64,000 nucleotides of DNA from Acidisarcina sp. (GTDB lineage: Bacteria > Acidobacteriota > Terriglobia > Terriglobales > Acidobacteriaceae): the NCBI GenBank assembly GCA_035539175.1, contig DATLIY010000007.1, positions 62,001-126,000 on the forward strand. The letters are read 5' to 3'. A program made the position numbers and the translations under genes. The notes beneath the pieces were generated by a model. The model made no database searches, had not been told where the DNA came from, and was given only the letters and a program-made list of their open reading frames with translations. Positions 1 to 64,000 of this stretch are shown piece after piece (the stretch's first letter is position 1; each line of letters opens with the position of its first letter).

Positions 1-465
1 ATTCCTGAAGGGCGATGCTCTAGATCGGGATTTGATTGTGGCGGCGGCGCAAGGGACCAACGCCATCCTGCATGCTGTCCTCATTGGGCTGCAGCTGTAT
101 GTATGGTGGAACGGTATTGGACCTTCATGCTTGAGCACACCCAGCTCTACCGACTTGTAAACGGCATGGACGGTGTGCCAATCGAAAAAACTGTCGTGGG
201 CCGGTCTGCTCAATCTCTCTGCAAAGTGGTAGCGGAAGCAGTGCGACCGCTGCTGGGAGAGGATACTGGAGAAGCCGATGGGCAAATCCTCGCCGATGAG
301 CTTTGGGCTCTGCTGCACGGGATGTCAGCACTCTATATGGACAGAGTTGCGCCGTTTGATGTGGCAAAGGTCACGAATGCCGTCATGACGTTAATCAAAG
401 GCGCTCGTATGAGAGAAGTGCGCGTCCCAGACGCAGGTGCCAGCAAACGTGGCGCTAGCACTTAA
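1..465 (+). CDS. TetR-family regulator C-terminal fragment (partial, possibly frameshifted)
   Basis: This is the 3' end of a gene cut by the left edge of the window. The frame ending at 465 carries a clear TetR C-terminal ligand-binding signature of the WHG type (YWTFMLEHTQLYRLVNG, then an ALLHGMSALY helix near the end), the dimerisation and effector-binding half of such repressors. The DNA-binding half lies outside the window. The first ~100 bases read better in the +1-shifted frame (KGDALDRDLIVAAAQG), which resembles the usual helix after the HTH and ends at a stop after about 50 codons. The frame that carries the C-terminal domain gives Cys/His/Pro-rich text there. A frameshift or small deletion near 85-110 is therefore possible and the gene may be broken. 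The first internal ATG is at 103. Confidence 0.6.
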   Translation: MPEGRCSRSGFDCGGGARDQRHPACCPHWAAAVCMVERYWTFMLEHTQLYRLVNGMDGVPIEKTVVGRSAQSLCKVVAEAVRPLLGEDTGEADGQILADELWALLHGMSALYMDRVAPFDVAKVTNAVMTLIKGARMREVRVPDAGASKRGAST

Positions 466-507
466 TTGGATACCTCTATTGATCGAAATGTTTTCCTATT
501 GATTTAA

Positions 508-594
508 TGGTGCCCGGAGGGGGACTTGAACCCCCACGGCCTTGCGGCCTGCGGATTTTAAGTCCGCTGCGTCTGCCGATTTCGCCATCCGGGC
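508..594 (-). tRNA. tRNA-Leu (anticodon UAA)
   Basis: On the minus strand the gene starts GCCCGGA at 594 and ends TCCGGGC, discriminator A, and an encoded CCA at 508-510, giving a 7-bp acceptor stem. A long variable arm (GGCCGCAAGGCC) marks it as class II. The anticodon loop CTTAAAA places UAA at the anticodon. The T-arm GGTTCAAGTCC-type sequence is present (GGGGTTCAAGTCCCC). Length 87 nt. Confidence 0.96.
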
Positions 595-599
595 ATCGT

Positions 600-869
600 T
601 GAACAGGAGTCAACGGGATCGTCGCGCTTCTTCCCTTCATGGTAAACGAGATCCGAGCGCGAGTTAATCTCTAACCAGATTAACCGATCAGATTAACTGA
701 ATAGAGTCGGGATAGAATTGGGCCGCTTCGGGAGGACTTCCCTTCCAGCGTTCGCGCGAAACATCGGCGGAAAATAGATTGTCTGCGGGCCTCTTAGTTG
801 TGCGGCCTTTCAACGAAAAGCCGCACAACGATCGCATCCGCTTTGGAACTCGTCGATATCCGGTCCGAT
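600..869. other. intergenic region without recognisable gene
   Basis: This stretch lies between the tRNA-Leu gene (which starts at 594 and is transcribed leftwards) and the small gene ending at 870, so it should hold the tRNA promoter. A run of repeated ATTAACxGATTA-like words lies near 665-705 (TAATCTCTAACCAGATTAACCGATCAGATTAACTG in pieces). I see no ORF with credible coding character and no terminator. Confidence 0.4.
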
Positions 870-1175
870 CTAATTGGGTTTACGGAATTCGATAGCCTCA
901 TCCTGCAGGAAGTATTCCGCGGAACAGTTGTCTGCGCCGCAAATCATGGATTCGAGCCCTGCAAGCTGATGTTTGGTGATCAGTCCGAGGGCTCCGCAAC
1001 TTGGACATGCAAGAACAGCGACATACGGATTTCTTGCCTCTCCCATACCGGCGACGTTTTCCAGCACAAATAGCGTCCCAGGCTCCATCTGCTCGGGAAT
1101 CCACTCTTCCAGCAACTGTAGTTCGGCCAACATGCCATTCTCCTCGAATGTTCTTGTGCTGTGGATCGTGCTCAT
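870..1175 (-). CDS. small hypothetical protein with CPSCG motif
   Basis: The product is about 101 residues and soluble, with no signal peptide. It contains a CPSCG knuckle at about residue 58 and a second Cys pair (MICGADNC) about 20 residues later. Together they could form a four-cysteine zinc ribbon, although the second pair is spaced unusually (CxxxxC). The ATG at 1175 is chosen because AGGAG lies 7 bases upstream; a TTG codon just before it is less likely. The gene sits 63 bases downstream of the MerR regulator on the same strand and may be co-transcribed with it. I do not recognise the family. The CPSCG knuckle suggests metal or nucleic-acid binding but does not prove it. Confidence 0.6.
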   Translation of the reverse strand: MSTIHSTRTFEENGMLAELQLLEEWIPEQMEPGTLFVLENVAGMGEARNPYVAVLACPSCGALGLITKHQLAGLESMICGADNCSAEYFLQDEAIEFRKPN

Positions 1176-1238
1176 CAATCGCTCCTGTGCACCGCTGCGG
1201 ATCGGATCCTTTTTTTGCGTGGTTGGGAAGGACAGCTC

Positions 1239-1898
1239 TCAACCTGCGCGGCTGTTCGCCTCCTTTTTCATGCGCCCCATTTCAGACGCGGGTCTCTTTT
1301 TGTTGGAATTTGCGCCATTGCGCGTTACGGATAATTCCTTGTGTTCCGGCATTGCAATCTCAACGCGTCGAGCGGCCTCTGACAGGCAAATCACGAAGAC
1401 AGGCTGGATGGTATTGCGAATAAGATTCACAATCTGCCGCGTGTCAGTTTCGAGGTAGAGATTCTTACCATCCAGCAGCAGGTGGTAATCACTTTTACCG
1501 GATGCCAGATCCGATAAGCGCATGCTGGTTTCGCGGCGCAGAAACTTCAGCACGCGCCGGACCGTGGTGAGCGAAATCCGTCTTCGCCGCAGTTCTTCGA
1601 TCACATGGATTTCAACCAGGTCTTCTGAGGAGTAGATTCTGCGCCGGCCATCGCGATCGGGCACGATGATGCGCTTCTCATCCCACCACTGCAATTGCCT
1701 CGCGGTGGTGCCGGTCAATTGCAGAACCTCGCGCGTGCTGAAGCCGTCTCTCGACATCTCAGGCTGCTTCCCTTGCGGTACGCTTGCGTAAGCTTCGTTA
1801 TCTTCCGTTGCCGTTCTCAGAACATTTCCACGTCGAAATGTCGCAATGTTGCTGACAGTTTCTCCGGCGCCCTGCAATCTGTCAAACGTAAAATTCAT
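1239..1898 (-). CDS. MerR-family transcriptional regulator
   Basis: A winged-helix HTH of the MerR type occupies roughly residues 51-120: GFSTREVLQLTGTTARQLQWW, then DRDGRRRIYSSEDL and an ELRRRRISLTTVRRVL helix. The C-terminal half predicts a mixed domain with no Cys cluster typical of metal-sensing MerR proteins, and its tail is Lys/Arg-rich. The ligand is unknown. The first 47 residues do not belong to the domain. The ATG at residue 48 (position 1757) is a realistic alternative start, with AAGGGAAG upstream. It probably binds its own promoter region and may control the small downstream gene at 870-1175. Confidence 0.82.
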   Translation of the reverse strand: MNFTFDRLQGAGETVSNIATFRRGNVLRTATEDNEAYASVPQGKQPEMSRDGFSTREVLQLTGTTARQLQWWDEKRIIVPDRDGRRRIYSSEDLVEIHVIEELRRRRISLTTVRRVLKFLRRETSMRLSDLASGKSDYHLLLDGKNLYLETDTRQIVNLIRNTIQPVFVICLSEAARRVEIAMPEHKELSVTRNGANSNKKRPASEMGRMKKEANSRAG

Positions 1899-1942
1899 TG
1901 CAATGTTGCTGTAGAGGATGCCTCTTGATGTCTTCTCCTGAA

Positions 1943-4387
1943 TCAGGGCTGAGCGGAGGCGCTTCCAGCCGCCAGATGATCGATCTCGCGATAGAGATGT
2001 TCATTGCGCACAATCGCCTGCACGTATTCGCGTGTCTCGGTGAATGGAATCGATTCGACAAATTCATCCATCCCGCGATAATTCCCTATCGCCTGCCAGT
2101 CTGCCACGCGGTCATCGCCTGCGTTATACGCGGCAAATGCATATTCCTCGCGCCCGCCAAATTTGTCCAAAGTGTGCTTCAGGTAGCGCGTTCCCAGACG
2201 GATATTCGTCGCGGGATCCAGCAGTTGTGCCGTATCGAAGTGGTGGATCCCCTCTTCCTTTGCCATCTGCCTGCCCACGGCGGGCAGCATTTGCATCAGC
2301 CCATACGCATTTGCCTTTGAGATTGCTCCAGGATTGAATTCCGATTCCTGACGGATCAGCGAGGCAACCATGTAAGGATCGAGGCCGTTCTTTGCCGCTT
2401 CGGATTTAATCTGGCTCCAGTAAGGCTGCGGAAAGAGGATGCGCCAGTAAGCAATTGGAATGGAGCCGATAGGCGCGGAGGTGTAGAACGGAATCGCCCG
2501 CTTCATAACGCGCATCGCCCTGTAGTTTTCGCCGTATGAGGCATAGATATCCGCCTCTGCCAATGCACTCCAGCCGTCGCTTCCATCGCTGGACTGCAGC
2601 TCCGCCGGTATGTATTCATTCAAACCTGCGTTCGCCAGCAGGCGCGCCGCCACCATATGAGGATCGTCGTCGGGTACGTCGTCATCCAGCGTGGGGATCG
2701 TGTCGGGCTTGAACGATGCCAGCAGGGGTACAGTTGCCGGCACCACGCCATGCAGTCCAGCAAGACGCTCGCCAGCCACCTGCGCATAGTAGTAGTGCAG
2801 AAACGTACTGCTGACGGTCTTGTAATAGGCCGCGGCCAGTTCAGGCTTGTTATCCTGCTCGTATACGCGGCCGCGCCAGTACAGCGCAGCAGGAATCTCC
2901 TTGCCGCCAGCATAGGCGGTGAGTTGCTCATCAAAGAGCCGTGCTGCCTCAGCATACTGGCCAATACGATAATTCAGCCACGCCGCTCTCCAATGGCTAC
3001 TGGGCGCGTATTTGTGTCCTGGAAAGCGCCGGGTCAATTCCCCGTAATACTGGATCGCGTGAGGATAATCCTTACGCAGCAGGTACATGTTGCCGCTGGA
3101 GTAGAGTGCTTCCGCGAGCCAATTGCTTTGTGAGAAGCGCTGCTCCATCTGGTCCACGATCTGGCGCTGCCCATCGGTGTCATCCTTGCTGCGCGCCAGC
3201 TCCATAAGCAGATACATGCGACGCGCACCCGCCTCGTCATTGGTATCCGGGATGCGATCCAGATCCTCATGGCTCAGTCGCTTCAACTTCCAATCACAGC
3301 TGACAGCAGCCAGGCGCAGAGCTTCCTTCATGCTTTCATCTGCCGCGGGATCAGCGGCCAGCGCTCGATAGTCTTCCGCGGCATCGCTGTAGCGCCCTGC
3401 TCCGTAAAGTGCATCGGCATGGGCGCGCCGCTCACCGACCGTAAGAGAAGTCATCGCGCCAATGGCGGCTAGCTGAGTCTTGGCTTGCTGGGCCTCGCCG
3501 CTCAATGGGAAAGCAAGGTACAGGTGGCGATAGACCTTGGCAGACTCCTCGGAGTGTCCTGCCATCTGGTTAGCTTTGGCCAGGGCGAGCTGGAAGTCGG
3601 CATGGTTGGCGACTGGCTGCGAAAGGTGAGGGGCAAGCACCCGCAGCGCAGATTGAGGATCTCCCTGCTGCAGAAAAAGATTGGCCTCAAGCACCGGAAT
3701 ATTGTTCACAAAAATGCTGTCGGGATAACGCAGGGCGAAGCCGTTCAGCAGAGCCTCCGCCTCGGGAAGCTTCCCTGCCTGCAGATTGGCTTGTGCGGCC
3801 AGGTAGTCTGCATAATCCGCCAGCGACTGGCCTTGCTTCTTGGAGAGCTGAAGATTGCTGATGGCTTCGGGGTAGCGCTTGTCCAGTAGATAGGCGTGGC
3901 CCAGCGCCAGATAGGCTGCCGAGGCTGCTTCACCGGAGTGAGCATGTGCCCAGGAGGTCACTCCCGCGTATCCGGCTGGAGTGCGCATCTGCGCAAGCTG
4001 TTGCGCCATGGGACGAAGTTGCGAGGATGCCACGAAAGCCCGCTGCAGCTTCATGCTTCGCGCTTTCGCATGTGCCGAGAGCACGCGCCGCTTCCTGTGC
4101 GTCGCCTTGGACGAGTGAGCCTTGCTTCTGGCTCCCGTCTTCTTTACCGCGGATGCGGTAGACTTCGCCCCCTTCCGCCCTGTCTGCGTTGCGGAGGATG
4201 CAGCTGTGCTGCCCTTCTTGTGATGGGAGGAGGCTGTCTGCGCCCAGGCTGACTCGGCTTGCTGGCTCAGCAACACGGCCGAGATAGCCAGAATGGCACA
4301 AAATATCGCCCAGGAAATCTTCAACCTCCGGAAGGCCCCAGGGAACCGATGCAACCAGGCAGAACCACTTCGAACAGCACTCGTCAA
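1943..4387 (-). CDS. soluble-type lytic murein transglycosylase (Slt) with TPR-like superhelix
   Basis: This 814-residue envelope enzyme cleaves the MurNAc-GlcNAc glycosidic bond of peptidoglycan to give 1,6-anhydro products. A hydrophobic segment near residues 24-45 serves as signal or anchor. It is followed by a Lys/Ser/Ala-rich basic linker (about 50-110), a long alpha-helical TPR/SEL-like superhelix (about 140-630), and a C-terminal SLT domain. The catalytic Glu is about residue 681 in RQESEF, followed by NAYGLMQMLP and a TRYLKHTLDKFGG/AYNAGDD region typical of family 1 enzymes. The start is a TTG with AGGAG 8 bases upstream. The basic linker is longer than in the E. coli Slt70 type and may bind wall polymers or DNA. 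The gene is monocistronic and divergent from the sigma-factor gene. Confidence 0.9.
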   Translation of the reverse strand: MTSAVRSGSAWLHRFPGAFRRLKISWAIFCAILAISAVLLSQQAESAWAQTASSHHKKGSTAASSATQTGRKGAKSTASAVKKTGARSKAHSSKATHRKRRVLSAHAKARSMKLQRAFVASSQLRPMAQQLAQMRTPAGYAGVTSWAHAHSGEAASAAYLALGHAYLLDKRYPEAISNLQLSKKQGQSLADYADYLAAQANLQAGKLPEAEALLNGFALRYPDSIFVNNIPVLEANLFLQQGDPQSALRVLAPHLSQPVANHADFQLALAKANQMAGHSEESAKVYRHLYLAFPLSGEAQQAKTQLAAIGAMTSLTVGERRAHADALYGAGRYSDAAEDYRALAADPAADESMKEALRLAAVSCDWKLKRLSHEDLDRIPDTNDEAGARRMYLLMELARSKDDTDGQRQIVDQMEQRFSQSNWLAEALYSSGNMYLLRKDYPHAIQYYGELTRRFPGHKYAPSSHWRAAWLNYRIGQYAEAARLFDEQLTAYAGGKEIPAALYWRGRVYEQDNKPELAAAYYKTVSSTFLHYYYAQVAGERLAGLHGVVPATVPLLASFKPDTIPTLDDDVPDDDPHMVAARLLANAGLNEYIPAELQSSDGSDGWSALAEADIYASYGENYRAMRVMKRAIPFYTSAPIGSIPIAYWRILFPQPYWSQIKSEAAKNGLDPYMVASLIRQESEFNPGAISKANAYGLMQMLPAVGRQMAKEEGIHHFDTAQLLDPATNIRLGTRYLKHTLDKFGGREEYAFAAYNAGDDRVADWQAIGNYRGMDEFVESIPFTETREYVQAIVRNEHLYREIDHLAAGSASAQP

Positions 4388-4689
4388 CAGAAAGACTCCT
4401 GTTAAGAATCTAAGCCCAAAACCGGGGATAACGTCGTGAAAAGCTTAAAACACGAATCCAGAGGGTCAACGAATTCTTCATATAACCGCCCCTGTCCCCT
4501 ACAAGCATTTCGACGCATCTCGTGGCTGCAAGGAAGCTTACCGGGCGGAACCAGCATTGCGCTGAAGACGAAATGGCCTTTGCAGCGCCGTCCGGCGCAT
4601 TTACTATGTCTGGAGTGCTACAGAAGCTGGGAAGCGCCTCTGTAGCCGTGTTCCCCAAGGGAAAGGTCAAATTTCTGAAGCCGTTCGCC
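4388..4689. other. divergent intergenic region between slt and the ECF sigma gene
   Basis: This 300-base region separates divergent genes and should contain both promoters. The sigma-factor frame is open leftwards to a GTG at 4522, with in-frame ATGs at 4573 and 4606. Part of the region could therefore encode an N-terminal extension of the sigma factor, but the residues it would add are not conserved-looking. I cannot assign a specific promoter element by eye. Confidence 0.35.
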
Positions 4690-5319
4690 ATGACCAACAT
4701 CCAACCATTAGGTACAGAGGAGATCCACCCGGATGTCGCACTAGTCGCGCGGGCAAAGGAAGGCGACGTTGCTGCCTTTGAGACTCTCGTTCGACAGTAC
4801 GACCGCCAGGTTTTCAGGATCGCCCAGCATATTACTCAGAATCGCGAGGATGCTGAGGATGTAGTACAGGACGCATTCCTGAAGGCTTACGAGAAGCTGG
4901 ATCAGTTTCAGGGGAATTCCAAGTTCTATACCTGGCTCGTTCGCATTGCAGTGAATGAATCGTTGATGCGGTTGCGCAAACGCCGCACGGGACGGATGGT
5001 TTCCATCGACGAGGATGTGGAGACGGAAGAGGGTTCCATGCCACGCGATCTTGCCGACTGGAGTCCCGATCCGGAGATGATGTACGGCCAGTCCGAGCTG
5101 GCAGAGATTTTGCGTAAGACGATTCAAGGATTGCCTCCGGGCTTTCGTACCGTATTTGCCTTGAGGGATGTTGAAGGCCTCTCGACCGAGGAGACAGCCG
5201 AGGCGCTTGGTTTGAGTGTACCGGCAGTAAAGTCGCGCCTTCTCCGCGCGCGATTGCAGTTGCGGGAGCGGCTCAGCCGTTACTTCCGCAAGAAGAATTC
5301 CAATGGTGGTGAGAAGTGA
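4690..5319 (+). CDS. RpoE-like ECF sigma-70 factor
   Basis: The product of about 209 residues is an alternative sigma factor. Region 2 includes DVALVARAKEGDVAAFETLV, a region 2.2 DAEDVVQDAFLKAY and FYTWLVRIAVNESLMRLRK for -10 recognition. Region 4 has LPPGFRTVFALRDVEGLSTEETAEALGLS and the PAVKSRLLRAR recognition helix. The start at 4690 is chosen because the sigma domain begins about 12 residues later; ATGs at 4606 and 4573 are alternatives and none has a strong Shine-Dalgarno. The stop overlaps the GTG start of the next gene, so sigma and anti-sigma are translationally coupled. The spacer between regions 2 and 4 contains a long acidic stretch. Members of this type usually respond to envelope stress; the signal here is inferred, not seen. 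Confidence 0.92.
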   Translation: MTNIQPLGTEEIHPDVALVARAKEGDVAAFETLVRQYDRQVFRIAQHITQNREDAEDVVQDAFLKAYEKLDQFQGNSKFYTWLVRIAVNESLMRLRKRRTGRMVSIDEDVETEEGSMPRDLADWSPDPEMMYGQSELAEILRKTIQGLPPGFRTVFALRDVEGLSTEETAEALGLSVPAVKSRLLRARLQLRERLSRYFRKKNSNGGEK

Positions 5320-5555
5320 CTTGCACAGAGTTTCTGGCCCAGTTAGACGATTTGCTCGATGAGAAGGTTCCGGGTGCCATGCGTGCTGACTTAGAACAGC
5401 ATCTTCGTGAGTGCGAACACTGTGTCATAACCTTCAACACCACGCGCAAGACCATCGAGATCTATCGCAGTCACGAGATCTACGAGCTACCCACCGCTTT
5501 GCGGGAGCGTCTCCACGCCGCAATTCTTTCCAAATGCAAGAAGGGCTGCTCTTAA
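5316..5555 (+). CDS. zinc-finger (zf-HC2) anti-sigma factor
   Basis: This 79-residue protein has a ZAS-type zinc motif HLRECEHC (HxxxCxxC, about residues 29-36), with a further N-terminal Cys (residue 3) that could complete the site. Anti-sigma factors of this class bind the ECF sigma between its domains and often respond to redox state of the zinc thiolates. It starts with GTG at 5316, overlapping the sigma stop (GTGA). It lacks any transmembrane segment, so it is cytoplasmic, unlike RseA. The C-terminus ends CKKGCS, adding two more cysteines that could sense oxidation; this is inference. Confidence 0.88.
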   Translation: MTCTEFLAQLDDLLDEKVPGAMRADLEQHLRECEHCVITFNTTRKTIEIYRSHEIYELPTALRERLHAAILSKCKKGCS

Positions 5556-5583
5556 AGCCTGTCCACGAAGCCACGCAAGCGAC

Positions 5584-7986
5584 CTAGAAGCGAAATAGAT
5601 AATTCATCTTGAGGTAGAGTGTGCGACTGTCGTTGAGCATGGCGGCATTCGTGCGCGGCAGGAAAGTCCCGTTGGGATTACAGCTACCGTCCGTCTCGCG
5701 GTCGCAGAGAGCCGGATCGAGATTCTGGAAGTTCGTGGTATAGCCCAGATACACCGCTGTGCCCGGATGGGGCTCATACTTCAACAACGCATTGGCAAAG
5801 ACGTCCCTCGTGTTCGGCAAATCGGTAAATTTCTCGTTCGGGATCGTCGATAAATACTCGCCAATGATGCGGAAGGACAGGGCCTTGTTCATCTGCAGGT
5901 TCCATCGCGTTACAACCAGGTGGTTGTCATAAGATAGAGCCCCGGAAGCTGGGTCGGTAAAGTGATCGAACTCATAGCGATTCTGCAGATCCAGCCCCAA
6001 CGTTGGTTTCACCTCCACGTTGAGGTTCGTGGAGCTCACGTCGACCGGGGATGGCGGCTGGTCCACAGCAGGCGAGTAGTTCACGACTCTCCCAGAATAG
6101 CCACTGACGCCCACCGCTATCTGCTGGAGCGGTGAGGTGTAAAAGCTGAATCCGGCAGTTTCATTGTGATATTCCACATTCGTGGCCAGCATAGAGTAGT
6201 CCGCTGGTCGAAGCCGTTCCTGCGCCATATCCATATAGGCATAAAGCGATGTGCGATGCGCCATCTGGACGCTGTACGAGATCCTCGAATACACATCGAG
6301 CGGAACTCCCCGGTGATCCCAGATTCGCTCGGCATAGATGGAAGGACCGTGCGACAGAACGCCATGCCTGCTCGGACGGAAGGTATACGAATATCCTCCA
6401 TTTCCTTCGCGGATATCCGGACGCCGAAAGAAACCAGTCCTTGTCTGGAATCCCGGACTTGTATCGTTGTACGAAACCCAGTAGTTCGCGTGCGTACCGG
6501 AGTAGCTCAAGGATTGCACATAGGATTGGCCACTCCGCTTGGTGGCGTCCGAACTCTCCGTACCGCCGGAGACTGCTTGTCCGGTCAACGTCCAACGTTC
6601 CTTGAAGCGATAGCGATAGTCTGCCCCGCCTATCCGGTTGTACGTGTTTCGGTATTCCCTATCCGCATAGATCAAACCCACACTCGACTGTGCGCCAACA
6701 TCGCGATTCAGCCGTATCACGTCATTGCGGGCGCGCGTCCCATACGCGGCGGTACCTGCCGCAGCATTCTGACCAGGTTTGCGATCATCCACATCCAGAA
6801 TACCGACCGCCCAAGGGCCGACCTTCCCTGTCAGCCGCTCACCGAACCGCGGGATCACGATGTTGTTGGTGTAGTAGAGATTGATGGGCGTAGAAAAGTA
6901 GCTGCTGTTCTCCAGGAAAAAAGGCCGCTGTTCGGGGAAAAACGGCTGGAAGCGCTGATTCGGAGGGGCGGGATCGTTGATGTCCACCTGGCTGAAGTCC
7001 GGATTGTATGTCGTGTCGAGGACGAGGCTGTTGTGCAGCACAATCTTCGTATCCAGTCCGGTGAAGCCCTGTAATTCCTTATTGTTGAAGTGAGGATTCT
7101 GGCTGTCGGACGTGTTCAGCGTTCGATAGCTGTGCGCCAGGAAATAGGGTTCGAATTGGATGTTGTGTCCTTGCTGGACATCCGCAAACCCGCTGACCAG
7201 AGCATCCTGCGTAAGGCGGCCAGCGATCTCGCGCTTGATCTGAGGCCAGAAGGCGTTCTCGTTTTCATGGGAGATGACCCGCTGCAGAACCAACCCCCAG
7301 GTGCGCGGTTGCCCGGGCGTCGAAGTCTGGCTGAAACGCAGGCTGGCAAACGGTATCCGTATCAAGACAACATAGCCGTAAGGGGTGACTTTGCCCCAGG
7401 AATCCCAGACTGTATCAAAGGAGAAGTCCGCCCCGGTCTGCTCGCTGTAGAGTGCGTCGGCCTCGATTCCGAGGGGGTTCGCTTGAAAGACAAACGCACG
7501 GCGCCGATCGCGAAACGTGTCGAGCGTAACCTCCACAAAATCATCGTCGCCCAGCGCGTCGCGCCGCTTCATGTGGGCGCGGATGAGATTTGGGTGACGA
7601 TCCTTACAGATAAAGGCGATATAGAGGTGCCGCGGAGTGGAGCCAAGATAGGCAGTCGTTGCCTCGGTGACGGGCGTTCCATCGAGAGGATAGCGCTGCA
7701 CAAAGCCACCGATCCTGAGCATCTTGCGAGCCTCGGAGGAGCGGAGAGACGGCTCCAGAAAATCCTCCAGGTGCGGCGGAGACGAGAGGAGTGGCACAGC
7801 CATCATTGGCGCTTCCGGAACCGCACTCAGGGTCACCGGCGGCGCAGTTGAGGCAACCGCAGGCGGATTGGGGTCCAGCCTGCCGGAAGTCCGGTTCGCA
7901 GCGCTGGCTGCTGTGCAATGGCCCAGCGCCAGAAGCGAAGCGATGCTTAGGAGTAGGAATCGATACCGCAAGGGAACTCCCTGCAT
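5584..7986 (-). CDS. DUF5916 outer-membrane beta-barrel protein with CBM9-like N-terminal domain
   Basis: This is an 800-residue exported protein. After a signal peptide (about residues 6-29, ending near TAASA) comes an N-terminal beta-sandwich similar to carbohydrate-binding family 9-like domains: ATTAYLGSTPRHLYIAFICKD, then DDDFVEVTLDTF and RRRAFVFQANPLG. A long beta-rich region with alternating aromatic residues follows and ends in LKMNYLFRF; the terminal Phe is the classical barrel-assembly signal. Members of this family are common in Acidobacteriota and Bacteroidota but unassigned functionally. The ATG at 7986 or a TTG 15 bases inside it (AGGGAG 5 bases upstream) may be the start. It is transcribed convergently with the sigma/anti-sigma operon. 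Role as receptor or glycan-binding porin is a guess. Confidence 0.8.
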   Translation of the reverse strand: MQGVPLRYRFLLLSIASLLALGHCTAASAANRTSGRLDPNPPAVASTAPPVTLSAVPEAPMMAVPLLSSPPHLEDFLEPSLRSSEARKMLRIGGFVQRYPLDGTPVTEATTAYLGSTPRHLYIAFICKDRHPNLIRAHMKRRDALGDDDFVEVTLDTFRDRRRAFVFQANPLGIEADALYSEQTGADFSFDTVWDSWGKVTPYGYVVLIRIPFASLRFSQTSTPGQPRTWGLVLQRVISHENENAFWPQIKREIAGRLTQDALVSGFADVQQGHNIQFEPYFLAHSYRTLNTSDSQNPHFNNKELQGFTGLDTKIVLHNSLVLDTTYNPDFSQVDINDPAPPNQRFQPFFPEQRPFFLENSSYFSTPINLYYTNNIVIPRFGERLTGKVGPWAVGILDVDDRKPGQNAAAGTAAYGTRARNDVIRLNRDVGAQSSVGLIYADREYRNTYNRIGGADYRYRFKERWTLTGQAVSGGTESSDATKRSGQSYVQSLSYSGTHANYWVSYNDTSPGFQTRTGFFRRPDIREGNGGYSYTFRPSRHGVLSHGPSIYAERIWDHRGVPLDVYSRISYSVQMAHRTSLYAYMDMAQERLRPADYSMLATNVEYHNETAGFSFYTSPLQQIAVGVSGYSGRVVNYSPAVDQPPSPVDVSSTNLNVEVKPTLGLDLQNRYEFDHFTDPASGALSYDNHLVVTRWNLQMNKALSFRIIGEYLSTIPNEKFTDLPNTRDVFANALLKYEPHPGTAVYLGYTTNFQNLDPALCDRETDGSCNPNGTFLPRTNAAMLNDSRTLYLKMNYLFRF

Positions 7987-8080
7987 GATGGCGAATGTCT
8001 GTGGAGACGCCTCTACTCCATGTTACTGGAAAGCTGCCACCTCCGCGCCCTGCAAAAGGGATTTACTGGCGCAAACTCAA

Positions 8081-8116
8081 GAACAAAGGCCATCCGTTTT
8101 TGGATGGCCTTTGTTC
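8081..8116 (-). terminator. perfect 15-bp inverted repeat after the M48 protease gene
   Basis: The arms are 8081-8095 and 8102-8116, fully complementary, with a 6-base loop. It lies just past the stop of the M48 gene on the minus strand. The following T-run is weak (TTCTTGAGTTT), so termination is likely but not textbook. Confidence 0.7.
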
Positions 8117-8138
8117 GGTGGGTTCCTTAGGTGAGACT

Positions 8139-9455
8139 TTAATTGTTGTCGCGCCGCTGCAGGGTCGGGCGGTCATCCCCCTGCTGCGAGGGGTCCGAAC
8201 CGGTACCGTTAGGATTCGAGCTTGCGCGGCGCAGGGTGGGCTTCTTCCCATCCTTGCCATCCTGCAGCTTTCGCTTATTTTCGATGCGGGCCAGCCGCGC
8301 CTTTACATCGTCAAATTCTGAAGTTGTCACCACGTACTCATCCCGCGCCGGAAGGATCTTGGCAATCTCGTCCTGCGAATGCGCTATGCGGTCCGGAGTT
8401 TGAGGATGGCTGGAAAATGCCTTGGAAACCGCTCCAGGCTTCTGCTTTTCCAGGTTTTGAATCTTCTCGAAGAAAGAAATAAATGCCTGCGGATCGTATC
8501 CCGCGCGGTACATATATTCGACGCCCAGGTAGTCGGCCTGCGTCTCGAACTCACGCGAGAACTTGAGGAAGGTCAGCGGTACACCGATCGAGGCAGCTTC
8601 ATACAACCCGTATCCCAGCCAGCCGCCCACAAAAATAAGCGGAATCGACCCAAGCTGGGCGTAGTTGGAGCGGGTCTGTTCGCGCGCGGCGTGATGCGCC
8701 GCCACATGGGCAATCTCGTGAGCCATCACCCCTGCCAGCTCCGCCTCTTCATCCGCAGCAAGGATCAGGCCCGAATTCACGTAGAAGAAGCCTCCGGGGA
8801 GCGCCATGGCGTTGATTTCATCGGAATCGATGACCTTGATCGTAAACGGCACCTTGGCGTCGGAGTTCTTCACCAGATTCTGGCCCACGCGGTTGATGTA
8901 TTCCGTGACGACGGGATCGGTGATCAGGCGGGTGCTCTTCTCGAGCTCCATCGCGTACCCCTTACCCATCTTGATCTCGCTCTCGGTGGAGTACCAATTC
9001 CCCATGCCCCGTCCGCCAATATCGCGATTCCCGACCGAATTCACATCCTTGATGCTGCCGGATTTCACCTTGGGAGCGGTTTTGTCGGCGGAAGACGATC
9101 CCGAAGCCGGGGTCGCCGGCGTACCCGATCCCGAGTTCTGCTGGGGACTGGTTGTGGCTGTCGGCGCCGTGCCCGTTCCACCTGGCGTCGTGGCTGTTCC
9201 GTTGGCATTGTCGGGAGGATTGTTCGGGGCGGTCTGCGGATTCGGCGCACTTTGAGGGGCATTTGCCGGGCTGGAAGCGGGCGCAGAGTTGTCCTGGGGA
9301 TTGGCCGTGGTCGATGTGGACGTGCTCTGCGGAGAATCCTCAGAAGCGGCCGCGTAGCCTGTGCCAGCGGACCAGCACGCCAGCGGAGCCATTGCCAGGC
9401 CTGCCACTACCGCCATGCGTAAAGGAATCCGGTTTCCGTTTCTCCGTCGACTCAT
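8139..9455 (-). CDS. M48-family zinc metalloprotease, exported
   Basis: This roughly 438-residue protease carries the zinc motif HEIAH (in VMAHEIAHVAAHHAAREQ), and the third ligand is probably the Glu of EFETQADYLGVEYMYRAGYD. These are the hallmarks of M48 (HtpX/BepA/Oma1-type) peptidases that act on envelope proteins. The N-terminus has a hydrophobic segment (MAVVAGLAMAPLACWSAG) and then about 95 residues of Ser/Thr/Pro/Asn/Gly low complexity, probably a flexible periplasmic linker. The C-terminus is charged (KRKLQDGKDGKKP). The ATG at 9455 is chosen over the upstream codon at 9512 because GGTGG lies just before it and the signal peptide then starts correctly. Likely BepA/YcaL-like periplasmic quality control; lipid attachment at the Cys is possible but the lipobox is imperfect. 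Confidence 0.88.
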   Translation of the reverse strand: MSRRRNGNRIPLRMAVVAGLAMAPLACWSAGTGYAAASEDSPQSTSTSTTANPQDNSAPASSPANAPQSAPNPQTAPNNPPDNANGTATTPGGTGTAPTATTSPQQNSGSGTPATPASGSSSADKTAPKVKSGSIKDVNSVGNRDIGGRGMGNWYSTESEIKMGKGYAMELEKSTRLITDPVVTEYINRVGQNLVKNSDAKVPFTIKVIDSDEINAMALPGGFFYVNSGLILAADEEAELAGVMAHEIAHVAAHHAAREQTRSNYAQLGSIPLIFVGGWLGYGLYEAASIGVPLTFLKFSREFETQADYLGVEYMYRAGYDPQAFISFFEKIQNLEKQKPGAVSKAFSSHPQTPDRIAHSQDEIAKILPARDEYVVTTSEFDDVKARLARIENKRKLQDGKDGKKPTLRRASSNPNGTGSDPSQQGDDRPTLQRRDNN

Positions 9456-9670
9456 ATCCACCACCCCGATCGTCGGTGTCTTATATATCAAGATACCCGA
9501 CCCCTTGCTCATTGGACGTATATATCCGCAATTTGGGTACGCCCGTGCATCGAAATTGCTTTACTCCGGATGGCGGGCGCCAATCCGCAATTTCCCTCTC
9601 CAGCAACAGCAACCTGCGGCTGCAACAAGGCGGGGAAAAATAAGGGTTTCCTCCTCTTCCCGCTGTGCAA

Positions 9671-9713
9671 AATCGAAGGACGGCAGGGCTAATTGCCATG
9701 CCGTCCTTCGATT
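9671..9713 (-). terminator. Rho-independent terminator of the inositol-phosphate synthase gene
   Basis: Perfect 15-bp arms at 9671-9685 and 9699-9713 flank a 13-base loop. On the minus strand the stem is followed by TTTTGC. It lies about 100 bases beyond the stop of the gene at 9811. Confidence 0.8.
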
Positions 9714-9810
9714 CGTTCCTGGTAAGTGCCAACCGCTTGGAGTCTTACAGCGTCTTCGCCGTCCGTACATTCGAGCAACGGTCAAAAACGCGGAAGACCT
9801 GCGGGCAGCA

Positions 9811-11151
9811 TCAATCGTAGTATTCCAGGCCCAGGTGGGTGATCAGTTGCTCGCCCCTGATGTGGCGCAGCGTGTTCTTCAGCTTCATCGACTGAATAAA
9901 GAGATCGTGCTCGGGGTACAGTCCGGGCGCAGTCATTGGCGACTTGAAGAAGAAGCTCAACCACTCCTGGATGCCAAGGTCCTTCAGTCCCGTTGTGCGC
10001 TTGGCCAGATCCATGAAGAGAACCAGATCCAGCGCGATCGGAGCGGCGAGAATGGAATCCCGGCAGAGGAAATCGACCTTGATCTGCATCGGATATCCGA
10101 GCCAGCCAAAGATGTCGATGTTGTCCCAACCCTCTTTGTTATCACCGCGTGGCGGGTAATAGTTAATGCGAACCTTGTGATAAATGTTGCCATAGAGCTC
10201 AGGGTATAGCTCAGGCTGCAGGATGAAATCCAGAACTCCCAGCTTGGACTCTTCCTTGGTCTTGAAAGACTCGGGATCGTCCAGCACTTCCCCATCGCGA
10301 TTACCGAGGATGTTGGTCGAGTACCAGCCGCTGACGCCGAGCATGCGCGCCTTGAACGCCGGCGAAAGGACGGTCTTGATCAGCGTCTGCCCCGTCTTGA
10401 AGTCCTTGCCGCAAATAGGCGCGGAATTCTTCTTCGAGAGCTCGAGCATTACTGGCATATCGACGGTAAGGTTCGGCGCGCCATTGGCGAAGGGAACCCC
10501 CTCGGAAAGTGCCGCATACGCGTAGATCATGGAAGGAGCGATGTTGATGTCGTTCTCGTCCAGGCCTTTCTCGAAGGCGGCGAGGGAGTCTTGCACCGGG
10601 TGAGGCTCCAGGAAGATCTCGGTCGATCCGCACCAGATCACGACGACGCGGTCAACGGTCTTCTTGAATGCCCGGATGTCCTCCCGTACCTGCTCGGCCA
10701 GATCCCGCTTGTTCTTGCCCTTCTTTACGTTCGTCCCTTGCAGGCGCTTGACGTAATACTGGTCGAAGACTGCCGGCAGAGGCTTGATGGTCTCAAGATA
10801 GGGCTTGATCTGCTGCAGCAGATCCTTGTCCAGAACCTTGGCGTTGCTGGCCGCCTCATACACGTTATCTTTGAAGATATCCCACCCGGTGAACACGATA
10901 TCGTCCAGCTTGGCGAGCGGCACAAAGTCATGAATCAGTGGAGTCCGCGATTCAGTGCGCTTTCCAAGACGAATCGTGCCCATCTGTGTAATGGATCCGA
11001 TGGGCTTGGCGAGACCCTTGCGAACTGCTTCCACACCGGCGATCAAAGTGGTAGCGACGGCCCCCAGGCCGACGATCATAACCCCTAATTTGCCCGTAGC
11101 GGGCTGAATCTGCGATCTCGAATTGGCACCGCTATCCTGAACAGTAGACAT
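9811..11151 (-). CDS. inositol-3-phosphate synthase (MIPS family)
   Basis: The 446-residue enzyme converts glucose 6-phosphate to 1D-myo-inositol 3-phosphate using bound NAD+. The N-terminal Rossmann motif is GLGAVATT at about residues 27-34. Diagnostic later motifs include EGVPFANGAPNL, GKDFKTGQTLIKT (substrate-binding Lys region) and GWYSTNILGNRDGEVLDDP. Length matches the prokaryotic long form. The ATG at 11151 has an AGGAAGG-like site upstream. The gene stands alone with its own terminator; the next gene upstream, the DedA gene at 11269, is on the same strand 117 bases away. In bacteria the product feeds inositol phospholipids, mycothiol-like thiols or compatible solutes; which one applies here is not visible. 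Confidence 0.93.
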   Translation of the reverse strand: MSTVQDSGANSRSQIQPATGKLGVMIVGLGAVATTLIAGVEAVRKGLAKPIGSITQMGTIRLGKRTESRTPLIHDFVPLAKLDDIVFTGWDIFKDNVYEAASNAKVLDKDLLQQIKPYLETIKPLPAVFDQYYVKRLQGTNVKKGKNKRDLAEQVREDIRAFKKTVDRVVVIWCGSTEIFLEPHPVQDSLAAFEKGLDENDINIAPSMIYAYAALSEGVPFANGAPNLTVDMPVMLELSKKNSAPICGKDFKTGQTLIKTVLSPAFKARMLGVSGWYSTNILGNRDGEVLDDPESFKTKEESKLGVLDFILQPELYPELYGNIYHKVRINYYPPRGDNKEGWDNIDIFGWLGYPMQIKVDFLCRDSILAAPIALDLVLFMDLAKRTTGLKDLGIQEWLSFFFKSPMTAPGLYPEHDLFIQSMKLKNTLRHIRGEQLITHLGLEYYD

Positions 11152-11268
11152 TTCTTACCGATCCTTCCTCTCAAAATACATAACAATTAAAGATTCATAA
11201 GAATCACCCCTGGAGTGAACCGATGGCAAGCAGCAAGTGCCGAGGGGCAATGTAGTCGGTTTCAACAG

Positions 11269-11913
11269 TCACGATGCTTCCCCAGACCGCAAGAAGCGAC
11301 TTTTCAGGTGAGACCAGAGGAACCACGCAATTCCGAACACCAGAAGAACGACGACCGCGGTGTGGAACTGATGAAAGACGGCCTTGAACCTTGGATCGGT
11401 TTCCCACCCTTCCCCCAGCTTCATTCCGGCATAGGCAAGGATGAAGCACCACGGCCACGATCCTAAAAACGTGTAGACGTGAAAACGAAGTTGCGGCATT
11501 TTTGCAATTCCTGCCGGCAGAGCAATGAAAGTTCGTACCACGGGCAGCAATCGGGCAACGAAGACGGTGATGGAACCATACTTGGAAAAGAAGCGTGTCG
11601 TGCGATCCAGATCATGCTCGCTGAGCAGAACAAACCGGCCATACCGCTCCACCATCGGTCTTCCGCCATAGGCGCCAATCCAGTAGGCAATAGCCGAGCC
11701 CACATTGCAGCCGATGGCGCCAGCGGTGGCTACCCAAATGAGATGAAACCGCCCCATGAAGACGAGGTAGCCGGAGAATGGCATGATGATCTCCGATGGA
11801 AGAGGCACGCAAGCCGACTCCACCGCCATCAGAAAGACGATTCCTGCATACCCCCCAGCCGAGATCACCGAGATGATGAAGTGGGCCAGAACAACTAAGA
11901 TTTTCTCTGTCAT
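11269..11913 (-). CDS. DedA/SNARE-associated family membrane protein
   Basis: This 214-residue inner-membrane protein has the DedA core: FLMAVESACVPLPSEIIMPFSGYLV (with the conserved E and PxPSE-type element) and FFSKYGSITVFVARLLPVVRTFIALPAGIAKM (the F/YG...R..P..R motif), plus several hydrophobic helices. DedA proteins act as undecaprenyl-phosphate or phospholipid flippases and support membrane-potential homeostasis. The C-terminus is short and basic. The start ATG at 11913 follows an ACGAGG sequence. It lies upstream of the inositol-phosphate synthase on the same strand; shared lipid metabolism is conceivable but unproven. Confidence 0.92.
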   Translation of the reverse strand: MTEKILVVLAHFIISVISAGGYAGIVFLMAVESACVPLPSEIIMPFSGYLVFMGRFHLIWVATAGAIGCNVGSAIAYWIGAYGGRPMVERYGRFVLLSEHDLDRTTRFFSKYGSITVFVARLLPVVRTFIALPAGIAKMPQLRFHVYTFLGSWPWCFILAYAGMKLGEGWETDPRFKAVFHQFHTAVVVLLVFGIAWFLWSHLKSRFLRSGEAS

Positions 11914-12026
11914 CCTCGTTGAGTATAAACGAGAGTATTCAACGCACGGTCACGTGTTCTCGCCGCTGCCTTCTGACGCGACGCGGGACGTGGAAAGCCA
12001 GACAGAATCGATTAGGATAGAGGCCC

Positions 12027-12803
12027 ATGGCAACCAGGAAAACCGCATCGCTGAGCACCACGAAGAACCGGCCCGCGTCGCCCAGGACAACGGCAGCCAA
12101 GCCCACAGCAAAAACCGCCTCCGTCAAGCCGCGGACAAAGTCCTCCTCTCAATCGGATCTGGCGCCTGAGCGGATTGCCTCGATTCTCAGGATCCTGGAA
12201 GAGACCTATCCTGGGGCTGAGTGCGCGCTGCACCATCGCAATGCATGGGAGTTGTTGGTAGCGACGATTCTCTCGGCTCAGTGTACCGATGCCCGCGTCA
12301 ACATGGTTACCCCCGCGCTCTTTCGCAAGTTTCCGACGCCCGCTGCCTTTGCCGCTGCTTCCCTGCCGGAGATCGAGGCCGAGATCCGCTCCACGGGCTT
12401 CTACCACAACAAGGCAAAGTCCATCTCAGGCGCAGCCAAACGGGTGATGAGCGAGTTTCACGGCAAGGTTCCCCGCACCATGGAGGAGTTGTTGACGCTT
12501 CCCGGTGTGGCTCGCAAGACGGCCAACGTCGTGCTCGGAGTGGCCTACAAGCAAGCCGCCGGGATCGTCGTGGACACGCACGTTCTGCGCCTATCCATGC
12601 GCCTGGGTCTGACGCACAACACGGTCCCGGCAAAGGTGGAGCAGGATTTGATGAAGATTATTCCGCAGGATCACTGGATCGCCTTCTCGCACGAGATGAT
12701 CCACCATGGCCGGGAGATCTGTATCGCGCGAAAGCCGCGTTGCGCGGACTGTCCGCTGGAACCACTCTGCAACTCAGCGGACAAGACCTGGAGTACACAC
12801 TAG
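12027..12803 (+). CDS. nth: endonuclease III (DNA glycosylase/AP lyase)
   Basis: The 258-residue base-excision-repair enzyme removes oxidised pyrimidines and nicks abasic sites. The helix-hairpin-helix LTLPGVARKTANVVLG contains the catalytic Lys, and VVDTHVLRLSMRLGL contains the catalytic Asp. The C-terminus has the 4Fe-4S ligand set CIARKPRCADCPLEPLC (Cx6Cx2Cx5C). The first ~45 residues are a Lys/Thr/Ser/Ala-rich tail beyond the E. coli length, probably disordered and perhaps DNA-attracting. The ATG at 12027 follows AGAGG. It is convergent with the sugar-transferase gene. Confidence 0.96.
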   Translation: MATRKTASLSTTKNRPASPRTTAAKPTAKTASVKPRTKSSSQSDLAPERIASILRILEETYPGAECALHHRNAWELLVATILSAQCTDARVNMVTPALFRKFPTPAAFAAASLPEIEAEIRSTGFYHNKAKSISGAAKRVMSEFHGKVPRTMEELLTLPGVARKTANVVLGVAYKQAAGIVVDTHVLRLSMRLGLTHNTVPAKVEQDLMKIIPQDHWIAFSHEMIHHGREICIARKPRCADCPLEPLCNSADKTWSTH

Positions 12804-12822
12804 GAGCAGCAAAGATGAGGCA

Positions 12823-12849
12823 GGACTGGCCGCAACTAGCTGCCAGTCC
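12823..12849. terminator. hairpin between convergent nth and sugar-transferase genes
   Basis: Eight-base arms at 12823-12830 and 12842-12849 enclose 11 bases that include the sugar-transferase stop codon. It could stop transcription from either side, but there is no strong T-run. Confidence 0.4.
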
Positions 12850-14365
12850 CGTGAACGACAACCGCTACCGTGCGAATCAGGATCTTGATATCCAGCCACA
12901 AGGTCCAGTTCTCGATATAAGCGGTATCCAACGAAATATAGCTATCGAAGGATGGATCCTGCCTCGCCTGTACCTGCCACAAGCCGGTGATGCCTGGGGT
13001 CACATCCAGACGCCGCAGATGGCTTAGTTCGTACTGTTTCACTTCACTGGCCAGCGGAGGACGCGGCCCAACGATGCTCATATCGCCACGCAGTACGTTG
13101 TAGAACTGCGGCAACTCATCGAGCGAGTACTTCCGCAGCAGACGCCCCAGGCGCGTGATCCGCGGATCGTTGGTGATCTTGAACAGGACGCCGTCCCGCT
13201 CGTTCATATGCAGGATATCCGCACGGCGACGCTCCGCATCGCGCACCATCGTACGAAACTTCACGCATTTGAAGACACGGCCCTTTTTACCGATGCGCTC
13301 GGAGCGATAGAAGATCGGTCCGGGAGAATCCAGCTTGACGCCGATCGCAATCGCGGTTAGCAGCGGTGAGATTGCCAGCATGGTCGCGGACGACAGCACG
13401 ACATCCAGCATCCGCTTTAGGAAGTACCCTATCTCATGTGCCTCACCGCGATGCAGCGGGATCGTGGGAAATTGCCCCACGTATTCCACTTCGCTGTTCC
13501 AGGCCAGGCCGTCGTAGAGATCCGGAACGACACGTATATCGACACCGGCATTCCGTGCCTGCGCCACGATGTGCTTTACCAGGCCCCGTTCACACGGACT
13601 GGCAACAAATATCTCATCAACAAAATGTTCCCGTGCCAGATCGAAGACGTGATCCACTCCGCCCAGGACTTCACCGCTCATCGAAGGAATGTCGAGATCG
13701 ACTCCCGGGACATGGATGTATCCCTTGAAGGTGTAACCAAGATGCCGAACGCTATCGATGTGGTGGCGAAGCGCCTGGCCGATTCGCCCGGTTCCGATGA
13801 TCAGAATGTTGCGCGTCTCCAGGCCCCGTTCAAACCGGCGGTAAAGGATGGCACGCCATCCCAGGCGGCGCACGCATAGCGCAGCGGTGGTAAGCATGAT
13901 CATCAACAGCACCAGCGTGCGCGAGATAACCTCGCCATGCACCAGGTACAAGCTGCCCGTCAGCAACAAGCCGGCCGTGAAGCAGGCCTGCATGGTCATC
14001 CGCTGCTCATGGAAGGTACTGGAAATCCGCAAGGGCTCGTAGAGATGGTAACGACGGCTGACCAGCACAATGGCCGCGATAAACCATATGAGATAGCCCA
14101 GAAGCAATGTCAGAGGATGATGAAACGAGGGCAGATTCGATGCCGAAGAATGAACCGCGTGCAGCCCCTGTCCTAACCCGCCAAAGGTCACTTCAATCGA
14201 GACCATTAACGCAAACAATACAGTCACCACGTCGGTGAGCACCCACAAGACCATCGAAGCACGCGTGGAACGTGCCGCTGCAGCCACAGCCCTGCTGCGG
14301 TTCTGCGAGTCGTTGGTCTCCGGGGCCTTCACCGTCAGACGTTGTAGAAACTCTGAAGTAGCCAT
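12836..14365 (-). CDS. polyprenyl-phosphate sugar phosphotransferase (exopolysaccharide priming enzyme, WcaJ/WbaP type)
   Basis: The roughly 509-residue inner-membrane enzyme transfers a sugar 1-phosphate from a nucleotide sugar to undecaprenyl phosphate, starting repeat-unit synthesis. Several N-terminal transmembrane helices (about residues 40-145) precede a CoA-binding-like/Rossmann domain (NILIIGTGRIGQALRHH). The C-terminal bacterial sugar-transferase domain starts at KRMLDVVLSSATML and contains SPGPIFYRSERIGKKGRVF, CVKFRTMV, KYSLDELPQFYNVLRGDMSIVGPRP and GITGLWQVQAR. A GTG at 14407 is an alternative start 14 codons upstream. No other polysaccharide gene is adjacent; the UDP-sugar genes at 22.5-24.9 kb may supply substrates. 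Confidence 0.92.
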   Translation of the reverse strand: MATSEFLQRLTVKAPETNDSQNRSRAVAAAARSTRASMVLWVLTDVVTVLFALMVSIEVTFGGLGQGLHAVHSSASNLPSFHHPLTLLLGYLIWFIAAIVLVSRRYHLYEPLRISSTFHEQRMTMQACFTAGLLLTGSLYLVHGEVISRTLVLLMIMLTTAALCVRRLGWRAILYRRFERGLETRNILIIGTGRIGQALRHHIDSVRHLGYTFKGYIHVPGVDLDIPSMSGEVLGGVDHVFDLAREHFVDEIFVASPCERGLVKHIVAQARNAGVDIRVVPDLYDGLAWNSEVEYVGQFPTIPLHRGEAHEIGYFLKRMLDVVLSSATMLAISPLLTAIAIGVKLDSPGPIFYRSERIGKKGRVFKCVKFRTMVRDAERRRADILHMNERDGVLFKITNDPRITRLGRLLRKYSLDELPQFYNVLRGDMSIVGPRPPLASEVKQYELSHLRRLDVTPGITGLWQVQARQDPSFDSYISLDTAYIENWTLWLDIKILIRTVAVVVHGTGS

Positions 14366-14407
14366 GAGTCGTGTATTTGACCTTATGTTCCACTCTCTAA
14401 CGGACAC

Positions 14408-14872
14408 TGCAAACTAAAGTCACAGGCCCGTTGGAGTGTCACACTCTGGTGGATGATGCGTTGAATTCCGAAGAATGCTTTTTGCAGATTAAGTAGGGTG
14501 CAGTGTCGCAGGTACCCGTCTTCAGGCCGCAGCGGTATTCCACACTACCGCGTACCTGAAATTGCGGGTGAACCATTGTTCTACGCGTAGCAGTCTGCGA
14601 AGAACTTTGGCGGCAAGCCTGTCACATTTCTCTTGAGGCAAGCGGTACAAATCCCAAACGCTCGCGCTCATGTTTCCCGTGGGGTGTGTTATGAACTGAC
14701 AGTAACGCTTATTATAACAGCGCCGCTCATTCATTTTTTAGTATTCCCACCAGTGATGGTTACGAAAACACATCGTTTCCAACGAATACTTTCTGCTTCT
14801 AGAATCCACTGACTGCGGTAATACGGCAAGCAAAAATTCGGTGAAGATACGGAAGTTGTAGAGGACCTACGT
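14408..14872. other. intergenic region, mostly unassigned
   Basis: About 465 bases between two leftward genes. The only sizeable ORF (14522-14734, minus) has no RBS and odd composition, so I do not call it. A TATAAT on the minus strand around 14709-14718 could be part of a promoter for the sugar-transferase gene, which would give a leader of about 300 nt, but no good -35 is present. Confidence 0.3.
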
Positions 14873-15871
14873 TTACCCCTGAGGTACCTCAAGTGCATCC
14901 AGATCAAGGAATTGCCGTACTACTGGATCCTGAGAAGCTCGAAATTCATCCAGCGTTCCAAAAAACCATGCCTTCCCTTGATTCAGAAACAAGACCCTGT
15001 CCGCCAACCGCTCTGCGAACCGCGTATCGTGGGTTACTACGATGCTCGTTAATCGTAACTGATGCTTCAACTTTTGAATTAGGTTGCCTAGCAGCCGAGC
15101 CATAAGCGGATCGACCATTGTCGTCGGCTCGTCGTAGAGAATCGCTTCCGGCTGCGCAGCCAAAGCCCGCGCGATTGCAACCGATCGCTTCATCCCAGTA
15201 GACAGGTCCGAAGGCAACTGATCTGCCATCCCCGAAACTCCCACCATGTCCAAGAGGCCATTCACCACCTGGTCGATCTGGTCATCTTCCAGTTCGTGGC
15301 GCTCACGAAGCGGAAATGCGACATTCTCGCCTACAGATAGCGAATCGAACAATGCCCCATTTTGAAACACCATGGTCACTTTCTTTCGCAACACCTGCAG
15401 TTGCTTCTCATCGAAATGTGTGATGTCTTCTCCCGCAACATAGATGCGTCCAGAGTCGGGCTTTAGAAATCCCATGATGTTTTGCAGCGAAACAGACTTC
15501 CCCACCCCGCTGCGCCCGAGTATGCAAAGTGTTTCACCTTGTCCCACGCAAAAGCTCACGTCATCCAGAACGTGCAGGTCGCCAAAAGATTTGTAAACGT
15601 GTTCGAAGGCAATGTAGGCAGAGCTCGCAGCATCCTTCTTCGCCAGGTGCGTCTCCACCACTAGCTTTGGAATATCGCGAACCGTCTGATCGCCGTCTCT
15701 TGACGAATCGGCAATCGGCACGTCCGCATCCGGTTGTTCGCCTTGCGGTATCGAACTCAGAGGCTTCTCCCTAAGGATGGAATGTTTATACGTAACTGTT
15801 GATGGAGAAAACAGACGATCCAAAGAACAGAGTAAAGGAACAGAGTATTGGATGCCGCAGCGCCGCGGCAA
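14873..15871 (-). CDS. MlaF-like ABC transporter ATP-binding protein (orphan)
   Basis: Predicted ATPase of the MlaFEDB/Ttg2/Mce phospholipid-transport type, 332 residues. Walker A GRSGVGKS is at 119-126. The Q-loop VFQNGALFDSLSVGENVAFPL (about 168-188) is typical of MlaF. Walker B is AILYDEP at 243-249 and the switch His is 281. The signature is LSTGMKRS rather than LSGGM, and the D-loop reads TTMVDP rather than TTGLDP. The first ~85 residues precede the domain and are absent from usual MlaF, so the true start may be internal. No MlaE permease, MlaD or MlaC gene is adjacent. It follows mobA by 12 bases on the same strand and may share its transcript. Confidence 0.85.
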   Translation of the reverse strand: MPRRCGIQYSVPLLCSLDRLFSPSTVTYKHSILREKPLSSIPQGEQPDADVPIADSSRDGDQTVRDIPKLVVETHLAKKDAASSAYIAFEHVYKSFGDLHVLDDVSFCVGQGETLCILGRSGVGKSVSLQNIMGFLKPDSGRIYVAGEDITHFDEKQLQVLRKKVTMVFQNGALFDSLSVGENVAFPLRERHELEDDQIDQVVNGLLDMVGVSGMADQLPSDLSTGMKRSVAIARALAAQPEAILYDEPTTMVDPLMARLLGNLIQKLKHQLRLTSIVVTHDTRFAERLADRVLFLNQGKAWFFGTLDEFRASQDPVVRQFLDLDALEVPQG

Positions 15872-15883
15872 AGTTCGCTATTC

Positions 15884-16540
15884 TCAGCTTGCTGCACAGT
15901 TCTCCAGATCAACCGGGCGGTTCAGATTCTCAAACCATCTACCGATGCGGTCTCCCGTCTCAATACCGGCAAAGTGACCCGCCGCTGCCAGCGTTTCTAC
16001 GTGGAAGAAGTCCATGCAGCCCCCGGAACAGCCTTCCTTTGCCACTGCGGCTTCGATAGCACGAATCGTTCCATAGTCTCCCGTCATCAGCCGCTGTTCC
16101 AACTCCGGCAGAAGCGCACGGTGATAGATGGCGATGAGCGGCTGCGGCATGCCGCCGACCGCTGGCACCGTGGCCAGCGCTCTGGTCTGCGACACCCTGC
16201 GGACCATCCACCGCAGAAACCCCGCAGGCAGCAGCGGCACATCTACTGGCTGGAATAGATTCCAGTCAGTGGATGTGGCCTTAAGCGCGGCGCAGATGCC
16301 CCCCAGCGGCCCGCAGGATGCCTGTAGATCGGGAACCACTGGCGCAAAGCAAGTCAGGTCCGGCCTATCGCCCACTATGCGCCGCGACTCGGTTACAGTG
16401 CCGAGATTCCTGAGCGCCAGTTGAACCAGCGGCATTCCGTTAAAGTCCAGCAGTGCCTTGTCCTGTCCCATTCGGATGCTGCGGCCGCCGGCAAGGACGA
16501 AGCCTTCGACCTCCAGCAAGCCTGCATCCCGTGGGGTCAT
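15884..16540 (-). CDS. mobA: molybdenum cofactor guanylyltransferase
   Basis: The 218-residue cytoplasmic enzyme joins GMP from GTP to molybdopterin to make the guanine dinucleotide cofactor for DMSO-reductase-family enzymes. The nucleotide-binding signature FVLAGGRSIRMGQDKALLDF is at the N-terminus. The metal/substrate loop FQPVDVPLLP and CGPLGGICAAL are also diagnostic. Its ATG overlaps the stop of the M20 dipeptidase gene (ATGA), and the MlaF-like gene follows 12 bases after its stop, suggesting one transcript. No other cofactor-synthesis gene or molybdoenzyme is in the window. Confidence 0.9.
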   Translation of the reverse strand: MTPRDAGLLEVEGFVLAGGRSIRMGQDKALLDFNGMPLVQLALRNLGTVTESRRIVGDRPDLTCFAPVVPDLQASCGPLGGICAALKATSTDWNLFQPVDVPLLPAGFLRWMVRRVSQTRALATVPAVGGMPQPLIAIYHRALLPELEQRLMTGDYGTIRAIEAAVAKEGCSGGCMDFFHVETLAAAGHFAGIETGDRIGRWFENLNRPVDLENCAAS

Positions 16541-17907
16541 CTTCCCGCTTCCTCCAAAAACAGAATCAGCGAGTCAATGCCGCGGTAGAAGTTCGCAATG
16601 TGGAATTTTTCATTCGGAGCGTGCAGGTTGTCGTCCGGCAGACCGAAGCCCATCATGACGCTGGGTATGTGCAGATGACGCTCGAAGTCACCAACAATGG
16701 GAATCGAGCCGCCCGAGCGAATAAATACCGTATCCTTCGCCCACACCTCGTGCATCGCTTTCTGCGCGGCCTTGACGTAGGGATTGTCCGTTCCCACAAC
16801 AATCGGGTCACCGGAGTGGATCAGGCGCACCTCCAGCTCAATTCCCTTCGGCCGCAGGGACTCCACATATTTTTTGTAGAGTGCGAAGGTCTCCTGCGGC
16901 GTCATGTCGGGCACCAGGCGCATCGAGATCTTGGCCACCGCCCTGGCCGGGATCACCGTCTTCGCGCCTGCGCCGATGAAGCCTCCAGGCATGCCGTGAA
17001 CGTCCAGCGTCGGCCGCGCCCAGGTCCGCTCCAGCACGGAGTACCCTTCTTCTCCCGTCAATACGCTGGAGCCCACCTCACTCTTCCGGTAGTGCTCTTC
17101 GTCGAAGGGCAGGCTCTTCCACGCCTTCAGCTCGTCGGCACTCGGTTTTGCAACCTTGTCATAGAATCCGGGAATCAGGATCCTGCCGTTCGCGTCCTTC
17201 AACTGCGCGATGATCTGCGCCAGCGCAATAAACGGATTCGGTGCGGCGCCGCCATACATCCCGGAGTGCAGGTCGGTCTTCGCTCCACGCGCTTCGATCT
17301 CGGTGTAGATCATGCCGCGCAGCCCTACGCAGAGCGTTGGCAGATCGGGAGCGAACATCTCGGTGTCGGAGATCAGCGCGAAATCGGCCTTCAGCTCGTC
17401 CGGGTGCTCCGCGACAAACTTGGCGATTGCCTCGCCGCCCACCTCTTCCTCCCCTTCCAGAATCACGCGAACATTCAGAGGCAGCTTCCCGTCAGCCTGC
17501 AAGAGAGATTCCAGGGCCTTCACGTGCATGTACATCTGGCCCTTGTCGTCCACGGCGCCGCGGGCATACACGTTGCCGTCGCGCACGGTCGGCTCAAAGG
17601 GAGGAGTGTGCCACTCTTCCAGCGGCTCTGCGGGCTGCACGTCGTAGTGGCCATAGCAGAGGCAGGTGGGCTTGCCTTCCGCGTGCAACCAGTCCGCATA
17701 TACCAGCGGATGACCTGCGGTTTCGATCAGTCTCACGTGCTCCATCCCAATGCGCTGCAGCTCTTTCACGAGCATCTCCGCCGCATGGCGAACATCCCCC
17801 GCATGCTCTGGCAAGGTAGAAACTGAGGGCACGCGAAGCAAGGTGAAGAGTTCCTGCAGAAAGCGATCCTGTTGGGTATGGGCGTAGGCAACTGCTTTTG
17901 ATGACAT
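16537..17907 (-). CDS. M20-family metallodipeptidase
   Basis: The 456-residue cytoplasmic zinc peptidase probably hydrolyses dipeptides or acylated amino acids. The first metal motif is CYGHYDVQPAEPLEEW, followed by the bridging region YARGAVDDKGQMYMH. The catalytic Glu pair is in ILEGEEEVGGEAI. The dimerisation lid domain includes TDLHSGMYGGAAPNPF. The C-terminal metal His appears in MMGFGLPDDNLHAPNEKFHI. Length and order match the PepV/CNDP-like dipeptidase branch. The start at 17907 follows GAGGAA. The 3' end overlaps mobA. Confidence 0.92.
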   Translation of the reverse strand: MSSKAVAYAHTQQDRFLQELFTLLRVPSVSTLPEHAGDVRHAAEMLVKELQRIGMEHVRLIETAGHPLVYADWLHAEGKPTCLCYGHYDVQPAEPLEEWHTPPFEPTVRDGNVYARGAVDDKGQMYMHVKALESLLQADGKLPLNVRVILEGEEEVGGEAIAKFVAEHPDELKADFALISDTEMFAPDLPTLCVGLRGMIYTEIEARGAKTDLHSGMYGGAAPNPFIALAQIIAQLKDANGRILIPGFYDKVAKPSADELKAWKSLPFDEEHYRKSEVGSSVLTGEEGYSVLERTWARPTLDVHGMPGGFIGAGAKTVIPARAVAKISMRLVPDMTPQETFALYKKYVESLRPKGIELEVRLIHSGDPIVVGTDNPYVKAAQKAMHEVWAKDTVFIRSGGSIPIVGDFERHLHIPSVMMGFGLPDDNLHAPNEKFHIANFYRGIDSLILFLEEAGR

Positions 17908-18063
17908 CGGTAGGGCTTCCTCTCCGTCGAAAACGGCAAATGAATCGGCGCATCCACACAGCCGAACTAGAGAGTATAAGCGTTGCGGAGTAGAAGCGCT
18001 GCGCCAGCGAGCCTGGTCACAGGAACTGCGAAGCAGACCTGACGCATCCGCAGGATCGGCCGC

Positions 18064-18420
18064 TCAATAGCGAGGAACCTTGGGGTCCACCAGTCGCGAC
18101 CAGGCATCGATTCCTCCCTGCAACGACTGCGTCTGCTCGAATCCTTGGTTCCTCAGCCAGACTGCCACGTTCATCGATCGCACCCCGGCGTGGCAGATGG
18201 TCACAATATGACTCTCCGGGTCGATCTCCTGAAATGCGCGGCTGGGGACCTCGCCCATGGGCATCAAAATGCTGCCTTCAATACGGGCGGTGGCATATTC
18301 CCAGGGTTCCCGCACATCGAGAAGCACCAAACCGGGTGCATCGCCCTCGGTTCGCGGGTGGGCATTGCCGTCTGTCAGGAGCGTTTTCAGCGCCGGTGCG
18401 TCTATCTCATAAGGGAGCAT
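18064..18420 (-). CDS. rhodanese-like domain protein
   Basis: This protein of about 118 residues is a single rhodanese domain. LVLLDVREPWEYATARIEGS matches the N-terminal CH2 element, and the active-site loop is CHAGVRSM with catalytic Cys, similar to GlpE/PspE-type sulfurtransferases. Such proteins move sulfane sulfur to thiols or cyanide. The ATG at 18420 is chosen because the upstream 28 residues of the longer reading (from 18504) show no domain similarity. The 5' flank is shared with the divergent NtrC-type regulator. Confidence 0.88.
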   Translation of the reverse strand: MLPYEIDAPALKTLLTDGNAHPRTEGDAPGLVLLDVREPWEYATARIEGSILMPMGEVPSRAFQEIDPESHIVTICHAGVRSMNVAVWLRNQGFEQTQSLQGGIDAWSRLVDPKVPRY

Positions 18421-18530
18421 TGTGCCAGAATATACCGAGCCCGCTCCCGAATCCTTCCCCGCGGCGCCCCAAAAACGATACTTTGCAGGGTTGACGTGAT
18501 ACAAAAGGGGATTGGTGCGTAATAGGGTCT

Positions 18531-19934
18531 ATGTCAACACAAGAGAAAGTCCTGATCGTTGAGGATGAAATGCATGCCCTGGTCGGTCTTGCCGAGCTGG
18601 TCTCGGGATGGGGCTACCGTACGGAGACCGCCCGGGATGGGATCGAAGCGCTCGACCTGGTAGCCTCCTGGACGCCGGGGATCGTCGTTACCGACCTCAA
18701 AATGCCCCGTATGGACGGCATTCAGTTGCTTGAGCGGCTCAATGAGCTGCACCAGAACTTTGCCGTCATCGTCCTTACTGCCCAGGGCAGCATTGAGCGT
18801 GCGGTCGAAGCGATGAAGATGGGCGCCTACGACTTCATCCAGAAGCCGGTCGATCCGACGCGTCTGCGCACCATTCTGGCTAATGCAAGCCGCCAGCGCG
18901 ACACCGAGCGCGAGCTGGAGGTTACCCGGCGCAAACTCCGCGATACTGGCATTCTCGGGCCTCTTGTCGGCTCTTCCCGCAAGATGCAGGAGGCCTATGC
19001 TCTTATCGAGCAGGCGGCTCCCAGCAATGTATCTGTTCTCATTACCGGTGAGAGCGGTACCGGCAAGGAGCTAGTCGCCAGGGCCCTGCACGAGCTCAGC
19101 CCCCGCAAGCTCAAGCCTTTTGTTGCCGTAAACTGCGCCGCCATTCCCGAGACGCTCATCGAGAGCGAAATCTTCGGCCATGAGAAAGGCGCCTTCACCG
19201 GGGCAATGGAGCGCCGTGCGGGATGTTTTGAACTGGCCGAGGAAGGAACCCTTCTGCTGGACGAGATCGGCGAGATGCCCATCGGTACGCAGGCCAAACT
19301 CCTGCGCGTGCTAGAGGAGAAAAAGCTGCGCCGCCTCGGCAGCAAGATGGAAACCTCGATGGACGTCCGCGTGCTCGCCGCCACGAACAAGAGCCCGGAG
19401 GAGGCCGTCGCTTCCGGGGAACTGCGCGGTGATCTCTACTACCGCCTCAACGTCTTCAACATTCATATGCCTCCGCTGCGCGAGCACAAGGACGATATTC
19501 CCGCCCTGGTCGAGTCCATGCTCAACGATATGAACAAGAAGCACGATTGCAACGTCAGCGGCATCGATCCCGAGATGCTGACCCGGCTTATGCAGTACGA
19601 TTGGCCCGGCAATGTGCGCGAGTTACGGAATACAATTGAGCGTGCCGTTATTCTGTGCAAAGAGGGCTATCTGACAACGCACCATCTGCCCCCGAGCTTC
19701 GGCAAGGGTGTGCGCATGCCCAGCAGGGATTCAGGCCCGCTCAATAGTGTTTCGCTCGAAGTTGGCACTACGGTGGACGAAGCAGAGAGACGACTCATCC
19801 TCAAGACGCTGGAGTCGACCCACAATAACAAAACAAAGGCCGCCGAGATACTCGATATTAGTTTGAAGACCCTGCACAACAAGCTCAAAGAATACGGCAG
19901 CTCCACCGCGAACAGTGAGACGGTTGAAGGATAG
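18531..19934 (+). CDS. sigma-54-dependent response regulator (NtrC family)
   Basis: The 467-residue activator has three domains. The receiver (1-120) has phospho-acceptor Asp55 in TDLKMPRMDG, conserved acidic EDE at 11-13 and Lys105 (KPVD). The AAA+ domain has Walker A GESGTGKE (173-180), GAFTGA (220-225, sigma-54 contact loop), Walker B LLLDEIGE, and RALE-type sensor regions. The Fis-type HTH lies near 425-460 (NKTKAAEILDISLKTLHNKL). It activates RNA polymerase containing sigma-54 at -24/-12 promoters. The histidine kinase starts 12 bases after its stop, so the pair is one operon. Confidence 0.96.
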   Translation: MSTQEKVLIVEDEMHALVGLAELVSGWGYRTETARDGIEALDLVASWTPGIVVTDLKMPRMDGIQLLERLNELHQNFAVIVLTAQGSIERAVEAMKMGAYDFIQKPVDPTRLRTILANASRQRDTERELEVTRRKLRDTGILGPLVGSSRKMQEAYALIEQAAPSNVSVLITGESGTGKELVARALHELSPRKLKPFVAVNCAAIPETLIESEIFGHEKGAFTGAMERRAGCFELAEEGTLLLDEIGEMPIGTQAKLLRVLEEKKLRRLGSKMETSMDVRVLAATNKSPEEAVASGELRGDLYYRLNVFNIHMPPLREHKDDIPALVESMLNDMNKKHDCNVSGIDPEMLTRLMQYDWPGNVRELRNTIERAVILCKEGYLTTHHLPPSFGKGVRMPSRDSGPLNSVSLEVGTTVDEAERRLILKTLESTHNNKTKAAEILDISLKTLHNKLKEYGSSTANSETVEG

Positions 19935-19946
19935 CCGACGTCTGCC

Positions 19947-21857
19947 ATGCGTCTTAAGACCAAGCTCGTAGTAGCCATCACCGGCCTCGTATTTCTGGTT
20001 GCTGGTGTGCTTTCGATGCTGTATCTCACGGAACTGCTCCGTCAACAGATCTCGCAGTCCTATCAAAACACCGATCTCGTGGCGCACCAGGTTCTCTTCG
20101 CCACCCGCCATGCGCTGGAGACGGGGATGACCAGGCCTCCAGAGGATCTCAACGATCCGGCATCCCTCCGGATCGCCGTAGCCAATACCCTGCGACGCGA
20201 CGAGGGGCTGAGCGCTTTGCTGAGTTCGGTCATCCGCTACTCCCCGACGGTCTTCGACGTCTCCATTGCCGACAACGATAATCGCGCGTTCACCAGTACC
20301 GACCCGGGCGCAATCGATACCATTCTTCCCTCTCGCCCTCTTTATATTGACCTGCGCGATGGCAATGTAATCCGGCTTTTATCGACGGTCTTTGGGCCTC
20401 CCCGCGTCTATGACGTGGTTCTTCCACTGGGCCGTGACGGTCAGCCCTTCGCCACCGTGCACGTCGGAATTCGCACCACCTTTCTGCGAAATCTCTTCCA
20501 GCCGTGGATCTCCGCCGCCATCGCCTTTACGGGCCTCGCCATCCTGCTTTCGCTCCTGGCCTCCGCACTGGTTGCCAACCTGGCGCTCCAGCCGCTGGAG
20601 GATATCAGTATCCGGCTCGACGCACTCGACCGCGCAGAGGCGGAAACCGCCGGCGAACTGGAGGCTCCGCGCTCCGGGGATGCCGTCGTCCTCGTCTCCA
20701 ACAAGATCGAAAAGCTTGGCCGCCGCATGCGCAACGTCGAGGAGGTCTTTTCTGCCCTGAAGGAAAACCTCGACCAGATCCTGACCAATTTGCAGGACGG
20801 CATCATCCTCTTTACACGCACCGGACGCGCCGTCCTTGTCAGCTCGTCGGTGGAGCGCTTCCTGCTCCGGGGACGGGAGGACATTCTGGGTGCCGAGGTA
20901 CGCGAGATTTTTGATGGCGAGAGCCTCCTGGGACGCACCGTGCGCGAAGCCTTCGATGGCGGAATCGCCCTGGTCCAGGAGGAGATCACGACTGAGACCG
21001 ACAGGCACATCGAGGTTTCGCTGGACTTTATCCGTGAAGAACATGCCTCTCCCAATTCCTTGGGTGCCCTGTTAACGCTGCACGACCTCGAATCCGTCCA
21101 GGAGATCGAGAGCGAACTGGAACTCTCGCGGCGCATGGCTGCCATTGGGCGCCTCACCTCCGGCGTTGGCCACGAGGTCAAGAATCCCATCAACGCGATC
21201 GTGGTTCATTTGGAACTGCTTAAAAATAAACTGGATAGCTCCGACGCACGCGCCTTGCGCCACCTTGAGATCATCGAGAGCGAGATCCAGAGGCTGGATC
21301 GCGTCGTCCAGACCCTCGTCGACTTCTCCCGCCCCGTCGAACTGCGCCTGCAGGAGAGCGACCTGCGATCCGTGGTTACATCGGTTCTGATGCTGGCCTC
21401 GGCCGAGATGGAAACCCGTAATGTCAAAGTAGTTAGCCGCGTGCCTGAGCGGCCAGTGCTCGTCAAGATCGATACCGATCTGGTGCGCCAGGCACTGCTG
21501 AACGTTATTCTCAATGGGGCCCAGGCCATGTCCGAGGGCGGAGTTCTCGAGGTCCGCCTGGTCGAAGATGGACGTACTGCCATGTTGAGCGTCCGCGATG
21601 AAGGAGAAGGAATTCCCGACGATCTCCTGGAGAAGATTTTTGACCTTTACTTCACCACAAAAAAAGAGGGCAGTGGTATCGGTCTTGCCATGACATACCG
21701 CATTATCCAGTTGCATAATGGGAGCGTGGATGTTGAATCCGTGCCAGGTGAAGGCACAACGTTTACACTTCGAATTCCGCTAAATAATCCGGTCGAATCG
21801 AGGCTGCGCGGACACCTTGTCGGCACGATAACGCCATCCGTGGAGCCCCAGGCATGA
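19947..21857 (+). CDS. membrane sensor histidine kinase
   Basis: The 636-residue cognate kinase of the upstream NtrC-type regulator has TM1 at about 6-28, a periplasmic sensor domain (30-185), TM2 at about 187-210, HAMP-like helices (211-265), a PAS-like domain (about 272-385), HisKA with His409 in GVGHEVKNPINAI, and HATPase_c with N box NVILNGAQAM, G1 DEGEGIPDD and G2 FTTKKEGSGIGLAM. Topology and domain order match NtrY/AtoS-like kinases. The periplasmic loop is large enough for ligand binding but I do not recognise its fold. The last four bases overlap the following lipoprotein gene. Confidence 0.95.
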   Translation: MRLKTKLVVAITGLVFLVAGVLSMLYLTELLRQQISQSYQNTDLVAHQVLFATRHALETGMTRPPEDLNDPASLRIAVANTLRRDEGLSALLSSVIRYSPTVFDVSIADNDNRAFTSTDPGAIDTILPSRPLYIDLRDGNVIRLLSTVFGPPRVYDVVLPLGRDGQPFATVHVGIRTTFLRNLFQPWISAAIAFTGLAILLSLLASALVANLALQPLEDISIRLDALDRAEAETAGELEAPRSGDAVVLVSNKIEKLGRRMRNVEEVFSALKENLDQILTNLQDGIILFTRTGRAVLVSSSVERFLLRGREDILGAEVREIFDGESLLGRTVREAFDGGIALVQEEITTETDRHIEVSLDFIREEHASPNSLGALLTLHDLESVQEIESELELSRRMAAIGRLTSGVGHEVKNPINAIVVHLELLKNKLDSSDARALRHLEIIESEIQRLDRVVQTLVDFSRPVELRLQESDLRSVVTSVLMLASAEMETRNVKVVSRVPERPVLVKIDTDLVRQALLNVILNGAQAMSEGGVLEVRLVEDGRTAMLSVRDEGEGIPDDLLEKIFDLYFTTKKEGSGIGLAMTYRIIQLHNGSVDVESVPGEGTTFTLRIPLNNPVESRLRGHLVGTITPSVEPQA

Positions 21858-22483
21858 AGCAGGCAGGCAAGATCGTCCTTATGGCTCTTTCCCTTGCGCT
21901 GCTGCAGGGGTGCGCCTTCAGAAAAGCCAAGACGAAGCCTCCCATTGCGGCCCAGGCTCCCACGACTACCGATCAGGCGGGAGTCATGTACCCGTCGCCC
22001 TTTCCGCAAACAACTGACGCGCCGCCGACTACTCCCGAGCCGACGAAGCCGAAGGTAGCCCCGCCCCCTCCACCATCCCCGAAGCACCAGGCAAGCACAC
22101 GGAAGAAGACCTCCGGAGTGAGAGCCAAGTCCAAACCCTCGGCGGCCAAGCCGATGGTGCCGAACTCGGCGGAGCCTGCTTCCGCGCCGGTTCAACAAGC
22201 CGCGGTCGAGCCTTCCGGAGTCTCGCCCATCGGCCAGCTATCCAGCGGTGAAGGTGCCAATGGAGCGCAAAAACGGCATGACACCTCGGATCTGATCAGC
22301 AATACGGAGCAGGGACTGAACGCAATCAAACGCGCGTTGAATACCCAGGAGCAGGAAACCGCGACACAGATTCGTACCTATCTCAAGCAGGCCAAGCAGG
22401 CACTCACCGTCGACGATGTTGATGGAGCCTCCACCCTGGCGACCAAGGCGAAGGTCTTGCTTGAGGAACTGACCAAGTCATAG
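21854..22483 (+). CDS. lipoprotein encoded with the two-component system
   Basis: This 209-residue protein has a lipoprotein signal peptide with lipobox LLQGC at about residue 16-20 (VLMALSLALLQGC). It is followed by a long Pro/Lys/Ser/Thr-rich low-complexity stretch (about 30-135) and a C-terminal alpha-helical domain (about 145-209: LISNTEQGLNAIKRALNTQE, IRTYLKQAKQALTV). The ATG overlaps the stop of the kinase gene (ATGA), so it is translated with it. By position it resembles QseG (YfhG), the lipoprotein coupled to the GlrK kinase and GlrR sigma-54 activator of enterobacteria. Sequence homology is not apparent to me, and the analogy is inference. It is convergent with the UDP-xylose synthase gene, 8 bases away. 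Confidence 0.75.
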   Translation: MKQAGKIVLMALSLALLQGCAFRKAKTKPPIAAQAPTTTDQAGVMYPSPFPQTTDAPPTTPEPTKPKVAPPPPPSPKHQASTRKKTSGVRAKSKPSAAKPMVPNSAEPASAPVQQAAVEPSGVSPIGQLSSGEGANGAQKRHDTSDLISNTEQGLNAIKRALNTQEQETATQIRTYLKQAKQALTVDDVDGASTLATKAKVLLEELTKS

Positions 22484-22491
22484 ATAACTGC

Positions 22492-23451
22492 TCAGGCATT
22501 GGAGCTGGCTGCGGTTTTCGGCGGTTCTACGTGCTCGCGGAACCAGGGAAGCATCAGCTTCAACCCTTCCTGGAGATCGATTTTCGGTGACCAGCCGAGC
22601 ACTTCCCTTGCCCGTGTAATGTCAGGTTTGCGCTGTTTGGGATCATCCTCGGGCAATGGCTCGAACCTGAGATTGCTGATCGCTCCAGTCAGCTTAAGAA
22701 TCTCCTGCGCACATTCGATCATGGTGAATTCTTCGGGATTCCCGATATTCACCGGCCGGTGTTCGCTGCTTTGGGCCAGCTTGAGAATGCCATCGATCTG
22801 GTCGGAAACGTAGCAGAAGCTGCGCGTCTGGGTACCGTCTCCATAGATCGTGATGTCTTCGCCCCGCAGCGCCTGCGACATAAAATTCGAGATCACCCGG
22901 CCATCCTGCATCTGCAGCCGCGGGCCATAGGTATTAAAGATCCGCACGATATGGGTATCCACCCCGTAGTAGCGGTGATAGGCCATGATCAAGGCTTCGG
23001 AAAATCTCTTCGCTTCGTCATACACCGATCTTGGGCCGATCGGATTGACGTTGCCCCAGTAACTCTCCGGCTGCGGATGAACATGAGGATCACCATAGCA
23101 CTCCGAGGTGGAGGTGTGCAGAAAGCCTGCATCGTAGCGACGGGCGATCTCCAGCGCCTCACGCGTCCCAGCGGAGCCCACCATCAACGTTTCGACACCA
23201 TAGGTCATGTAATCCACGGGACTCGCGGGACTCGCAAGATTGAATACGTAATCCACCTTCCCTACGTCGAACGGAAGCGTAATGTCCTGCTCTAGGAACT
23301 CGAAGTTCGCGTTCCTGGCCAGATGGGCAAGATTTTCTTTGGTTCCCGTCAGGAAGTTGTCGACTCCTACGACCTGGTGTCCCATGGCAAGCAACGCATC
23401 CACCAGATGCGAGCCTAGAAAGCCTGCCGCTCCTGTGACCAGGGCACGCAT
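22492..23451 (-). CDS. UDP-glucuronate decarboxylase (UDP-xylose synthase)
   Basis: The 319-residue extended SDR enzyme converts UDP-glucuronate to UDP-xylose with bound NAD+. The Rossmann motif is [12 protein letters not shown], then [14 protein letters not shown]. The SPASPVDY region and catalytic TSTSECYG with [11 protein letters not shown] (YxxxK) are present, as is [11 protein letters not shown]. The length fits the soluble UXS group without the N-terminal membrane anchor. The ATG follows the stop of the UDP-glucose dehydrogenase gene directly (TAG ATG), so the two enzymes act in sequence from one transcript. Confidence 0.93.
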
Positions 23452-24909
23452 CTAAATGACCGCCTTGTTGATGAAGTTTGGCGCCGGTTGCGGCTCATAG
23501 GTTGGCCGGCCAACGCTCAGATACGTAAAGCCGAGACTCGCCATCTGCCGCGGATCCAGAAGATTCCTGCCGTCCAGCAGGATGGGATACTTCATCCGCC
23601 GCTTAATGTCGGCAAAATCGAGTTGCGTGAACTCCTGCCAGTCCGAAAGGATAATCAGCGCATCCGCCTGGTCTGCAACATCCGCAGCCTCTTCCACGAA
23701 CGACACATCCTGACCGACAAACAGGGGTCGGGAATTCTCCATTGCCGCCGGATCATAGGCTACGATCGAGCAACCCTCCACCAGAAATGCCTGCACCATC
23801 CGTATCGCCGGAGATTCGCGGATGTCGTCCGTACCGCCCTTGAAAGACAGTCCAAGCACCCCCAGCTTCTTCTTCCGCAGTGTCCATAAGGCGGAGCGAA
23901 CCTTGTGGAGGAAACGCTTTTGCTGGTTGTTATTGATTCGCTCGACATGCTCCAGCAAGCCCAGATCGAGCCCCATCTCCGCACCTACGGCGCGAAATGC
24001 CTTTACGTCCTTGGGGAAGCAGGATCCGCCATACCCCAGGCCAGCCTTCAGGAAGTTTCGCCCGATTCTTCTGTCGGACCCGATCCCATTCGCGACTTCG
24101 CCGATATCCGCGTTCGCCGCCTCGCACATATTCGCCACGCAATTAATAAAGCTGATCTTCATCGCCAGGAATGCATTCGACGCATGCTTGATCAGCTCGG
24201 CGCTCGCCGGGCATGTCCGCAGGAGCAGCGCGGGAGAGGCCTGGCTGCAGTCGCCAGGGACGCTGGTGTCCTGGTTGTAGTACTCGCCGGAGGTCAGGGG
24301 GTGATAGATGCGCTCCATAATCGCGAAGGCCCGGTCGCTGCTTGTGCCTATCACTATCCGGTCAGGATGAAGGAAGTCGCCCACTGCCGTTCCCTCGCGC
24401 AGAAACTCGGGATTGGACACAACATCAAACTGGGACTCCGGGACCTGGTTGCGGCTCATGATGCGCGCAATCCATCCGCTGGTGTAGACCGGGACGGTGC
24501 TCTTTTCCACGATCACCTTGTAGTCCGTCATCGTGCGCGCGATCTCCGCGGCCACCGACTCGACATACGAAAGATCGGCATCGCCGTTCTCCGTGGACGG
24601 AGTGCCAACGGCGATAAAGATTGCCTCGGACTCCTCAACCGCAGAAACCAGATCCGAACTAAAAGCCAACGACTTACCGCTATGCCGCGCCAACAGCTCC
24701 GGCAGCAGGTCCTCATGGATCGGTACATGTCCCTGCTGCAAAGAGGCGACCCGCTCCTCGTCATTGTCCACGCACACAACAAGATGTCCCAATTCGGCAA
24801 AACAGGCTGCAGCAACAAGCCCGACATAACCGGAACCAATGACCGCAATTCTGACCGGTTCCGCCGCCTGTGCCCCGGAAGCAGCGGAGAAGTCGAAAAC
24901 GTTAGACAT
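23452..24909 (-). CDS. UDP-glucose 6-dehydrogenase
   Basis: The 485-residue NAD-dependent enzyme oxidises UDP-glucose to UDP-glucuronate in two steps through a catalytic Cys. The N-terminal Rossmann motif is IAVIGSGYVGLVAAACFAELGH. The family signature GLGYGGSCFPKDVKAF holds the nucleophile Cys, and AELIKHASNAFLAMKISFINC and VLGLSFKGGTDDIRESPA are conserved. Compared with usual bacterial enzymes of about 440 residues it has an insertion around YNQDTSVPGDCSQASPALLLR. It feeds the UDP-xylose synthase next to it. Confidence 0.94.
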   Translation of the reverse strand: MSNVFDFSAASGAQAAEPVRIAVIGSGYVGLVAAACFAELGHLVVCVDNDEERVASLQQGHVPIHEDLLPELLARHSGKSLAFSSDLVSAVEESEAIFIAVGTPSTENGDADLSYVESVAAEIARTMTDYKVIVEKSTVPVYTSGWIARIMSRNQVPESQFDVVSNPEFLREGTAVGDFLHPDRIVIGTSSDRAFAIMERIYHPLTSGEYYNQDTSVPGDCSQASPALLLRTCPASAELIKHASNAFLAMKISFINCVANMCEAANADIGEVANGIGSDRRIGRNFLKAGLGYGGSCFPKDVKAFRAVGAEMGLDLGLLEHVERINNNQQKRFLHKVRSALWTLRKKKLGVLGLSFKGGTDDIRESPAIRMVQAFLVEGCSIVAYDPAAMENSRPLFVGQDVSFVEEAADVADQADALIILSDWQEFTQLDFADIKRRMKYPILLDGRNLLDPRQMASLGFTYLSVGRPTYEPQPAPNFINKAVI

Positions 24910-25275
24910 GCATTTCCCTCAGGATGAATTCTTTACACGAATCCTTTACTGCCAATTAAGACACCCAAGCAGTACCATCAAGTTGCCTCTGTTTAACAAT
25001 CCGGTGCTTCCCCGGTTATGAGAAATTGGACCTACGATGGTCCTTTTGCTGCCATCAGTCTACCCGCAAAGTATTGCAACCCTCAGGGAAACTTCGCTTC
25101 TATTGCCTATCAAGCTAACCCCCGTCCCATGCGAGTCAAATATCTTTCGTGGTAGTTCCTTTCGCGACTCCAGATGCCATAATGCCGTTAGTTTGCTGCA
25201 GTCCTGGAGCTCATTGAAGCGGCATACATGTAACCAGACACCACAAATCATCACCACGCAGAGTTGGGTTCACGG
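24910..25275. other. divergent intergenic region upstream of UDP-sugar operon and LuxR-type gene
   Basis: About 350 bases separate divergent starts. The sequence is less GC-rich than the genes on either side. No ORF, hairpin or clear sigma-70/sigma-54 promoter could be fixed by eye. The upstream regulator at 25276 could act here, which is inference from position. Confidence 0.35.
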
Positions 25276-25962
25276 ATGGGCGATACCCCTACCAGGATAG
25301 TGATCGCGGACACGGGCCAGGCAAATTGTGAAGCTCTGGGGCGCGCACTGGCGCGGTACCCTGATTTCCGGCTCGTTGGCTATGCATTCCATACCTCGGA
25401 CCTGCTCAGGCTCGCTATCGACCACGATGCTCACATTGCCGTCGTCAGGGAGAATCTGAACGAAGGCCGCCGTTCTGGCCTTGCCGCGATTCAGCAACTG
25501 GCACGCTCCCACCCGGAGACCCGTTCCCTGCTGCTCGCCGAAAGCCTCGAACGCGACGATGTCGTCAGCGCCTTCCAATCGGCAGCCCGCGGAATTATGC
25601 AGTATCCTGTGCCCGATCTCGACATGCTGGCAAAAGCAGTCAAGCAGATCAACAACGGGCAAATATGGGCCAATAGCCTGCAACTGCAATATCTCGTGGA
25701 AACACTCTCGCAGATCAAGCGCTCCCCGATCGTCACCGCCGACGCGGAAGCACTCCTGAGCAAGCGTGAGCAGGAGGTCCTCATGCTTCTTGCCGAGGGC
25801 TTTAGTAACAAGGAAATTGCGGCTTCTCTCCACGTGAGCGAACACACGGTAAAGAATCACCTCTTCCGCATGTTTGAAAAGCTCGGTGTCTCCAGCCGCA
25901 TGGAAGCGGTTCTGGCCGCTTTCGGTTCTCCTGCGTCTCTTCCCCGGCCCACAATTCAGTAA
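25276..25962 (+). CDS. LuxR/NarL-type response regulator with degenerate receiver
   Basis: The product of about 228 residues has an N-terminal receiver-like fold and a C-terminal LuxR HTH: LSKREQEVLMLLAEGFSNKEIAASLHVSEHTVKNHLFRMFEKLGV. The receiver lacks key residues: the phospho-acceptor strand reads IAVVRENLNEG where LLDLxMP is expected, and the region of the conserved Lys reads GIMQYPVP. It is therefore probably phosphorylation-independent or responds to another signal. ATG 25276 is taken; a TTG at 25264 is possible. No histidine kinase is adjacent. Its target may be the divergent UDP-sugar operon or other genes elsewhere. Confidence 0.85.
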   Translation: MGDTPTRIVIADTGQANCEALGRALARYPDFRLVGYAFHTSDLLRLAIDHDAHIAVVRENLNEGRRSGLAAIQQLARSHPETRSLLLAESLERDDVVSAFQSAARGIMQYPVPDLDMLAKAVKQINNGQIWANSLQLQYLVETLSQIKRSPIVTADAEALLSKREQEVLMLLAEGFSNKEIAASLHVSEHTVKNHLFRMFEKLGVSSRMEAVLAAFGSPASLPRPTIQ

Positions 25963-26022
25963 CACGCTAAGTCGATGGATGGCCTTCGCTCCAGAAGCGA
26001 ATCCCTGTACACTGGCGTGTCT

Positions 26023-27171
26023 ATGAAAACCACCGTGCTTCGCCCTTCCTGCTTTGCCGCGCTGGTCGTGGCAATGTTTGCGGCCCTCCCGGTCTTCTCG
26101 CAGCAGCCACTTGCTCCTGTCTCTCCTGAAGTGCACCCCGATCACACTGTTACCTTCCGCCTGCTCATGCCCAACGCGCAGAAGGTCTCTGTCAAGCTGG
26201 AGACGGCACAGAACCTTCCGCTTACAAAAGATGCCGAGGGCCTGTGGAGCGTGACGACGCCAGTCCTGGAACCGGATCTTTACGGCTACGTCTTTGACGT
26301 GGACGGCACGCTGGTTGTAGACCCGCAAAATACCAGCTACAAGAGCAACCTGCTCTCGCCGAGCAATCTGCTCGATGTGCCCGGAGATGTGCCTCAGCCT
26401 TGGGACAGGACGGATATACCGCACGGAGAACTGCATCACCACTTCTACCACTCGGCCGTGATCGGCGATGATCGTGACTACTTCGTCTACACGCCGCCCG
26501 GCTTCGATGCCAGGGCAAAGACGAAATATCCGGTGCTCTACCTGTTGCACGGATTCAGCGATGACGCCAGCGGCTGGAGCGAGGTAGGCAAAGCCAATTT
26601 CATTCTCGATTCGCTGATCGCACAAGGCAAAGCAAAGCCGATGCTCGTCGTGATGACGCTGGGCTATGGCGTTCCGAACTACGCCTCGCATAACAGCCAC
26701 AACTTTGATGACCCTGAACTCACGCAGCACAATGTCGACAAGTTTCGCGATGCCCTGCTCACCGAGGTAATACCCCAGGTGGAGCGCAGCTATAAGGTCT
26801 CCAGCGACCGCAAGGACCGCGCCATCGCCGGCCTCTCGATGGGAGGCTCCGAGTCACTCTATACCGGGCTCAACAACCTCGATAAGTTTGCGTGGATCGG
26901 CTCCTTCAGCATGGGCGGCCTGACCAATGGCGTGGCCAGGGATAATTATTCGCAGATCTTTCCTGCGCTCAGCGCAAAGGACGCAGACCGCATCAAGCTG
27001 CTGTGGATCGCCTGCGGCACCAGCGACCATCTGCTCGACTCCAACCACAAATTCATCGCCTGGGTGAATGCGCAGGGCATCAAGCCGACAACCATCGAAA
27101 CGCCCGGTGCACATACCTGGATGGTATGGCGGCGCAATCTGACGACCTTTGCTCCGCTTCTCTTCCGCTAG
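26023..27171 (+). CDS. secreted esterase of the enterochelin-esterase/esterase D family with E-set N-terminal domain
   Basis: The product of about 382 residues has a cleavable signal peptide (about 1-26, VVAMFAALPVFSQQ). Residues about 30-120 form an immunoglobulin-like E-set/CBM48-like module (HTVTFRLLMPNAQKVSVKL). The C-terminal alpha/beta hydrolase is an esterase-D type: YPVLYLLHGFSDDASGWSE oxyanion region, nucleophile Ser in GLSMGGSES, and terminal His in GAHTWMVW. Relatives include Fes-like esterases and feruloyl/acetyl xylan esterases. Given the saprotrophic gene content, cleavage of ester side chains on plant polymers is more likely than siderophore hydrolysis. Start ATG 26023; a 16-codon upstream extension exists but would displace the signal peptide. 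Confidence 0.87.
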   Translation: MKTTVLRPSCFAALVVAMFAALPVFSQQPLAPVSPEVHPDHTVTFRLLMPNAQKVSVKLETAQNLPLTKDAEGLWSVTTPVLEPDLYGYVFDVDGTLVVDPQNTSYKSNLLSPSNLLDVPGDVPQPWDRTDIPHGELHHHFYHSAVIGDDRDYFVYTPPGFDARAKTKYPVLYLLHGFSDDASGWSEVGKANFILDSLIAQGKAKPMLVVMTLGYGVPNYASHNSHNFDDPELTQHNVDKFRDALLTEVIPQVERSYKVSSDRKDRAIAGLSMGGSESLYTGLNNLDKFAWIGSFSMGGLTNGVARDNYSQIFPALSAKDADRIKLLWIACGTSDHLLDSNHKFIAWVNAQGIKPTTIETPGAHTWMVWRRNLTTFAPLLFR

Positions 27172-27192
27172 AGTGCGCTAAGCTGGAGGTGG

Positions 27193-27909
27193 ATGACTGC
27201 CTTCGCTCATCGTTCTATTTCGCGCCAGACGCTCCTTATGGACGCGGACGATACGCTATGGGAAAACAACATCTACTTTGAGCAGGCCATCGCCTCCTTC
27301 ATCACCTATCTCAACCATCACAAGTACACGCGGGAGCAGGTGCGCGAGGAGCTTAACCGCGCTGAACGGGAGACCATCCGCGAGCACGGCTATGGACTCA
27401 CCAGCTTTCGCCGCTCCCTCGTCGCCTGCTTTGAGCACCTCAGCACCGAGCCGATTACCGAGGAGAAGCACGCCCGCATCCTCAGCTTTGCCCAGGCCAT
27501 CGCCGATCGCGAGATCGAACTACTCGAGGGTGTCCGCGAAGCTCTGCCCAACCTCGCCTCGCGCCACCAGCTCATCCTGATGACCAAGGGCCACCGGACC
27601 GAACAGGCCGATAAGTTCGCCCGCTCCGGCATCTCCGAATACTTCTCCGCAGTCGAAATTCCCCGGGAGAAGGACACCGCCGCCTATGTGGATGTTTGCC
27701 GCCGGCACAACCTGAACTACGCCAATACCTGGATGATCGGCAACAGTCCGCGCTCCGACATTAACCCTGCGCTCGCGGCCGGTCTCCACGCGGTGCTGGT
27801 GCATCATCCGCATACCTGGATTCTGGAACATGAAGCAGTCAATCCTGCTCCTCAAGGCCAGCGCTTTCTGGAACTCTCCGGCTTCGCATCCCTGCTCGAA
27901 CACTTCTAG
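27193..27909 (+). CDS. HAD-superfamily hydrolase
   Basis: The 238-residue cytoplasmic phosphatase-type protein carries motif I DADDTLWENN (nucleophile Asp with acid/base Asp), motif II region LILMTKGHR, motif III Lys around VEIPREKDTAAY and motif IV WMIGNSPRSDINPALAAG. The cap is helical, as in subfamily I. The substrate cannot be read from the sequence. It starts 21 bases after the esterase gene with GGAGG very close to the ATG, so it may share that transcript. Confidence 0.88.
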   Translation: MTAFAHRSISRQTLLMDADDTLWENNIYFEQAIASFITYLNHHKYTREQVREELNRAERETIREHGYGLTSFRRSLVACFEHLSTEPITEEKHARILSFAQAIADREIELLEGVREALPNLASRHQLILMTKGHRTEQADKFARSGISEYFSAVEIPREKDTAAYVDVCRRHNLNYANTWMIGNSPRSDINPALAAGLHAVLVHHPHTWILEHEAVNPAPQGQRFLELSGFASLLEHF

Positions 27910-28038
27910 GACGCTCTCCACTCCCATTTCCCTTCTTTGATGCGGTAGAAAATCGATGTAATACCTCATCACGGCATATCGAAGCCGCAAGACAACCTCC
28001 GCCGCCTCTGGCAAAATAGTTTGCAGGAGCACATGAGC

Positions 28039-29007
28039 ATGGAACGACGCGATTTTCTGAAGCAGAGCGCAATCGTCGCAGCGGCCGCTGCGGCATCCAG
28101 CAATGTCCCTGATTCGCTGGCAGCCTCCACCAACACACATGCCATCGCACGCCGCAAGCTCGGCAAGACGGGCGAGAGCCTCTCCATCATCGGTATGGGC
28201 GGAATCGTGGTCAAAGACGCTGAGCCCGGCCACGCGAAAGAGATCGTCGCTGAGGCAGTCGATCGCGGCATCAACTACTTCGACGTCGCACCCAGCTATG
28301 GCAATGCGCAGGAGCGCCTTGGCCCCGCTCTCGAACCCTATCGCAGCAAGAGCTTTCTGGCCTGCAAGACCGATGCCCGCGATAAAGAAGGCGCACGCAA
28401 GGAACTGGAAGACTCCCTGAAGCTGCTCAAGACCGATCACCTCGATCTCTACCAGTTCCACGCACTCACCAAGATGAAGGACCTCGACCAGGTGCTTGGC
28501 CCTGGCGGCGCGATGGAGACATTTGAAGCCGCACGCAAGGAAGGCAAGATCCGCTTTATTGGTTTTTCGGCGCATTCCGTGGAAACAGCCCTCTCCGCCC
28601 TGGACCGCTACAACTTCGACAGCATCCTCTTCCCGGTAAATTGGGTGCTCTATTCGCGCGCCAATTTCGGGCCGCAGGTGCTCCAGCGCACACAGGAGAA
28701 AGGCGTCGGCGTCCTCGCGCTGAAAGGAATGGCCAAGACGACCTGGAAAGCCGACGAGCGGAACAATCATCCTCAGCCAAAATGCTGGTATCAGCCTGCG
28801 GGCTATCCTCAGGAGGCTTCCCTCGGCCTGCGCTGGACGCTTGGCCATCCCATCACTGCCGCTGTTCCGCCGGGAGACGAAACCTACTTCCGTCTTGCCA
28901 TGGACGTGGCGCAGAACTACAAGCCACTCGATCCCGCAGAGGAGCAGGCGCTGCTCGCACGCGCACCTGGGGTTGAGCCAATCTTCCATCTAGGAAATTC
29001 TGTTTAG
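28039..29007 (+). CDS. Tat-exported aldo/keto reductase
   Basis: The product of about 322 residues starts with a twin-arginine signal: MERRDFLKQSAIVAAAAAAS. The AKR barrel follows: RRKLGKTGESLSIIGMGG, then INYFDVAPSYGNAQERLG with catalytic Asp and Tyr, FLACKTD with Lys, and LYQFHAL with His, giving the usual tetrad. It reduces carbonyls with NAD(P)H; export of such an enzyme raises the question of cofactor supply, and folding before export by Tat fits that. ATG 28039 is chosen because AGGAG is 9 bases upstream; ATG 28033 is too close. Related proteins occur in Acidobacteriota near carbohydrate genes. Confidence 0.86.
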   Translation: MERRDFLKQSAIVAAAAAASSNVPDSLAASTNTHAIARRKLGKTGESLSIIGMGGIVVKDAEPGHAKEIVAEAVDRGINYFDVAPSYGNAQERLGPALEPYRSKSFLACKTDARDKEGARKELEDSLKLLKTDHLDLYQFHALTKMKDLDQVLGPGGAMETFEAARKEGKIRFIGFSAHSVETALSALDRYNFDSILFPVNWVLYSRANFGPQVLQRTQEKGVGVLALKGMAKTTWKADERNNHPQPKCWYQPAGYPQEASLGLRWTLGHPITAAVPPGDETYFRLAMDVAQNYKPLDPAEEQALLARAPGVEPIFHLGNSV

Positions 29008-29158
29008 CAGAACAATTCGTGCCGCTCACGGTCTCTGATCGGCGTGTACACATTGATTCGTGGAGGTAGAACAAACTGAGCCGTTACTGTGCAGTAGCGC
29101 GCGCTTTGGATTCTTCGAGTTGCTTTGCTATACTCAGCTACGGATCGTTCCACGAATT

Positions 29159-29244
29159 GCGGAAGTGGTGAAATTGGCAGACACACCATCTTGAGGGGGT
29201 GGCGCCCAAAAGGCATGGGGGTTCAAGTCCCCCCTTCCGCACCA
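29159..29244 (+). tRNA. tRNA-Leu (anticodon GAG)
   Basis: The acceptor arms GCGGAAG (29159-29165) and CTTCCGC pair, followed by A and an encoded CCA. The anticodon loop TTGAGGG gives GAG. A long variable arm (GGCGCCCAAAAGGC) marks a class II tRNA, and the T-arm is GGGGGTTCAAGTCCCCC. Length 86 nt. Confidence 0.96.
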
Positions 29245-29308
29245 ACGAACAACCCAACCATTTTCCGGGTAAAGCACTCCGGCTGAGGTCTTTCAAAGAA
29301 ATATCCGC

Positions 29309-29611
29309 ATGAGCTATCTTCTAGGTTTCGTCATCGTGATTCACGTCATCGTCTCGCTCTTTTTGATTGGCGTTGTCCTGCTGCAGCAGGGCAAGAGCGC
29401 AGACCTCGCCGGTGCTTTCGGCGGTCAGGGATCTCAGACGGCCTTTGGCCCACGCGGCGCAGCGAACCTGCTCACCCGGCTGACGACCTGGTCCGCGGTC
29501 ATCTTCACCTGCACCTCCATCAGCCTGACGATTTTGATGGCGCGCGCGCACGGATCGCACTCCGTGCTGGAAGGTACCACCACCTCGGCCCCGGCAAAAT
29601 CCGGCAAATAG
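29309..29611 (+). CDS. secG: preprotein translocase subunit SecG
   Basis: The 100-residue inner-membrane protein has two hydrophobic helices (about 3-22 and 58-78). The conserved loop between them, LLQQGKSADLAGAFGGQGSQTAFG, is diagnostic for SecG, the SecYEG accessory subunit. It is preceded closely by tRNA-Leu(GAG) and followed by a terminator at 29638-29660, so it is probably a single-gene unit. Confidence 0.93.
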   Translation: MSYLLGFVIVIHVIVSLFLIGVVLLQQGKSADLAGAFGGQGSQTAFGPRGAANLLTRLTTWSAVIFTCTSISLTILMARAHGSHSVLEGTTTSAPAKSGK

Positions 29612-29637
29612 CCGTCAAATCACCGCAAAGCTACCAG

Positions 29638-29660
29638 GGCAGGCCTTGAGCCTGCCTTTT
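29638..29660 (+). terminator. Rho-independent terminator of secG
   Basis: The seven-base GC-rich stem (29638-29644 with 29650-29656) has a five-base loop and is followed by TTTT. It lies 26 bases after the secG stop. Confidence 0.8.
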
Positions 29661-29837
29661 CTATTGCCCTGCCTTCGTTTTTTTTAAAAAAAATACCTGT
29701 TTGTGCTCAAAAATAAATGTCTGTCTGTGACTTTAGTGCTGTCCTCTCACATCTCATTTTTATTATTGTGAGCAAGCGGCTGCGTCTCTCTTGACCGCAG
29801 CTTTCAAAACCAGTCTTATTTGTCTCGAGGCCCAGGA

Positions 29838-31073
29838 ATGTCTTTTCGCTCGATCTTTGTCGCCGTGGTCATCGCCTTCGCGCTTATCCTTTCTGCGTTT
29901 TTCCTGAATCGTCAGCGCCCCAAGGCCGAGGTTCAACAGCCCACCGCCGACTTCGTTCGCGCCTCGGGAAAGTGCGCCGAGTGTCATGCGCGTACTCAGT
30001 ACTCCATCGTGCATGAATACGAGATGAGCGCCCATGCCAAGAAAGGCATCAACTGCCTGGACTGCCACCAGCCCGCGCAGGGCCAGCAGAAGCAGGATCA
30101 CCACGGATTTGTGATCAGCACGCACCTCACCGCGGGAAACTGCCGCAGTTGCCATGAGGGCATCTACCAGGAGTTCCTCCACAGCCGCCATGCCGCACCC
30201 TCGTGGGCGGCTATCTATGGCGAAAAGGGGCTTTCGCCCGAGCAGGTCAATTTCTCCGAGCAGTACCAGCCCGGCGGCACGCGCCGCCCGCCGCATCCCT
30301 TCGTCACCGCAGAGGGCAACTCCGCCATGAAGAGCGGCTGCGAGCAGTGCCACTCCGTCGGTAAGCCCAACGACGATGGAACCATCGGCACCTGCACCAA
30401 CTGTCACTCACGCCACACCACCTCGGTTGCGCTTGCACGCCGGCCCAGCACCTGCGGGCAATGCCACATGGGGCCGGATCACTCCCAGATCGAGATCTAT
30501 GACGAATCCAAGCATGGCGTTATGTTTGCTGCGCAGGAGCATCTCCTCAACCTCGATGCCGAACCCAAATCGCTGACCACCCGTGATATGTTCGTGCCGA
30601 CCTGCGCCACCTGTCACATGAGCGGCATCAATGGACTCAAGGTCACGCACGATCCTTCGGAGCGTCTTTCCTGGTATCTGGCAGATGCGGTGAGCCAGAG
30701 GCGGCCCAACTATCTCCGCGCCCAGGCCAACATGCAGCAGGTCTGCCTGCAGTGCCATACCAAGAGCGTCGTCGATCGCGTCTATGCGCAGGGCGAGCAG
30801 GTTATCAGCAACACCAATGCTCACGTGCTGGCAGCCAAGGCCATCGTCGATGGTTTGCGCAAGGACGGCATCATTACCGGTCCTCCCTTCTCCAGCCCGG
30901 TCGACTTCCTCTACTTTGATCTGTGGCACTACGATGGACGCACCTCCAAGCATGCCGCGTATATGGGAGGCGCCGACTTCGTTCAGTGGCACGGCAACTA
31001 CCCCATGCTGCAGAAGACCATCCAGTTGAAGCAGATGGACGCGGAACTGCGGAGGCAGCATGCCGGCAAGTAA
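29838..31073 (+). CDS. octaheme cytochrome c of the hydroxylamine oxidoreductase (HAO-like) family, membrane-anchored
   Basis: The protein of 411 residues has an N-terminal hydrophobic anchor (about 5-23) and then a periplasmic domain with eight CxxCH heme sites at residues 46, 73, 102, 168, 186, 206, 256 and 303. The long gap between the third and fourth sites and the C-terminal DLWHYDGRTSKHAAYMGGAD and VQWHGNY motif match the HAO/reverse-HAO family, in which heme 4 is the catalytic site. In ammonia and anammox HAOs a C-terminal Tyr cross-links to that heme; here several Tyr lie in the region, but the exact match needs alignment. Substrates could be nitrite, hydroxylamine, hydrazine or sulfite. 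The ATG at 29838 has GAGG 7 bases upstream. The next gene overlaps its end by 14 bases. Confidence 0.88.
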   Translation: MSFRSIFVAVVIAFALILSAFFLNRQRPKAEVQQPTADFVRASGKCAECHARTQYSIVHEYEMSAHAKKGINCLDCHQPAQGQQKQDHHGFVISTHLTAGNCRSCHEGIYQEFLHSRHAAPSWAAIYGEKGLSPEQVNFSEQYQPGGTRRPPHPFVTAEGNSAMKSGCEQCHSVGKPNDDGTIGTCTNCHSRHTTSVALARRPSTCGQCHMGPDHSQIEIYDESKHGVMFAAQEHLLNLDAEPKSLTTRDMFVPTCATCHMSGINGLKVTHDPSERLSWYLADAVSQRRPNYLRAQANMQQVCLQCHTKSVVDRVYAQGEQVISNTNAHVLAAKAIVDGLRKDGIITGPPFSSPVDFLYFDLWHYDGRTSKHAAYMGGADFVQWHGNYPMLQKTIQLKQMDAELRRQHAGK

Positions 31074-31995
31074 CTGGCTCAGCCGGCGCTGGCCCCTGCT
31101 GGCCAATCCGCGCATGGCCTGGATCTATGACGCGCAGTTGTGGGTGGAGCTCTTCGTCACCTCGAACCTAGCCGTGCTTGCCGCGGATATCTATCTTGCT
31201 CACTCGGTCAACCGGTTTCGCAAGCCTGCCGAGTACATTCCGCTCTACTTCTCCATCGCGGCGCCGGTGCTGCTCGCCCTCTGCATCGCGCTCAAGTGGG
31301 TGTGGCATAAAACAGCGCCGTGGCGGGATGTCGGGCATCTCATCGGCTGGGTTTCGCTCCTTATCGGATTGACCGGAGTCGTCCTGCATCTGCAGAGCCA
31401 CTTCTTTCTCGAACGTACCCTCCGCAGTCTGACCTATGCGGCCCCGTTCGTCGCTCCGCTTGCTTATTCGGGACTCGGTTTCCTGTTGCTGATGAACCGG
31501 CTCGTCGATCCCCGCAGCATCGATTGGTCCCGCTGGGTCATGTTCCTCGCGCTGGGAGGCTTCTTCGGCAACTTTGTCCTCTCGCTGACCGACCACGCCT
31601 CCAACGGCTTCTTTGCAAAGACGGAGTGGATCCCGGTCATCTCCAGCGCACTTGCCACTGGCTTTCTGCTCGTGCCGCTCATGATGCCGGTACGCCGCCG
31701 CTTTCTCGATCTTTGCATGGGAGTGATGATCCTTCAGGCGCTCGTCGGAATCCTTGGATTCTGGTTTCATCTTCAGGCGAACCTTGTTGCTCCCGGCTCC
31801 AGCATCTTCGATAAGCTGGTCAACGGAGCGCCGCCCATGGCCCCGATGCTCTTTCCTGACCTGGTCGGCCTGGCACTGATCGGAATCGTCAACCTTGCTT
31901 CCCATCTGCCTGCAGAGGAATATTCCTGCCTGTCGGTTGCCATCGACTGGTTCCAGCAGCAACGCAACCTTCCGGACTCCGCCGCAGAGATCTAA
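31060..31995 (+). CDS. eight-helix membrane protein paired with the octaheme cytochrome
   Basis: This 311-residue integral membrane protein has about eight hydrophobic segments (about 26-47, 57-80, 91-112, 123-145, 154-175, 189-207, 212-237, 254-280). Several histidines fall in or next to helices (VGHLIGW, VVLHLQSHFF, LTDHASN, FWFHLQANL), which could bind b-type hemes or quinone. There is no CxxCH or iron-sulfur motif. The start at 31060 has GGAGG 5 bases upstream and lies inside the cytochrome gene, so translation is coupled. Position and topology suggest the membrane electron-transfer partner of the cytochrome, analogous in role to NrfD, NapC or CycX but not similar in sequence that I can see. 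Function is inference. Confidence 0.72.
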   Translation: MPASNWLSRRWPLLANPRMAWIYDAQLWVELFVTSNLAVLAADIYLAHSVNRFRKPAEYIPLYFSIAAPVLLALCIALKWVWHKTAPWRDVGHLIGWVSLLIGLTGVVLHLQSHFFLERTLRSLTYAAPFVAPLAYSGLGFLLLMNRLVDPRSIDWSRWVMFLALGGFFGNFVLSLTDHASNGFFAKTEWIPVISSALATGFLLVPLMMPVRRRFLDLCMGVMILQALVGILGFWFHLQANLVAPGSSIFDKLVNGAPPMAPMLFPDLVGLALIGIVNLASHLPAEEYSCLSVAIDWFQQQRNLPDSAAEI

Positions 31996-32058
31996 ATGCG
32001 GTGGGGGCAATCGCCCGAGTGTACGATGCGGGCGTTCCACAAAATAAGCTTTTAAAAT

Positions 32059-32092
32059 AGCGAGGCCTCTTCGGATTCGAAGAGGCCTCGCT
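32059..32092. terminator. bidirectional terminator between the cytochrome operon and the DUF4965 gene
   Basis: Perfect 15-bp arms at 32059-32073 and 32078-32092 enclose a 4-base loop. On the minus strand the stem is followed by ATTTTAAAAG. It lies between convergent genes ending at 31995 and 32112. Confidence 0.85.
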
Positions 32093-32111
32093 GCATTCCG
32101 CACTGTTCGGC

Positions 32112-34199
32112 TTACTGCCTTGCACGTCCTTGCCACTTCGCAGCGGTGTCCTTATCGGCCAACGCCTTGATGTACACTCCGCCTACCACCGAGCGCGCCT
32201 GGAAGCCGATCATCTTTCCTGACTTCGTGTCGTACCAGTCGGTCAGCGGAACGCGGCTTGGCGTCTCGTTGATCCACTTCGGAATCGGCGCAAACAGCGT
32301 CTGGAAGTGCTCCGGAGTGCTGGCCAGAGTCGCCGTCCACACTTCCCAGTCCAGCTTGGTGTAGGTTTCGCGACTATCCAGCGGCAGCCCATATTCATTC
32401 ATGTGCTTCTCGTAGAAGGCAATCTCCGTCTCACGAATTTTTGCCGGAAAAATGTTCAGCCCCAGCACCTGATCCCACACCAGGTTGTACTTCTGGCTCC
32501 ATGTGCCGGGTTTGTCGAAGGCCAGCTTGTAGTGGTCCCCATCGATGGCCAGTTGCTGCCACTTCGCGGCCATCTCTCTCGCTGCCTTGCCATAGTCCTC
32601 CGCAACAGCGGCCTTGCCCAGTGCCCGCGCCATCTGCGAGTAGGCCGCCAGTCCGTCAATCGCCTTGATGGAGAGGTTCGCGTTATGCGCCAGGTGCCCG
32701 GCGAAGTCGTCCGTCGATAGCTGGTTCTCCGGATCGAGTCCTTTTTGACGCACATATTCCGCCCATTTGGAGAGTAGCGGCCAGTACTGCTCCGCGACGT
32801 GGTAGTTCCCTTCCGCCTTGCCCAGTGCCGCTACCAGGATCAGCATGTTTCCGCTCTCCTCCACCGGCATCTGATTCTCTTCCGTGCGCTCGCCGCCGCC
32901 GTACACCTGCCCGTTCGCCAGCGGATACTGCCCCAGATCGTGCGGAGCAAAAGGCCACCGCCAGCGGGGCAGATTGGCGTAATCGAGCACGGGCTTCAAC
33001 TGCGCCTCCAGCAGACGCGGACTCAGCAGCAGGAAAAACGGCGCCGAGGGATACAGCACATCCACGGTTGCAATACAGCCATTGCTGAAGTTCTCCTTCG
33101 GGAAATACGCAGGCGATCCATCCAGGTCGGCAACCAGCTTGTGCGCGGCGAGTGTCTGCCGATAGGCCAGCACTGCCAGATCCGCATATCCCTTGCCGCC
33201 AACCCGCTCCAGATCCGCCGTCAATTCCGCGTCGAACTTTGCCGCGCGAGCGTCCAGGGCGGAGTATTGCGCCTCCGCATCCGTCAGCATGGACTGCACG
33301 GTCTGCCCATTCCGCTGCCAGTAGGGATGCAGTTTGCGATTCATCAACTCAATCGCAAAATCTTCCGTATAGGAGAGCAGTACGTGGCGCTGTTGCGCCT
33401 CTGCCCCGACGCTGCCCAGATCGAACTCCACCGCCAGCCGCGCCGCTCCATCGCGAGGCTGCTTCGGCATCTCCATATCGTCATCCGCCGGCAGCCGGCC
33501 GGATTTCGCAAACTCTTCTATCGCTGCATCCGAAGTCGCCAGCGTGGCATGCTCGCTGTCCGGCACGGCCAGATGGAAGTAGCCCCAGTCGATGCGCAGA
33601 TTGTCGCCGGAGCGGTTCAGCATCTTCTGCTCCCGCGAGCCAACGTTCAGCACCGACAATCCGCCTGCGTGAGAGCGCCCCCACACCACTTCCTGGTCAC
33701 TGGAGTTCACCGCTACTCGCGAATCCACGTCCAGGTTGAGCGAGACCTGGTGGCTCGTCGCCTCCGTCGATTTGACCTGCCAACTCAGATACGTCACCGG
33801 CCGCGAGAGAATGTCGAGATCCTGGGCCAGTGCGGGGGTGAAGAACGTCAACGTTACCTCCACTCCACTTCCCGCAAAGGTGTAGATCGTATGCGTCGGC
33901 GTCATCCGCAGAGAGGTCTGTGCCAGCGCGGGAACGTCGCGAGGCTCTGCTCCCATTACGCGATACGGTTTTCCGTCGATGCGAACCAGCCCGGCCAGCG
34001 GTTGCTCTGCTCCCGTCCAATGACGCGTATTTCCGTCCGTCAATTTGTCGTTCATGGACCAGATGCTGAAGTAAGGATCGTGTGCCACCAGCGGTACCGC
34101 GGGAGGCCGCTGCTGGGCGGAGAGAGATCCCACCCCAGCAGGCAACAAGATTGCCATCGACAGCAGGAATTTTTGTAAACGATTACAGCTTAGCGTCAT
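32112..34199 (-). CDS. DUF4965/DUF1793 glutaminase A-like secreted protein
   Basis: The protein of about 695 residues has a signal peptide (about 6-28, ending SLSAQQ) followed by the three-part architecture of fungal-type glutaminase A: an N-terminal DUF5127-like beta domain (AHDPYFSIWSMNDKLTDGNTRH, then EPRDVPALAQTSL), a central DUF4965 region with FSNGCIATVDVLYPSAPFF, and a C-terminal DUF1793 alpha/alpha barrel with WPFAPHDLGQYPL, ENQMPVEESGNMLIL and STDDFAGHLAHNANLS. The fold resembles glycoside-hydrolase toroids and bacterial homologues are often found with polysaccharide genes, so the substrate may be glycan rather than glutamine. ATG 34199 follows AGAGGGA. The gene sits downstream of the alpha-rhamnosidase gene on the same strand. 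Confidence 0.87.
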   Translation of the reverse strand: MTLSCNRLQKFLLSMAILLPAGVGSLSAQQRPPAVPLVAHDPYFSIWSMNDKLTDGNTRHWTGAEQPLAGLVRIDGKPYRVMGAEPRDVPALAQTSLRMTPTHTIYTFAGSGVEVTLTFFTPALAQDLDILSRPVTYLSWQVKSTEATSHQVSLNLDVDSRVAVNSSDQEVVWGRSHAGGLSVLNVGSREQKMLNRSGDNLRIDWGYFHLAVPDSEHATLATSDAAIEEFAKSGRLPADDDMEMPKQPRDGAARLAVEFDLGSVGAEAQQRHVLLSYTEDFAIELMNRKLHPYWQRNGQTVQSMLTDAEAQYSALDARAAKFDAELTADLERVGGKGYADLAVLAYRQTLAAHKLVADLDGSPAYFPKENFSNGCIATVDVLYPSAPFFLLLSPRLLEAQLKPVLDYANLPRWRWPFAPHDLGQYPLANGQVYGGGERTEENQMPVEESGNMLILVAALGKAEGNYHVAEQYWPLLSKWAEYVRQKGLDPENQLSTDDFAGHLAHNANLSIKAIDGLAAYSQMARALGKAAVAEDYGKAAREMAAKWQQLAIDGDHYKLAFDKPGTWSQKYNLVWDQVLGLNIFPAKIRETEIAFYEKHMNEYGLPLDSRETYTKLDWEVWTATLASTPEHFQTLFAPIPKWINETPSRVPLTDWYDTKSGKMIGFQARSVVGGVYIKALADKDTAAKWQGRARQ

Positions 34200-34378
34200 G
34201 GATTCCCTCTTTTGATCGTTTGGAAGCCTCGTCTGGGGCATTGTCTTCACGCGCAGAAACACCCGTGAATCAATCCACGACGAGTACAAATACCTGTTTT
34301 TTCTTTCGTGAAAACGATACCGAAAAAGCAGGAAAAAGGACAGCCTCCCTTTCTCCTGCTATCTGCGCGGTCCTCATC

Positions 34379-37159
34379 TTACTTGCGAGCTACGCCGCCC
34401 AGGTTTTGTGTGACAAACGTATATTGACCCGAGCCTACTTCGTAGACGGCTGCTCCCGCTTCCGCCCTCACAAATTTCACATCCGCCTGAGCAGAGGCGA
34501 GCTTGCCGTTCACCTTCACCCCATCGGCCGATGCAGAGGGTACATATACCGTCGCTGTCGTATTCACGGGAACCGTCACATCCAGTGTCAGCCGCGATCC
34601 ATCGCGCTTCCACGACGAAACGATCTTTCCATAAGGCGACAGATGCGAGGCGCGAACAAACGACAGCTTCTCCACCGTCGAAGGCCGGATGAGGAAGTGC
34701 TGAAAGCCCGGCTGCACTGGGTCTGGCTTGATTCCGGCAAGATCCTCATAGAACCAGATATTCAGATCGCCCACCAGCATCATGTGATTGCCAGAGTTCA
34801 TCTCCGGATTCGCTGTATTCCCATTCCACAGCTCCCACACGGTTGTCGCTCCCTGCCGAACCATGTAGCCCCAGCTGGGATAGGTATCCTGCGCGGCAAT
34901 CTCATAAGCGAGATCGGGCCGCCCGTTCTCGGTAAGCGTCCGCATCAGAAATTGCGCGCCGAGCAATCCCGTTCCAACGTGTCCCTTGTTCTGCTCCTCG
35001 ATCTTCTTTACCAGTTGCTCGAAGACCGCACTGCGGGCACCGTCGGGAACCAGCCCAAACGCCAGCGGCAGGATGCTGGAAGTCTGCGAATCGTTCGCGT
35101 ACTGGTTCGTCTCCGCATGGAAGTATTTGCGGTTGAAGGATACTTTAAGGCGGTCCGCAAGCTCGTTGTATTCCGCCGCATCCTGCGGCTTGCTCAACAA
35201 GGATGCATTCTCCGCCATCAGCCGCGCCGCGCTGTAGAAATATGCCGTCGCCAGCAACGACCCCTCCGTCTTCCTTAAGGGATCCTTTGAGTGGATCAGA
35301 TCGGGTGACTCTGGCGGGACACACCAGTCGCCATAGGTGTCCTTTGCGGTGATGCCCTCCTTCACGAACGACTCCATGCGCGTCATCCACTTCTGCATCG
35401 CCGGATAGTCGCGCTCGATACTGTGTTTGTCTCCGTACTGCTCGTAGAGCATTCGATGGATGGACAGGAATGCGTATGGCCAGGTCACATCGTCGTTGTA
35501 AACACTCCAGTAAGGAGGCGCAACATCGGGCAAAGCTCCGTCAGCACGCTGTGAATCCGCCACATCCGTCATCCACTTGGAGTAGAGTGCCGAGACATCG
35601 AAGAGATACGACTCTCCCAAGCTGGATGCTCCGCGATCGCCCAGCCAACCCTGCCGCTCATCGCGCTGCGGGCAGTCCGTCGGCATACTGCGATAGTTAC
35701 CCTTGGCTCCCCACAGAATATTGTGATGGATGCTGTTGAGCAGCTCGTTCGAAGTGGTGAAGTCGTCGATCGGAGTCATGTCGTCGTGCACCACCTGACC
35801 CGTCAGCGTCGCCAGCGTGGGCTTGCCCGGATAGCCGGTCACCTGCACGTAACGGAACCCGTGATACGTGAAGCGAGGCTCATAGACCTCCGTTCCCTCT
35901 CCCTTCAGCGTGTAGATATCCTGGGCATTCGCCGAGCGGAGATTCGCTGTGTACAACGTTCCATCCGGCTTCAGCGTTTCGGCGTGAGCCAGCGTGACCG
36001 CTGTCCCTTTTGGCCCAGACACCGTGAGACGCGTCCACCCCACCATGTTCTGCCCCATGTCGAAGATGTAGACGCCGGGGGCAGGCTCGCTGATCGCCTT
36101 CGGCTTCAGCGTCTCTGTTACGCGGATCGGAGCGATCTCCTGCGCCGCCAACACTCCTGCCGGAGGCGTGACCAGCTCCGCAGGCCGCCAGGCAGAGTCG
36201 TTGAACCCAGCGGTGTTCCAGCCCGTCTGCTCCTTCCGCGCGTCGTAGCGCTCGCCGTCATATTCATTCTGCGCGGTAATCGGGCCATCGGCCGTCAGCT
36301 TCCAGCTCTCATCCGTTGCGATGGTCTCTGTGCTGCCATCCGCATAGGTCACATCGAGTTGCATCAACAGCTTTGGAAATCCGAAGTTTTTGTCTTTCGG
36401 CCGCAGCGCGTAGAAGCGTCCGCTGCCCAGCATTACGCCAATCGCATTGGCGCCCTGTTTCACCTGGGAGGTCACATCGTAGGTGCGATAGTAGACCCGC
36501 TTCTCGTAGTCGCTCAGCGCGGGCGCGAGCACCTCGTCGCTCACCTTCCGGCCGTTCAGCGAGAGCTCAAAGATGCCGAGTCCGCTGATATATGCGGTTG
36601 CCTGCTTCACCGGTCCATGGGCGTGGAACTCCTTGCGCAGCATGCGCGCCGGCAAGGTGCGATGTATTTCGTCCCCAATCCGCTGTTCCGGCGTCGCTTC
36701 CATGTCCAGCCCGATCCACTTCGCCTTCCAATCGGTCTCGCTCAGCAACCCCATCGACCAATGTGCCGGCGCACTCCAGTTCGAGGCCGCGCCCGACTCA
36801 TCCCAGGAGCGGACCTTCCACCATGCAGCCTCGCGAGACGTCAGCGGCTTCCCCGCATACTGAATCTGGATGGAGTTCCCGGACGCGACTTTGCCGCTAT
36901 CCCACAAATCTCCCTTGTCACCCTGGAGCGCCTCTTCGCTGCCCGCAACCAGGATCTGATACGCGGTCTGCTTCTTGTTGTGCGCCTTGGTATCCGAAGA
37001 CTCCAGCAGCCAGCTCAGGCGTGGTGCGGTGGCGTCGATCCCCGCAGGGTTGGTTAGGGATTCACACTTGAGATCGGACGGCAGCAACTGGGCGACCGCT
37101 GCGGGAGCAGCAACAAGACAAGCCAGCGCCAACGTAAACCAGCCAGCAGGGATACGCAT
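34379..37159 (-). CDS. alpha-L-rhamnosidase (GH78), secreted
   Basis: The roughly 926-residue enzyme cleaves terminal alpha-L-rhamnose from plant flavonoid glycosides or pectic rhamnogalacturonan. A signal peptide (about 1-23) precedes Ig-like/concanavalin-like N-terminal beta domains. The (alpha/alpha)6 catalytic domain contains CPQRDERQGWLGDRG with the general-acid Glu and LFDVSALYSKWMTDV. A C-terminal beta-sandwich ends the protein. Start ATG 37159 is chosen because GGAGG lies about 9 bases upstream and the signal peptide begins there. It is oriented with the DUF4965 gene downstream, and a 179-base gap separates them. Confidence 0.93.
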   Translation of the reverse strand: MRIPAGWFTLALACLVAAPAAVAQLLPSDLKCESLTNPAGIDATAPRLSWLLESSDTKAHNKKQTAYQILVAGSEEALQGDKGDLWDSGKVASGNSIQIQYAGKPLTSREAAWWKVRSWDESGAASNWSAPAHWSMGLLSETDWKAKWIGLDMEATPEQRIGDEIHRTLPARMLRKEFHAHGPVKQATAYISGLGIFELSLNGRKVSDEVLAPALSDYEKRVYYRTYDVTSQVKQGANAIGVMLGSGRFYALRPKDKNFGFPKLLMQLDVTYADGSTETIATDESWKLTADGPITAQNEYDGERYDARKEQTGWNTAGFNDSAWRPAELVTPPAGVLAAQEIAPIRVTETLKPKAISEPAPGVYIFDMGQNMVGWTRLTVSGPKGTAVTLAHAETLKPDGTLYTANLRSANAQDIYTLKGEGTEVYEPRFTYHGFRYVQVTGYPGKPTLATLTGQVVHDDMTPIDDFTTSNELLNSIHHNILWGAKGNYRSMPTDCPQRDERQGWLGDRGASSLGESYLFDVSALYSKWMTDVADSQRADGALPDVAPPYWSVYNDDVTWPYAFLSIHRMLYEQYGDKHSIERDYPAMQKWMTRMESFVKEGITAKDTYGDWCVPPESPDLIHSKDPLRKTEGSLLATAYFYSAARLMAENASLLSKPQDAAEYNELADRLKVSFNRKYFHAETNQYANDSQTSSILPLAFGLVPDGARSAVFEQLVKKIEEQNKGHVGTGLLGAQFLMRTLTENGRPDLAYEIAAQDTYPSWGYMVRQGATTVWELWNGNTANPEMNSGNHMMLVGDLNIWFYEDLAGIKPDPVQPGFQHFLIRPSTVEKLSFVRASHLSPYGKIVSSWKRDGSRLTLDVTVPVNTTATVYVPSASADGVKVNGKLASAQADVKFVRAEAGAAVYEVGSGQYTFVTQNLGGVARK

Positions 37160-37267
37160 GGACAAATTCCTCCATTTGGGAAAGGTTTCAATGCTGAAAT
37201 TGCGTCGCCAAGGAGTGTAATACACTTTCGTCCCAACGTATCGCCATCAACGTCTCGCGGCGGTCTT

Positions 37268-37909
37268 TTAGGCCGCGTGGGGCAAAACGTAGAACCATAC
37301 CGCGAAGTAGTGGAAGGCGCTGCCGGCCAGCACAAATAGGTGCCATATCCCATGAAAAAATGGCACCCGGTCCAGCGCGAAAAAGAAGACTCCGCCGGTA
37401 TAGCAGAGGCCACCGGCCAGCAGCCACGCTGCTCCATGCCACGTCACCGCGCGAACCAGCGGCCCGGTAGCAAAGATCACCAGCCAGCCCATGCCGATGT
37501 ACACAACGGCAGAAAGAATCTGGTATCGATCCACCGCAATGCTTTTGAACACCACTCCGGCCACGGCCAGCGTCCACACCGCAGCCAACAGAGCCCACCC
37601 TACCCGCCCGCGCAGACATACGAGTGTGAACGGCGTATACGTGCCAGCGATCAAAAGGTAGATTGAGGAGTGATCGAGGATTCTAAGGAGATGCCGGGCG
37701 CGAGTGCGAATCAGGGAGTGGTACAGCGTGGAGCATACGTAGACCAGAATCAGTGTGGCGCCGAAGATGGAACAGCTAACAATCTTCCAGGCATTGCCAT
37801 GAGCCGAAGCTACAATCAACTCAGCCGCCCCGGCGACCGCAAGCACTGCCCCTAGACCATGTGTTACCGCATTGGCGAGGATATCGCCGAGTCCCTGTTG
37901 ATCGCTCAC
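37268..37909 (-). CDS. hemolysin III family (PAQR-type) membrane protein
   Basis: The protein of about 213 residues has seven predicted helices. It carries the HlyIII/PAQR features: an early NAVTHGLGA, CSTLYHSL with conserved Ser/His, RILDHSSIYLLIAGTYTPFTL with the conserved Asp/His, and C-terminal FHGIWHLFVLAGSAFHYFAVW (HxxxH metal site). Members are putative zinc-dependent membrane hydrolases or channels of unsettled function. The GTG at 37909 is a likely start; a TTG at 37996 would add 29 residues without helix character. Confidence 0.9.
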   Translation of the reverse strand: MSDQQGLGDILANAVTHGLGAVLAVAGAAELIVASAHGNAWKIVSCSIFGATLILVYVCSTLYHSLIRTRARHLLRILDHSSIYLLIAGTYTPFTLVCLRGRVGWALLAAVWTLAVAGVVFKSIAVDRYQILSAVVYIGMGWLVIFATGPLVRAVTWHGAAWLLAGGLCYTGGVFFFALDRVPFFHGIWHLFVLAGSAFHYFAVWFYVLPHAA

Positions 37910-37996
37910 CGTCCAGCATAGTGCAATTCCATCCTGACGAGTACGATTTCCGTCACTTGGACAGGTCAGACGAAACTTCTGGCCGTCTTGCACCAA

Positions 37997-38290
37997 ATCG
38001 CAGGTAGGATGCGTCTAAAGAGTGGCGAATGGTTGTTATGGCCGGTCCAAGTGCCAGTTTCTCGCCTTGGAGCTGTGATTTGAGAGCCAGCGGTGCATCC
38101 TCTTCTATCTAAGCACTTTGAAAAGAGAGGTCGATGCCGGTTGCAGGCAGAATTGTATCTTACTCACACCCGAAAGCTATTGTTTTTTGGATAAAAAATA
38201 CTTATAATGAGATGTTTGTGACCCACCGGAGCGGCTTACCGTTCCCCGGACCTTCGTAGTCACTATTCAGCAAAAGGAAAACTGATCAAA
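37997..38290. other. intergenic region with sigma-70 promoter for the 75-aa gene
   Basis: This roughly 290-base gap separates the divergent hemolysin III gene and the 75-aa gene. It contains a recognisable -10 element near 38203, described separately. Nothing else is visible in the left half. Confidence 0.4.
38180..38208 (+). promoter_or_regulatory. sigma-70-type promoter upstream of the 75-aa gene
   Basis: A perfect TATAAT at 38203-38208 is preceded by TTGTTT at 38180-38185 with a 17-base spacer. The surrounding sequence is AT-rich compared with the neighbourhood. The start codon is about 80 bases downstream, giving a leader of roughly 75 nt. Confidence 0.6.
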
Positions 38291-38518
38291 ATGGCAAAGC
38301 GTCGAGGTAATCCTAACTGGGGTAAACCGGAGCCCATCGGTCCCGTGGTTCCGACCGTGACCTCATTCGAGCAGATCGTCAAGGAGTTCAAGCTCACCCC
38401 GGATCAATATATTCGTTCCACGCGGTTGCGCGAGTGGGCTCGCCGCAACAAGAACTCCAAGTACATCCCCGAGGCGCTTCTGGAAGCCTGGGGTTTTGAG
38501 ATCGAATCCACTCTCTAG
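38291..38518 (+). CDS. small conserved-looking basic protein (75 aa)
   Basis: The 75-residue protein is Lys/Arg-rich at both ends ([15 protein letters not shown] and [19 protein letters not shown]) and has a helical middle ([19 protein letters not shown]). There is no signal peptide or Cys. The composition would suit a nucleic-acid- or ribosome-associated protein, but that is a guess. It has its own promoter at 38180-38208 and a terminator at 38543-38572, which supports a real single-gene unit. I do not recognise the family. Confidence 0.75.
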
Positions 38519-38542
38519 CTCCCGCTGTTTTTGCTGAGTTAG

Positions 38543-38572
38543 GAAACGCCGCTCCCATCCGAGCGGCGTTTC
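38543..38572 (+). terminator. terminator after the 75-aa gene
   Basis: The twelve-base arms at 38543-38554 and 38561-38572 pair perfectly around a 6-base loop. The stem ends in GTTTC and is followed by TGTG, so the U-tract is short. Confidence 0.7.
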
Positions 38573-38697
38573 TGTGTCCGGACGAAGTCAACGGACCAGT
38601 CCTCCCTGCGCATTCTGCATGCAGCAGAAGGAGAACTGTTCGAGATAGTGTGTCGGATCTCACTGGCGTTTCACCGTGGCGAGCATAAAATGAATCA

Positions 38698-39888
38698 ATG
38701 CAATCCAAGCCACCCTTTATCGATGTGCCCGGAGCGTTAGAGGAATTCAAAGCCGGACGCATGATTGTGGTTGTCGACGATGAGGACCGTGAGAACGAAG
38801 GCGACCTCACTCTCGCCGCGGAATTCGTGACTCCGGAAGCCATCAACTTCATGGCCATCCATGGCCGCGGACTCATCTGCCTCACCCTTACCGAGGAGCG
38901 GGCCGATTATCTCCGTCTCGGTCCGATGACCCAACAGAATTCCTCGCGCTTTGGAACGGCGTTCACAGAGAGCATCGAGGCGCGCGAAGGCGTCACGACC
39001 GGCATCTCCGCCTACGATCGCGCACACACGATCAAGGTCGCCATCGATCCGCATTCCTCGGCGAATGACCTGGCACGCCCTGGCCACGTCTTTCCTTTGC
39101 GTGCACGCCGCGGCGGAGTTCTTGTACGCGCAGGGCAGACGGAGGCTTCCGTCGATCTCGCTCGGATGGCTGGCCTTATCCCTGCCGGTGTGATCTGCGA
39201 GATCATGAAGAACGACGGCACGATGGCCCGTGTCCCTGACCTTATCGAATTCTGCAACGAACACGGCCTCAGGATTCTTACCGTCGCAGAACTGATTCGC
39301 TATCGGCTCCAGCATGAGCGCTACATTTATCGCGTAGCGGAGAATACGCTGCCCACCGAATTTGGCGACTTCCGCATGATCGCCTATGAGAGCGAAGTCG
39401 ACGGCGGCGAAAGCCACGTGGCGCTCGTCAAGGGAGACGTAGCTTCCTCCACTGAGCCGGTACTGGTGCGCGTCCACTCTCGTTGCACGGAGGGAGACAT
39501 CTTCGGAGCAACAAGTTGCGATTGCTACTCCGTCATGCAGCGCTCGCTCAGGGCTATTGCCGAAGCAGGCCGTGGTGCGCTCGTTTACCTGCACAACACC
39601 AGCCGAGGATTTGAGATTGACCGCACGAACCCGGACGCGGGTCGAATCGTCTTTCATCGCGAGCTGCGTGCACTGGAGCAGCGCGAAGAACGCAACCAGC
39701 GGATCCTCCGCGCGGTGGGTCTCGGCGGCCAGATTCTTTCGGACCTCAACATCCGTAAGATCCGCCTGCTCTCCAATACGCCGACGCACATCCCTGCGCT
39801 CGAGGGCTTCGACCTTGAAATCGTGGAGCAGATCCCCATCCCCGGCGAGGCTCGCAGTAAATCCGCGACCAGCCATCAGGGCATCTAG
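38698..39888 (+). CDS. ribB: 3,4-dihydroxy-2-butanone 4-phosphate synthase fused to a degenerate GTP cyclohydrolase II domain (RibBA/RibBX-like)
   Basis: The 396-residue riboflavin-pathway protein has an N-terminal RibB domain (about 1-205) with [11 protein letters not shown], the H-containing [11 protein letters not shown] and [10 protein letters not shown], all intact. It should make DHBP from ribulose 5-phosphate. The C-terminal RibA-like domain (about 215-382) keeps the zinc cysteines Cys263, Cys274 and Cys276 but has HNTSRGFEI in place of the RQEGRxIGL loop, and Ile336 where E. coli RibA has the catalytic Asp126; the Arg equivalent to Arg128 (Arg338) remains. GTP cyclohydrolase activity is therefore doubtful and another RibA should exist elsewhere. 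I see no FMN riboswitch before it. The next gene is convergent. Confidence 0.9.
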
Positions 39889-39897
39889 GGCATTTCC

Positions 39898-39933
39898 GGA
39901 GTCCCTCGGGGTGAAAGCTCTCCGGGGGACTCC
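39898..39933. terminator. hairpin between convergent ribB fusion and membrane-protein genes
   Basis: The eight-base arms 39898-39905 and 39926-39933 pair around 20 bases. The position between converging genes supports termination, though the T-runs are weak. Confidence 0.45.
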
Positions 39934-39939
39934 AACCGA

Positions 39940-40629
39940 TCACAGGATATTTACGGCCCGCGCCGCCAGCAGCGCAATCGTGGCCAGCGAAATCATCGAC
40001 TGCACCATCATCAGCCCCTTTGCCCAGCGCGATAGCACACCCGTATCGGCCGGGGAGAGCGCCGTGCTGGTATTGAAGGCAAGAAATAGATAATCCACAA
40101 ATCCTGGTCGCCAGGCCATCGCGGCTGCGGCTCCCCGGCCTGTGTGCTGCGTCATCTGTGGGAAGAGGAACGCCCCATCCGAGTGCACCTCGCGCAGCGA
40201 CCGTGCGTGCGGCCCGCCGGCATCCAGGCGCCAATACCACGAGGCAAACACCAGAATATTGGTAATCCACAGCGCCCCTGCAGAGAGAAGCAGATCGGTC
40301 GGGGCCTCCTTGTGAGCCGGCAGCGCCCGGACCAGAGATGCCAGGGAGAGGACCATGGCCAGCGTGATCACGCCGCTCAACATATAGCCTAGAAAATGGC
40401 TGACACCAAATCGCTTGGCGCGATGCGCGAGGATCGATGGAACCCAGAGAGCCACGATCAGCACCAGCAGCAGCCATTTCGGTCCCACTGTGAGCTCCTC
40501 GGGCAACGAAAGGCTTAATCCACCTACCGCCAGCAACCCCAGGAGCGCGGGCCAGGGCGGCTCCTTGGCATAGACGATTGGCTCCTTGGCTCCTCCTGCG
40601 AGCGGTAATGCTTTCTTTTCGTCCCCCAT
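39940..40629 (-). CDS. DUF1345-like polytopic membrane protein
   Basis: The 229-residue inner-membrane protein has about five helices: ALLGLLAVGGLSLSL, WLLLVLIVALWVPSIL, FLGYMLSGVITLAMVLSLASLV, LLSAGALWITNILVFASWYW and LMMVQSMISLATIALLAARAV. The tail includes YLFLAFNTSTALSPADTGVLSRWAKGLMM, which resembles the conserved end of DUF1345-type proteins and has the look of a pore-lining region of a potassium-channel-like fold. The function is unknown. The stop of the HAD gene is 10 bases upstream, so the two are probably co-transcribed. Confidence 0.78.
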   Translation of the reverse strand: MGDEKKALPLAGGAKEPIVYAKEPPWPALLGLLAVGGLSLSLPEELTVGPKWLLLVLIVALWVPSILAHRAKRFGVSHFLGYMLSGVITLAMVLSLASLVRALPAHKEAPTDLLLSAGALWITNILVFASWYWRLDAGGPHARSLREVHSDGAFLFPQMTQHTGRGAAAAMAWRPGFVDYLFLAFNTSTALSPADTGVLSRWAKGLMMVQSMISLATIALLAARAVNIL

Positions 40630-40639
40630 CGATTCCCTT

Positions 40640-41293
40640 CTAGACTGCCTGCGGATCCAGCGCCAGCGGTATCGGAAGAAGCCGGTCCAAGCCGTGCGCC
40701 TTCAGATCCTCCACCAATTGCTGCATGTTGCGGAAGACAAATCCGCACATCCCCACAGACTCTGCACCGCGTATATTCTCTGCCCGGTCATCGAGAAAAA
40801 GGGCCTGCTCCGGGGCCACTCCGAGCTTCGCCACGGTGTAACGATATATCTCCGGCTCGGGCTTCGCCATTTTCAGCTCGTAGGACCAGGTGCAGTGGTT
40901 GAAATCCTTCAGCCAGCCAAACTGCCTCTTCATCTCCACCACCTGAGTGTCGCCGATGTTCGAGAGGATTCCGGTCTTCATTCCCGCTGCCTGTACCTGC
41001 TGCGCCCACGCCAGAGCTGGCTCATTCAGCGACATCCAGCCATAGGCATCCAGAGTTAAGAGATGGTTGACCTGCTCCTCCGACAAGCGAATATCGGTAT
41101 CTCTGGCGATCTTTTGCCAATACGCTTGACCATCCAGCGCACCACGGTCAAAGTCGTGACGATTGGACCAGTAATAGTGATCGAATACCTCCGGCGACAA
41201 GCCAGTCGTTGCGATCATCCCTCGGCGGGCCTGCGGGTCCAGCGGCGCACTCAGCACCATCCCATAGTCAAAAACAACAGCACGAAGATCCAT
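40640..41293 (-). CDS. HAD-superfamily phosphatase (subfamily IA)
   Basis: This protein of 217 residues has motif I FDYGMVLSAP, where the usual second Asp is Gly as in YihX/GPP-like alpha-D-glucose-1-phosphatase-type members. A helical cap (about 20-80) follows. Motif II is TGILSNIGD, motif III MAKPEPEIY and motif IV LFLDDRAENIRGAESVG. It hydrolyses a phosphoester of unknown type in the cytoplasm. It ends 10 bases before the membrane-protein gene on the same strand. Confidence 0.87.
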   Translation of the reverse strand: MDLRAVVFDYGMVLSAPLDPQARRGMIATTGLSPEVFDHYYWSNRHDFDRGALDGQAYWQKIARDTDIRLSEEQVNHLLTLDAYGWMSLNEPALAWAQQVQAAGMKTGILSNIGDTQVVEMKRQFGWLKDFNHCTWSYELKMAKPEPEIYRYTVAKLGVAPEQALFLDDRAENIRGAESVGMCGFVFRNMQQLVEDLKAHGLDRLLPIPLALDPQAV

Positions 41294-41395
41294 GAAATAC
41301 TCCGGGTGGAATCACAAAGTAACCTCTTTATTATGCGGGAGAGAGCTTGCTATCTGTGATGACACCCGCTTGAAAAGACATCGGGAGAGAATCCA

Positions 41396-42583
41396 TTGGG
41401 AATCGCATTTTCAAAGCGCACGAATTGGGACGTCATGGAGACCGCCCTGGCAAAGGCTCTGCGGGAGCTGCAGCACTCGGGACGCCCCGTGCTCGACCTC
41501 ACCGCGTCGAACCCTACCCACTGCGGCTTCGCCTATAACGCGGGGTCTCTTCTGGCGCCGCTCGCGAACCCCGCCGCATTGGATTACGATCCCAATCCAC
41601 GCGGCATGCTTACGGCACGGGAGGCGGTTTGCAAGTATTATTCGGCGCACCAGGCCAGCCTGGAACCGCAGCAGATCTTTCTTACCACCGGTACCAGCGA
41701 AGCCTATAGCTGGGTCTTCCGGCTGCTCTGCGACGGCGGCGATGAGGTCCTGATCGCACAGCCCAGCTATCCGCTCTTCGACTTTCTCGCTGTGCTCGAT
41801 GATGTGCGCCTGATTCCCTATCCGCTGATCTATGACCATGGCTGGCAGATGGATGAGGAATCGCTGCGCCAGCGCATTACCCCTCGCACCCGGGCCATTG
41901 CGTTGGTCAATCCCAACAATCCCACCGGACACTTCACCAAGCCGTGGGAGCGGGAGATGCTGGAGCGCCTTTGCCGGGAACACGGATTGGCACTCATCGT
42001 CGATGAGGTTTTTCTCGATTACGGACTCGATCGCTCCGCCGTTGCACACAGCTTTGCCCAGGGCCCATCTCCCGTCCTCACCTTCGTCCTCAGCGGATTG
42101 AGCAAAGTGGCCGGATTACCACAGATGAAGGCTGCCTGGATCGCCTGCCTCGGCCCCGAACCGGAGAGGCATCTTGCTCAGGATCGACTGGAGATCATTG
42201 CTGACACATTCCTCTCCATGAACGCACCGGTCCAGCACGCGTTGCCCGATTGGCTCGACACCAGCGACCGGATTCAGGAGCAGATTCGCAGACGTGTTGC
42301 AGAGAATCTAGGTGTTTTGCACGAATTGCTCGAAACGCAGACACTCGTCTCGCAGCTCGTGATCGAGGGAGGTTGGTATGCGGTGCTTCGCATTCCAGCC
42401 ATCCGGCCGGACGAAGAGACTGCCATTGCACTGCTCGCGGAAGGCATCTCTCTACACCCGGGATACTTCTTCGGATTCCCTGAGTCCGGCTGGCTCGTCG
42501 TCAGCCTGCTGACCATCCCTGCGGATTTCTTCCAGGGAATTCACGGGCTGCTGCAACTTGTCAAGAAGGAATCTAAAAAATAG
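41396..42583 (+). CDS. PLP-dependent aminotransferase (class I/II)
   Basis: This 395-residue fold-type I enzyme has the nucleotide-like cofactor region TTGTSEAYSWVFRLLCDGGDEVLI, the Asn in LVNPNNPTGH, IVDEVFLDYGL with the PLP-ring Asp, and the Schiff-base Lys in LSGLSKVAGLPQMK. The C-terminal Arg expected for the substrate carboxylate lies in the last third. It is similar to aspartate/alanine aminotransferases, but the amino donor cannot be assigned. The start is a TTG with GGGAGA 7 bases upstream; an ATG at residue 14 is the alternative. Confidence 0.88.
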   Translation: MGIAFSKRTNWDVMETALAKALRELQHSGRPVLDLTASNPTHCGFAYNAGSLLAPLANPAALDYDPNPRGMLTAREAVCKYYSAHQASLEPQQIFLTTGTSEAYSWVFRLLCDGGDEVLIAQPSYPLFDFLAVLDDVRLIPYPLIYDHGWQMDEESLRQRITPRTRAIALVNPNNPTGHFTKPWEREMLERLCREHGLALIVDEVFLDYGLDRSAVAHSFAQGPSPVLTFVLSGLSKVAGLPQMKAAWIACLGPEPERHLAQDRLEIIADTFLSMNAPVQHALPDWLDTSDRIQEQIRRRVAENLGVLHELLETQTLVSQLVIEGGWYAVLRIPAIRPDEETAIALLAEGISLHPGYFFGFPESGWLVVSLLTIPADFFQGIHGLLQLVKKESKK

Positions 42584-42762
42584 ATGCTACCTTTCTTGAT
42601 CCCCTAAACTTATACTTTATATATTGAACGTATCTGCATGGATACATTATATTTACTATCCGCATTAACATCTGTTTCGACCTTAATGGGGCCTTTCCTG
42701 CTAATTCTTTCAAGAGTCACGTTAGATATTCGTGCTCATCTATTTCATTATAAGCATCTTAT
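42584..42762. other. AT-rich intergenic islet
   Basis: The 180 bases between the convergent aminotransferase and MBL genes are markedly AT-rich against their surroundings (for example CTTATACTTTATATATTG and ATTATATTTACTATCC). A short ORF at 42638-42820 runs into the end of the MBL gene on the other strand; it has no RBS and is probably spurious. No stem-loop terminator is apparent. Confidence 0.4.
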
Positions 42763-43389
42763 CTATACAAGAAATGGGTTACGGGCTGCCTCTACCCCGA
42801 TCGTTGTCTCTGGGCCGTGACCGGGAATCACCTGCGTCTCAGGCGGAAGCACCAGCAAACGGTCATGGATCGATTCGATGATCTGGCTCGAATTGCCACC
42901 CGGGAGATCGGTGCGCCCAATCGATCCGGCAAACAGCGTGTCTCCTGCAATCAGCAGATTCTGCGGCGCAAAGTGGAGACAGACGCTCCCTTGCGTGTGC
43001 CCTGGCGTATGCAGCACCTGTGCAGGATAGGCTGCCAGCCCAACCGTCATGGCATCTTCCAGGCTGGTATCTGGAGGGGCAACCTCCGGCGGAGCGACTC
43101 CCAGCCATCCTGCCTGCATGTTCATCATCTTGAGCAGTGGCAGATCGCGCTCATTCAGGAAAATCGGCGCTCCGGTCAGTCGCTTTAACTGCAGCGCACC
43201 GCCAACGTGGTCAATGTGTGCGTGGGTCACGAGGATCTGCTTCACCGTCAGGTTGTGGTTCTTCAACCGCGTCAAAATCTGGGGAATGTTGTCACCGGGA
43301 TCGATGACGATGGCCTCGTGGCTGACCTCGTCGCCCAGGATGGTGCAGTTGCATTGCAGCGGTCCTACAGGAAAGGTTTCGCGAATCAT
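42763..43389 (-). CDS. MBL-fold metallo-hydrolase (glyoxalase II-like)
   Basis: The 208-residue enzyme has the metallo-beta-lactamase zinc site THAHIDHVGG (HxHxDH), the second His in HTPGHTQGS, the bridging Asp in IAGDTLFAGSIGRTD, and the last His in IPGHGPET. The size is that of short glyoxalase-II-like/YcbL-type hydrolases of S-lactoylglutathione or related thioesters. It is divergent from the 83-aa gene at 43432. Confidence 0.91.
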   Translation of the reverse strand: MIRETFPVGPLQCNCTILGDEVSHEAIVIDPGDNIPQILTRLKNHNLTVKQILVTHAHIDHVGGALQLKRLTGAPIFLNERDLPLLKMMNMQAGWLGVAPPEVAPPDTSLEDAMTVGLAAYPAQVLHTPGHTQGSVCLHFAPQNLLIAGDTLFAGSIGRTDLPGGNSSQIIESIHDRLLVLPPETQVIPGHGPETTIGVEAARNPFLV

Positions 43390-43431
43390 GCAGCTATTCT
43401 ACGGCGCGGGCTGGGATGCTACGATGCTTCC

Positions 43432-43683
43432 ATGGCAGCAAGACGCGAGTGGACGGAATGGCACCTGACACCGCGTGGGTGGCAGCGCGGCTCCACGCGA
43501 TCGCAGGGCAAGAACAACTGGATCGATGATCCCGAGGATCGTGTCCTCAGCTTTGTAACCAGGGAAGAGGAGACCAGCACCTCCGGTTTGACACACACGA
43601 CCGAGGAGACGTGGCGCTCCAAAACCGCCGATACGATCGACGACCTGCTGCAGCAATTCGGCAAATGCCCCTCAATACTCTAG
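43432..43683 (+). CDS. small hypothetical protein (83 aa)
   Basis: The product starts MAARREWTEWHLTPRGWQRG and has a DPEDRVLSFVTREEETSTSG segment. The WTEWHLTPxGW pattern looks like a small conserved family rather than noise, and codon choice fits the neighbours. It begins 42 bases from the divergent MBL gene and ends 64 bases before yceH. No signal peptide or motif allows a function to be suggested. Confidence 0.55.
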   Translation: MAARREWTEWHLTPRGWQRGSTRSQGKNNWIDDPEDRVLSFVTREEETSTSGLTHTTEETWRSKTADTIDDLLQQFGKCPSIL

Positions 43684-43747
43684 CCAATCTTGCTATTCGC
43701 GCTTGCGGGGAGCATGATCGCGAACACTCTTCACAAAGGCCTGAATC

Positions 43748-44395
43748 ATGAATCCCCTGCTCACCCTGGTGGAAGCGCGTGCTCTCGGCGCGTTGATTGA
43801 AAAAGAGATCACGACGCCGGATTACTATCCCCTCTCGCTCAACGCCCTGATGAATGCGTGCAACCAGCGCTCCAACCGCGAGCCGGTGATGGACTTAGAC
43901 GAGGAGGACCTCCGCCAGGCACTGCATGGGCTGGAGGAGAAGCGTCTTGCCGGAGTCGCCCGCGGATCGGATGGCCGCGTCAGCAAATATGAGCACTGGC
44001 TGCAGGAGGCCTTCAACTTCAGCCGGGCAGAGATGGCCGCCATCTGCGTGCTGCTACTTCGCGGCCCGCAGACAGTTGGCGAGATTCGCGGCAGAAGCGA
44101 GCGCCTCTTCCACTTCGACGAGCTCAGCGATGTCCAGACGGCGCTGAATCGCCTCATCGAGCGAGACCCTCCGCTCGTCAAGGCCTTGCCGCGCCAGGCG
44201 GGCACCAAGGAGGCTCGCTATATCCACCTCTTCTCTGGCGAGGTGGAGGCCGCTGAGACGCCGTCGTCCTCAGGAAAAAGCTCCAGTTCTACCCCAGACC
44301 GCGTCCAGGCGCTGGAAGAGCAGGTCGCCTCCCTGCAAGCCGAAGTCGCCGGGATGAAGCAGCAACTGGAGAGGCTGCTGCACCTGCTGGAATAG
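43748..44395 (+). CDS. YceH family protein (DUF480)
   Basis: The 215-residue protein matches YceH: ARALGALIEKEITTPDYYPLSL at the start, NQRSNREPVMDLDEEDLRQAL, and LLLRGPQTVGEIRGRSERLF in the second winged-helix repeat. A C-terminal coiled coil (about 180-215, VQALEEQVASLQAEV) follows a Ser-rich linker. YceH proteins consist of two winged-helix-like domains and have no firm function. It is probably single-gene. Confidence 0.88.
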   Translation: MNPLLTLVEARALGALIEKEITTPDYYPLSLNALMNACNQRSNREPVMDLDEEDLRQALHGLEEKRLAGVARGSDGRVSKYEHWLQEAFNFSRAEMAAICVLLLRGPQTVGEIRGRSERLFHFDELSDVQTALNRLIERDPPLVKALPRQAGTKEARYIHLFSGEVEAAETPSSSGKSSSSTPDRVQALEEQVASLQAEVAGMKQQLERLLHLLE

Positions 44396-44459
44396 CCTGT
44401 AAGGATGCACGACTATGTAAACTAAGCGTAGAAGTATCCGTTACCCTGGGAGTGAGGTC

Positions 44460-44954
44460 TTGGATCTTCACGAGCTTTTGCCTGTTTTCCTGTTCGTCCT
44501 GCTGATCGTTGTCGCAGGCAAATCCGGCCAGTGGATCGCGCCTCGGCCCAAAGCCGTTCGCTGGATCCTGCAGCCGCTGCGATGGGCAATCCTGGTTTGC
44601 AGCACTCTCTCCGTGGCGCTCTATGGATACATCGTAATCGCCAGCCATCGCTTCCCGGCTATAGTGAGTCCGGATCACCGCTACGCTGCCAGCGTGGAGG
44701 AGTTCCACGGCGGTCCTGCCAACCCCTTCCACACCTCGGTTATGGTGCATGCGATCCTTGGAGTGGACCACCTTGTCGCCTTCACGTCGCGGAGCGATCC
44801 ACGCGACATAAAGCTCGAATGGATTAGTGACCGCAAGCTTATGGTGTTCTATCCCGAGGGTCCGCAGGCTGGTTTGGGCAACGATCCGGAATGGAGCTGC
44901 ACCAGCAGCAACAAGATTGAGGTCAGCTGCAACAGCTATAAACCTCAAAAGTAA
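44460..44954 (+). CDS. hypothetical membrane protein, two helices
   Basis: The 164-residue protein has two hydrophobic helices (about 6-22 and 38-58) followed by a periplasmic-looking domain with CTSSNKIEVSC near its end, which could form a disulfide. It starts with TTG after GTGAGG. I do not recognise its family. It stands between yceH and the alpha-galactosidase, all on the plus strand with gaps of 60-140 bases. Confidence 0.55.
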   Translation: MDLHELLPVFLFVLLIVVAGKSGQWIAPRPKAVRWILQPLRWAILVCSTLSVALYGYIVIASHRFPAIVSPDHRYAASVEEFHGGPANPFHTSVMVHAILGVDHLVAFTSRSDPRDIKLEWISDRKLMVFYPEGPQAGLGNDPEWSCTSSNKIEVSCNSYKPQK

Positions 44955-45091
44955 CTCCAAGCTCCCGTCGCCCATCGCCCCGGCTTTTGAGATATTGCTG
45001 CGGGCCTCCCTGCATGCCTTTAAGATGGATGGTCGCTGCTACCTGACTGTTTCCGCGACATCTGTGCATGCTCTCCGAAAGGCTCGTCTCT

Positions 45092-46444
45092 ATGCGACGC
45101 ACAGCCCTTGTTCTCGCGCTCTTCCTCGGCACCGTCTCCTTGCCATCCACGGCAAGCAGCCAGATTCTCGCCGCCACTCCGCCGATGGGCTGGAACAGTT
45201 GGGATTCCTATGGACTTACCATCACCGAGGCGCAGTTCAAAACCAATGTCGATTGGTTCAGCAGGAATCTCAAGGCATACGGCTGGCAGTATGTCGTCAT
45301 CGACGAGGGATGGTATCTCAACCACCCGGAGAATCAGGGCAAGCCTGCATGGGAGTACACGCTCAGCAAGGATGGCAGGTACATGCCCTCCGAGATGCGT
45401 TTCCCTTCCTCCGCCAATGGCGCTGGATTCAAGCCGATCGCTGACTCCGTCCACGCACTCGGCCTGAAGTTCGGCATCCACATTATTCGCGGGATCCCCC
45501 GCGATGCGGTCGAGAAGAATCTCCCCATCGCCGGCTCGTCCTTCCACGCTGCCGATGCCGCCGACAAGAGCGACACCTGTGCCTGGAATCCGGACAACTA
45601 CGGCCTTAAAGCCAATGCTGCCGGACAGGCGTACTACGATTCGCTCGCTCAGCTCTATGCCGGATGGGGCCTGGACTTCATCAAGGTGGACTGCATCTCT
45701 TCGCCATATAAGGACGATGAGATTCGCATGATGAGCCTGGCGCTGCAGAAGACGGGACGTCCCATCGTCCTCAGCCTGTCCCCCGGCCCCACTCCGCTGG
45801 ACAAGCAGGCCGAGCTCAGCAAGTATGCGCAGATGTGGCGGATCTCTAATGACGTGTGGGATCAGTGGAAGCACACCGGGGTCAAGGACTGGTTTCCGCA
45901 GGGTGTGTGGGATCAGTTTGCGCTGACAGCCGCGTGGGCTGGACGTGCACAGCCCGGCCATTGGCCAGATGCAGATATGCTGCCTGTAGGCCATCTCGGC
46001 CCGATACCCGGATGGGGGCCTGCGCGCGACTCCAACCTTACTCCGGACGAGCAGCACACGCTGCTCAATCTATGGGCCATCTTCCGCTCGCCCCTCTTCA
46101 TCGGCTCCAACTTTGCCGAGAGCGGAGCCTCGCTCACTCCGCTGCTCACCAATCGCGAAATTCTCGCCATCGACCAGCACTCAACCGGAAACCATCCTGT
46201 AGTCGAGACGGCCAACACTGTCATTTGGCTGGCTCAGCCGGAGAGTGGCAAAGGACACTACCTTGCAATCTTCAATACAGGAGACGCGGACCAGAGTATC
46301 CACTACGCTTGGAAGGATCTCGAACTGAAAGCCTCCAGCTACAGAGTGCGCGACCTATGGCAGCCCAAGGATCTTGGACCCGCCAAGTCCCTCGCCATAA
46401 CGCTCAAACCCCACGCCTCCGTCATGTACCATCTGACCGAGTAA
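45092..46444 (+). CDS. alpha-galactosidase (GH27), secreted
   Basis: This roughly 450-residue retaining glycosidase removes terminal alpha-1,6-galactose from galactomannans or raffinose-type sugars. The signal peptide (MRRTALVLALFLGTVSL to about 24) precedes the (beta/alpha)8 barrel. TPPMGWNSWDSYGL is the family start. The nucleophile Asp is in GLDFIKVDC and the acid/base Asp in MWRISNDVWD. A C-terminal beta-sandwich with ALTLKPHASVMYHLTE-like end closes it. ATG 45092 is chosen over 45068 because the signal peptide begins there. An inverted repeat follows the stop. Confidence 0.93.
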   Translation: MRRTALVLALFLGTVSLPSTASSQILAATPPMGWNSWDSYGLTITEAQFKTNVDWFSRNLKAYGWQYVVIDEGWYLNHPENQGKPAWEYTLSKDGRYMPSEMRFPSSANGAGFKPIADSVHALGLKFGIHIIRGIPRDAVEKNLPIAGSSFHAADAADKSDTCAWNPDNYGLKANAAGQAYYDSLAQLYAGWGLDFIKVDCISSPYKDDEIRMMSLALQKTGRPIVLSLSPGPTPLDKQAELSKYAQMWRISNDVWDQWKHTGVKDWFPQGVWDQFALTAAWAGRAQPGHWPDADMLPVGHLGPIPGWGPARDSNLTPDEQHTLLNLWAIFRSPLFIGSNFAESGASLTPLLTNREILAIDQHSTGNHPVVETANTVIWLAQPESGKGHYLAIFNTGDADQSIHYAWKDLELKASSYRVRDLWQPKDLGPAKSLAITLKPHASVMYHLTE

Positions 46445-46463
46445 CTGAACATTTTGACGGGCT

Positions 46464-46493
46464 GGGCCTGCATCCAAATCGGCTTGCAGGCCC
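46464..46493. terminator. hairpin between alpha-galactosidase and O-acetylesterase genes
   Basis: The nine-base arms at 46464-46472 and 46485-46493 pair perfectly around 12 bases. The two neighbouring genes converge here, so one stem can serve both, although no strong T-run follows. Confidence 0.5.
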
Positions 46494-46512
46494 GGGCGCA
46501 CATCTCTGCAAT

Positions 46513-48012
46513 TTAATCCGATACAAAGGGTGAAGCCGGTAAGCCTGCGGCGTTGTAGAGGTTTCCATCCGGAACCTCGCTCCAGGAGTAGCGCACATAC
46601 TCCGGTTCGGCCACCTCTGCGCTGGACACGACGACCGACTGCCCATCGATCCGCGCCTGTGCTTTTACGAACTTCCGGTCGGCCCCGGCAATCTCAAATC
46701 CCCGGGGAGCACCGCCCTTCGCAACCAGACCCGCGCTGTGGTCAAACCATACCCGCAAACCACCTTCCTCGGGAGAAACCATGCGGTACAGCGGACCGGA
46801 GTACTCCAGTGTCTCGTTATAGGCGAGGGCTCGGGCCGCCAGCGCCAGCCGTGCACCTACGTCCTGCTTATTGGTGGGATGTACATCGTCGGGGTTGCCG
46901 ATATCGATCGTCACCGCCATCGCCGTATTTCTCAGTGCCAGCACGCGACGTTGGGCATCGCGAGCCTCGGGCCAATTCTCCTCGGGCGAGTGGTAGCTCG
47001 ATATCTGCACAAAGAGGAACGGGAAATCGCCCTGGCCCCAGCTATGTCTCCAGTCGCGAATCATGGTCTGAAACAGATGGCTGTAAATGGGCCAGCGTCC
47101 CACGGCGGAGTTCGTCTCGCCCTGATACCAGATCACTCCGCGAATGGGAAAGTGCGTGAGTGGGGCAATCATCGCGTTCCATAGCTCACCCGGAGCATAG
47201 GAGCGAATTTCAGGGTGCCAGGGAAACCTCGGCTCCGGCTTGCCCTCCGCTTTCGCTGCCTCTCGCGCGTGCTTTTCGTAGTCCAGTTCCCGCATGCGAT
47301 GAGATTGTGCGTCGGTCATTTTTCCCCATTCGGAGAAGACCGGCATCAGCGAGGCATCGGCGGAGAGCGCCCGCATACTTGTCCATGCCTCTGCGGGGGT
47401 TCCTCCCCAATCCGCCTCAATCAGACCTAACGGAACCTTCTGATCGGCTTGAACATCTTTGGCGAAGAAGAAGGCCACTGCTGAAAAATCCGTAACCGTC
47501 TCCGGTGTGCATGCCACCCAGGTCTTCGCGGTTACATCATCTAATGCATACTGCGACGCAGCCTTCTCCACATGGAACAGCCGGATATTCGGACGGTCTG
47601 CGGTCTTTAACTCCTCCGCTGCGTTTCTCACCCGGCTCATGGGGAACTCCATGTTGGATTGTCCCGACGCAACCCACACATCGCCCACCAGCACATCGGA
47701 AAATGTAACTGTGTTGCTGGCCACCACATCCATGGTGAAGGGGCCTCCGGCGATGCCTGCGGGCAGTCCAACCTCCCACAGTCCGAATTTGTCTGCGACG
47801 GCTTTCCGCGTTGCACCACGAAATGTAACCGAGACAGCCTCCCCTGGGTTCGCACTGCCACGCACAACAACGGGCATGCCGCGCTGCACTACCATGTGAT
47901 CGGCGTAGATTGAAGGCAGCTTCACCTCGGACCATGCAGCGCTCGCGGACAACAACGCGAACAGCGCTGCCACCAGCAGGCACTTCCCACTTCTCTGACA
48001 CGGTATTGGCAT
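46513..48012 (-). CDS. sialate O-acetylesterase-type SGNH esterase, secreted
   Basis: The protein of about 499 residues has a signal peptide (about 8-28, LLVAALFALLSASAAWS) and a beta-rich N-terminal domain. The SASA-type catalytic domain has nucleophile Ser in GQSNMEFPMSRV and a carbohydrate-binding region GLIEADWGGTPAEAWTS. The conserved GVIWYQGETNS block and DVHPTNKQDVGARLA with the Asp-His pair complete it. Such enzymes remove O-acetyl groups from sialic acid or from plant pectin/xylan; the setting favours the latter. ATG 48012 follows AGGAATGGA. Confidence 0.9.
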   Translation of the reverse strand: MPIPCQRSGKCLLVAALFALLSASAAWSEVKLPSIYADHMVVQRGMPVVVRGSANPGEAVSVTFRGATRKAVADKFGLWEVGLPAGIAGGPFTMDVVASNTVTFSDVLVGDVWVASGQSNMEFPMSRVRNAAEELKTADRPNIRLFHVEKAASQYALDDVTAKTWVACTPETVTDFSAVAFFFAKDVQADQKVPLGLIEADWGGTPAEAWTSMRALSADASLMPVFSEWGKMTDAQSHRMRELDYEKHAREAAKAEGKPEPRFPWHPEIRSYAPGELWNAMIAPLTHFPIRGVIWYQGETNSAVGRWPIYSHLFQTMIRDWRHSWGQGDFPFLFVQISSYHSPEENWPEARDAQRRVLALRNTAMAVTIDIGNPDDVHPTNKQDVGARLALAARALAYNETLEYSGPLYRMVSPEEGGLRVWFDHSAGLVAKGGAPRGFEIAGADRKFVKAQARIDGQSVVVSSAEVAEPEYVRYSWSEVPDGNLYNAAGLPASPFVSD

Positions 48013-48130
48013 TTTTCCATTCCTATGCCACGTCGCGACTGTGGATCGATCACGGCTGCGGCATGATTGATTTAAGTTGACCAACCATCATAGAGGAATT
48101 GTTCCGCCGCTGAATGGCGGTGTGGTGTGA

Positions 48131-49063
48131 CTACTTTCCGAGGAAGTCGAAGATAGCGCTGCTCAGCGTATCCACCAGCCGGTCGATCTCGCTCTCCGAT
48201 GGCCGCTCGGTCAAGGATGCTTTGCTGATCGCCGTCTTGACTGCGCGATTCATTGGCTCCTTGTCCTCTTCCCCGGCGAATCGCGCGTCCGGCAATCCCA
48301 GCGTCTTCTTGATGGCCAGAAGTTCGGTGATCTTGTCCGGCGGAATCTCATTGAGTGGCTGCTTCAGCTGCGAGGCAATCATCACCGTCTTGCAATAGGT
48401 ATCGATCACTTCTACGTACCATTCGGCATGCGTTACCGTATCGGCCCAGCATACGATGCCGTGGTTCGCCAGCAGGATCGTATTGTGATGCTTTACAAAG
48501 GGCAGCACTGTGCGCGCAAAGGCCTTGGTTCCCGGCGTCTCATAGGGAGACAACGCAACGGGCCCGATAAAGACCTCCTGTTCCGGTATCAGGTTGCCAG
48601 GAGGCACCACTCCGGCGACAGCATGTGCCGTGGCATAAGGCGGATGGCAATGGATGACTGCTTTGGCCTGCGGGACCGCTTTGTAGATCTCCAGATGCAA
48701 GAGGATCTCGCTGGTGTGAGGGCGATCGCCGCAGATGCGGTTGTTCTCTAGGTCGACGAGCGAGAGGTCTTCGATACGCAGATCGCCCTTGCTGCAAAGA
48801 GTCGGTGAGGAGATCACATATCCGGGGGAGATTCGCGCCGAAATGTTTCCCCCGTTGCCATCCACATACTGACGATGCCACAGCTTGCGTCCAGCATCGA
48901 TGATCTCTCGCTTGAGAGTCAGCGCCTCGGGTGAATGGAATAGTTCTGTTGCCTCTTGCGGCGAAAGACTCGCGGTGCTTGGCACGGGCAGGCATTCGTT
49001 GATCGCTCGCCGCACGATCTTTCGTATCTGATCTTCACTCAGTCGATTGATGTCTTCACTCAC
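48131..49063 (-). CDS. class II aldolase/adducin-family enzyme
   Basis: The product of about 310 residues is a zinc-dependent aldolase of the fuculose/rhamnulose-phosphate type. The pocket and zinc His pair are HCHPPYATAHA, with the third ligand near HAEWYVEVI. NGGNISARISPGYVISSP is a phosphate-binding region. The reaction would split a 1-phosphoketose into DHAP and lactaldehyde or glycolaldehyde. The long N-terminus (about 55 residues before LTLKREIIDAG) and a C-terminal tail make it larger than FucA. GTG at 49063 has GAGGGAA upstream and is preferred to the upstream ATG at 49084. It is divergent from the dehydrogenase gene. Confidence 0.87.
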   Translation of the reverse strand: MSEDINRLSEDQIRKIVRRAINECLPVPSTASLSPQEATELFHSPEALTLKREIIDAGRKLWHRQYVDGNGGNISARISPGYVISSPTLCSKGDLRIEDLSLVDLENNRICGDRPHTSEILLHLEIYKAVPQAKAVIHCHPPYATAHAVAGVVPPGNLIPEQEVFIGPVALSPYETPGTKAFARTVLPFVKHHNTILLANHGIVCWADTVTHAEWYVEVIDTYCKTVMIASQLKQPLNEIPPDKITELLAIKKTLGLPDARFAGEEDKEPMNRAVKTAISKASLTERPSESEIDRLVDTLSSAIFDFLGK

Positions 49064-49325
49064 GTGCGTTCCCTCTCGATCCACCCTCTTTGAGAAACTA
49101 TTTCCTATTGTAAAATGGGTCCTCGTGGATGGGCACCTGCTTTGCCAGATTGCATCCGTGGATACTATCCTCCCTTAATTCCGCGCCGGTGCACACCGGC
49201 AATCTCATAAATTTCATCTGCTGCGAGGAACGGCAGGGTCTGGCCTGGCCATGCGCTATCCAGTGCGGTAGCCGGACACCGGACGGATGTGGCAGACTTG
49301 CAGGCGTGAGGAATCTTCAAGAATC

Positions 49326-50369
49326 ATGAAGTCTCTGCTGCTCTCTGCTTATAAACAACTGGAAATTGCCGACCTGCCCCAGCCTATCCCCGCCGTGGGA
49401 GAGGTTCTGGTTCGCGTCGCCGCCTGTGGCATCTGCGGCAGCGATGTTCATGGGTATGATGGCTCGTCTGGCCGTCGCATCCCACCCATCGTTATGGGAC
49501 ACGAGGCCGCGGGCACCATTGCCGCAGTAGGCGAAGGAGTCCACGACTATGCCGTCGGCGATCGCGTCACCTTCGATTCCACCATCTACTGCGGACACTG
49601 CCGCTTCTGCCTGCAGGGCATGGTCAACCTGTGCGATAACCGACAGGTGCTAGGAGTCTCCACCGAGGAGTACCGCCGCGCAGGTGCTTTTGCTGAATAT
49701 GTTCTGGTACCCGAGCGCATCCTCTACCGCCTGCCGGATAACCTCTCTTTTGCTGAGGCAGCCATGCTCGAGGCCACTTCGGTTGCCCTGCATGCGGCGT
49801 CTCTCTCCCACACCCAGCCGCAGAACACCGCTCTGGTCATCGGCGCGGGAATGATCGGCATCCTCACGCTACAGGCCCTTCGCGCGGAGGGTTTTCCCAG
49901 CGTCCTCGTCGCGGACGTCGATTCCTCCCGACTCAAATTGGCGAAGGAACTCGGAGCCGATGCAACGTTGCAACTCTCAGGCGACGACCTGGCAGCGGAG
50001 ATCCTCCGGCGCACCGATGGAGCAGGAGTCGATGCAGTCGTCGAGGCGGTCGGCCTGGATCTCACGGTTCGCGCTGCCATCTCCAGTGTTCGCAAGGGAG
50101 GCACCGTCACCCTCGTCGGCAACATCACGCCCGAGGTCACGCTGCCACTGCAGCAAGTTGTCACCCGCCAGATTCGCCTGCAGGGATCGGCTGCCTCCGC
50201 AGGAGAATATCCTCGCGCCATCGAACTGCTATCGAGCGGAGCCATTCGCGTCCAGCCGCTCATCACCGCCATCGCTCCGCTCGAAGAAGGGCCACGGTGG
50301 TTTCAACGGCTCTATGCGCATGAACCCAATCTGATGAAGGTTGTGCTCACGCCCACTGACCCGTTATGA
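49326..50369 (+). CDS. zinc-dependent alcohol/polyol dehydrogenase (MDR family)
   Basis: The 347-residue enzyme has catalytic zinc residues at CGICGSDVHG (Cys), GHEAAGTI (His-Glu) and a structural zinc knuckle CGHCRFCLQGMVNLC. The NAD site is LVIGAGMIGILTLQAL with a cofactor Asp in VADVDSSR. It is similar to sorbitol/L-threonine/galactitol dehydrogenases. Next to the aldolase it probably processes a sugar alcohol or aldonate step, but the substrate is not decidable. The ATG at 49326 is chosen because the fold starts there; the upstream 13 codons are unlikely. Confidence 0.9.
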   Translation: MKSLLLSAYKQLEIADLPQPIPAVGEVLVRVAACGICGSDVHGYDGSSGRRIPPIVMGHEAAGTIAAVGEGVHDYAVGDRVTFDSTIYCGHCRFCLQGMVNLCDNRQVLGVSTEEYRRAGAFAEYVLVPERILYRLPDNLSFAEAAMLEATSVALHAASLSHTQPQNTALVIGAGMIGILTLQALRAEGFPSVLVADVDSSRLKLAKELGADATLQLSGDDLAAEILRRTDGAGVDAVVEAVGLDLTVRAAISSVRKGGTVTLVGNITPEVTLPLQQVVTRQIRLQGSAASAGEYPRAIELLSSGAIRVQPLITAIAPLEEGPRWFQRLYAHEPNLMKVVLTPTDPL

Positions 50370-50414
50370 GTCGGATGCGGTCACCATCTGCCGCCGCACT
50401 CGAGGAAGGATTGA

Positions 50415-51500
50415 ATGAAGCGCATCGCTCTGTGGCTCTCGAAAATTCAACAGGCAAAAGCCGCTGGGGAAACCGCGGCGCTGGCCGTGACGCTGATGAT
50501 GGCGCTTGCTCTCTGCCCTCAAACCTCCGCCGCAGCCGCCAAAGGCGCGCTCCAGGTCTACTTCATCGATGTCGAGGGCGGTCAGGCCACGCTTTTCGTC
50601 ACTCCCGCGCATGAATCCTTGCTGATTGATACCGGGTGGGCCGGCAACAACGGCCGCGATGCGGACCGTATCGTTGCAGCCGCCAAACTCGCAGGCCTCA
50701 ACCGGATCGACTACGTTCTCATTACCCACTATCACAACGATCATATCGGCGGAGTGCCCCAACTAGTGGAACGCATTCCGGTGGGTACCTTTATCGACCA
50801 CGGCCCAAACCGTGAGACAGCGGACGCAGACACCGAACAGAACTGGGAAATCTACCAGAAGATCCTGGCGACGCACGGCAAGCGCCTCGTCGTAAAGCCT
50901 GGCGATACGCTCCCCATCCAGGGCCTGCATGCAACCGTGGTCAGCTCTGATGGAAATCTCATCGACCACCCGATAGAGGGCAGTGGCGCGGCGAACTCCT
51001 ATTGCAACTCAGCCGCATCCTACCCTGACGACGTTACGGAGAACGCTCGCTCCCTCGGACTTCTGCTTACCTTCGGCAAGGTGCGCGTGCTCGATCTGGG
51101 AGACCTCACCGCCGACAAAGAGATGCAGTTGATGTGCCCAGTGAACAAGGTGGGCAAGATCGATGTCTACATCGTCTCCCATCATGGCTGGGAGCAGAGC
51201 ACCTCGCCTGCACTGATGGGCGCGATTCAATCACGCATTGCGATCATGGATAACGGAGCGAAGAAAGGCGGAACCCCTCGCATTATCGATAGAGTGCAGC
51301 AGGCTCCCGGCCTTGAGCGCCTTTGGCAGCTTCACTATTCGGAGGAGGGCGGCACCGCGCACAATACCGCAGTACCCTACATAGCCAACCTCCCGGGAGC
51401 CGATAGCGGCTATTACCTGAAGCTGACCGTCCATCCCGATAACAGCATGGAAGTCTTCAACGCCCGCACCGGGGAGTCCCAGCACTACGCAGCGCGCTGA
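50415..51500 (+). CDS. exported MBL-fold hydrolase (ComEC/Rec2 C-terminal-like)
   Basis: The 361-residue protein has an N-terminal hydrophobic region (about 20-38, AVTLMMALALCPQTSAAAA) followed by a beta-lactamase fold: ALQVYFIDVEGGQATLFVT, LLIDTGWAGNNGRDADRI, zinc site THYHNDHIGGVP (HxHxDH), LDLGDLT with the Asp, and SHHGWEQSTSP. This resembles the ComEC/Rec2-like exported metallohydrolases, related to nucleases and lactonases. No competence gene is adjacent, so a role in DNA uptake is unlikely to be deduced. It starts 45 bases after the dehydrogenase and is on the same strand. Confidence 0.82.
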   Translation: MKRIALWLSKIQQAKAAGETAALAVTLMMALALCPQTSAAAAKGALQVYFIDVEGGQATLFVTPAHESLLIDTGWAGNNGRDADRIVAAAKLAGLNRIDYVLITHYHNDHIGGVPQLVERIPVGTFIDHGPNRETADADTEQNWEIYQKILATHGKRLVVKPGDTLPIQGLHATVVSSDGNLIDHPIEGSGAANSYCNSAASYPDDVTENARSLGLLLTFGKVRVLDLGDLTADKEMQLMCPVNKVGKIDVYIVSHHGWEQSTSPALMGAIQSRIAIMDNGAKKGGTPRIIDRVQQAPGLERLWQLHYSEEGGTAHNTAVPYIANLPGADSGYYLKLTVHPDNSMEVFNARTGESQHYAAR

Positions 51501-51527
51501 TCCCGCGCCGCAGGCTTCGAGAGACGT

Positions 51528-52904
51528 TTACGCCGCCTCGGGTATGGTCTCGATGCGGCCCAGCAGCAGCACATATCCTGCAACGCCAATCAGCAGAAAC
51601 ACGGCAGCGGTTGCAAAGGCCCATGCGAAGGAGTGCGTTATCGCTGCAATGTAGCCGGTGAAGATCGGCGCGGCAATCGCTGCGATCTGGTTGCCGAAAT
51701 TAATGATCCCGCCCACCTTTCCTACGCTCTCGCGCGGCGCGATCAGGGAAGGAATAGACCACGCCACGGGCGCCGCCGCTCCCAGTCCCCCAATGGACAG
51801 GCTGATCCAGAAGAGAGCCGCCTGTGGGGTGTGCGAATACGCTGCGCCCAGAATTCCCAGCCCCAGGCTCGTACCTGTTACCAGCACAATCTGCCGCACC
51901 CGCGATTCGTTCCAGCCGCGCCGGACAAGCGCATCCACCAGCCAGCCCCCGACAAACAGATCCGTAATTGTCGCAAACGCCCATGGAACACTGGTGTACG
52001 TGACCGAGTGCAACAGAGAAATGTGCATGGCCATCGACAGGTAGCTCGGCAGCCAGGTCAGCAGCAGATAGAAGGTGTAGTTATAGGCGGCAAAACCCAG
52101 CGCCAGGCCAATTACCTTCCGCTGGCGCAGCAGGTACCCAAGCGATACACTCTTCGCTGCCCCGGCGGGTCGCTCTGCCTGTGCGCCCCCTTCCACCAGA
52201 AAGCGCCGCTCCTCATCTGAGAGCTTGCTATCTTCGCTGGGATTGCGATACATCCCACAAAACAGCAGAAAATACGCAAAGCTGATGAAGCCCGTTGCAG
52301 TGAAACTCCAGCGCCAGCCGAAGTGCAGCAGCAGAATCCCGATCACGGGAACGCCAATCGCTGAAGAAAACTTTGCCGCGGCATCGAAGATCGCTGTCGC
52401 CAGGCTCCGCTCCTGCCGCGGAAACCAGTAGCCAACGGCCTTTGCGTTGGCCGGGAATGTGGGAGCCTCCCCAACTCCCAGCAGAAATCGCGAGGAAAAC
52501 AACCCCGTAACTCCTGTCGAAGCCGCTGCACCAAACGATGCCAGACTCCAGATGAGTGTGCTGAAGCGCCCGACCTTCTTCACCCCGAAGCGATCGAGCA
52601 GCACTCCGACCGGAAGCTGCAGCAGCGCATATGTCAGGTTGTAGGCGCTTAGTAGATATCCGAAGGTAACGATGGAGATGCCAAACTCCGCGTGCAGCGC
52701 GCCCTGCGAGACGGAGAGGTTTACCCGGTCAAAGTAGTTGACCAGCACGCCCAGTCCCAACAGGAATGCGATCCTCCAGCGGCGGCGGGGTACCGCGGGC
52801 ACACACGTATTGCGAATTGGAGCCGTAGAAAATGGAGTCACTGTGGTTTGAGTGATTCTATTGCCTTCGACGCTCAAAGGCGAATCGTACGGGCAGGACG
52901 CCAT
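51528..52904 (-). CDS. MFS transporter, anion:cation symporter (ACS)-like
   Basis: The 458-residue twelve-helix transporter has an MFS A-motif: PVGVLLDRFGVKKVGR after helix 2, and YFDRVNLSVSQGALHAEF at helix 1, as in hexuronate, glucarate or phthalate importers of the ACS family. Its cytosolic linker is ERRFLVEGGAQAERPAGAAK. It could import uronates or other sugar acids from glycan breakdown. The GH172 gene lies downstream of its 5' end on the same strand with a hairpin between. Confidence 0.88.
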   Translation of the reverse strand: MASCPYDSPLSVEGNRITQTTVTPFSTAPIRNTCVPAVPRRRWRIAFLLGLGVLVNYFDRVNLSVSQGALHAEFGISIVTFGYLLSAYNLTYALLQLPVGVLLDRFGVKKVGRFSTLIWSLASFGAAASTGVTGLFSSRFLLGVGEAPTFPANAKAVGYWFPRQERSLATAIFDAAAKFSSAIGVPVIGILLLHFGWRWSFTATGFISFAYFLLFCGMYRNPSEDSKLSDEERRFLVEGGAQAERPAGAAKSVSLGYLLRQRKVIGLALGFAAYNYTFYLLLTWLPSYLSMAMHISLLHSVTYTSVPWAFATITDLFVGGWLVDALVRRGWNESRVRQIVLVTGTSLGLGILGAAYSHTPQAALFWISLSIGGLGAAAPVAWSIPSLIAPRESVGKVGGIINFGNQIAAIAAPIFTGYIAAITHSFAWAFATAAVFLLIGVAGYVLLLGRIETIPEAA

Positions 52905-52947
52905 GCCTGCACGGGCGCGGGGATTCGTGTATCGCAGGCGCAGTCAG

Positions 52948-52991
52948 CTTGGGGGTAGGAAAACTGGCGCTGCTGTTTTCCTGCCCCCAAG
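52948..52991. repeat. 17-bp inverted repeat between MFS and GH172 genes
   Basis: Arms 52948-52964 and 52975-52991 pair over 17 bases with one G-T pair and a 10-base loop. It lies between the GH172 stop (53012) and the MFS start (52904), both leftward genes. It lacks a following T-run on the minus strand, so it may be an attenuator, a processing site or a terminator. Confidence 0.55.
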
Positions 52992-53011
52992 TTATACGGT
53001 GTCAAGCAAGT

Positions 53012-54148
53012 CTATTTTTGAACACTCCCTGGACCGCCCACGGGATAGAGCCTCGGCAACCGATCCTCCACTGACGGGAGCGCGGGAAACTTCGCGTGCG
53101 GCTCCGTCTGATACCAGTAGGCCACGGAGAAGAAGTTATCCGAACGATGGTTGGCATTGCCATGCTCGATTCCTGCCACAAGGGACTTGTTAAACGGGAT
53201 CGGTGAATCCAGGTGGAAGCGATAGAGCGAATACCGGCCACCAGCGCGTTCGACACCCTTTACCGGCGCGCCAAACAACCCATAGGAAAATGCATGATCT
53301 CCGAAGTCCCAGGCGCCAAGGAAGTAGTCCTCCGTTCCAGTGCCATTGATGGAAGGAGTATGCTCGCCGTCGATAAAGAACATATCGTCGCCTTCTCCAA
53401 ACCATGCATCCTGATTCTGCAGAACCGACATTGTCACGCCGACAAAGTGGCCCTTGCCTGTGGCTTCCAGCCATGTGTAGTTGCCCTCGCCATTCAGGTT
53501 TGTCTTCTGATTGACAAGAGGGTCTCCGTTACTCTTCCAATCGCTGGTCCAGCCTTTGGCGGGAGTAGCCTGCCTGTACTGTGCGTGGAAGTACATCGTG
53601 TCCGAAGCCAGCGGCTGATTGCAATGCTGGTAGTCAATGTTGAAGTAGAACGCGTGAACCCGTTCCTTCCCTTCATTCGTCACAGTGATCCGCGCATGCT
53701 TCTGGAAAGGCATGGGGAAAAAGGAGTTGAGAGCCTTATCCGGAGCGACCGCCAGCGGGACCGACTGGTAGAGCACGTAATCTCCCAGTCCCAGGCCGAA
53801 GAAGTCGCCGATTGGCGTCTCAATACTGGGGCTTGCTTCCCCGTCCCAATAAGCCCGGAGCACAAGCTTCTTCAAGTGGTACATCTCACCGGAGGCGATA
53901 GTGATCCACACATGGGTAATGACTCCCGGCCCCGCGTCGTCCATCAGCGTCAGGGTCTCCCCTGGAGGGATAGGGCGCGCATCCGCGTTCGCGCCTGTCC
54001 GGTCATAGCTGGACACGCGCCTCTGCGTATAGTCGTGCGGCTTGGTCAACCCAGAAAGCATCCCATCCGCGGCTCCACTGCACTGGGCGAAACAAGGCGC
54101 ACTGGCAGCGAGAACCAGCAGGGCCAACCCCTTCACAACTCGATTCAT
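53012..54148 (-). CDS. GH172 (DUF2961) family glycoside hydrolase, secreted
   Basis: The product of about 378 residues has a signal peptide (about 5-22, LALLVLAASAPCFAQC) and the DUF2961 fold: YDRTGANADARPIPPGETL, ITHVWITIASGEMYHLKKLVLRAYWDGEASPSIETPIGDFFG, and GTGTEDYFLGAWDFG with WFGEGDDMFFIDGE. Several members act on furanosides such as difructose or D-arabinofuranose linkages. ATG 54148 has AGGAG 5 bases upstream. It is divergent from the permease pair. Confidence 0.87.
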   Translation of the reverse strand: MNRVVKGLALLVLAASAPCFAQCSGAADGMLSGLTKPHDYTQRRVSSYDRTGANADARPIPPGETLTLMDDAGPGVITHVWITIASGEMYHLKKLVLRAYWDGEASPSIETPIGDFFGLGLGDYVLYQSVPLAVAPDKALNSFFPMPFQKHARITVTNEGKERVHAFYFNIDYQHCNQPLASDTMYFHAQYRQATPAKGWTSDWKSNGDPLVNQKTNLNGEGNYTWLEATGKGHFVGVTMSVLQNQDAWFGEGDDMFFIDGEHTPSINGTGTEDYFLGAWDFGDHAFSYGLFGAPVKGVERAGGRYSLYRFHLDSPIPFNKSLVAGIEHGNANHRSDNFFSVAYWYQTEPHAKFPALPSVEDRLPRLYPVGGPGSVQK

Positions 54149-54425
54149 CTCAATCTCCTTGTCATCCGCAACACAAATCTGGATCATGCCTGCCACAGCT
54201 TCACAGGCCCTTCGCCGCTGCCGTGTGCGGCGCGGTCTTTTGAACCCACCCAGAGAAGAAAAATTGGAACACGGCATTTATAGTCCAAATCCCCTGTGAA
54301 ATGAATACGAAGTGCGCCTTGCATCCTGCGCCGCCGGTTGCTCCGAACAGAGGAACCAAAGCCTGATTCGCATCGTATAGAGGAGGTGAGAGCCCTGAAT
54401 TTGTATCCGGGACGTAGTCAACACA

Positions 54426-55685
54426 ATGCCGATACTTGAAATTCTGAACCAGACGGTGCGCGCCCTGTGGGAGCAAAAGCTGCGGAGCTTCCTCACCATG
54501 TTCGGTATTGCATGGGGAATCGCCTCCGTCATTCTTCTTGTCGGGCTGGGCATCGGCTTCAACGTAGATCAGAAGCACCGCATGCGGTCTATCGGCACCG
54601 ACATCGCAATTGTGTGGGGTGGCAAGACTGGTGCGCAGGCCGGCGGATATGCCGCAGGCCGTGATATTCGCCTGACCATCGACGATGCGCGCGCCGTCCA
54701 GCGCGAGGGCTTCCTCATTAAGACAGTCAGCCCCGAGCTGCGGCGGAACGTATCGCAAGTAAGCCTCTGGAATGCGGCCAACCGCGCCGTTCGCGGTGTG
54801 TGGCCGGGGTATCAGCGCTTTCGCTCTCTCAGCGTAAGCAGCGGACGGCTGATGACACAATCCGACGAAGACAACGGATACCGAGTCGTGATCCTTGGAG
54901 CGGAATCGAAAGATCAACTCTTTCCCGGCTCCATCTCCGCGGTCGGCCAGGAACTTCTCATGCAGGGACTTCCCTACACGGTCATCGGCGTTCTGACGAA
55001 GAAGCAACAGAACGGCAGCTACGGAAGCGGCCCGGATAACTCGCAGCTATTCGTACCGTATACATCCATGGCGCGTGACTTCCCTCCCGAAGATGGCCCG
55101 GGAGTGATCCGTGGAGGAATCAGTAATCTCGTTATCGAGCCCATAAGTCCTGAAAGGCACGAGGAGGCGATTGCCCAGCTCTATCGTATTCTCGCCGTTC
55201 GCCATCACTTTGAGCCCACCGACAAGGATGCTCTCTTCATCTGGGACACACTCGAAGGCGCGAAGCTGCTGGAGCGAATCTTTAGCGTGATGACCCTCTT
55301 CTTTGGCGCAGTAGCCCTGTTGACTCTGTGCCTGGGAGGAATTGGCGTGATGAACATTATGCTTGTCGTCGTCACGGAGAGAACCAGGGAGATCGGGGTG
55401 CGCAAGGCACTGGGGGCCACGGCACGCGATATCAAGAGACAATTCCTTGCCGAGTCCGCAACCATCACGCTGATCAGCGGCGCGCTTGGCTTCGCCGGTG
55501 GAGTTGGTATCGCGATCCTGATGCGCTTTATTCCCCTGCCGGATTTTGTTCCGCACCCGGTCATTTCTCCCATTGCCGTTTTTCTTTCGCTGCTAACCCT
55601 GTCGCTCATCACGCTGACGGCGGGCACCTATCCTGCACGGCGGGCTGCGTCGCTGAGTCCAATTGAATGCTTACGCGACGAATAG
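54426..55685 (+). CDS. MacB/FtsX-type ABC transporter permease 1
   Basis: The 419-residue protein has one N-terminal helix (about 17-40, LTMFGIAWGIASVILLVGLGI), a large periplasmic domain of the MacB-PCD type (about 45-270) and three C-terminal helices with FtsX motif (GGIGVMNIMLVVVTERTREIGVRKALGA). It lacks a nucleotide-binding domain. Such permeases transmit mechanical force across the membrane and export peptides, antibiotics or lipoproteins. Its stop is 10 bases before the ATG of a second permease, and ATPase and adaptor genes are missing. Confidence 0.9.
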   Translation: MPILEILNQTVRALWEQKLRSFLTMFGIAWGIASVILLVGLGIGFNVDQKHRMRSIGTDIAIVWGGKTGAQAGGYAAGRDIRLTIDDARAVQREGFLIKTVSPELRRNVSQVSLWNAANRAVRGVWPGYQRFRSLSVSSGRLMTQSDEDNGYRVVILGAESKDQLFPGSISAVGQELLMQGLPYTVIGVLTKKQQNGSYGSGPDNSQLFVPYTSMARDFPPEDGPGVIRGGISNLVIEPISPERHEEAIAQLYRILAVRHHFEPTDKDALFIWDTLEGAKLLERIFSVMTLFFGAVALLTLCLGGIGVMNIMLVVVTERTREIGVRKALGATARDIKRQFLAESATITLISGALGFAGGVGIAILMRFIPLPDFVPHPVISPIAVFLSLLTLSLITLTAGTYPARRAASLSPIECLRDE

Positions 55686-55695
55686 AGGAGACGGC

Positions 55696-56952
55696 ATGGG
55701 ATTGCGCGAAATGATACGGCAGAGTTTGCAGTCGCTCCTGCGCAATCGCCTGCGCTCCGGGCTGACGATGCTTGGAATCATCTGGGGACTGGTGACCGTC
55801 GTCCTTCTGCTCAGCTATGGACGCAGCCTTGGCAGCGGCATCCTCACAGCCTTTCTCGGCATTGGCAACAATGTCGAAATGGTGTGGGGCGGGCAGACCA
55901 GCATGCAAGCCGGGGGACAACGCTCAGGAAAGAAGGTCAAGTTAAAGTACGAGGACATCGCCGCAATCGAGGATGGCGCTCCACTGGTAAAGGCCGTCAG
56001 CCCCGAGACCGATGACAACCTCTCCTTCAAATATCGAACTCGCGTGGTCAACATCTCGTCGAAGGCGGTGGAGTATACGTATGGCACCATGCGGCGATTG
56101 AAAGTGGCCGAAGGCCGCTACTTTGAGCCAGATGATTTTACCCAGCATCGAAATGTCGTTATCTTCGGCCCGCATGCCGCGACAAAGCTCTTCTCCGGAT
56201 TACCCGCCGTTGGGGAGCAGGTATCCATCGAAGGCCATTCCTTTCAGGTCATCGGAATCCTGGCGCTCAAGATTCAGGACTCCTCCAACAATGGCCCCGA
56301 CAACGAAAATGCATTTATCCCCTTCGACGCCATGCGTGATCTGCGCCATCAACGCGATCCCGACATGATCGTCTTCCAAGCCGTTTCGCCGGAGTTGCAC
56401 AAGCAGGCACTGGGCCAGGTGCGCGCGGTGTTGGCCGAAAAGCATCACTTCGATCCTCACGACGATAAAGCCGCCCCGGATTGGGACACCGTCGAAGATG
56501 CGCAGCAGATCCTTCAATTCTCCACCGCGCTGGAAGTTCTGCTCGGAGTCATCGGTGCGCTTACGTTGGGCGTGGGCGGTGTCGGGGTCATGAATATCAT
56601 GCTGGTAAGCGTCACGGAACGCACCCGTGAGATCGGCTTGATGAAGGCGCTGGGCGCGCGCAAGCAGGACATCCTGCGTCAGTTTCTAGTAGAAAGCCTC
56701 ACCCTGACTATTGTCGCCGGGCTTGCCGGTGCCGTACTTGCTGTTCTTGTGGCCCACCTCGTCCCGCCAATGCCGCTCTACTCGGCAATGTACAAGACGA
56801 GCAATCATGAGGGCGACCTCGTGCTGCGGACGCCTCTCGGAATCATGGTTGCCTCTTTCCTGATTCTCGCATTGGTTGGCGTTATATCAGGAATGATCCC
56901 CGCAATTCGAGCAGCGCGCATGGATCCGATCGCGGCACTGCGCCACGAGTAA
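55696..56952 (+). CDS. MacB/FtsX-type ABC transporter permease 2
   Basis: The 418-residue protein is a paralogue of the preceding gene with the same order: one N-terminal helix (LTMLGIIWGLVTVVLLLSYG), a PCD periplasmic domain and GGVGVMNIMLVSVTERTREIGLMKALGA at the start of the FtsX region. ATG 55696 has GAGGAG upstream and starts 10 bases after the first permease, so they are an operon and probably form a heterodimeric permease. The nucleotide-binding subunit must come from elsewhere. Confidence 0.9.
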   Translation: MGLREMIRQSLQSLLRNRLRSGLTMLGIIWGLVTVVLLLSYGRSLGSGILTAFLGIGNNVEMVWGGQTSMQAGGQRSGKKVKLKYEDIAAIEDGAPLVKAVSPETDDNLSFKYRTRVVNISSKAVEYTYGTMRRLKVAEGRYFEPDDFTQHRNVVIFGPHAATKLFSGLPAVGEQVSIEGHSFQVIGILALKIQDSSNNGPDNENAFIPFDAMRDLRHQRDPDMIVFQAVSPELHKQALGQVRAVLAEKHHFDPHDDKAAPDWDTVEDAQQILQFSTALEVLLGVIGALTLGVGGVGVMNIMLVSVTERTREIGLMKALGARKQDILRQFLVESLTLTIVAGLAGAVLAVLVAHLVPPMPLYSAMYKTSNHEGDLVLRTPLGIMVASFLILALVGVISGMIPAIRAARMDPIAALRHE

Positions 56953-57049
56953 GCAGCAGCGCGTCAGCGCATGTAATTTAGCGGACGCCCTCTGCTAAGG
57001 CAGTCTCGTTACACTCGGGCGTTGCGCTCCGTCGCGAGCAGGTCAAATC

Positions 57050-57835
57050 CTAAATACATTTTCCCGCGCTGTTGGACCACTCCAACTGCACGGTGTATGC
57101 GCCAACGGTCTTTGTCGTCCATGCGCAGATGTCGCCGATCTCTCCATTGCTATCGTCATACCAACCCTGGCCCGGGATCGGATCTGTAATCGCCTCACAT
57201 AGCTCATGGGAGCTGGTAGAGGTCAGAGCCGCGAATACGTCCAGGCCTCCAGTGCAGCCGGAGCAACTGGGATACGGCATCACCGCATAGAACACCTGTC
57301 CCGAGATGTCGTTGTGATAGCCGCAGAATGCCTGGCAGGAGGCGCTCCCTCCCTGCACTACGGTTACGCCGGGTTGCACGTAAATGAAGTACAGCACGTT
57401 AGGACCGGGCTGAGGAATCGCAGCCGTCGTCGCGATTTCATGTTGAAGAAAGTGCTGAATCGCTGTGTCTGTGACGGATTTATGCAGAGCCGGCTTGGCA
57501 ATGGAGATGGAACCGGCCAACTTTCCGTGACCGATCGTATAAGCAGGAACGCTGTACTCCCCTAATTGATCGATGAGCGGGCTGGTAAGGATGTCGGTGA
57601 AAAAGCTATTGATCTTTGGCAGTAAATCGCTGGCTGGTGCCGTCTGCCATCCGCCTCCCCAAAAGATCGTGAACACCTCCACGTTGGCGATCAGCGGGCC
57701 ATTGCGATAGGTCAGGTGCGGTGGTACTGCTGGCGCGGCCTTCGCGTCGATGACATTCTGCGGTTGATGCAGTGGCACGACTCGAATCGGGTCGCCGTGT
57801 GCGGGATAGATTCTTCTCTCTGAGACGTCAGCCAT
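57050..57835 (-). CDS. PHI-1/EXORDIUM-like protein
   Basis: The 261-residue protein shows order and motifs of the plant phosphate-induced protein 1/EXORDIUM family: CQAFCGYHN (Cys167/Cys171), CSGC (191-194), SSHELCEAITDP (His210-Glu211) and GWYDDSNGEIGDICAW (about 224-239). It has no signal peptide that I can see, unlike the plant members, which are secreted. The HE pair in a conserved helix could be metal-binding, but the family has no proven catalytic function. It is single-gene, with no obvious partner. Confidence 0.65.
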   Translation of the reverse strand: MADVSERRIYPAHGDPIRVVPLHQPQNVIDAKAAPAVPPHLTYRNGPLIANVEVFTIFWGGGWQTAPASDLLPKINSFFTDILTSPLIDQLGEYSVPAYTIGHGKLAGSISIAKPALHKSVTDTAIQHFLQHEIATTAAIPQPGPNVLYFIYVQPGVTVVQGGSASCQAFCGYHNDISGQVFYAVMPYPSCSGCTGGLDVFAALTSTSSHELCEAITDPIPGQGWYDDSNGEIGDICAWTTKTVGAYTVQLEWSNSAGKCI

Positions 57836-58022
57836 AGTACCTCTCCTGTCGTTGTCTCGTAGATTCCTTCAAGCAGCCTGCCGGCATCCTTCGGTAAGGC
57901 GGGACTATGCCATAGTGAGGTGAAAAGCCACAACCGTTTCCTGTATTTTGGCGTGTTTATGACGATCGTTGGGAATAGAGATGCGTCTCGAATGGAATTG
58001 GTTGAACGCCTTTCCACGTTAT

Positions 58023-59597
58023 CTAGGAAGTTGCCACCACTTTGCGAAGCCGCCAGAGAACACTCGCTAAAGCAGCCAGCGCCGCGCTCCAGATGGCAAA
58101 AGCAGCGTGCACCGCCCAGGCAGGAGCTTCTCCCACTCGCCGCAACAGGAAGGGCAGAAAATTCCATGTCGTGATGTGCACATAGTCCCATGGATCCTCT
58201 GTCATGGCGTGATTCGTCAGGCCCCAGGCATTCATCTTCCCCAATGCGAAGGCGGCAATATTCCGGAAGCGCAACGCGATCACCCATGTTGGATGCCCCA
58301 GCGTTTCCATCTGGTAAATCTCCAACGGCAGCCAGAATGCCAGCGATGCGATCTGGATCAAAATGCTGATGCAGACAAGCACTATCCCCGAGGTCCAGAC
58401 CAGCCTGCCCAGCTCGCGCCGATAGTTGAGGAGCAGAGGAACAGCGAGCAGCGCAGCGAACTCCACCGTTGTAGAGACATAGCGATCTCCCCACGCAAAG
58501 TCGCCGCTCCATACGGTGTATCGCGAATAGAACGCGAGATACTCCGCCAGCAGAAACGCTGCCATGATGAGGTATGCCTTCACCGCAGGGCTGAACCGCT
58601 TCCAACTCACGACGGCGAGCAGAATCATGAGAACCAGCAAAGGATCGAAGAGAAATATCGACTTCTCCGGCGAGAAGAGCGCCCCGAAAAGGCCGACGTG
58701 CAGCGGAGTCTCAAATGGATAGTTCGCCGGCAGCGATGGATTCCGCTGCCGTGCCTCCATTGCCACCATGCTCACGTAAGTGTGAAAGAACGACCCGAAG
58801 CGGTAGTACTGGTACAGGCGGTCGATCAATCCAAAGACCGCGTAGATAGGAACCGCCGTCATTGCATAGATAAGGCTCCGGTGGCGAAGATCTTTCCCGC
58901 GAACCCCTTCCATGCGCATCGCCAGCAACACGAAGAGTCCCCCGGCGAGCAGATCCATGCCAGTGGTGAGCCGCGTCAACAAATTGAGTCCGAAAGCAGC
59001 CGAACCGAGGAAGAGAGCGCGCCGGTTTCCGCTCAAAACCCATTCATACTGATAGGACAATCCGGCCAGCGTGAGCAGAAAGATGTAGTTGTTCTCCATC
59101 ATGTTCTGCGTGTAGTGGAGGTGCGTCGTTGCGAACAACAGAGCCAGAACTCCCGCAGCCGCATGGCTCGTCTTGAACTTCAATTGCCGCAGAAAACGGA
59201 AACAAAGCAGCGCAGTCAGAACAGCGATAAGCATATTTGTGCTGTAACTGACGAGGATGTTTCGCACACCTGGATCATTGCCGTCATAGCTGGAAAACAC
59301 GGGAAGCTGCGCCACGTAAGTGCCAATTACATCGGCGGGAAGCATCAGCAAGGACTGCCCAATGCCATACCAGCTTTGCAGAGTACCTCCTCTGCCGTGC
59401 ACTCCGAATTCGGGATATTCGCTTGGAAACACCGGCGGCTCTGACGTCCAGAACGCATGAGTCGATTGCAGCCGATGCATCGTGTCGGCTGTGCCCAACT
59501 CTCCGGACTGAACCACGAATGCCAGAAGTGCGGCAACCAGCGCGAGCAGGAAGCCTGGATCACGCAAGCGGTTTTGCATCAGACTCGGTGACGTCAT
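58023..59597 (-). CDS. polytopic membrane protein, PMT/GT39-like topology
   Basis: This roughly 524-residue protein has 10-12 hydrophobic helices (for example FLLALVAALLAFVVQSG, NMLIAVLTALLCFRFLRQL, FLFDPLLVLMILLAVVSW, FALLAVPLLLNYRR). An early loop has the acidic GELGTADTMHRLQST that could be the position of the metal/dolichol-type motif of GT39 enzymes. It could be a membrane glycosyltransferase of GT-C type, but I do not see a decisive motif. The start at 59597 is chosen with GAGGGG upstream. It is single-gene. Confidence 0.6.
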   Translation of the reverse strand: MTSPSLMQNRLRDPGFLLALVAALLAFVVQSGELGTADTMHRLQSTHAFWTSEPPVFPSEYPEFGVHGRGGTLQSWYGIGQSLLMLPADVIGTYVAQLPVFSSYDGNDPGVRNILVSYSTNMLIAVLTALLCFRFLRQLKFKTSHAAAGVLALLFATTHLHYTQNMMENNYIFLLTLAGLSYQYEWVLSGNRRALFLGSAAFGLNLLTRLTTGMDLLAGGLFVLLAMRMEGVRGKDLRHRSLIYAMTAVPIYAVFGLIDRLYQYYRFGSFFHTYVSMVAMEARQRNPSLPANYPFETPLHVGLFGALFSPEKSIFLFDPLLVLMILLAVVSWKRFSPAVKAYLIMAAFLLAEYLAFYSRYTVWSGDFAWGDRYVSTTVEFAALLAVPLLLNYRRELGRLVWTSGIVLVCISILIQIASLAFWLPLEIYQMETLGHPTWVIALRFRNIAAFALGKMNAWGLTNHAMTEDPWDYVHITTWNFLPFLLRRVGEAPAWAVHAAFAIWSAALAALASVLWRLRKVVATS

Positions 59598-59863
59598 CGA
59601 TCGATGGCCCCTCAATTCGTATCCACCGTTGATGCATATTCAGGGACCAGCTTGATCTTGTGCAATTCAGGATTTGCGGACATTCACTCCTCATACGCCC
59701 ATCGACGCAGATAGTTTTCTACGATGGTAAGCTGCCTTTGCCCGCAGCACAAAGGCCACCCATCACACGGGAACCTCTCACTACGATTCGCTTCAGAATT
59801 GTGGCCCTAGGCGGTAGAGTAAGTACGGAATGGGGACAAGTCATCGGGAGAGAGGAGATCGGG

Positions 59864-60943
59864 ATGAAGGACAACGGAAGGTATTCGAATGCATGGGGGG
59901 CGATGGCCTTCGCGGGCGTTGTTTTTCTCAGCGCCTCGTGCATGGCGCAGCATGCTAAGCCCATCCCCTTCTCGGATACCAGCGTCATCTCCAGCGATGG
60001 CACGGCCCACGTCACGCGGATCATACCGGTGCCCACAACGGTGAGCTCCGAAGCTCAGAAACGCTTGGCGGAACCCGCGTCGGACGCTTCGGTTCCGACA
60101 TCGCTTGCGGACCGCCGCCGCGGAACAGACGAATGGCAGGCGCGCGCGGGTGCGGCCTTCCGTGCGCTCTACCCGGTCAACATCACTTCGCAAACCATCG
60201 CTGGCGTACCCACGCGGGTGATTACCCCGCTGACCACGCCCCAGAGCAAGCAGGACCGAGTCCTGATCAACGTGCATGGCGGCGGCTTCAATGCGGATTC
60301 AGGTTCCCTGAGTGAAACGATCCCCATCGCTAATCTCTCGCAGACCAAGGTGGTTGCGGTGCTCTATCGATTGTCGCCGGAGCACCAGTTCCCCGCTGCG
60401 GTCGAGGATACAGTTGCGGTATATAAGGAACTGTTGAAGACCTATAGGCCGGAAAAGATCGGACTCTACGGAACCTCTGCAGGCGCCATTCTTACAGGGG
60501 AGGTTGCAATCCGCCTGCGGCAACTTGGTCTCCCACTCCCCGGAGCCCTCGGCATCTTTTCCGGAATGGGAGACTTCACACAGCCGGGCGACTCTCAGGC
60601 TCTCTATGCGCTGAACGGCTTTTCCGGCCATCTGGACCCGCCGCAGGCGTCGATGCAGTCGCGGGAGCAATATTCTGGAAACACCGACCTTAAAGATCCG
60701 GTGCTATCTCCGCTCTACGCGGACCTGCATGGCCTTCCCCCGACGCTTTTCATCACCAGCGGACGCGATATGCTGCTCAGCGGCACAACCATCCTGCATC
60801 GTGCCTTCCTTCGCTCCGGGGTGGACGCACGCCTCATCGTCTTTGAGGCGCTGCCTCATGCCTTCTGGAATGATCCCCGCCTTCCGGAGACGAAGGAGGC
60901 ACACACCTTTATGGCGGAGTTTTTTGACCGCGAGTTGAAGTAG
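59864..60943 (+). CDS. HSL-family alpha/beta hydrolase (esterase), exported
   Basis: The product of about 359 residues has an N-terminal hydrophobic signal (about 10-30, AMAFAGVVFLSASCMAQ). The catalytic domain has oxyanion motif INVHGGGFN, nucleophile Ser in YGTSAGAILTG, Asp in TSGRDMLLSG and His in EALPHAFWND, the layout of hormone-sensitive-lipase type esterases. The substrate is unknown; short acyl esters are likely. ATG 59864 has GGAG upstream and begins the signal peptide. The gene is convergent with nadK. Confidence 0.88.
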   Translation: MKDNGRYSNAWGAMAFAGVVFLSASCMAQHAKPIPFSDTSVISSDGTAHVTRIIPVPTTVSSEAQKRLAEPASDASVPTSLADRRRGTDEWQARAGAAFRALYPVNITSQTIAGVPTRVITPLTTPQSKQDRVLINVHGGGFNADSGSLSETIPIANLSQTKVVAVLYRLSPEHQFPAAVEDTVAVYKELLKTYRPEKIGLYGTSAGAILTGEVAIRLRQLGLPLPGALGIFSGMGDFTQPGDSQALYALNGFSGHLDPPQASMQSREQYSGNTDLKDPVLSPLYADLHGLPPTLFITSGRDMLLSGTTILHRAFLRSGVDARLIVFEALPHAFWNDPRLPETKEAHTFMAEFFDRELK

Positions 60944-60966
60944 CTCCGCGCAGCAGGCGATAGCTG

Positions 60967-60995
60967 AGGCGGAGGCCTCGAATGGTTCTCCGCCT
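60967..60995 (+). terminator. hairpin after the HSL-type esterase gene
   Basis: Eight-base arms at 60967-60974 and 60988-60995 pair perfectly and are followed by ATTT. It is between the plus-strand esterase and the end of nadK on the minus strand. Confidence 0.55.
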
Positions 60996-61006
60996 ATTTG
61001 CCACTT

Positions 61007-61864
61007 CTATCGCTCGCCCCACTTCAGCTTCGACCGCAGCACGTCGAAGAAGCCGGTGGCGCCTAATCGAACGAGCTTCACACTAAAGTCGGAGCGGCGG
61101 CAACGAAGTTCGTCGCCAACACGGAGCTGAATGGCCTCCTGGCCATCGATCGTCAGGAAAGTCTGGTCCGGCACACCTTCGATATTGATCGTGATCTCCG
61201 AATCCCCTCGCACCACAATCGGCCGAATCGTCAGCAGGTGCGGGCACACCGGAGTGACAACCATCGCATCCACATTGGGGACGAGGATAGGGCCGTGCGC
61301 CGAAAGGGTGTAGGCTGTCGAGCCGGTCGGCGTGGAAACGATCACTCCATCCGCCCTGAAGGTGGCCGCCACCTGATCGAAGAGCTTGATCGTGAAGTCA
61401 CCCATGCGCGCGATCGCGCCCTTGGAGACCACTACGTCATTCAGAGCCTCATGGGACTGGTCCAGCTTGCCGTGGCGAAACAGCTCGGCGTGAATCATGG
61501 CTCGCGATTCCACCGTGCAGCAGTCGTTGTACCAGCCCTCCAGCGTGGAGTACAAATCCCCCAGCCGTACCTCGGTCAAAAAGCCAAGGGAGCCAAGATT
61601 GACGCTGAGGATGGGGGTGTTCGACTTGGCAAAGACTCGTGCAGCCGCCAGGAGTGTCCCGTCTCCCCCCAGCACCACTACCAGCTCCGGATGTTCGGCG
61701 GGCATTTCGTACCGCGGCAGGATGCGCGCTTCCTGCGTGTAGTTGCCGCTCACCGGATCGAGAATGGGAGTGAGGCCATGAGCCTTCAACCATAAGATCA
61801 ACTCGGGGATCAGGGTGGACAGTTCTTCCTTTTGCGGCTTGGAGATAATCGCAACGGGTCTCAT
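61007..61864 (-). CDS. nadK: NAD kinase
   Basis: The 285-residue cytoplasmic enzyme phosphorylates NAD+ to NADP+. The NAD/ATP-binding motif is VVVLGGDGTLLAAARVF, and NLGSLGFLTEV and VSTPTGSTAYTLSAHGPI are also diagnostic. It is the last gene of the minus-strand run YncE-like, tlyA, nadK, with 48 bases between it and tlyA. Confidence 0.95.
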   Translation of the reverse strand: MRPVAIISKPQKEELSTLIPELILWLKAHGLTPILDPVSGNYTQEARILPRYEMPAEHPELVVVLGGDGTLLAAARVFAKSNTPILSVNLGSLGFLTEVRLGDLYSTLEGWYNDCCTVESRAMIHAELFRHGKLDQSHEALNDVVVSKGAIARMGDFTIKLFDQVAATFRADGVIVSTPTGSTAYTLSAHGPILVPNVDAMVVTPVCPHLLTIRPIVVRGDSEITINIEGVPDQTFLTIDGQEAIQLRVGDELRCRRSDFSVKLVRLGATGFFDVLRSKLKWGER

Positions 61865-61912
61865 GAGAACTACAGTGTAACGGAGGGAGCACGCTCTTCG
61901 CTGCGGGCAGGG

Positions 61913-62662
61913 TCACCCATTCGCAAAACATGCGTGCAACAGAAACTCCTTGTTGCCCTCTGCCCCTGTGATGGGAGAATCGATGATCTCAATAGCCTCG
62001 CCGCCAAGCTCATCGACGCATTGGCGAACGCGGTGGATTGCCAACTGATGTGCGGCAGGATCTCGCACGATACCGCCCTTGCCGATATGCTCCCTGCCAG
62101 CCTCAAACTGCGGCTTCACCAGCACCACCGCTTCCAGTGCGGATGACGGGCCACTCAGGATCGCGGGGATCACTGAGGGAAGCACCAAAGTGGCCGAGAT
62201 GAAGGATACGTCCATCGAGAGAAAGGTGATGCCTGCAGGCAGTCCCCCGGGCTGGAGAAGCCTCGCGTTGGTACGCTCCATCAACTCCACGCGCGCATCG
62301 GATCGCAGCTTTTGGGCTATCTGCCCATACCCGGTATCGACCGCGAGCACCCGCCGCGCACCATGCTGCAACATGCAGTCGGTAAAGCCTCCGGTCGAGG
62401 CTCCGACATCCAGGCAAAAACGATCGTTCAGGTCGATCTTCCAGTGCGCGAGCGCCGCTTCGAGCTTGAGCCCGCCCCGGCTCACATAGCGCAGATCTTC
62501 GCCCAGCAGCCGAAACACCGCATCCTCGGATACTGGTGCTCCTGGCTTTTCGATCTTCTGCTCGTTCACGAGAACGCGCCCGGCAAGGATCATTGCCTGG
62601 GCGCGTTCTCGTGTCGCGATAACTCCCCGCGCCACCAGCAGCTTGTCCAGCCTCGTCTTCAT
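61913..62662 (-). CDS. tlyA: TlyA family rRNA 2'-O-methyltransferase/hemolysin A
   Basis: The 249-residue protein has an N-terminal S4 RNA-binding domain (about 1-65, RLDKLLVARGVIATRERAQA) and an FtsJ-like methyltransferase domain with VSRGGLKLEAAL, SAM motif LDVGASTGGFTDCML and VDTGYGQIAQ. TlyA methylates 16S and 23S rRNA at ribose 2'-OH and in some species affects capreomycin sensitivity. The ATG at 62662 is 15 bases after the upstream gene. A 20-bp inverted repeat lies in its coding start. Confidence 0.9.
   Translation of the reverse strand: MKTRLDKLLVARGVIATRERAQAMILAGRVLVNEQKIEKPGAPVSEDAVFRLLGEDLRYVSRGGLKLEAALAHWKIDLNDRFCLDVGASTGGFTDCMLQHGARRVLAVDTGYGQIAQKLRSDARVELMERTNARLLQPGGLPAGITFLSMDVSFISATLVLPSVIPAILSGPSSALEAVVLVKPQFEAGREHIGKGGIVRDPAAHQLAIHRVRQCVDELGGEAIEIIDSPITGAEGNKEFLLHACFANG
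62567..62613. repeat. 20-bp imperfect inverted repeat inside the tlyA coding start
   Basis: The arms 62567-62586 and 62593-62613 pair over 20 bases with one extra base in the right arm and a 6-base loop (GGATCA). It covers codons about 17 to 32 of the S4 domain, 49-95 bases after the ATG. Confidence 0.75.
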
Positions 62663-62677
62663 GGCTTGACTCGTGCT

Positions 62678-64000
62678 CTAGGGGGTTCCGGAACCAACGA
62701 TGCGGCTGGCGTTGATCGAATTGCTGCCTCCTGCGACCTGACCACCTGTGCGGAGATCCACGACCCAGCCCGGCAAATCCACTGACGCCGAGATCGTGTC
62801 CGTATCCGTACGAATGACGATTATCTGAGAACTGGTGGGCGAGGTTACGTACACCTTCCCAATCAAGGCATTCGATACTGCCGCCACGGAGCGCGGCTGA
62901 CTCATCACCGTAATCGTCTTCTTCACCGTGAAGCTGGTCATATCGACCACGCTGACCGTGCCATCTCCCTGGTTGGCGGTATAGGCTCGCGTGCCGTCCT
63001 GCAGCACAGCCACCGTCGCAGGATGATGGCCCACCGGAACCGTGGCGAGCACCCTGCCGAAGGTGGACGAATTATTGCCATACACGTCGGTGGAGATGTC
63101 GATAAAGCTGACCGTATTCGAATCGTAGTTCGCGGTCACCAGGATGCTGGCCTTCTGGTAGATCTGCGCGTACACCGGACCTGCGCCAACGGAGATCGTC
63201 TGGCAGTTATAGGGGCAGGGCTGGTGATCCGGACCCCATGTCGCCGCATTGAGCTGGTTTGTCTGGCCGTCGATTACCGACACTGTTCCGCTGCCGCGGT
63301 TGAGGATAAACACGCGACGATTGTCGGAAGAGGCCACTCCATACACTGGGCAGGCGCCAACCGTAATTTCACCTGAAACCGTGTTGGTAGACTCCTCAAT
63401 CGCGTCCACCTTCCCGTTCACGCTCTGCGATGGTGTGTCGCAGACTCCCGGCGCCACCATCTGATTGATCGAGTACACCCGCTGAGCGCCAGAGTTCCCC
63501 ACCACCGTCACCGGCCCCATCTCCACAGGAATTGCCTGCTTCAGGGCGACCGGGCTTCCGGTCAGGAAATCCACCTGGTTCGTCGCGGAGTCGGACAGGA
63601 AGACAGCGTTTCCCGTGGACAACACGTTAGCCGGGGTCGTGCTTGCCAGCAACGTGGTCACGTTCACGTTCTTCGTCATCAGGCTCGCGGTTACCGGAAA
63701 GGAGCTGATCGTCTGGTCGTGGTTCAAGGTATAGGCCTCCCCCCCGCTTGGGCTTAAAGCAAGGCCGATGGGGCCGGGTCCCGTAAACGCCTGGGCGAGG
63801 ATGCTATCTCCTGAAAAATTCAGAATAGTCGCAACTCCAGGGGTCTTAGGGTCGGGAACAGCACCGGGAGCATTCTGCTGGGAGAGCGCCACCACCAGCG
63901 TGGCAGGTTGCGGGGCCGGGCCGGTCGGGTTGATCGGGACTACCACCGGGCGATAGGTACTTCCACAGCCGCAAACTGCGGCCAGCATCAGCAACCCACC
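62678..64000 (-). CDS. YncE/YVTN-type beta-propeller lipoprotein (partial)
   Basis: The 438 residues visible are cut at the 5' end by the window edge. The first text, LLMLAAVCGCGS, is a lipoprotein signal ending at a Cys. The rest is a repetitive beta-propeller with repeats such as NQGDGTVSVVDMTSFTVKKTI, NRGSGTVSVIDGQTNQL and NYDSNTVSFIDISTD. YncE-like proteins are exported surface propellers of unknown ligand. It is the first visible gene of the tlyA-nadK operon, ending 15 bases before tlyA. Confidence 0.85.
   Translation of the reverse strand, partial: GGLLMLAAVCGCGSTYRPVVVPINPTGPAPQPATLVVALSQQNAPGAVPDPKTPGVATILNFSGDSILAQAFTGPGPIGLALSPSGGEAYTLNHDQTISSFPVTASLMTKNVNVTTLLASTTPANVLSTGNAVFLSDSATNQVDFLTGSPVALKQAIPVEMGPVTVVGNSGAQRVYSINQMVAPGVCDTPSQSVNGKVDAIEESTNTVSGEITVGACPVYGVASSDNRRVFILNRGSGTVSVIDGQTNQLNAATWGPDHQPCPYNCQTISVGAGPVYAQIYQKASILVTANYDSNTVSFIDISTDVYGNNSSTFGRVLATVPVGHHPATVAVLQDGTRAYTANQGDGTVSVVDMTSFTVKKTITVMSQPRSVAAVSNALIGKVYVTSPTSSQIIVIRTDTDTISASVDLPGWVVDLRTGGQVAGGSNSINASRIVGSGTP

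Follow-up and report, generated by a model that had tools for sequence, protein, structure and literature searches.

Apart from those of the ammonia-oxidizing and anammox lineages, octaheme cytochromes of the HAO family have been found in 65 phyla and mostly have no known function, which also holds for most members of clades I and II of this family (PMC9213671). The Hao of the Campylobacterota falls inside clade II (PMC9213671). HAO-type enzymes that lack the cross-linking tyrosine are held to be reductive (PMC12758564), and in the reductive Hao of Campylobacter a tryptophan is present at the tyrosine position and a methionine is found eight residues earlier (PMC8940962). The HAOr of Kuenenia reduces nitrite to NO (PMC12485887), and in Phycisphaerae that lack NirK and NirS a role as nitrite reductases has been suggested for Hao-like octahemes (PMC11266412).

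Here, a locus with an octaheme of this kind was analyzed in a stretch of DNA of 64,000 nucleotides (the window), which stems from an acidobacterial genome of 3.92 Mb that is 99.96% complete. Two genes on the forward strand, to which all coordinates given below refer, form a pair. The first (29838–31073) encodes an N-terminally anchored octaheme c-type cytochrome of 411 amino acids. Its reading frame starts with an ATG at position 29838 and its stop codon ends at position 31073, and an in-frame TTG is also present at position 29820. The second gene (31060–31995) encodes an eight-helix membrane protein of 311 amino acids, and the 14-base overlap of the two genes (31060–31073), to which a sequence-only reading of this DNA had drawn attention, was verified together with the polytopic nature of the second protein. 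The upstream neighbor is secG (29309–29611; PF03840, E 3.5e-23), which was also found 0.5–0.7 kb upstream of the pair in six related loci. In spite of being a neighbor in several relatives, it is not regarded as a component of the module. Downstream of the pair a large open reading frame is located on the opposite strand, and no nitrogen genes were found near the pair in the window's own neighborhood. Taken together, the results described below tip the balance slightly towards a quinol-linked module that reduces a nitrogen oxide (nitrite, NO or hydroxylamine) and contains a membrane subunit of a new kind.

The cytochrome contains exactly eight CxxCH motifs, as do all of its 91 homologues (91/91), and its model includes a hydrophobic helix at the N-terminus, which is predicted to be a membrane anchor (residues 3–25; 29844–29912). 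Both features had been recognized in the sequence-only reading. In the anchor region F3, F7, R27, and P28 are conserved in at least 95% of the homologue alignment. The cytochrome was matched by the Pfam model PF13447 (E 2.7e-23), and a sequence search of the PDB retrieved the Ignicoccus octaheme (IhOCC, 4qo5), the Nitrosomonas HAO, anammox HAO-like enzymes, and HDH. The eight CxxCH motifs aligned in order with the HAO motifs 1–8. A Foldseek search with the predicted structure yielded eleven HAO-family chains with E values from 4.8e-12 to 3.5e-8, among them the Kuenenia HAOr (6h5l) as second-best match; after a gap the octaheme nitrite reductase (ONR) followed with an E value of 0.03, and NrfA was weaker still. 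These matches argue that the cytochrome is, as judged from sequence and predicted fold, an HAO-family octaheme, as had been proposed, and not an ONR, OTR or NrfA. An identity as ONR, OTR or NrfA was ruled out by the Foldseek and PDB sequence searches, and PF02335 stayed below the cut-off. A placement in OTR or ONR had been named beforehand as the result that would speak against the earlier proposal, and the outcome favored the HAO family instead.

The fourth CxxCH motif (C168–H172; 30339–30353), which by motif order is at the position of the catalytic heme 4 of HAO, is invariant in the homologues (91/91). The same is true for Asp214-His215 (30477–30482; 91/91), which in the alignment to 1fgj correspond to Asp267-His268 of the HAO active-site pocket; the Asp-His pair was also found in the HDH rows of the alignment. 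In addition, the histidines H66, H88, H118, H193, H226, H271, and one or more of H364/H385 are invariant outside the CxxCH motifs. They would be enough for seven bis-His hemes and one open heme.

A scan of GTDB genomes revealed 197 loci with relatives of the cytochrome, of which the best 80 were analyzed. The membrane protein gene adjoined the cytochrome gene in all loci of this set that had room for it (79/79), and at the one exception the contig edge was reached. The pair was found in at least seven phyla, i.e., Acidobacteriota, Planctomycetota, Poribacteria, Zixiibacteriota, Neomarinimicrobiota, Myxococcota, and Bdellovibrionota. Singulisphaera sp. GP187 and Paludisphaera soli are cultured carriers. 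Next, a blind, evenly drawn sample of 297 Acidobacteriota was searched with thresholds of E <1e-170 for the cytochrome and E <1e-70 for the full membrane protein. The cytochrome was present in 11 of the 297 genomes and the membrane protein in the identical 11, and neither of them occurred alone at these thresholds. The pairing, for which conservation in relatives had been proposed as a check, is thus conserved in Acidobacteriota and beyond. A third operon gene that is conserved across all phyla was not found. No publications on the eight-helix partner were found in the literature searched, from which subscription papers are largely absent. The earlier notion of an undescribed system was borne out in part: the new element is the membrane partner, together with its fixed pairing, whereas the cytochrome itself is to be counted among HAO-family proteins that lack a known function and have already been surveyed (PMC9213671).

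Within about 6 kb around the pair, the Acidobacteriota relatives contained a qNOR gene at 10 loci, a ScdA/RIC-type gene at 7, and a gene for a Crp-type regulator at 9; a radical SAM gene (7 loci) and a gene for an unnamed membrane protein of 445 amino acids (8 loci) were also found near the pair. This qNOR/ScdA/Crp island has a limited spread. Most of its genes are present in a different order at a locus of the Bryobacterales (L053), in one genome (G273) a qNOR fragment begins beside the pair, and in three genomes of the sister clade (G002, G032, and G109) qNOR is located near the octaheme on the same strand. At eight loci with the qNOR island a polytopic membrane protein of 434–445 amino acids without a Pfam match is encoded between the pair and ScdA (e.g., L035:8135-9469; L029:8208-9533). 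At two Sulfotelmatobacter loci (L036 and L055) genes for a Crp-like regulator, a radical SAM protein, and a YwiC-like protein are located upstream of the pair, and a hemA-like gene is located downstream of it; the YwiC-like and the hemA-like gene were named by eye.

The host genome contains two qNOR genes away from the pair, and a search for NarG, NrfA, and NirK did not reveal any of these three. This gene set fits a reduction of nitrite to NO followed by qNOR, or of nitrite to hydroxylamine followed by Hcp, as in the reverse-HURM scheme (PMC3701875). The Hcp (hydroxylamine reductase) gene of the host is located next to an open reading frame that by eye looks like the ScdA/RIC type, and the two would form a nitrosative-stress pair (L218:6447-9086, G000:C8). 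Among the Acidobacteriota, qNOR was not enriched in carriers of the pair (3/11 versus 18/69), and neither was Hcp (2/11 versus 40/286). NarG was found in 1 of 11 carriers, without a phylum-wide association. Therefore, the link to nitrogen is based on how the genes are arranged in part of the family and on the family affiliation itself, which together make a role of the module in nitrogen-oxide turnover likely.

The lack of a phylum-wide association with NarG, qNOR, and Hcp would also agree with a substrate outside of the nitrogen cycle, e.g., a sulfur oxyanion or another small molecule, which would be reached by the same path from quinol to the octaheme. HAO clades I and II, which have no proven function, are present in organisms for which nitrogen cycling is not known, and a sulfur role has been proposed for one member of clade I (PMC9213671). 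Nevertheless, the pocket has retained the HAO-type Asp-His pair, several Acidobacteriota show a physical linkage of the gene pair with qNOR, ScdA, and Crp genes, and the sister clade is linked to qNOR, so that a substrate of this kind is regarded as unlikely.

The AlphaFold2 model of the membrane protein exhibits eight long helices with a mean pLDDT of 90.8. Searches against Pfam, NCBIfam, and the PDB sequences did not reveal any match above the cut-off, neither with the single sequence nor with a profile of 33 members, in accordance with the earlier view that the partner is unlike NrfH, NapC, and CycX. Neither a CxxCH motif nor a match to PF03264 was found in the protein, and the NapC/NrfH and cytochrome b models of Pfam did not match any of the 33 homologues even at an E value of 1. 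Weak Pfam matches of single members (Rhomboid, HlyIII, and others) were put down to chance. Foldseek did not yield a match to the model at an E value of 0.001. With VIA-align the best match was 3dby (Z 16.2), and 3d19 was also retrieved (Z 15.1). These are soluble Bacillus proteins with a layout of tandem four-helix bundles, and the similarity of the model to them is taken as one of layout, not of kinship. NrfD- or cytochrome b-type folds were missing from the VIA-align list, which excludes nothing.

A comparison of the N-terminal and the C-terminal half of the membrane protein with hhalign resulted in a probability of 98.5% (E 1.7e-15), while reversed controls stayed below 1%. From the sequence, the protein is thus best described as a fused duplication of a four-helix unit with two invariant histidines per unit. 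Repeat 1, as delimited by the homologue alignment and hhalign, comprises residues 25–148 (31132–31503) with His48 (31201–31203) and His110 (31387–31389), and repeat 2, as delimited by the homologue alignment, comprises residues 154–280 (31519–31899) with His179 (31594–31596) and His237 (31768–31770). The sequence-only reading had noted intramembrane histidines, and it turned out that these four are invariant across 33 diverse homologues. Each half contains the motif H-x2-N-x-F...E-(W/Y)-x-P closing helix 1 and G-x2-G-x3-H closing helix 3, followed by A-P-x3-P. On average, the N-terminus and loops 2, 4, and 6 are richer in positively charged residues than loops 1, 3, 5, and 7, which places the histidine ends at the periplasmic side, on which the cytochrome has to be located. 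The simplest reading of this pattern is that each half may bind one bis-His heme b (His48/His110 and His179/His237, respectively).

Profile searches revealed relatives of the membrane protein that consist of a single four-helix unit of about 150–170 amino acids, as well as other tandem forms, and in both cases the two histidines per unit are kept. The single-unit proteins (e.g., L132:5570-6052, L215:5748-6197, and L216:5691-6206) resemble an ancestral form of one half of the eight-helix protein, and some of them have no obvious redox neighbors. One distant tandem relative is encoded in an operon with a GMC oxidoreductase (PF00732/PF05199) and a gluconate 2-dehydrogenase subunit 3 (PF13618). 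This relative belongs to the EHYRGSY family, and its operon is conserved (L214:5306-8732, L133:6123-7818, and L212); a thiamine-diphosphate-type enzyme, recognized by eye, and a mandelate racemase-like gene are also found in it. Three-subunit dehydrogenases of the GMC type use a multiheme c subunit to pass their electrons on to the membrane. No multiheme c subunit was visible in the GMC dehydrogenase operon, and therefore the tandem membrane protein may stand in for it. It is tempting to speculate, albeit tentatively and with more doubt than confidence, that the eight-helix protein is a member of a so far undescribed superfamily, whose membrane redox units with four helices and two histidines, single or fused, link periplasmic enzymes such as reductive octaheme Hao and GMC dehydrogenases to the quinone pool, and that bacteria without canonical nitrite reductases thereby reduce nitrite or NO.

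The next-nearest octahemes share the Met-Trp signature described below, and the eight-helix protein was not found near any of them. Of those with wide flanks, seven have cytochrome b and Rieske genes as neighbors, two have NapC/NrfH-type genes, and the rest have neither. Sister octahemes with cytochrome b and Rieske genes, often together with a NapA-like molybdoenzyme, were observed at L199, L207–L210, L196, and L134, and would form an uncharacterized octaheme bc-type complex of Acidobacteriota and Planctomycetota. In a phylogenetic tree a branch set the octahemes with the new partner apart in 92% of the bootstrap trees. Its support was modest (89/51), and two divergent rows that form a pair (L012 and L013) were placed on a long branch. 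The cytochrome clustered apart from anammox HDH and HAO-like sequences. The picture that emerges is that of a single catalytic core, for which three membrane partners can be exchanged.

The exchange with known quinol-side partners, i.e., cytochrome b plus Rieske and NapC/NrfH, argues for a quinol-linked module, and the distant relative beside a GMC dehydrogenase and its small subunit, as a second redox context, argues for a redox role of the membrane protein. Both results weaken the competing idea that a soluble cytochrome supplies the electrons and that the eight-helix protein is an anchor, a proton path, an assembly factor, or a small-molecule channel. This idea would account for the missing sequence match to any known quinol oxidoreductase and for the single four-helix relatives without obvious redox neighbors, and pairs of histidines are by themselves no proof of heme. 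However, the invariance of these pairs and the Gly-x2-Gly-x3-His spacing in both repeats are not in line with it, and an additional anchor would be superfluous for a cytochrome that already has its own. Therefore, a role other than electron transfer is considered rather improbable.

The direction of catalysis is indicated by the C-terminus of the cytochrome. The motif GGADFVQWHG, which the sequence-only reading had assigned to the HAO family, is indeed present (residues 377–386), but it is not the motif of the oxidative HAO. In an alignment with 18 anammox HDH and HAO-like sequences the site of the cross-linking tyrosine of HAO/HDH is occupied by Met376-x7-Trp384 (MGGADFVQW; 30963–30989), with Gln383-Trp384 in place of the tyrosine. 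The respective sequences are NDATYSDG in anammox HDH, DxTHW in other planctomycete HAO-like proteins, and ADFVQWHG in the homologues of the cytochrome. Met376 was found in 90, Gln383 in 89, and Trp384 in 90 of the 91 homologues; Met376/Trp384 fit 90 of the 91 rows, and the last row has a gap there. The cross-linking tyrosine is absent in all 91 homologues. Residue 280, opposite Tyr334 of HAO, is mostly Tyr, Trp or Phe. The agreement with the Campylobacter-type signature is based on its published description (PMC8940962). The missing tyrosine and the presence of Met-x7-Trp make an oxidation of hydroxylamine or hydrazine unlikely, and an identity as oxidative HAO or HDH was rejected on the basis of the missing tyrosine. 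Of the two directions that had been considered for HAO-type enzymes, it is the reductive one that was retained, and the cytochrome is, from its sequence, most likely reductive. An oxidation of hydroxylamine, hydrazine or NO with reduction of quinone via the membrane protein, which would match the HAO-like fold and Asp-His pair, is very improbable given the lack of the tyrosine in all homologues (0/91), a loss that marks reductive forms (PMC12758564), and the position in the tree away from anammox HDH and HAO-like sequences.

According to the preferred reading, a quinol-linked nitrogen-oxide reductase, both genes would encode one redox module, which could be respiratory or detoxifying. The eight-helix protein would take the place of a NapC/NrfH or cytochrome b/Rieske partner and would transfer electrons from the quinol pool to the cytochrome, probably via one bis-His heme b per four-helix unit near the periplasmic face. 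The cytochrome, held by its N-terminal helix, would be a reductive periplasmic enzyme of the HAO type, in which the electrons would pass along the bis-His hemes to the open heme 4 with its Asp-His pocket. There, a nitrogen oxide (nitrite, NO or hydroxylamine) would be reduced, most likely nitrite to NO or hydroxylamine. The role of quinol as donor, heme b, the direction of electron flow, and the substrate are inferred. The fixed membrane partner gives one large clade of the HAO family a testable electron path, and for acidobacteria of the soil, planctomycetes, and Poribacteria the module is a candidate nitrogen-oxide reductase. Should the partner be a quinol oxidoreductase, it would represent a class without a Pfam family.

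Compared with described systems, the pair resembles the reverse Hao of Campylobacter and Nautilia with CycX or cM552 (reverse-HURM), which is also an HAO-family octaheme with Met-x7-Trp and without the cross-linking tyrosine, has a separate quinol-side membrane partner, and has been proposed to reduce nitrite or hydroxylamine (PMC8940962, PMC3701875). However, its partner is a NapC/NrfH-type tetraheme cytochrome c, while an eight-helix protein without CxxCH motifs is found here, and the cytochrome of the window has its own N-terminal anchor. The Kuenenia HAOr (Kustc0457/0458) is likewise an HAO-like octaheme without the tyrosine link, but its partner is the redox protein Kustc0457, and it has no integral membrane partner of the eight-helix kind. 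The Ignicoccus hospitalis octaheme (4qo5) is the best PDB match of the cytochrome in sequence and fold; it lacks the active-site histidine and has Asp-Val where the cytochrome has Asp-His. The Kuenenia Rieske/cytochrome b complex with an HAO-like octaheme (Kuste4569-4574) also couples an octaheme to a membrane quinol unit (PMC12954380), an arrangement that was also seen in the sister octaheme clade, but its cytochrome b/Rieske partner has no sequence kinship to the eight-helix protein. Lastly, the Nitrosomonas HAO and the anammox HDH share the fold, the eight hemes, and the Asp-His pair with the cytochrome of the window, but in contrast to it they carry the cross-linking tyrosine and work oxidatively.
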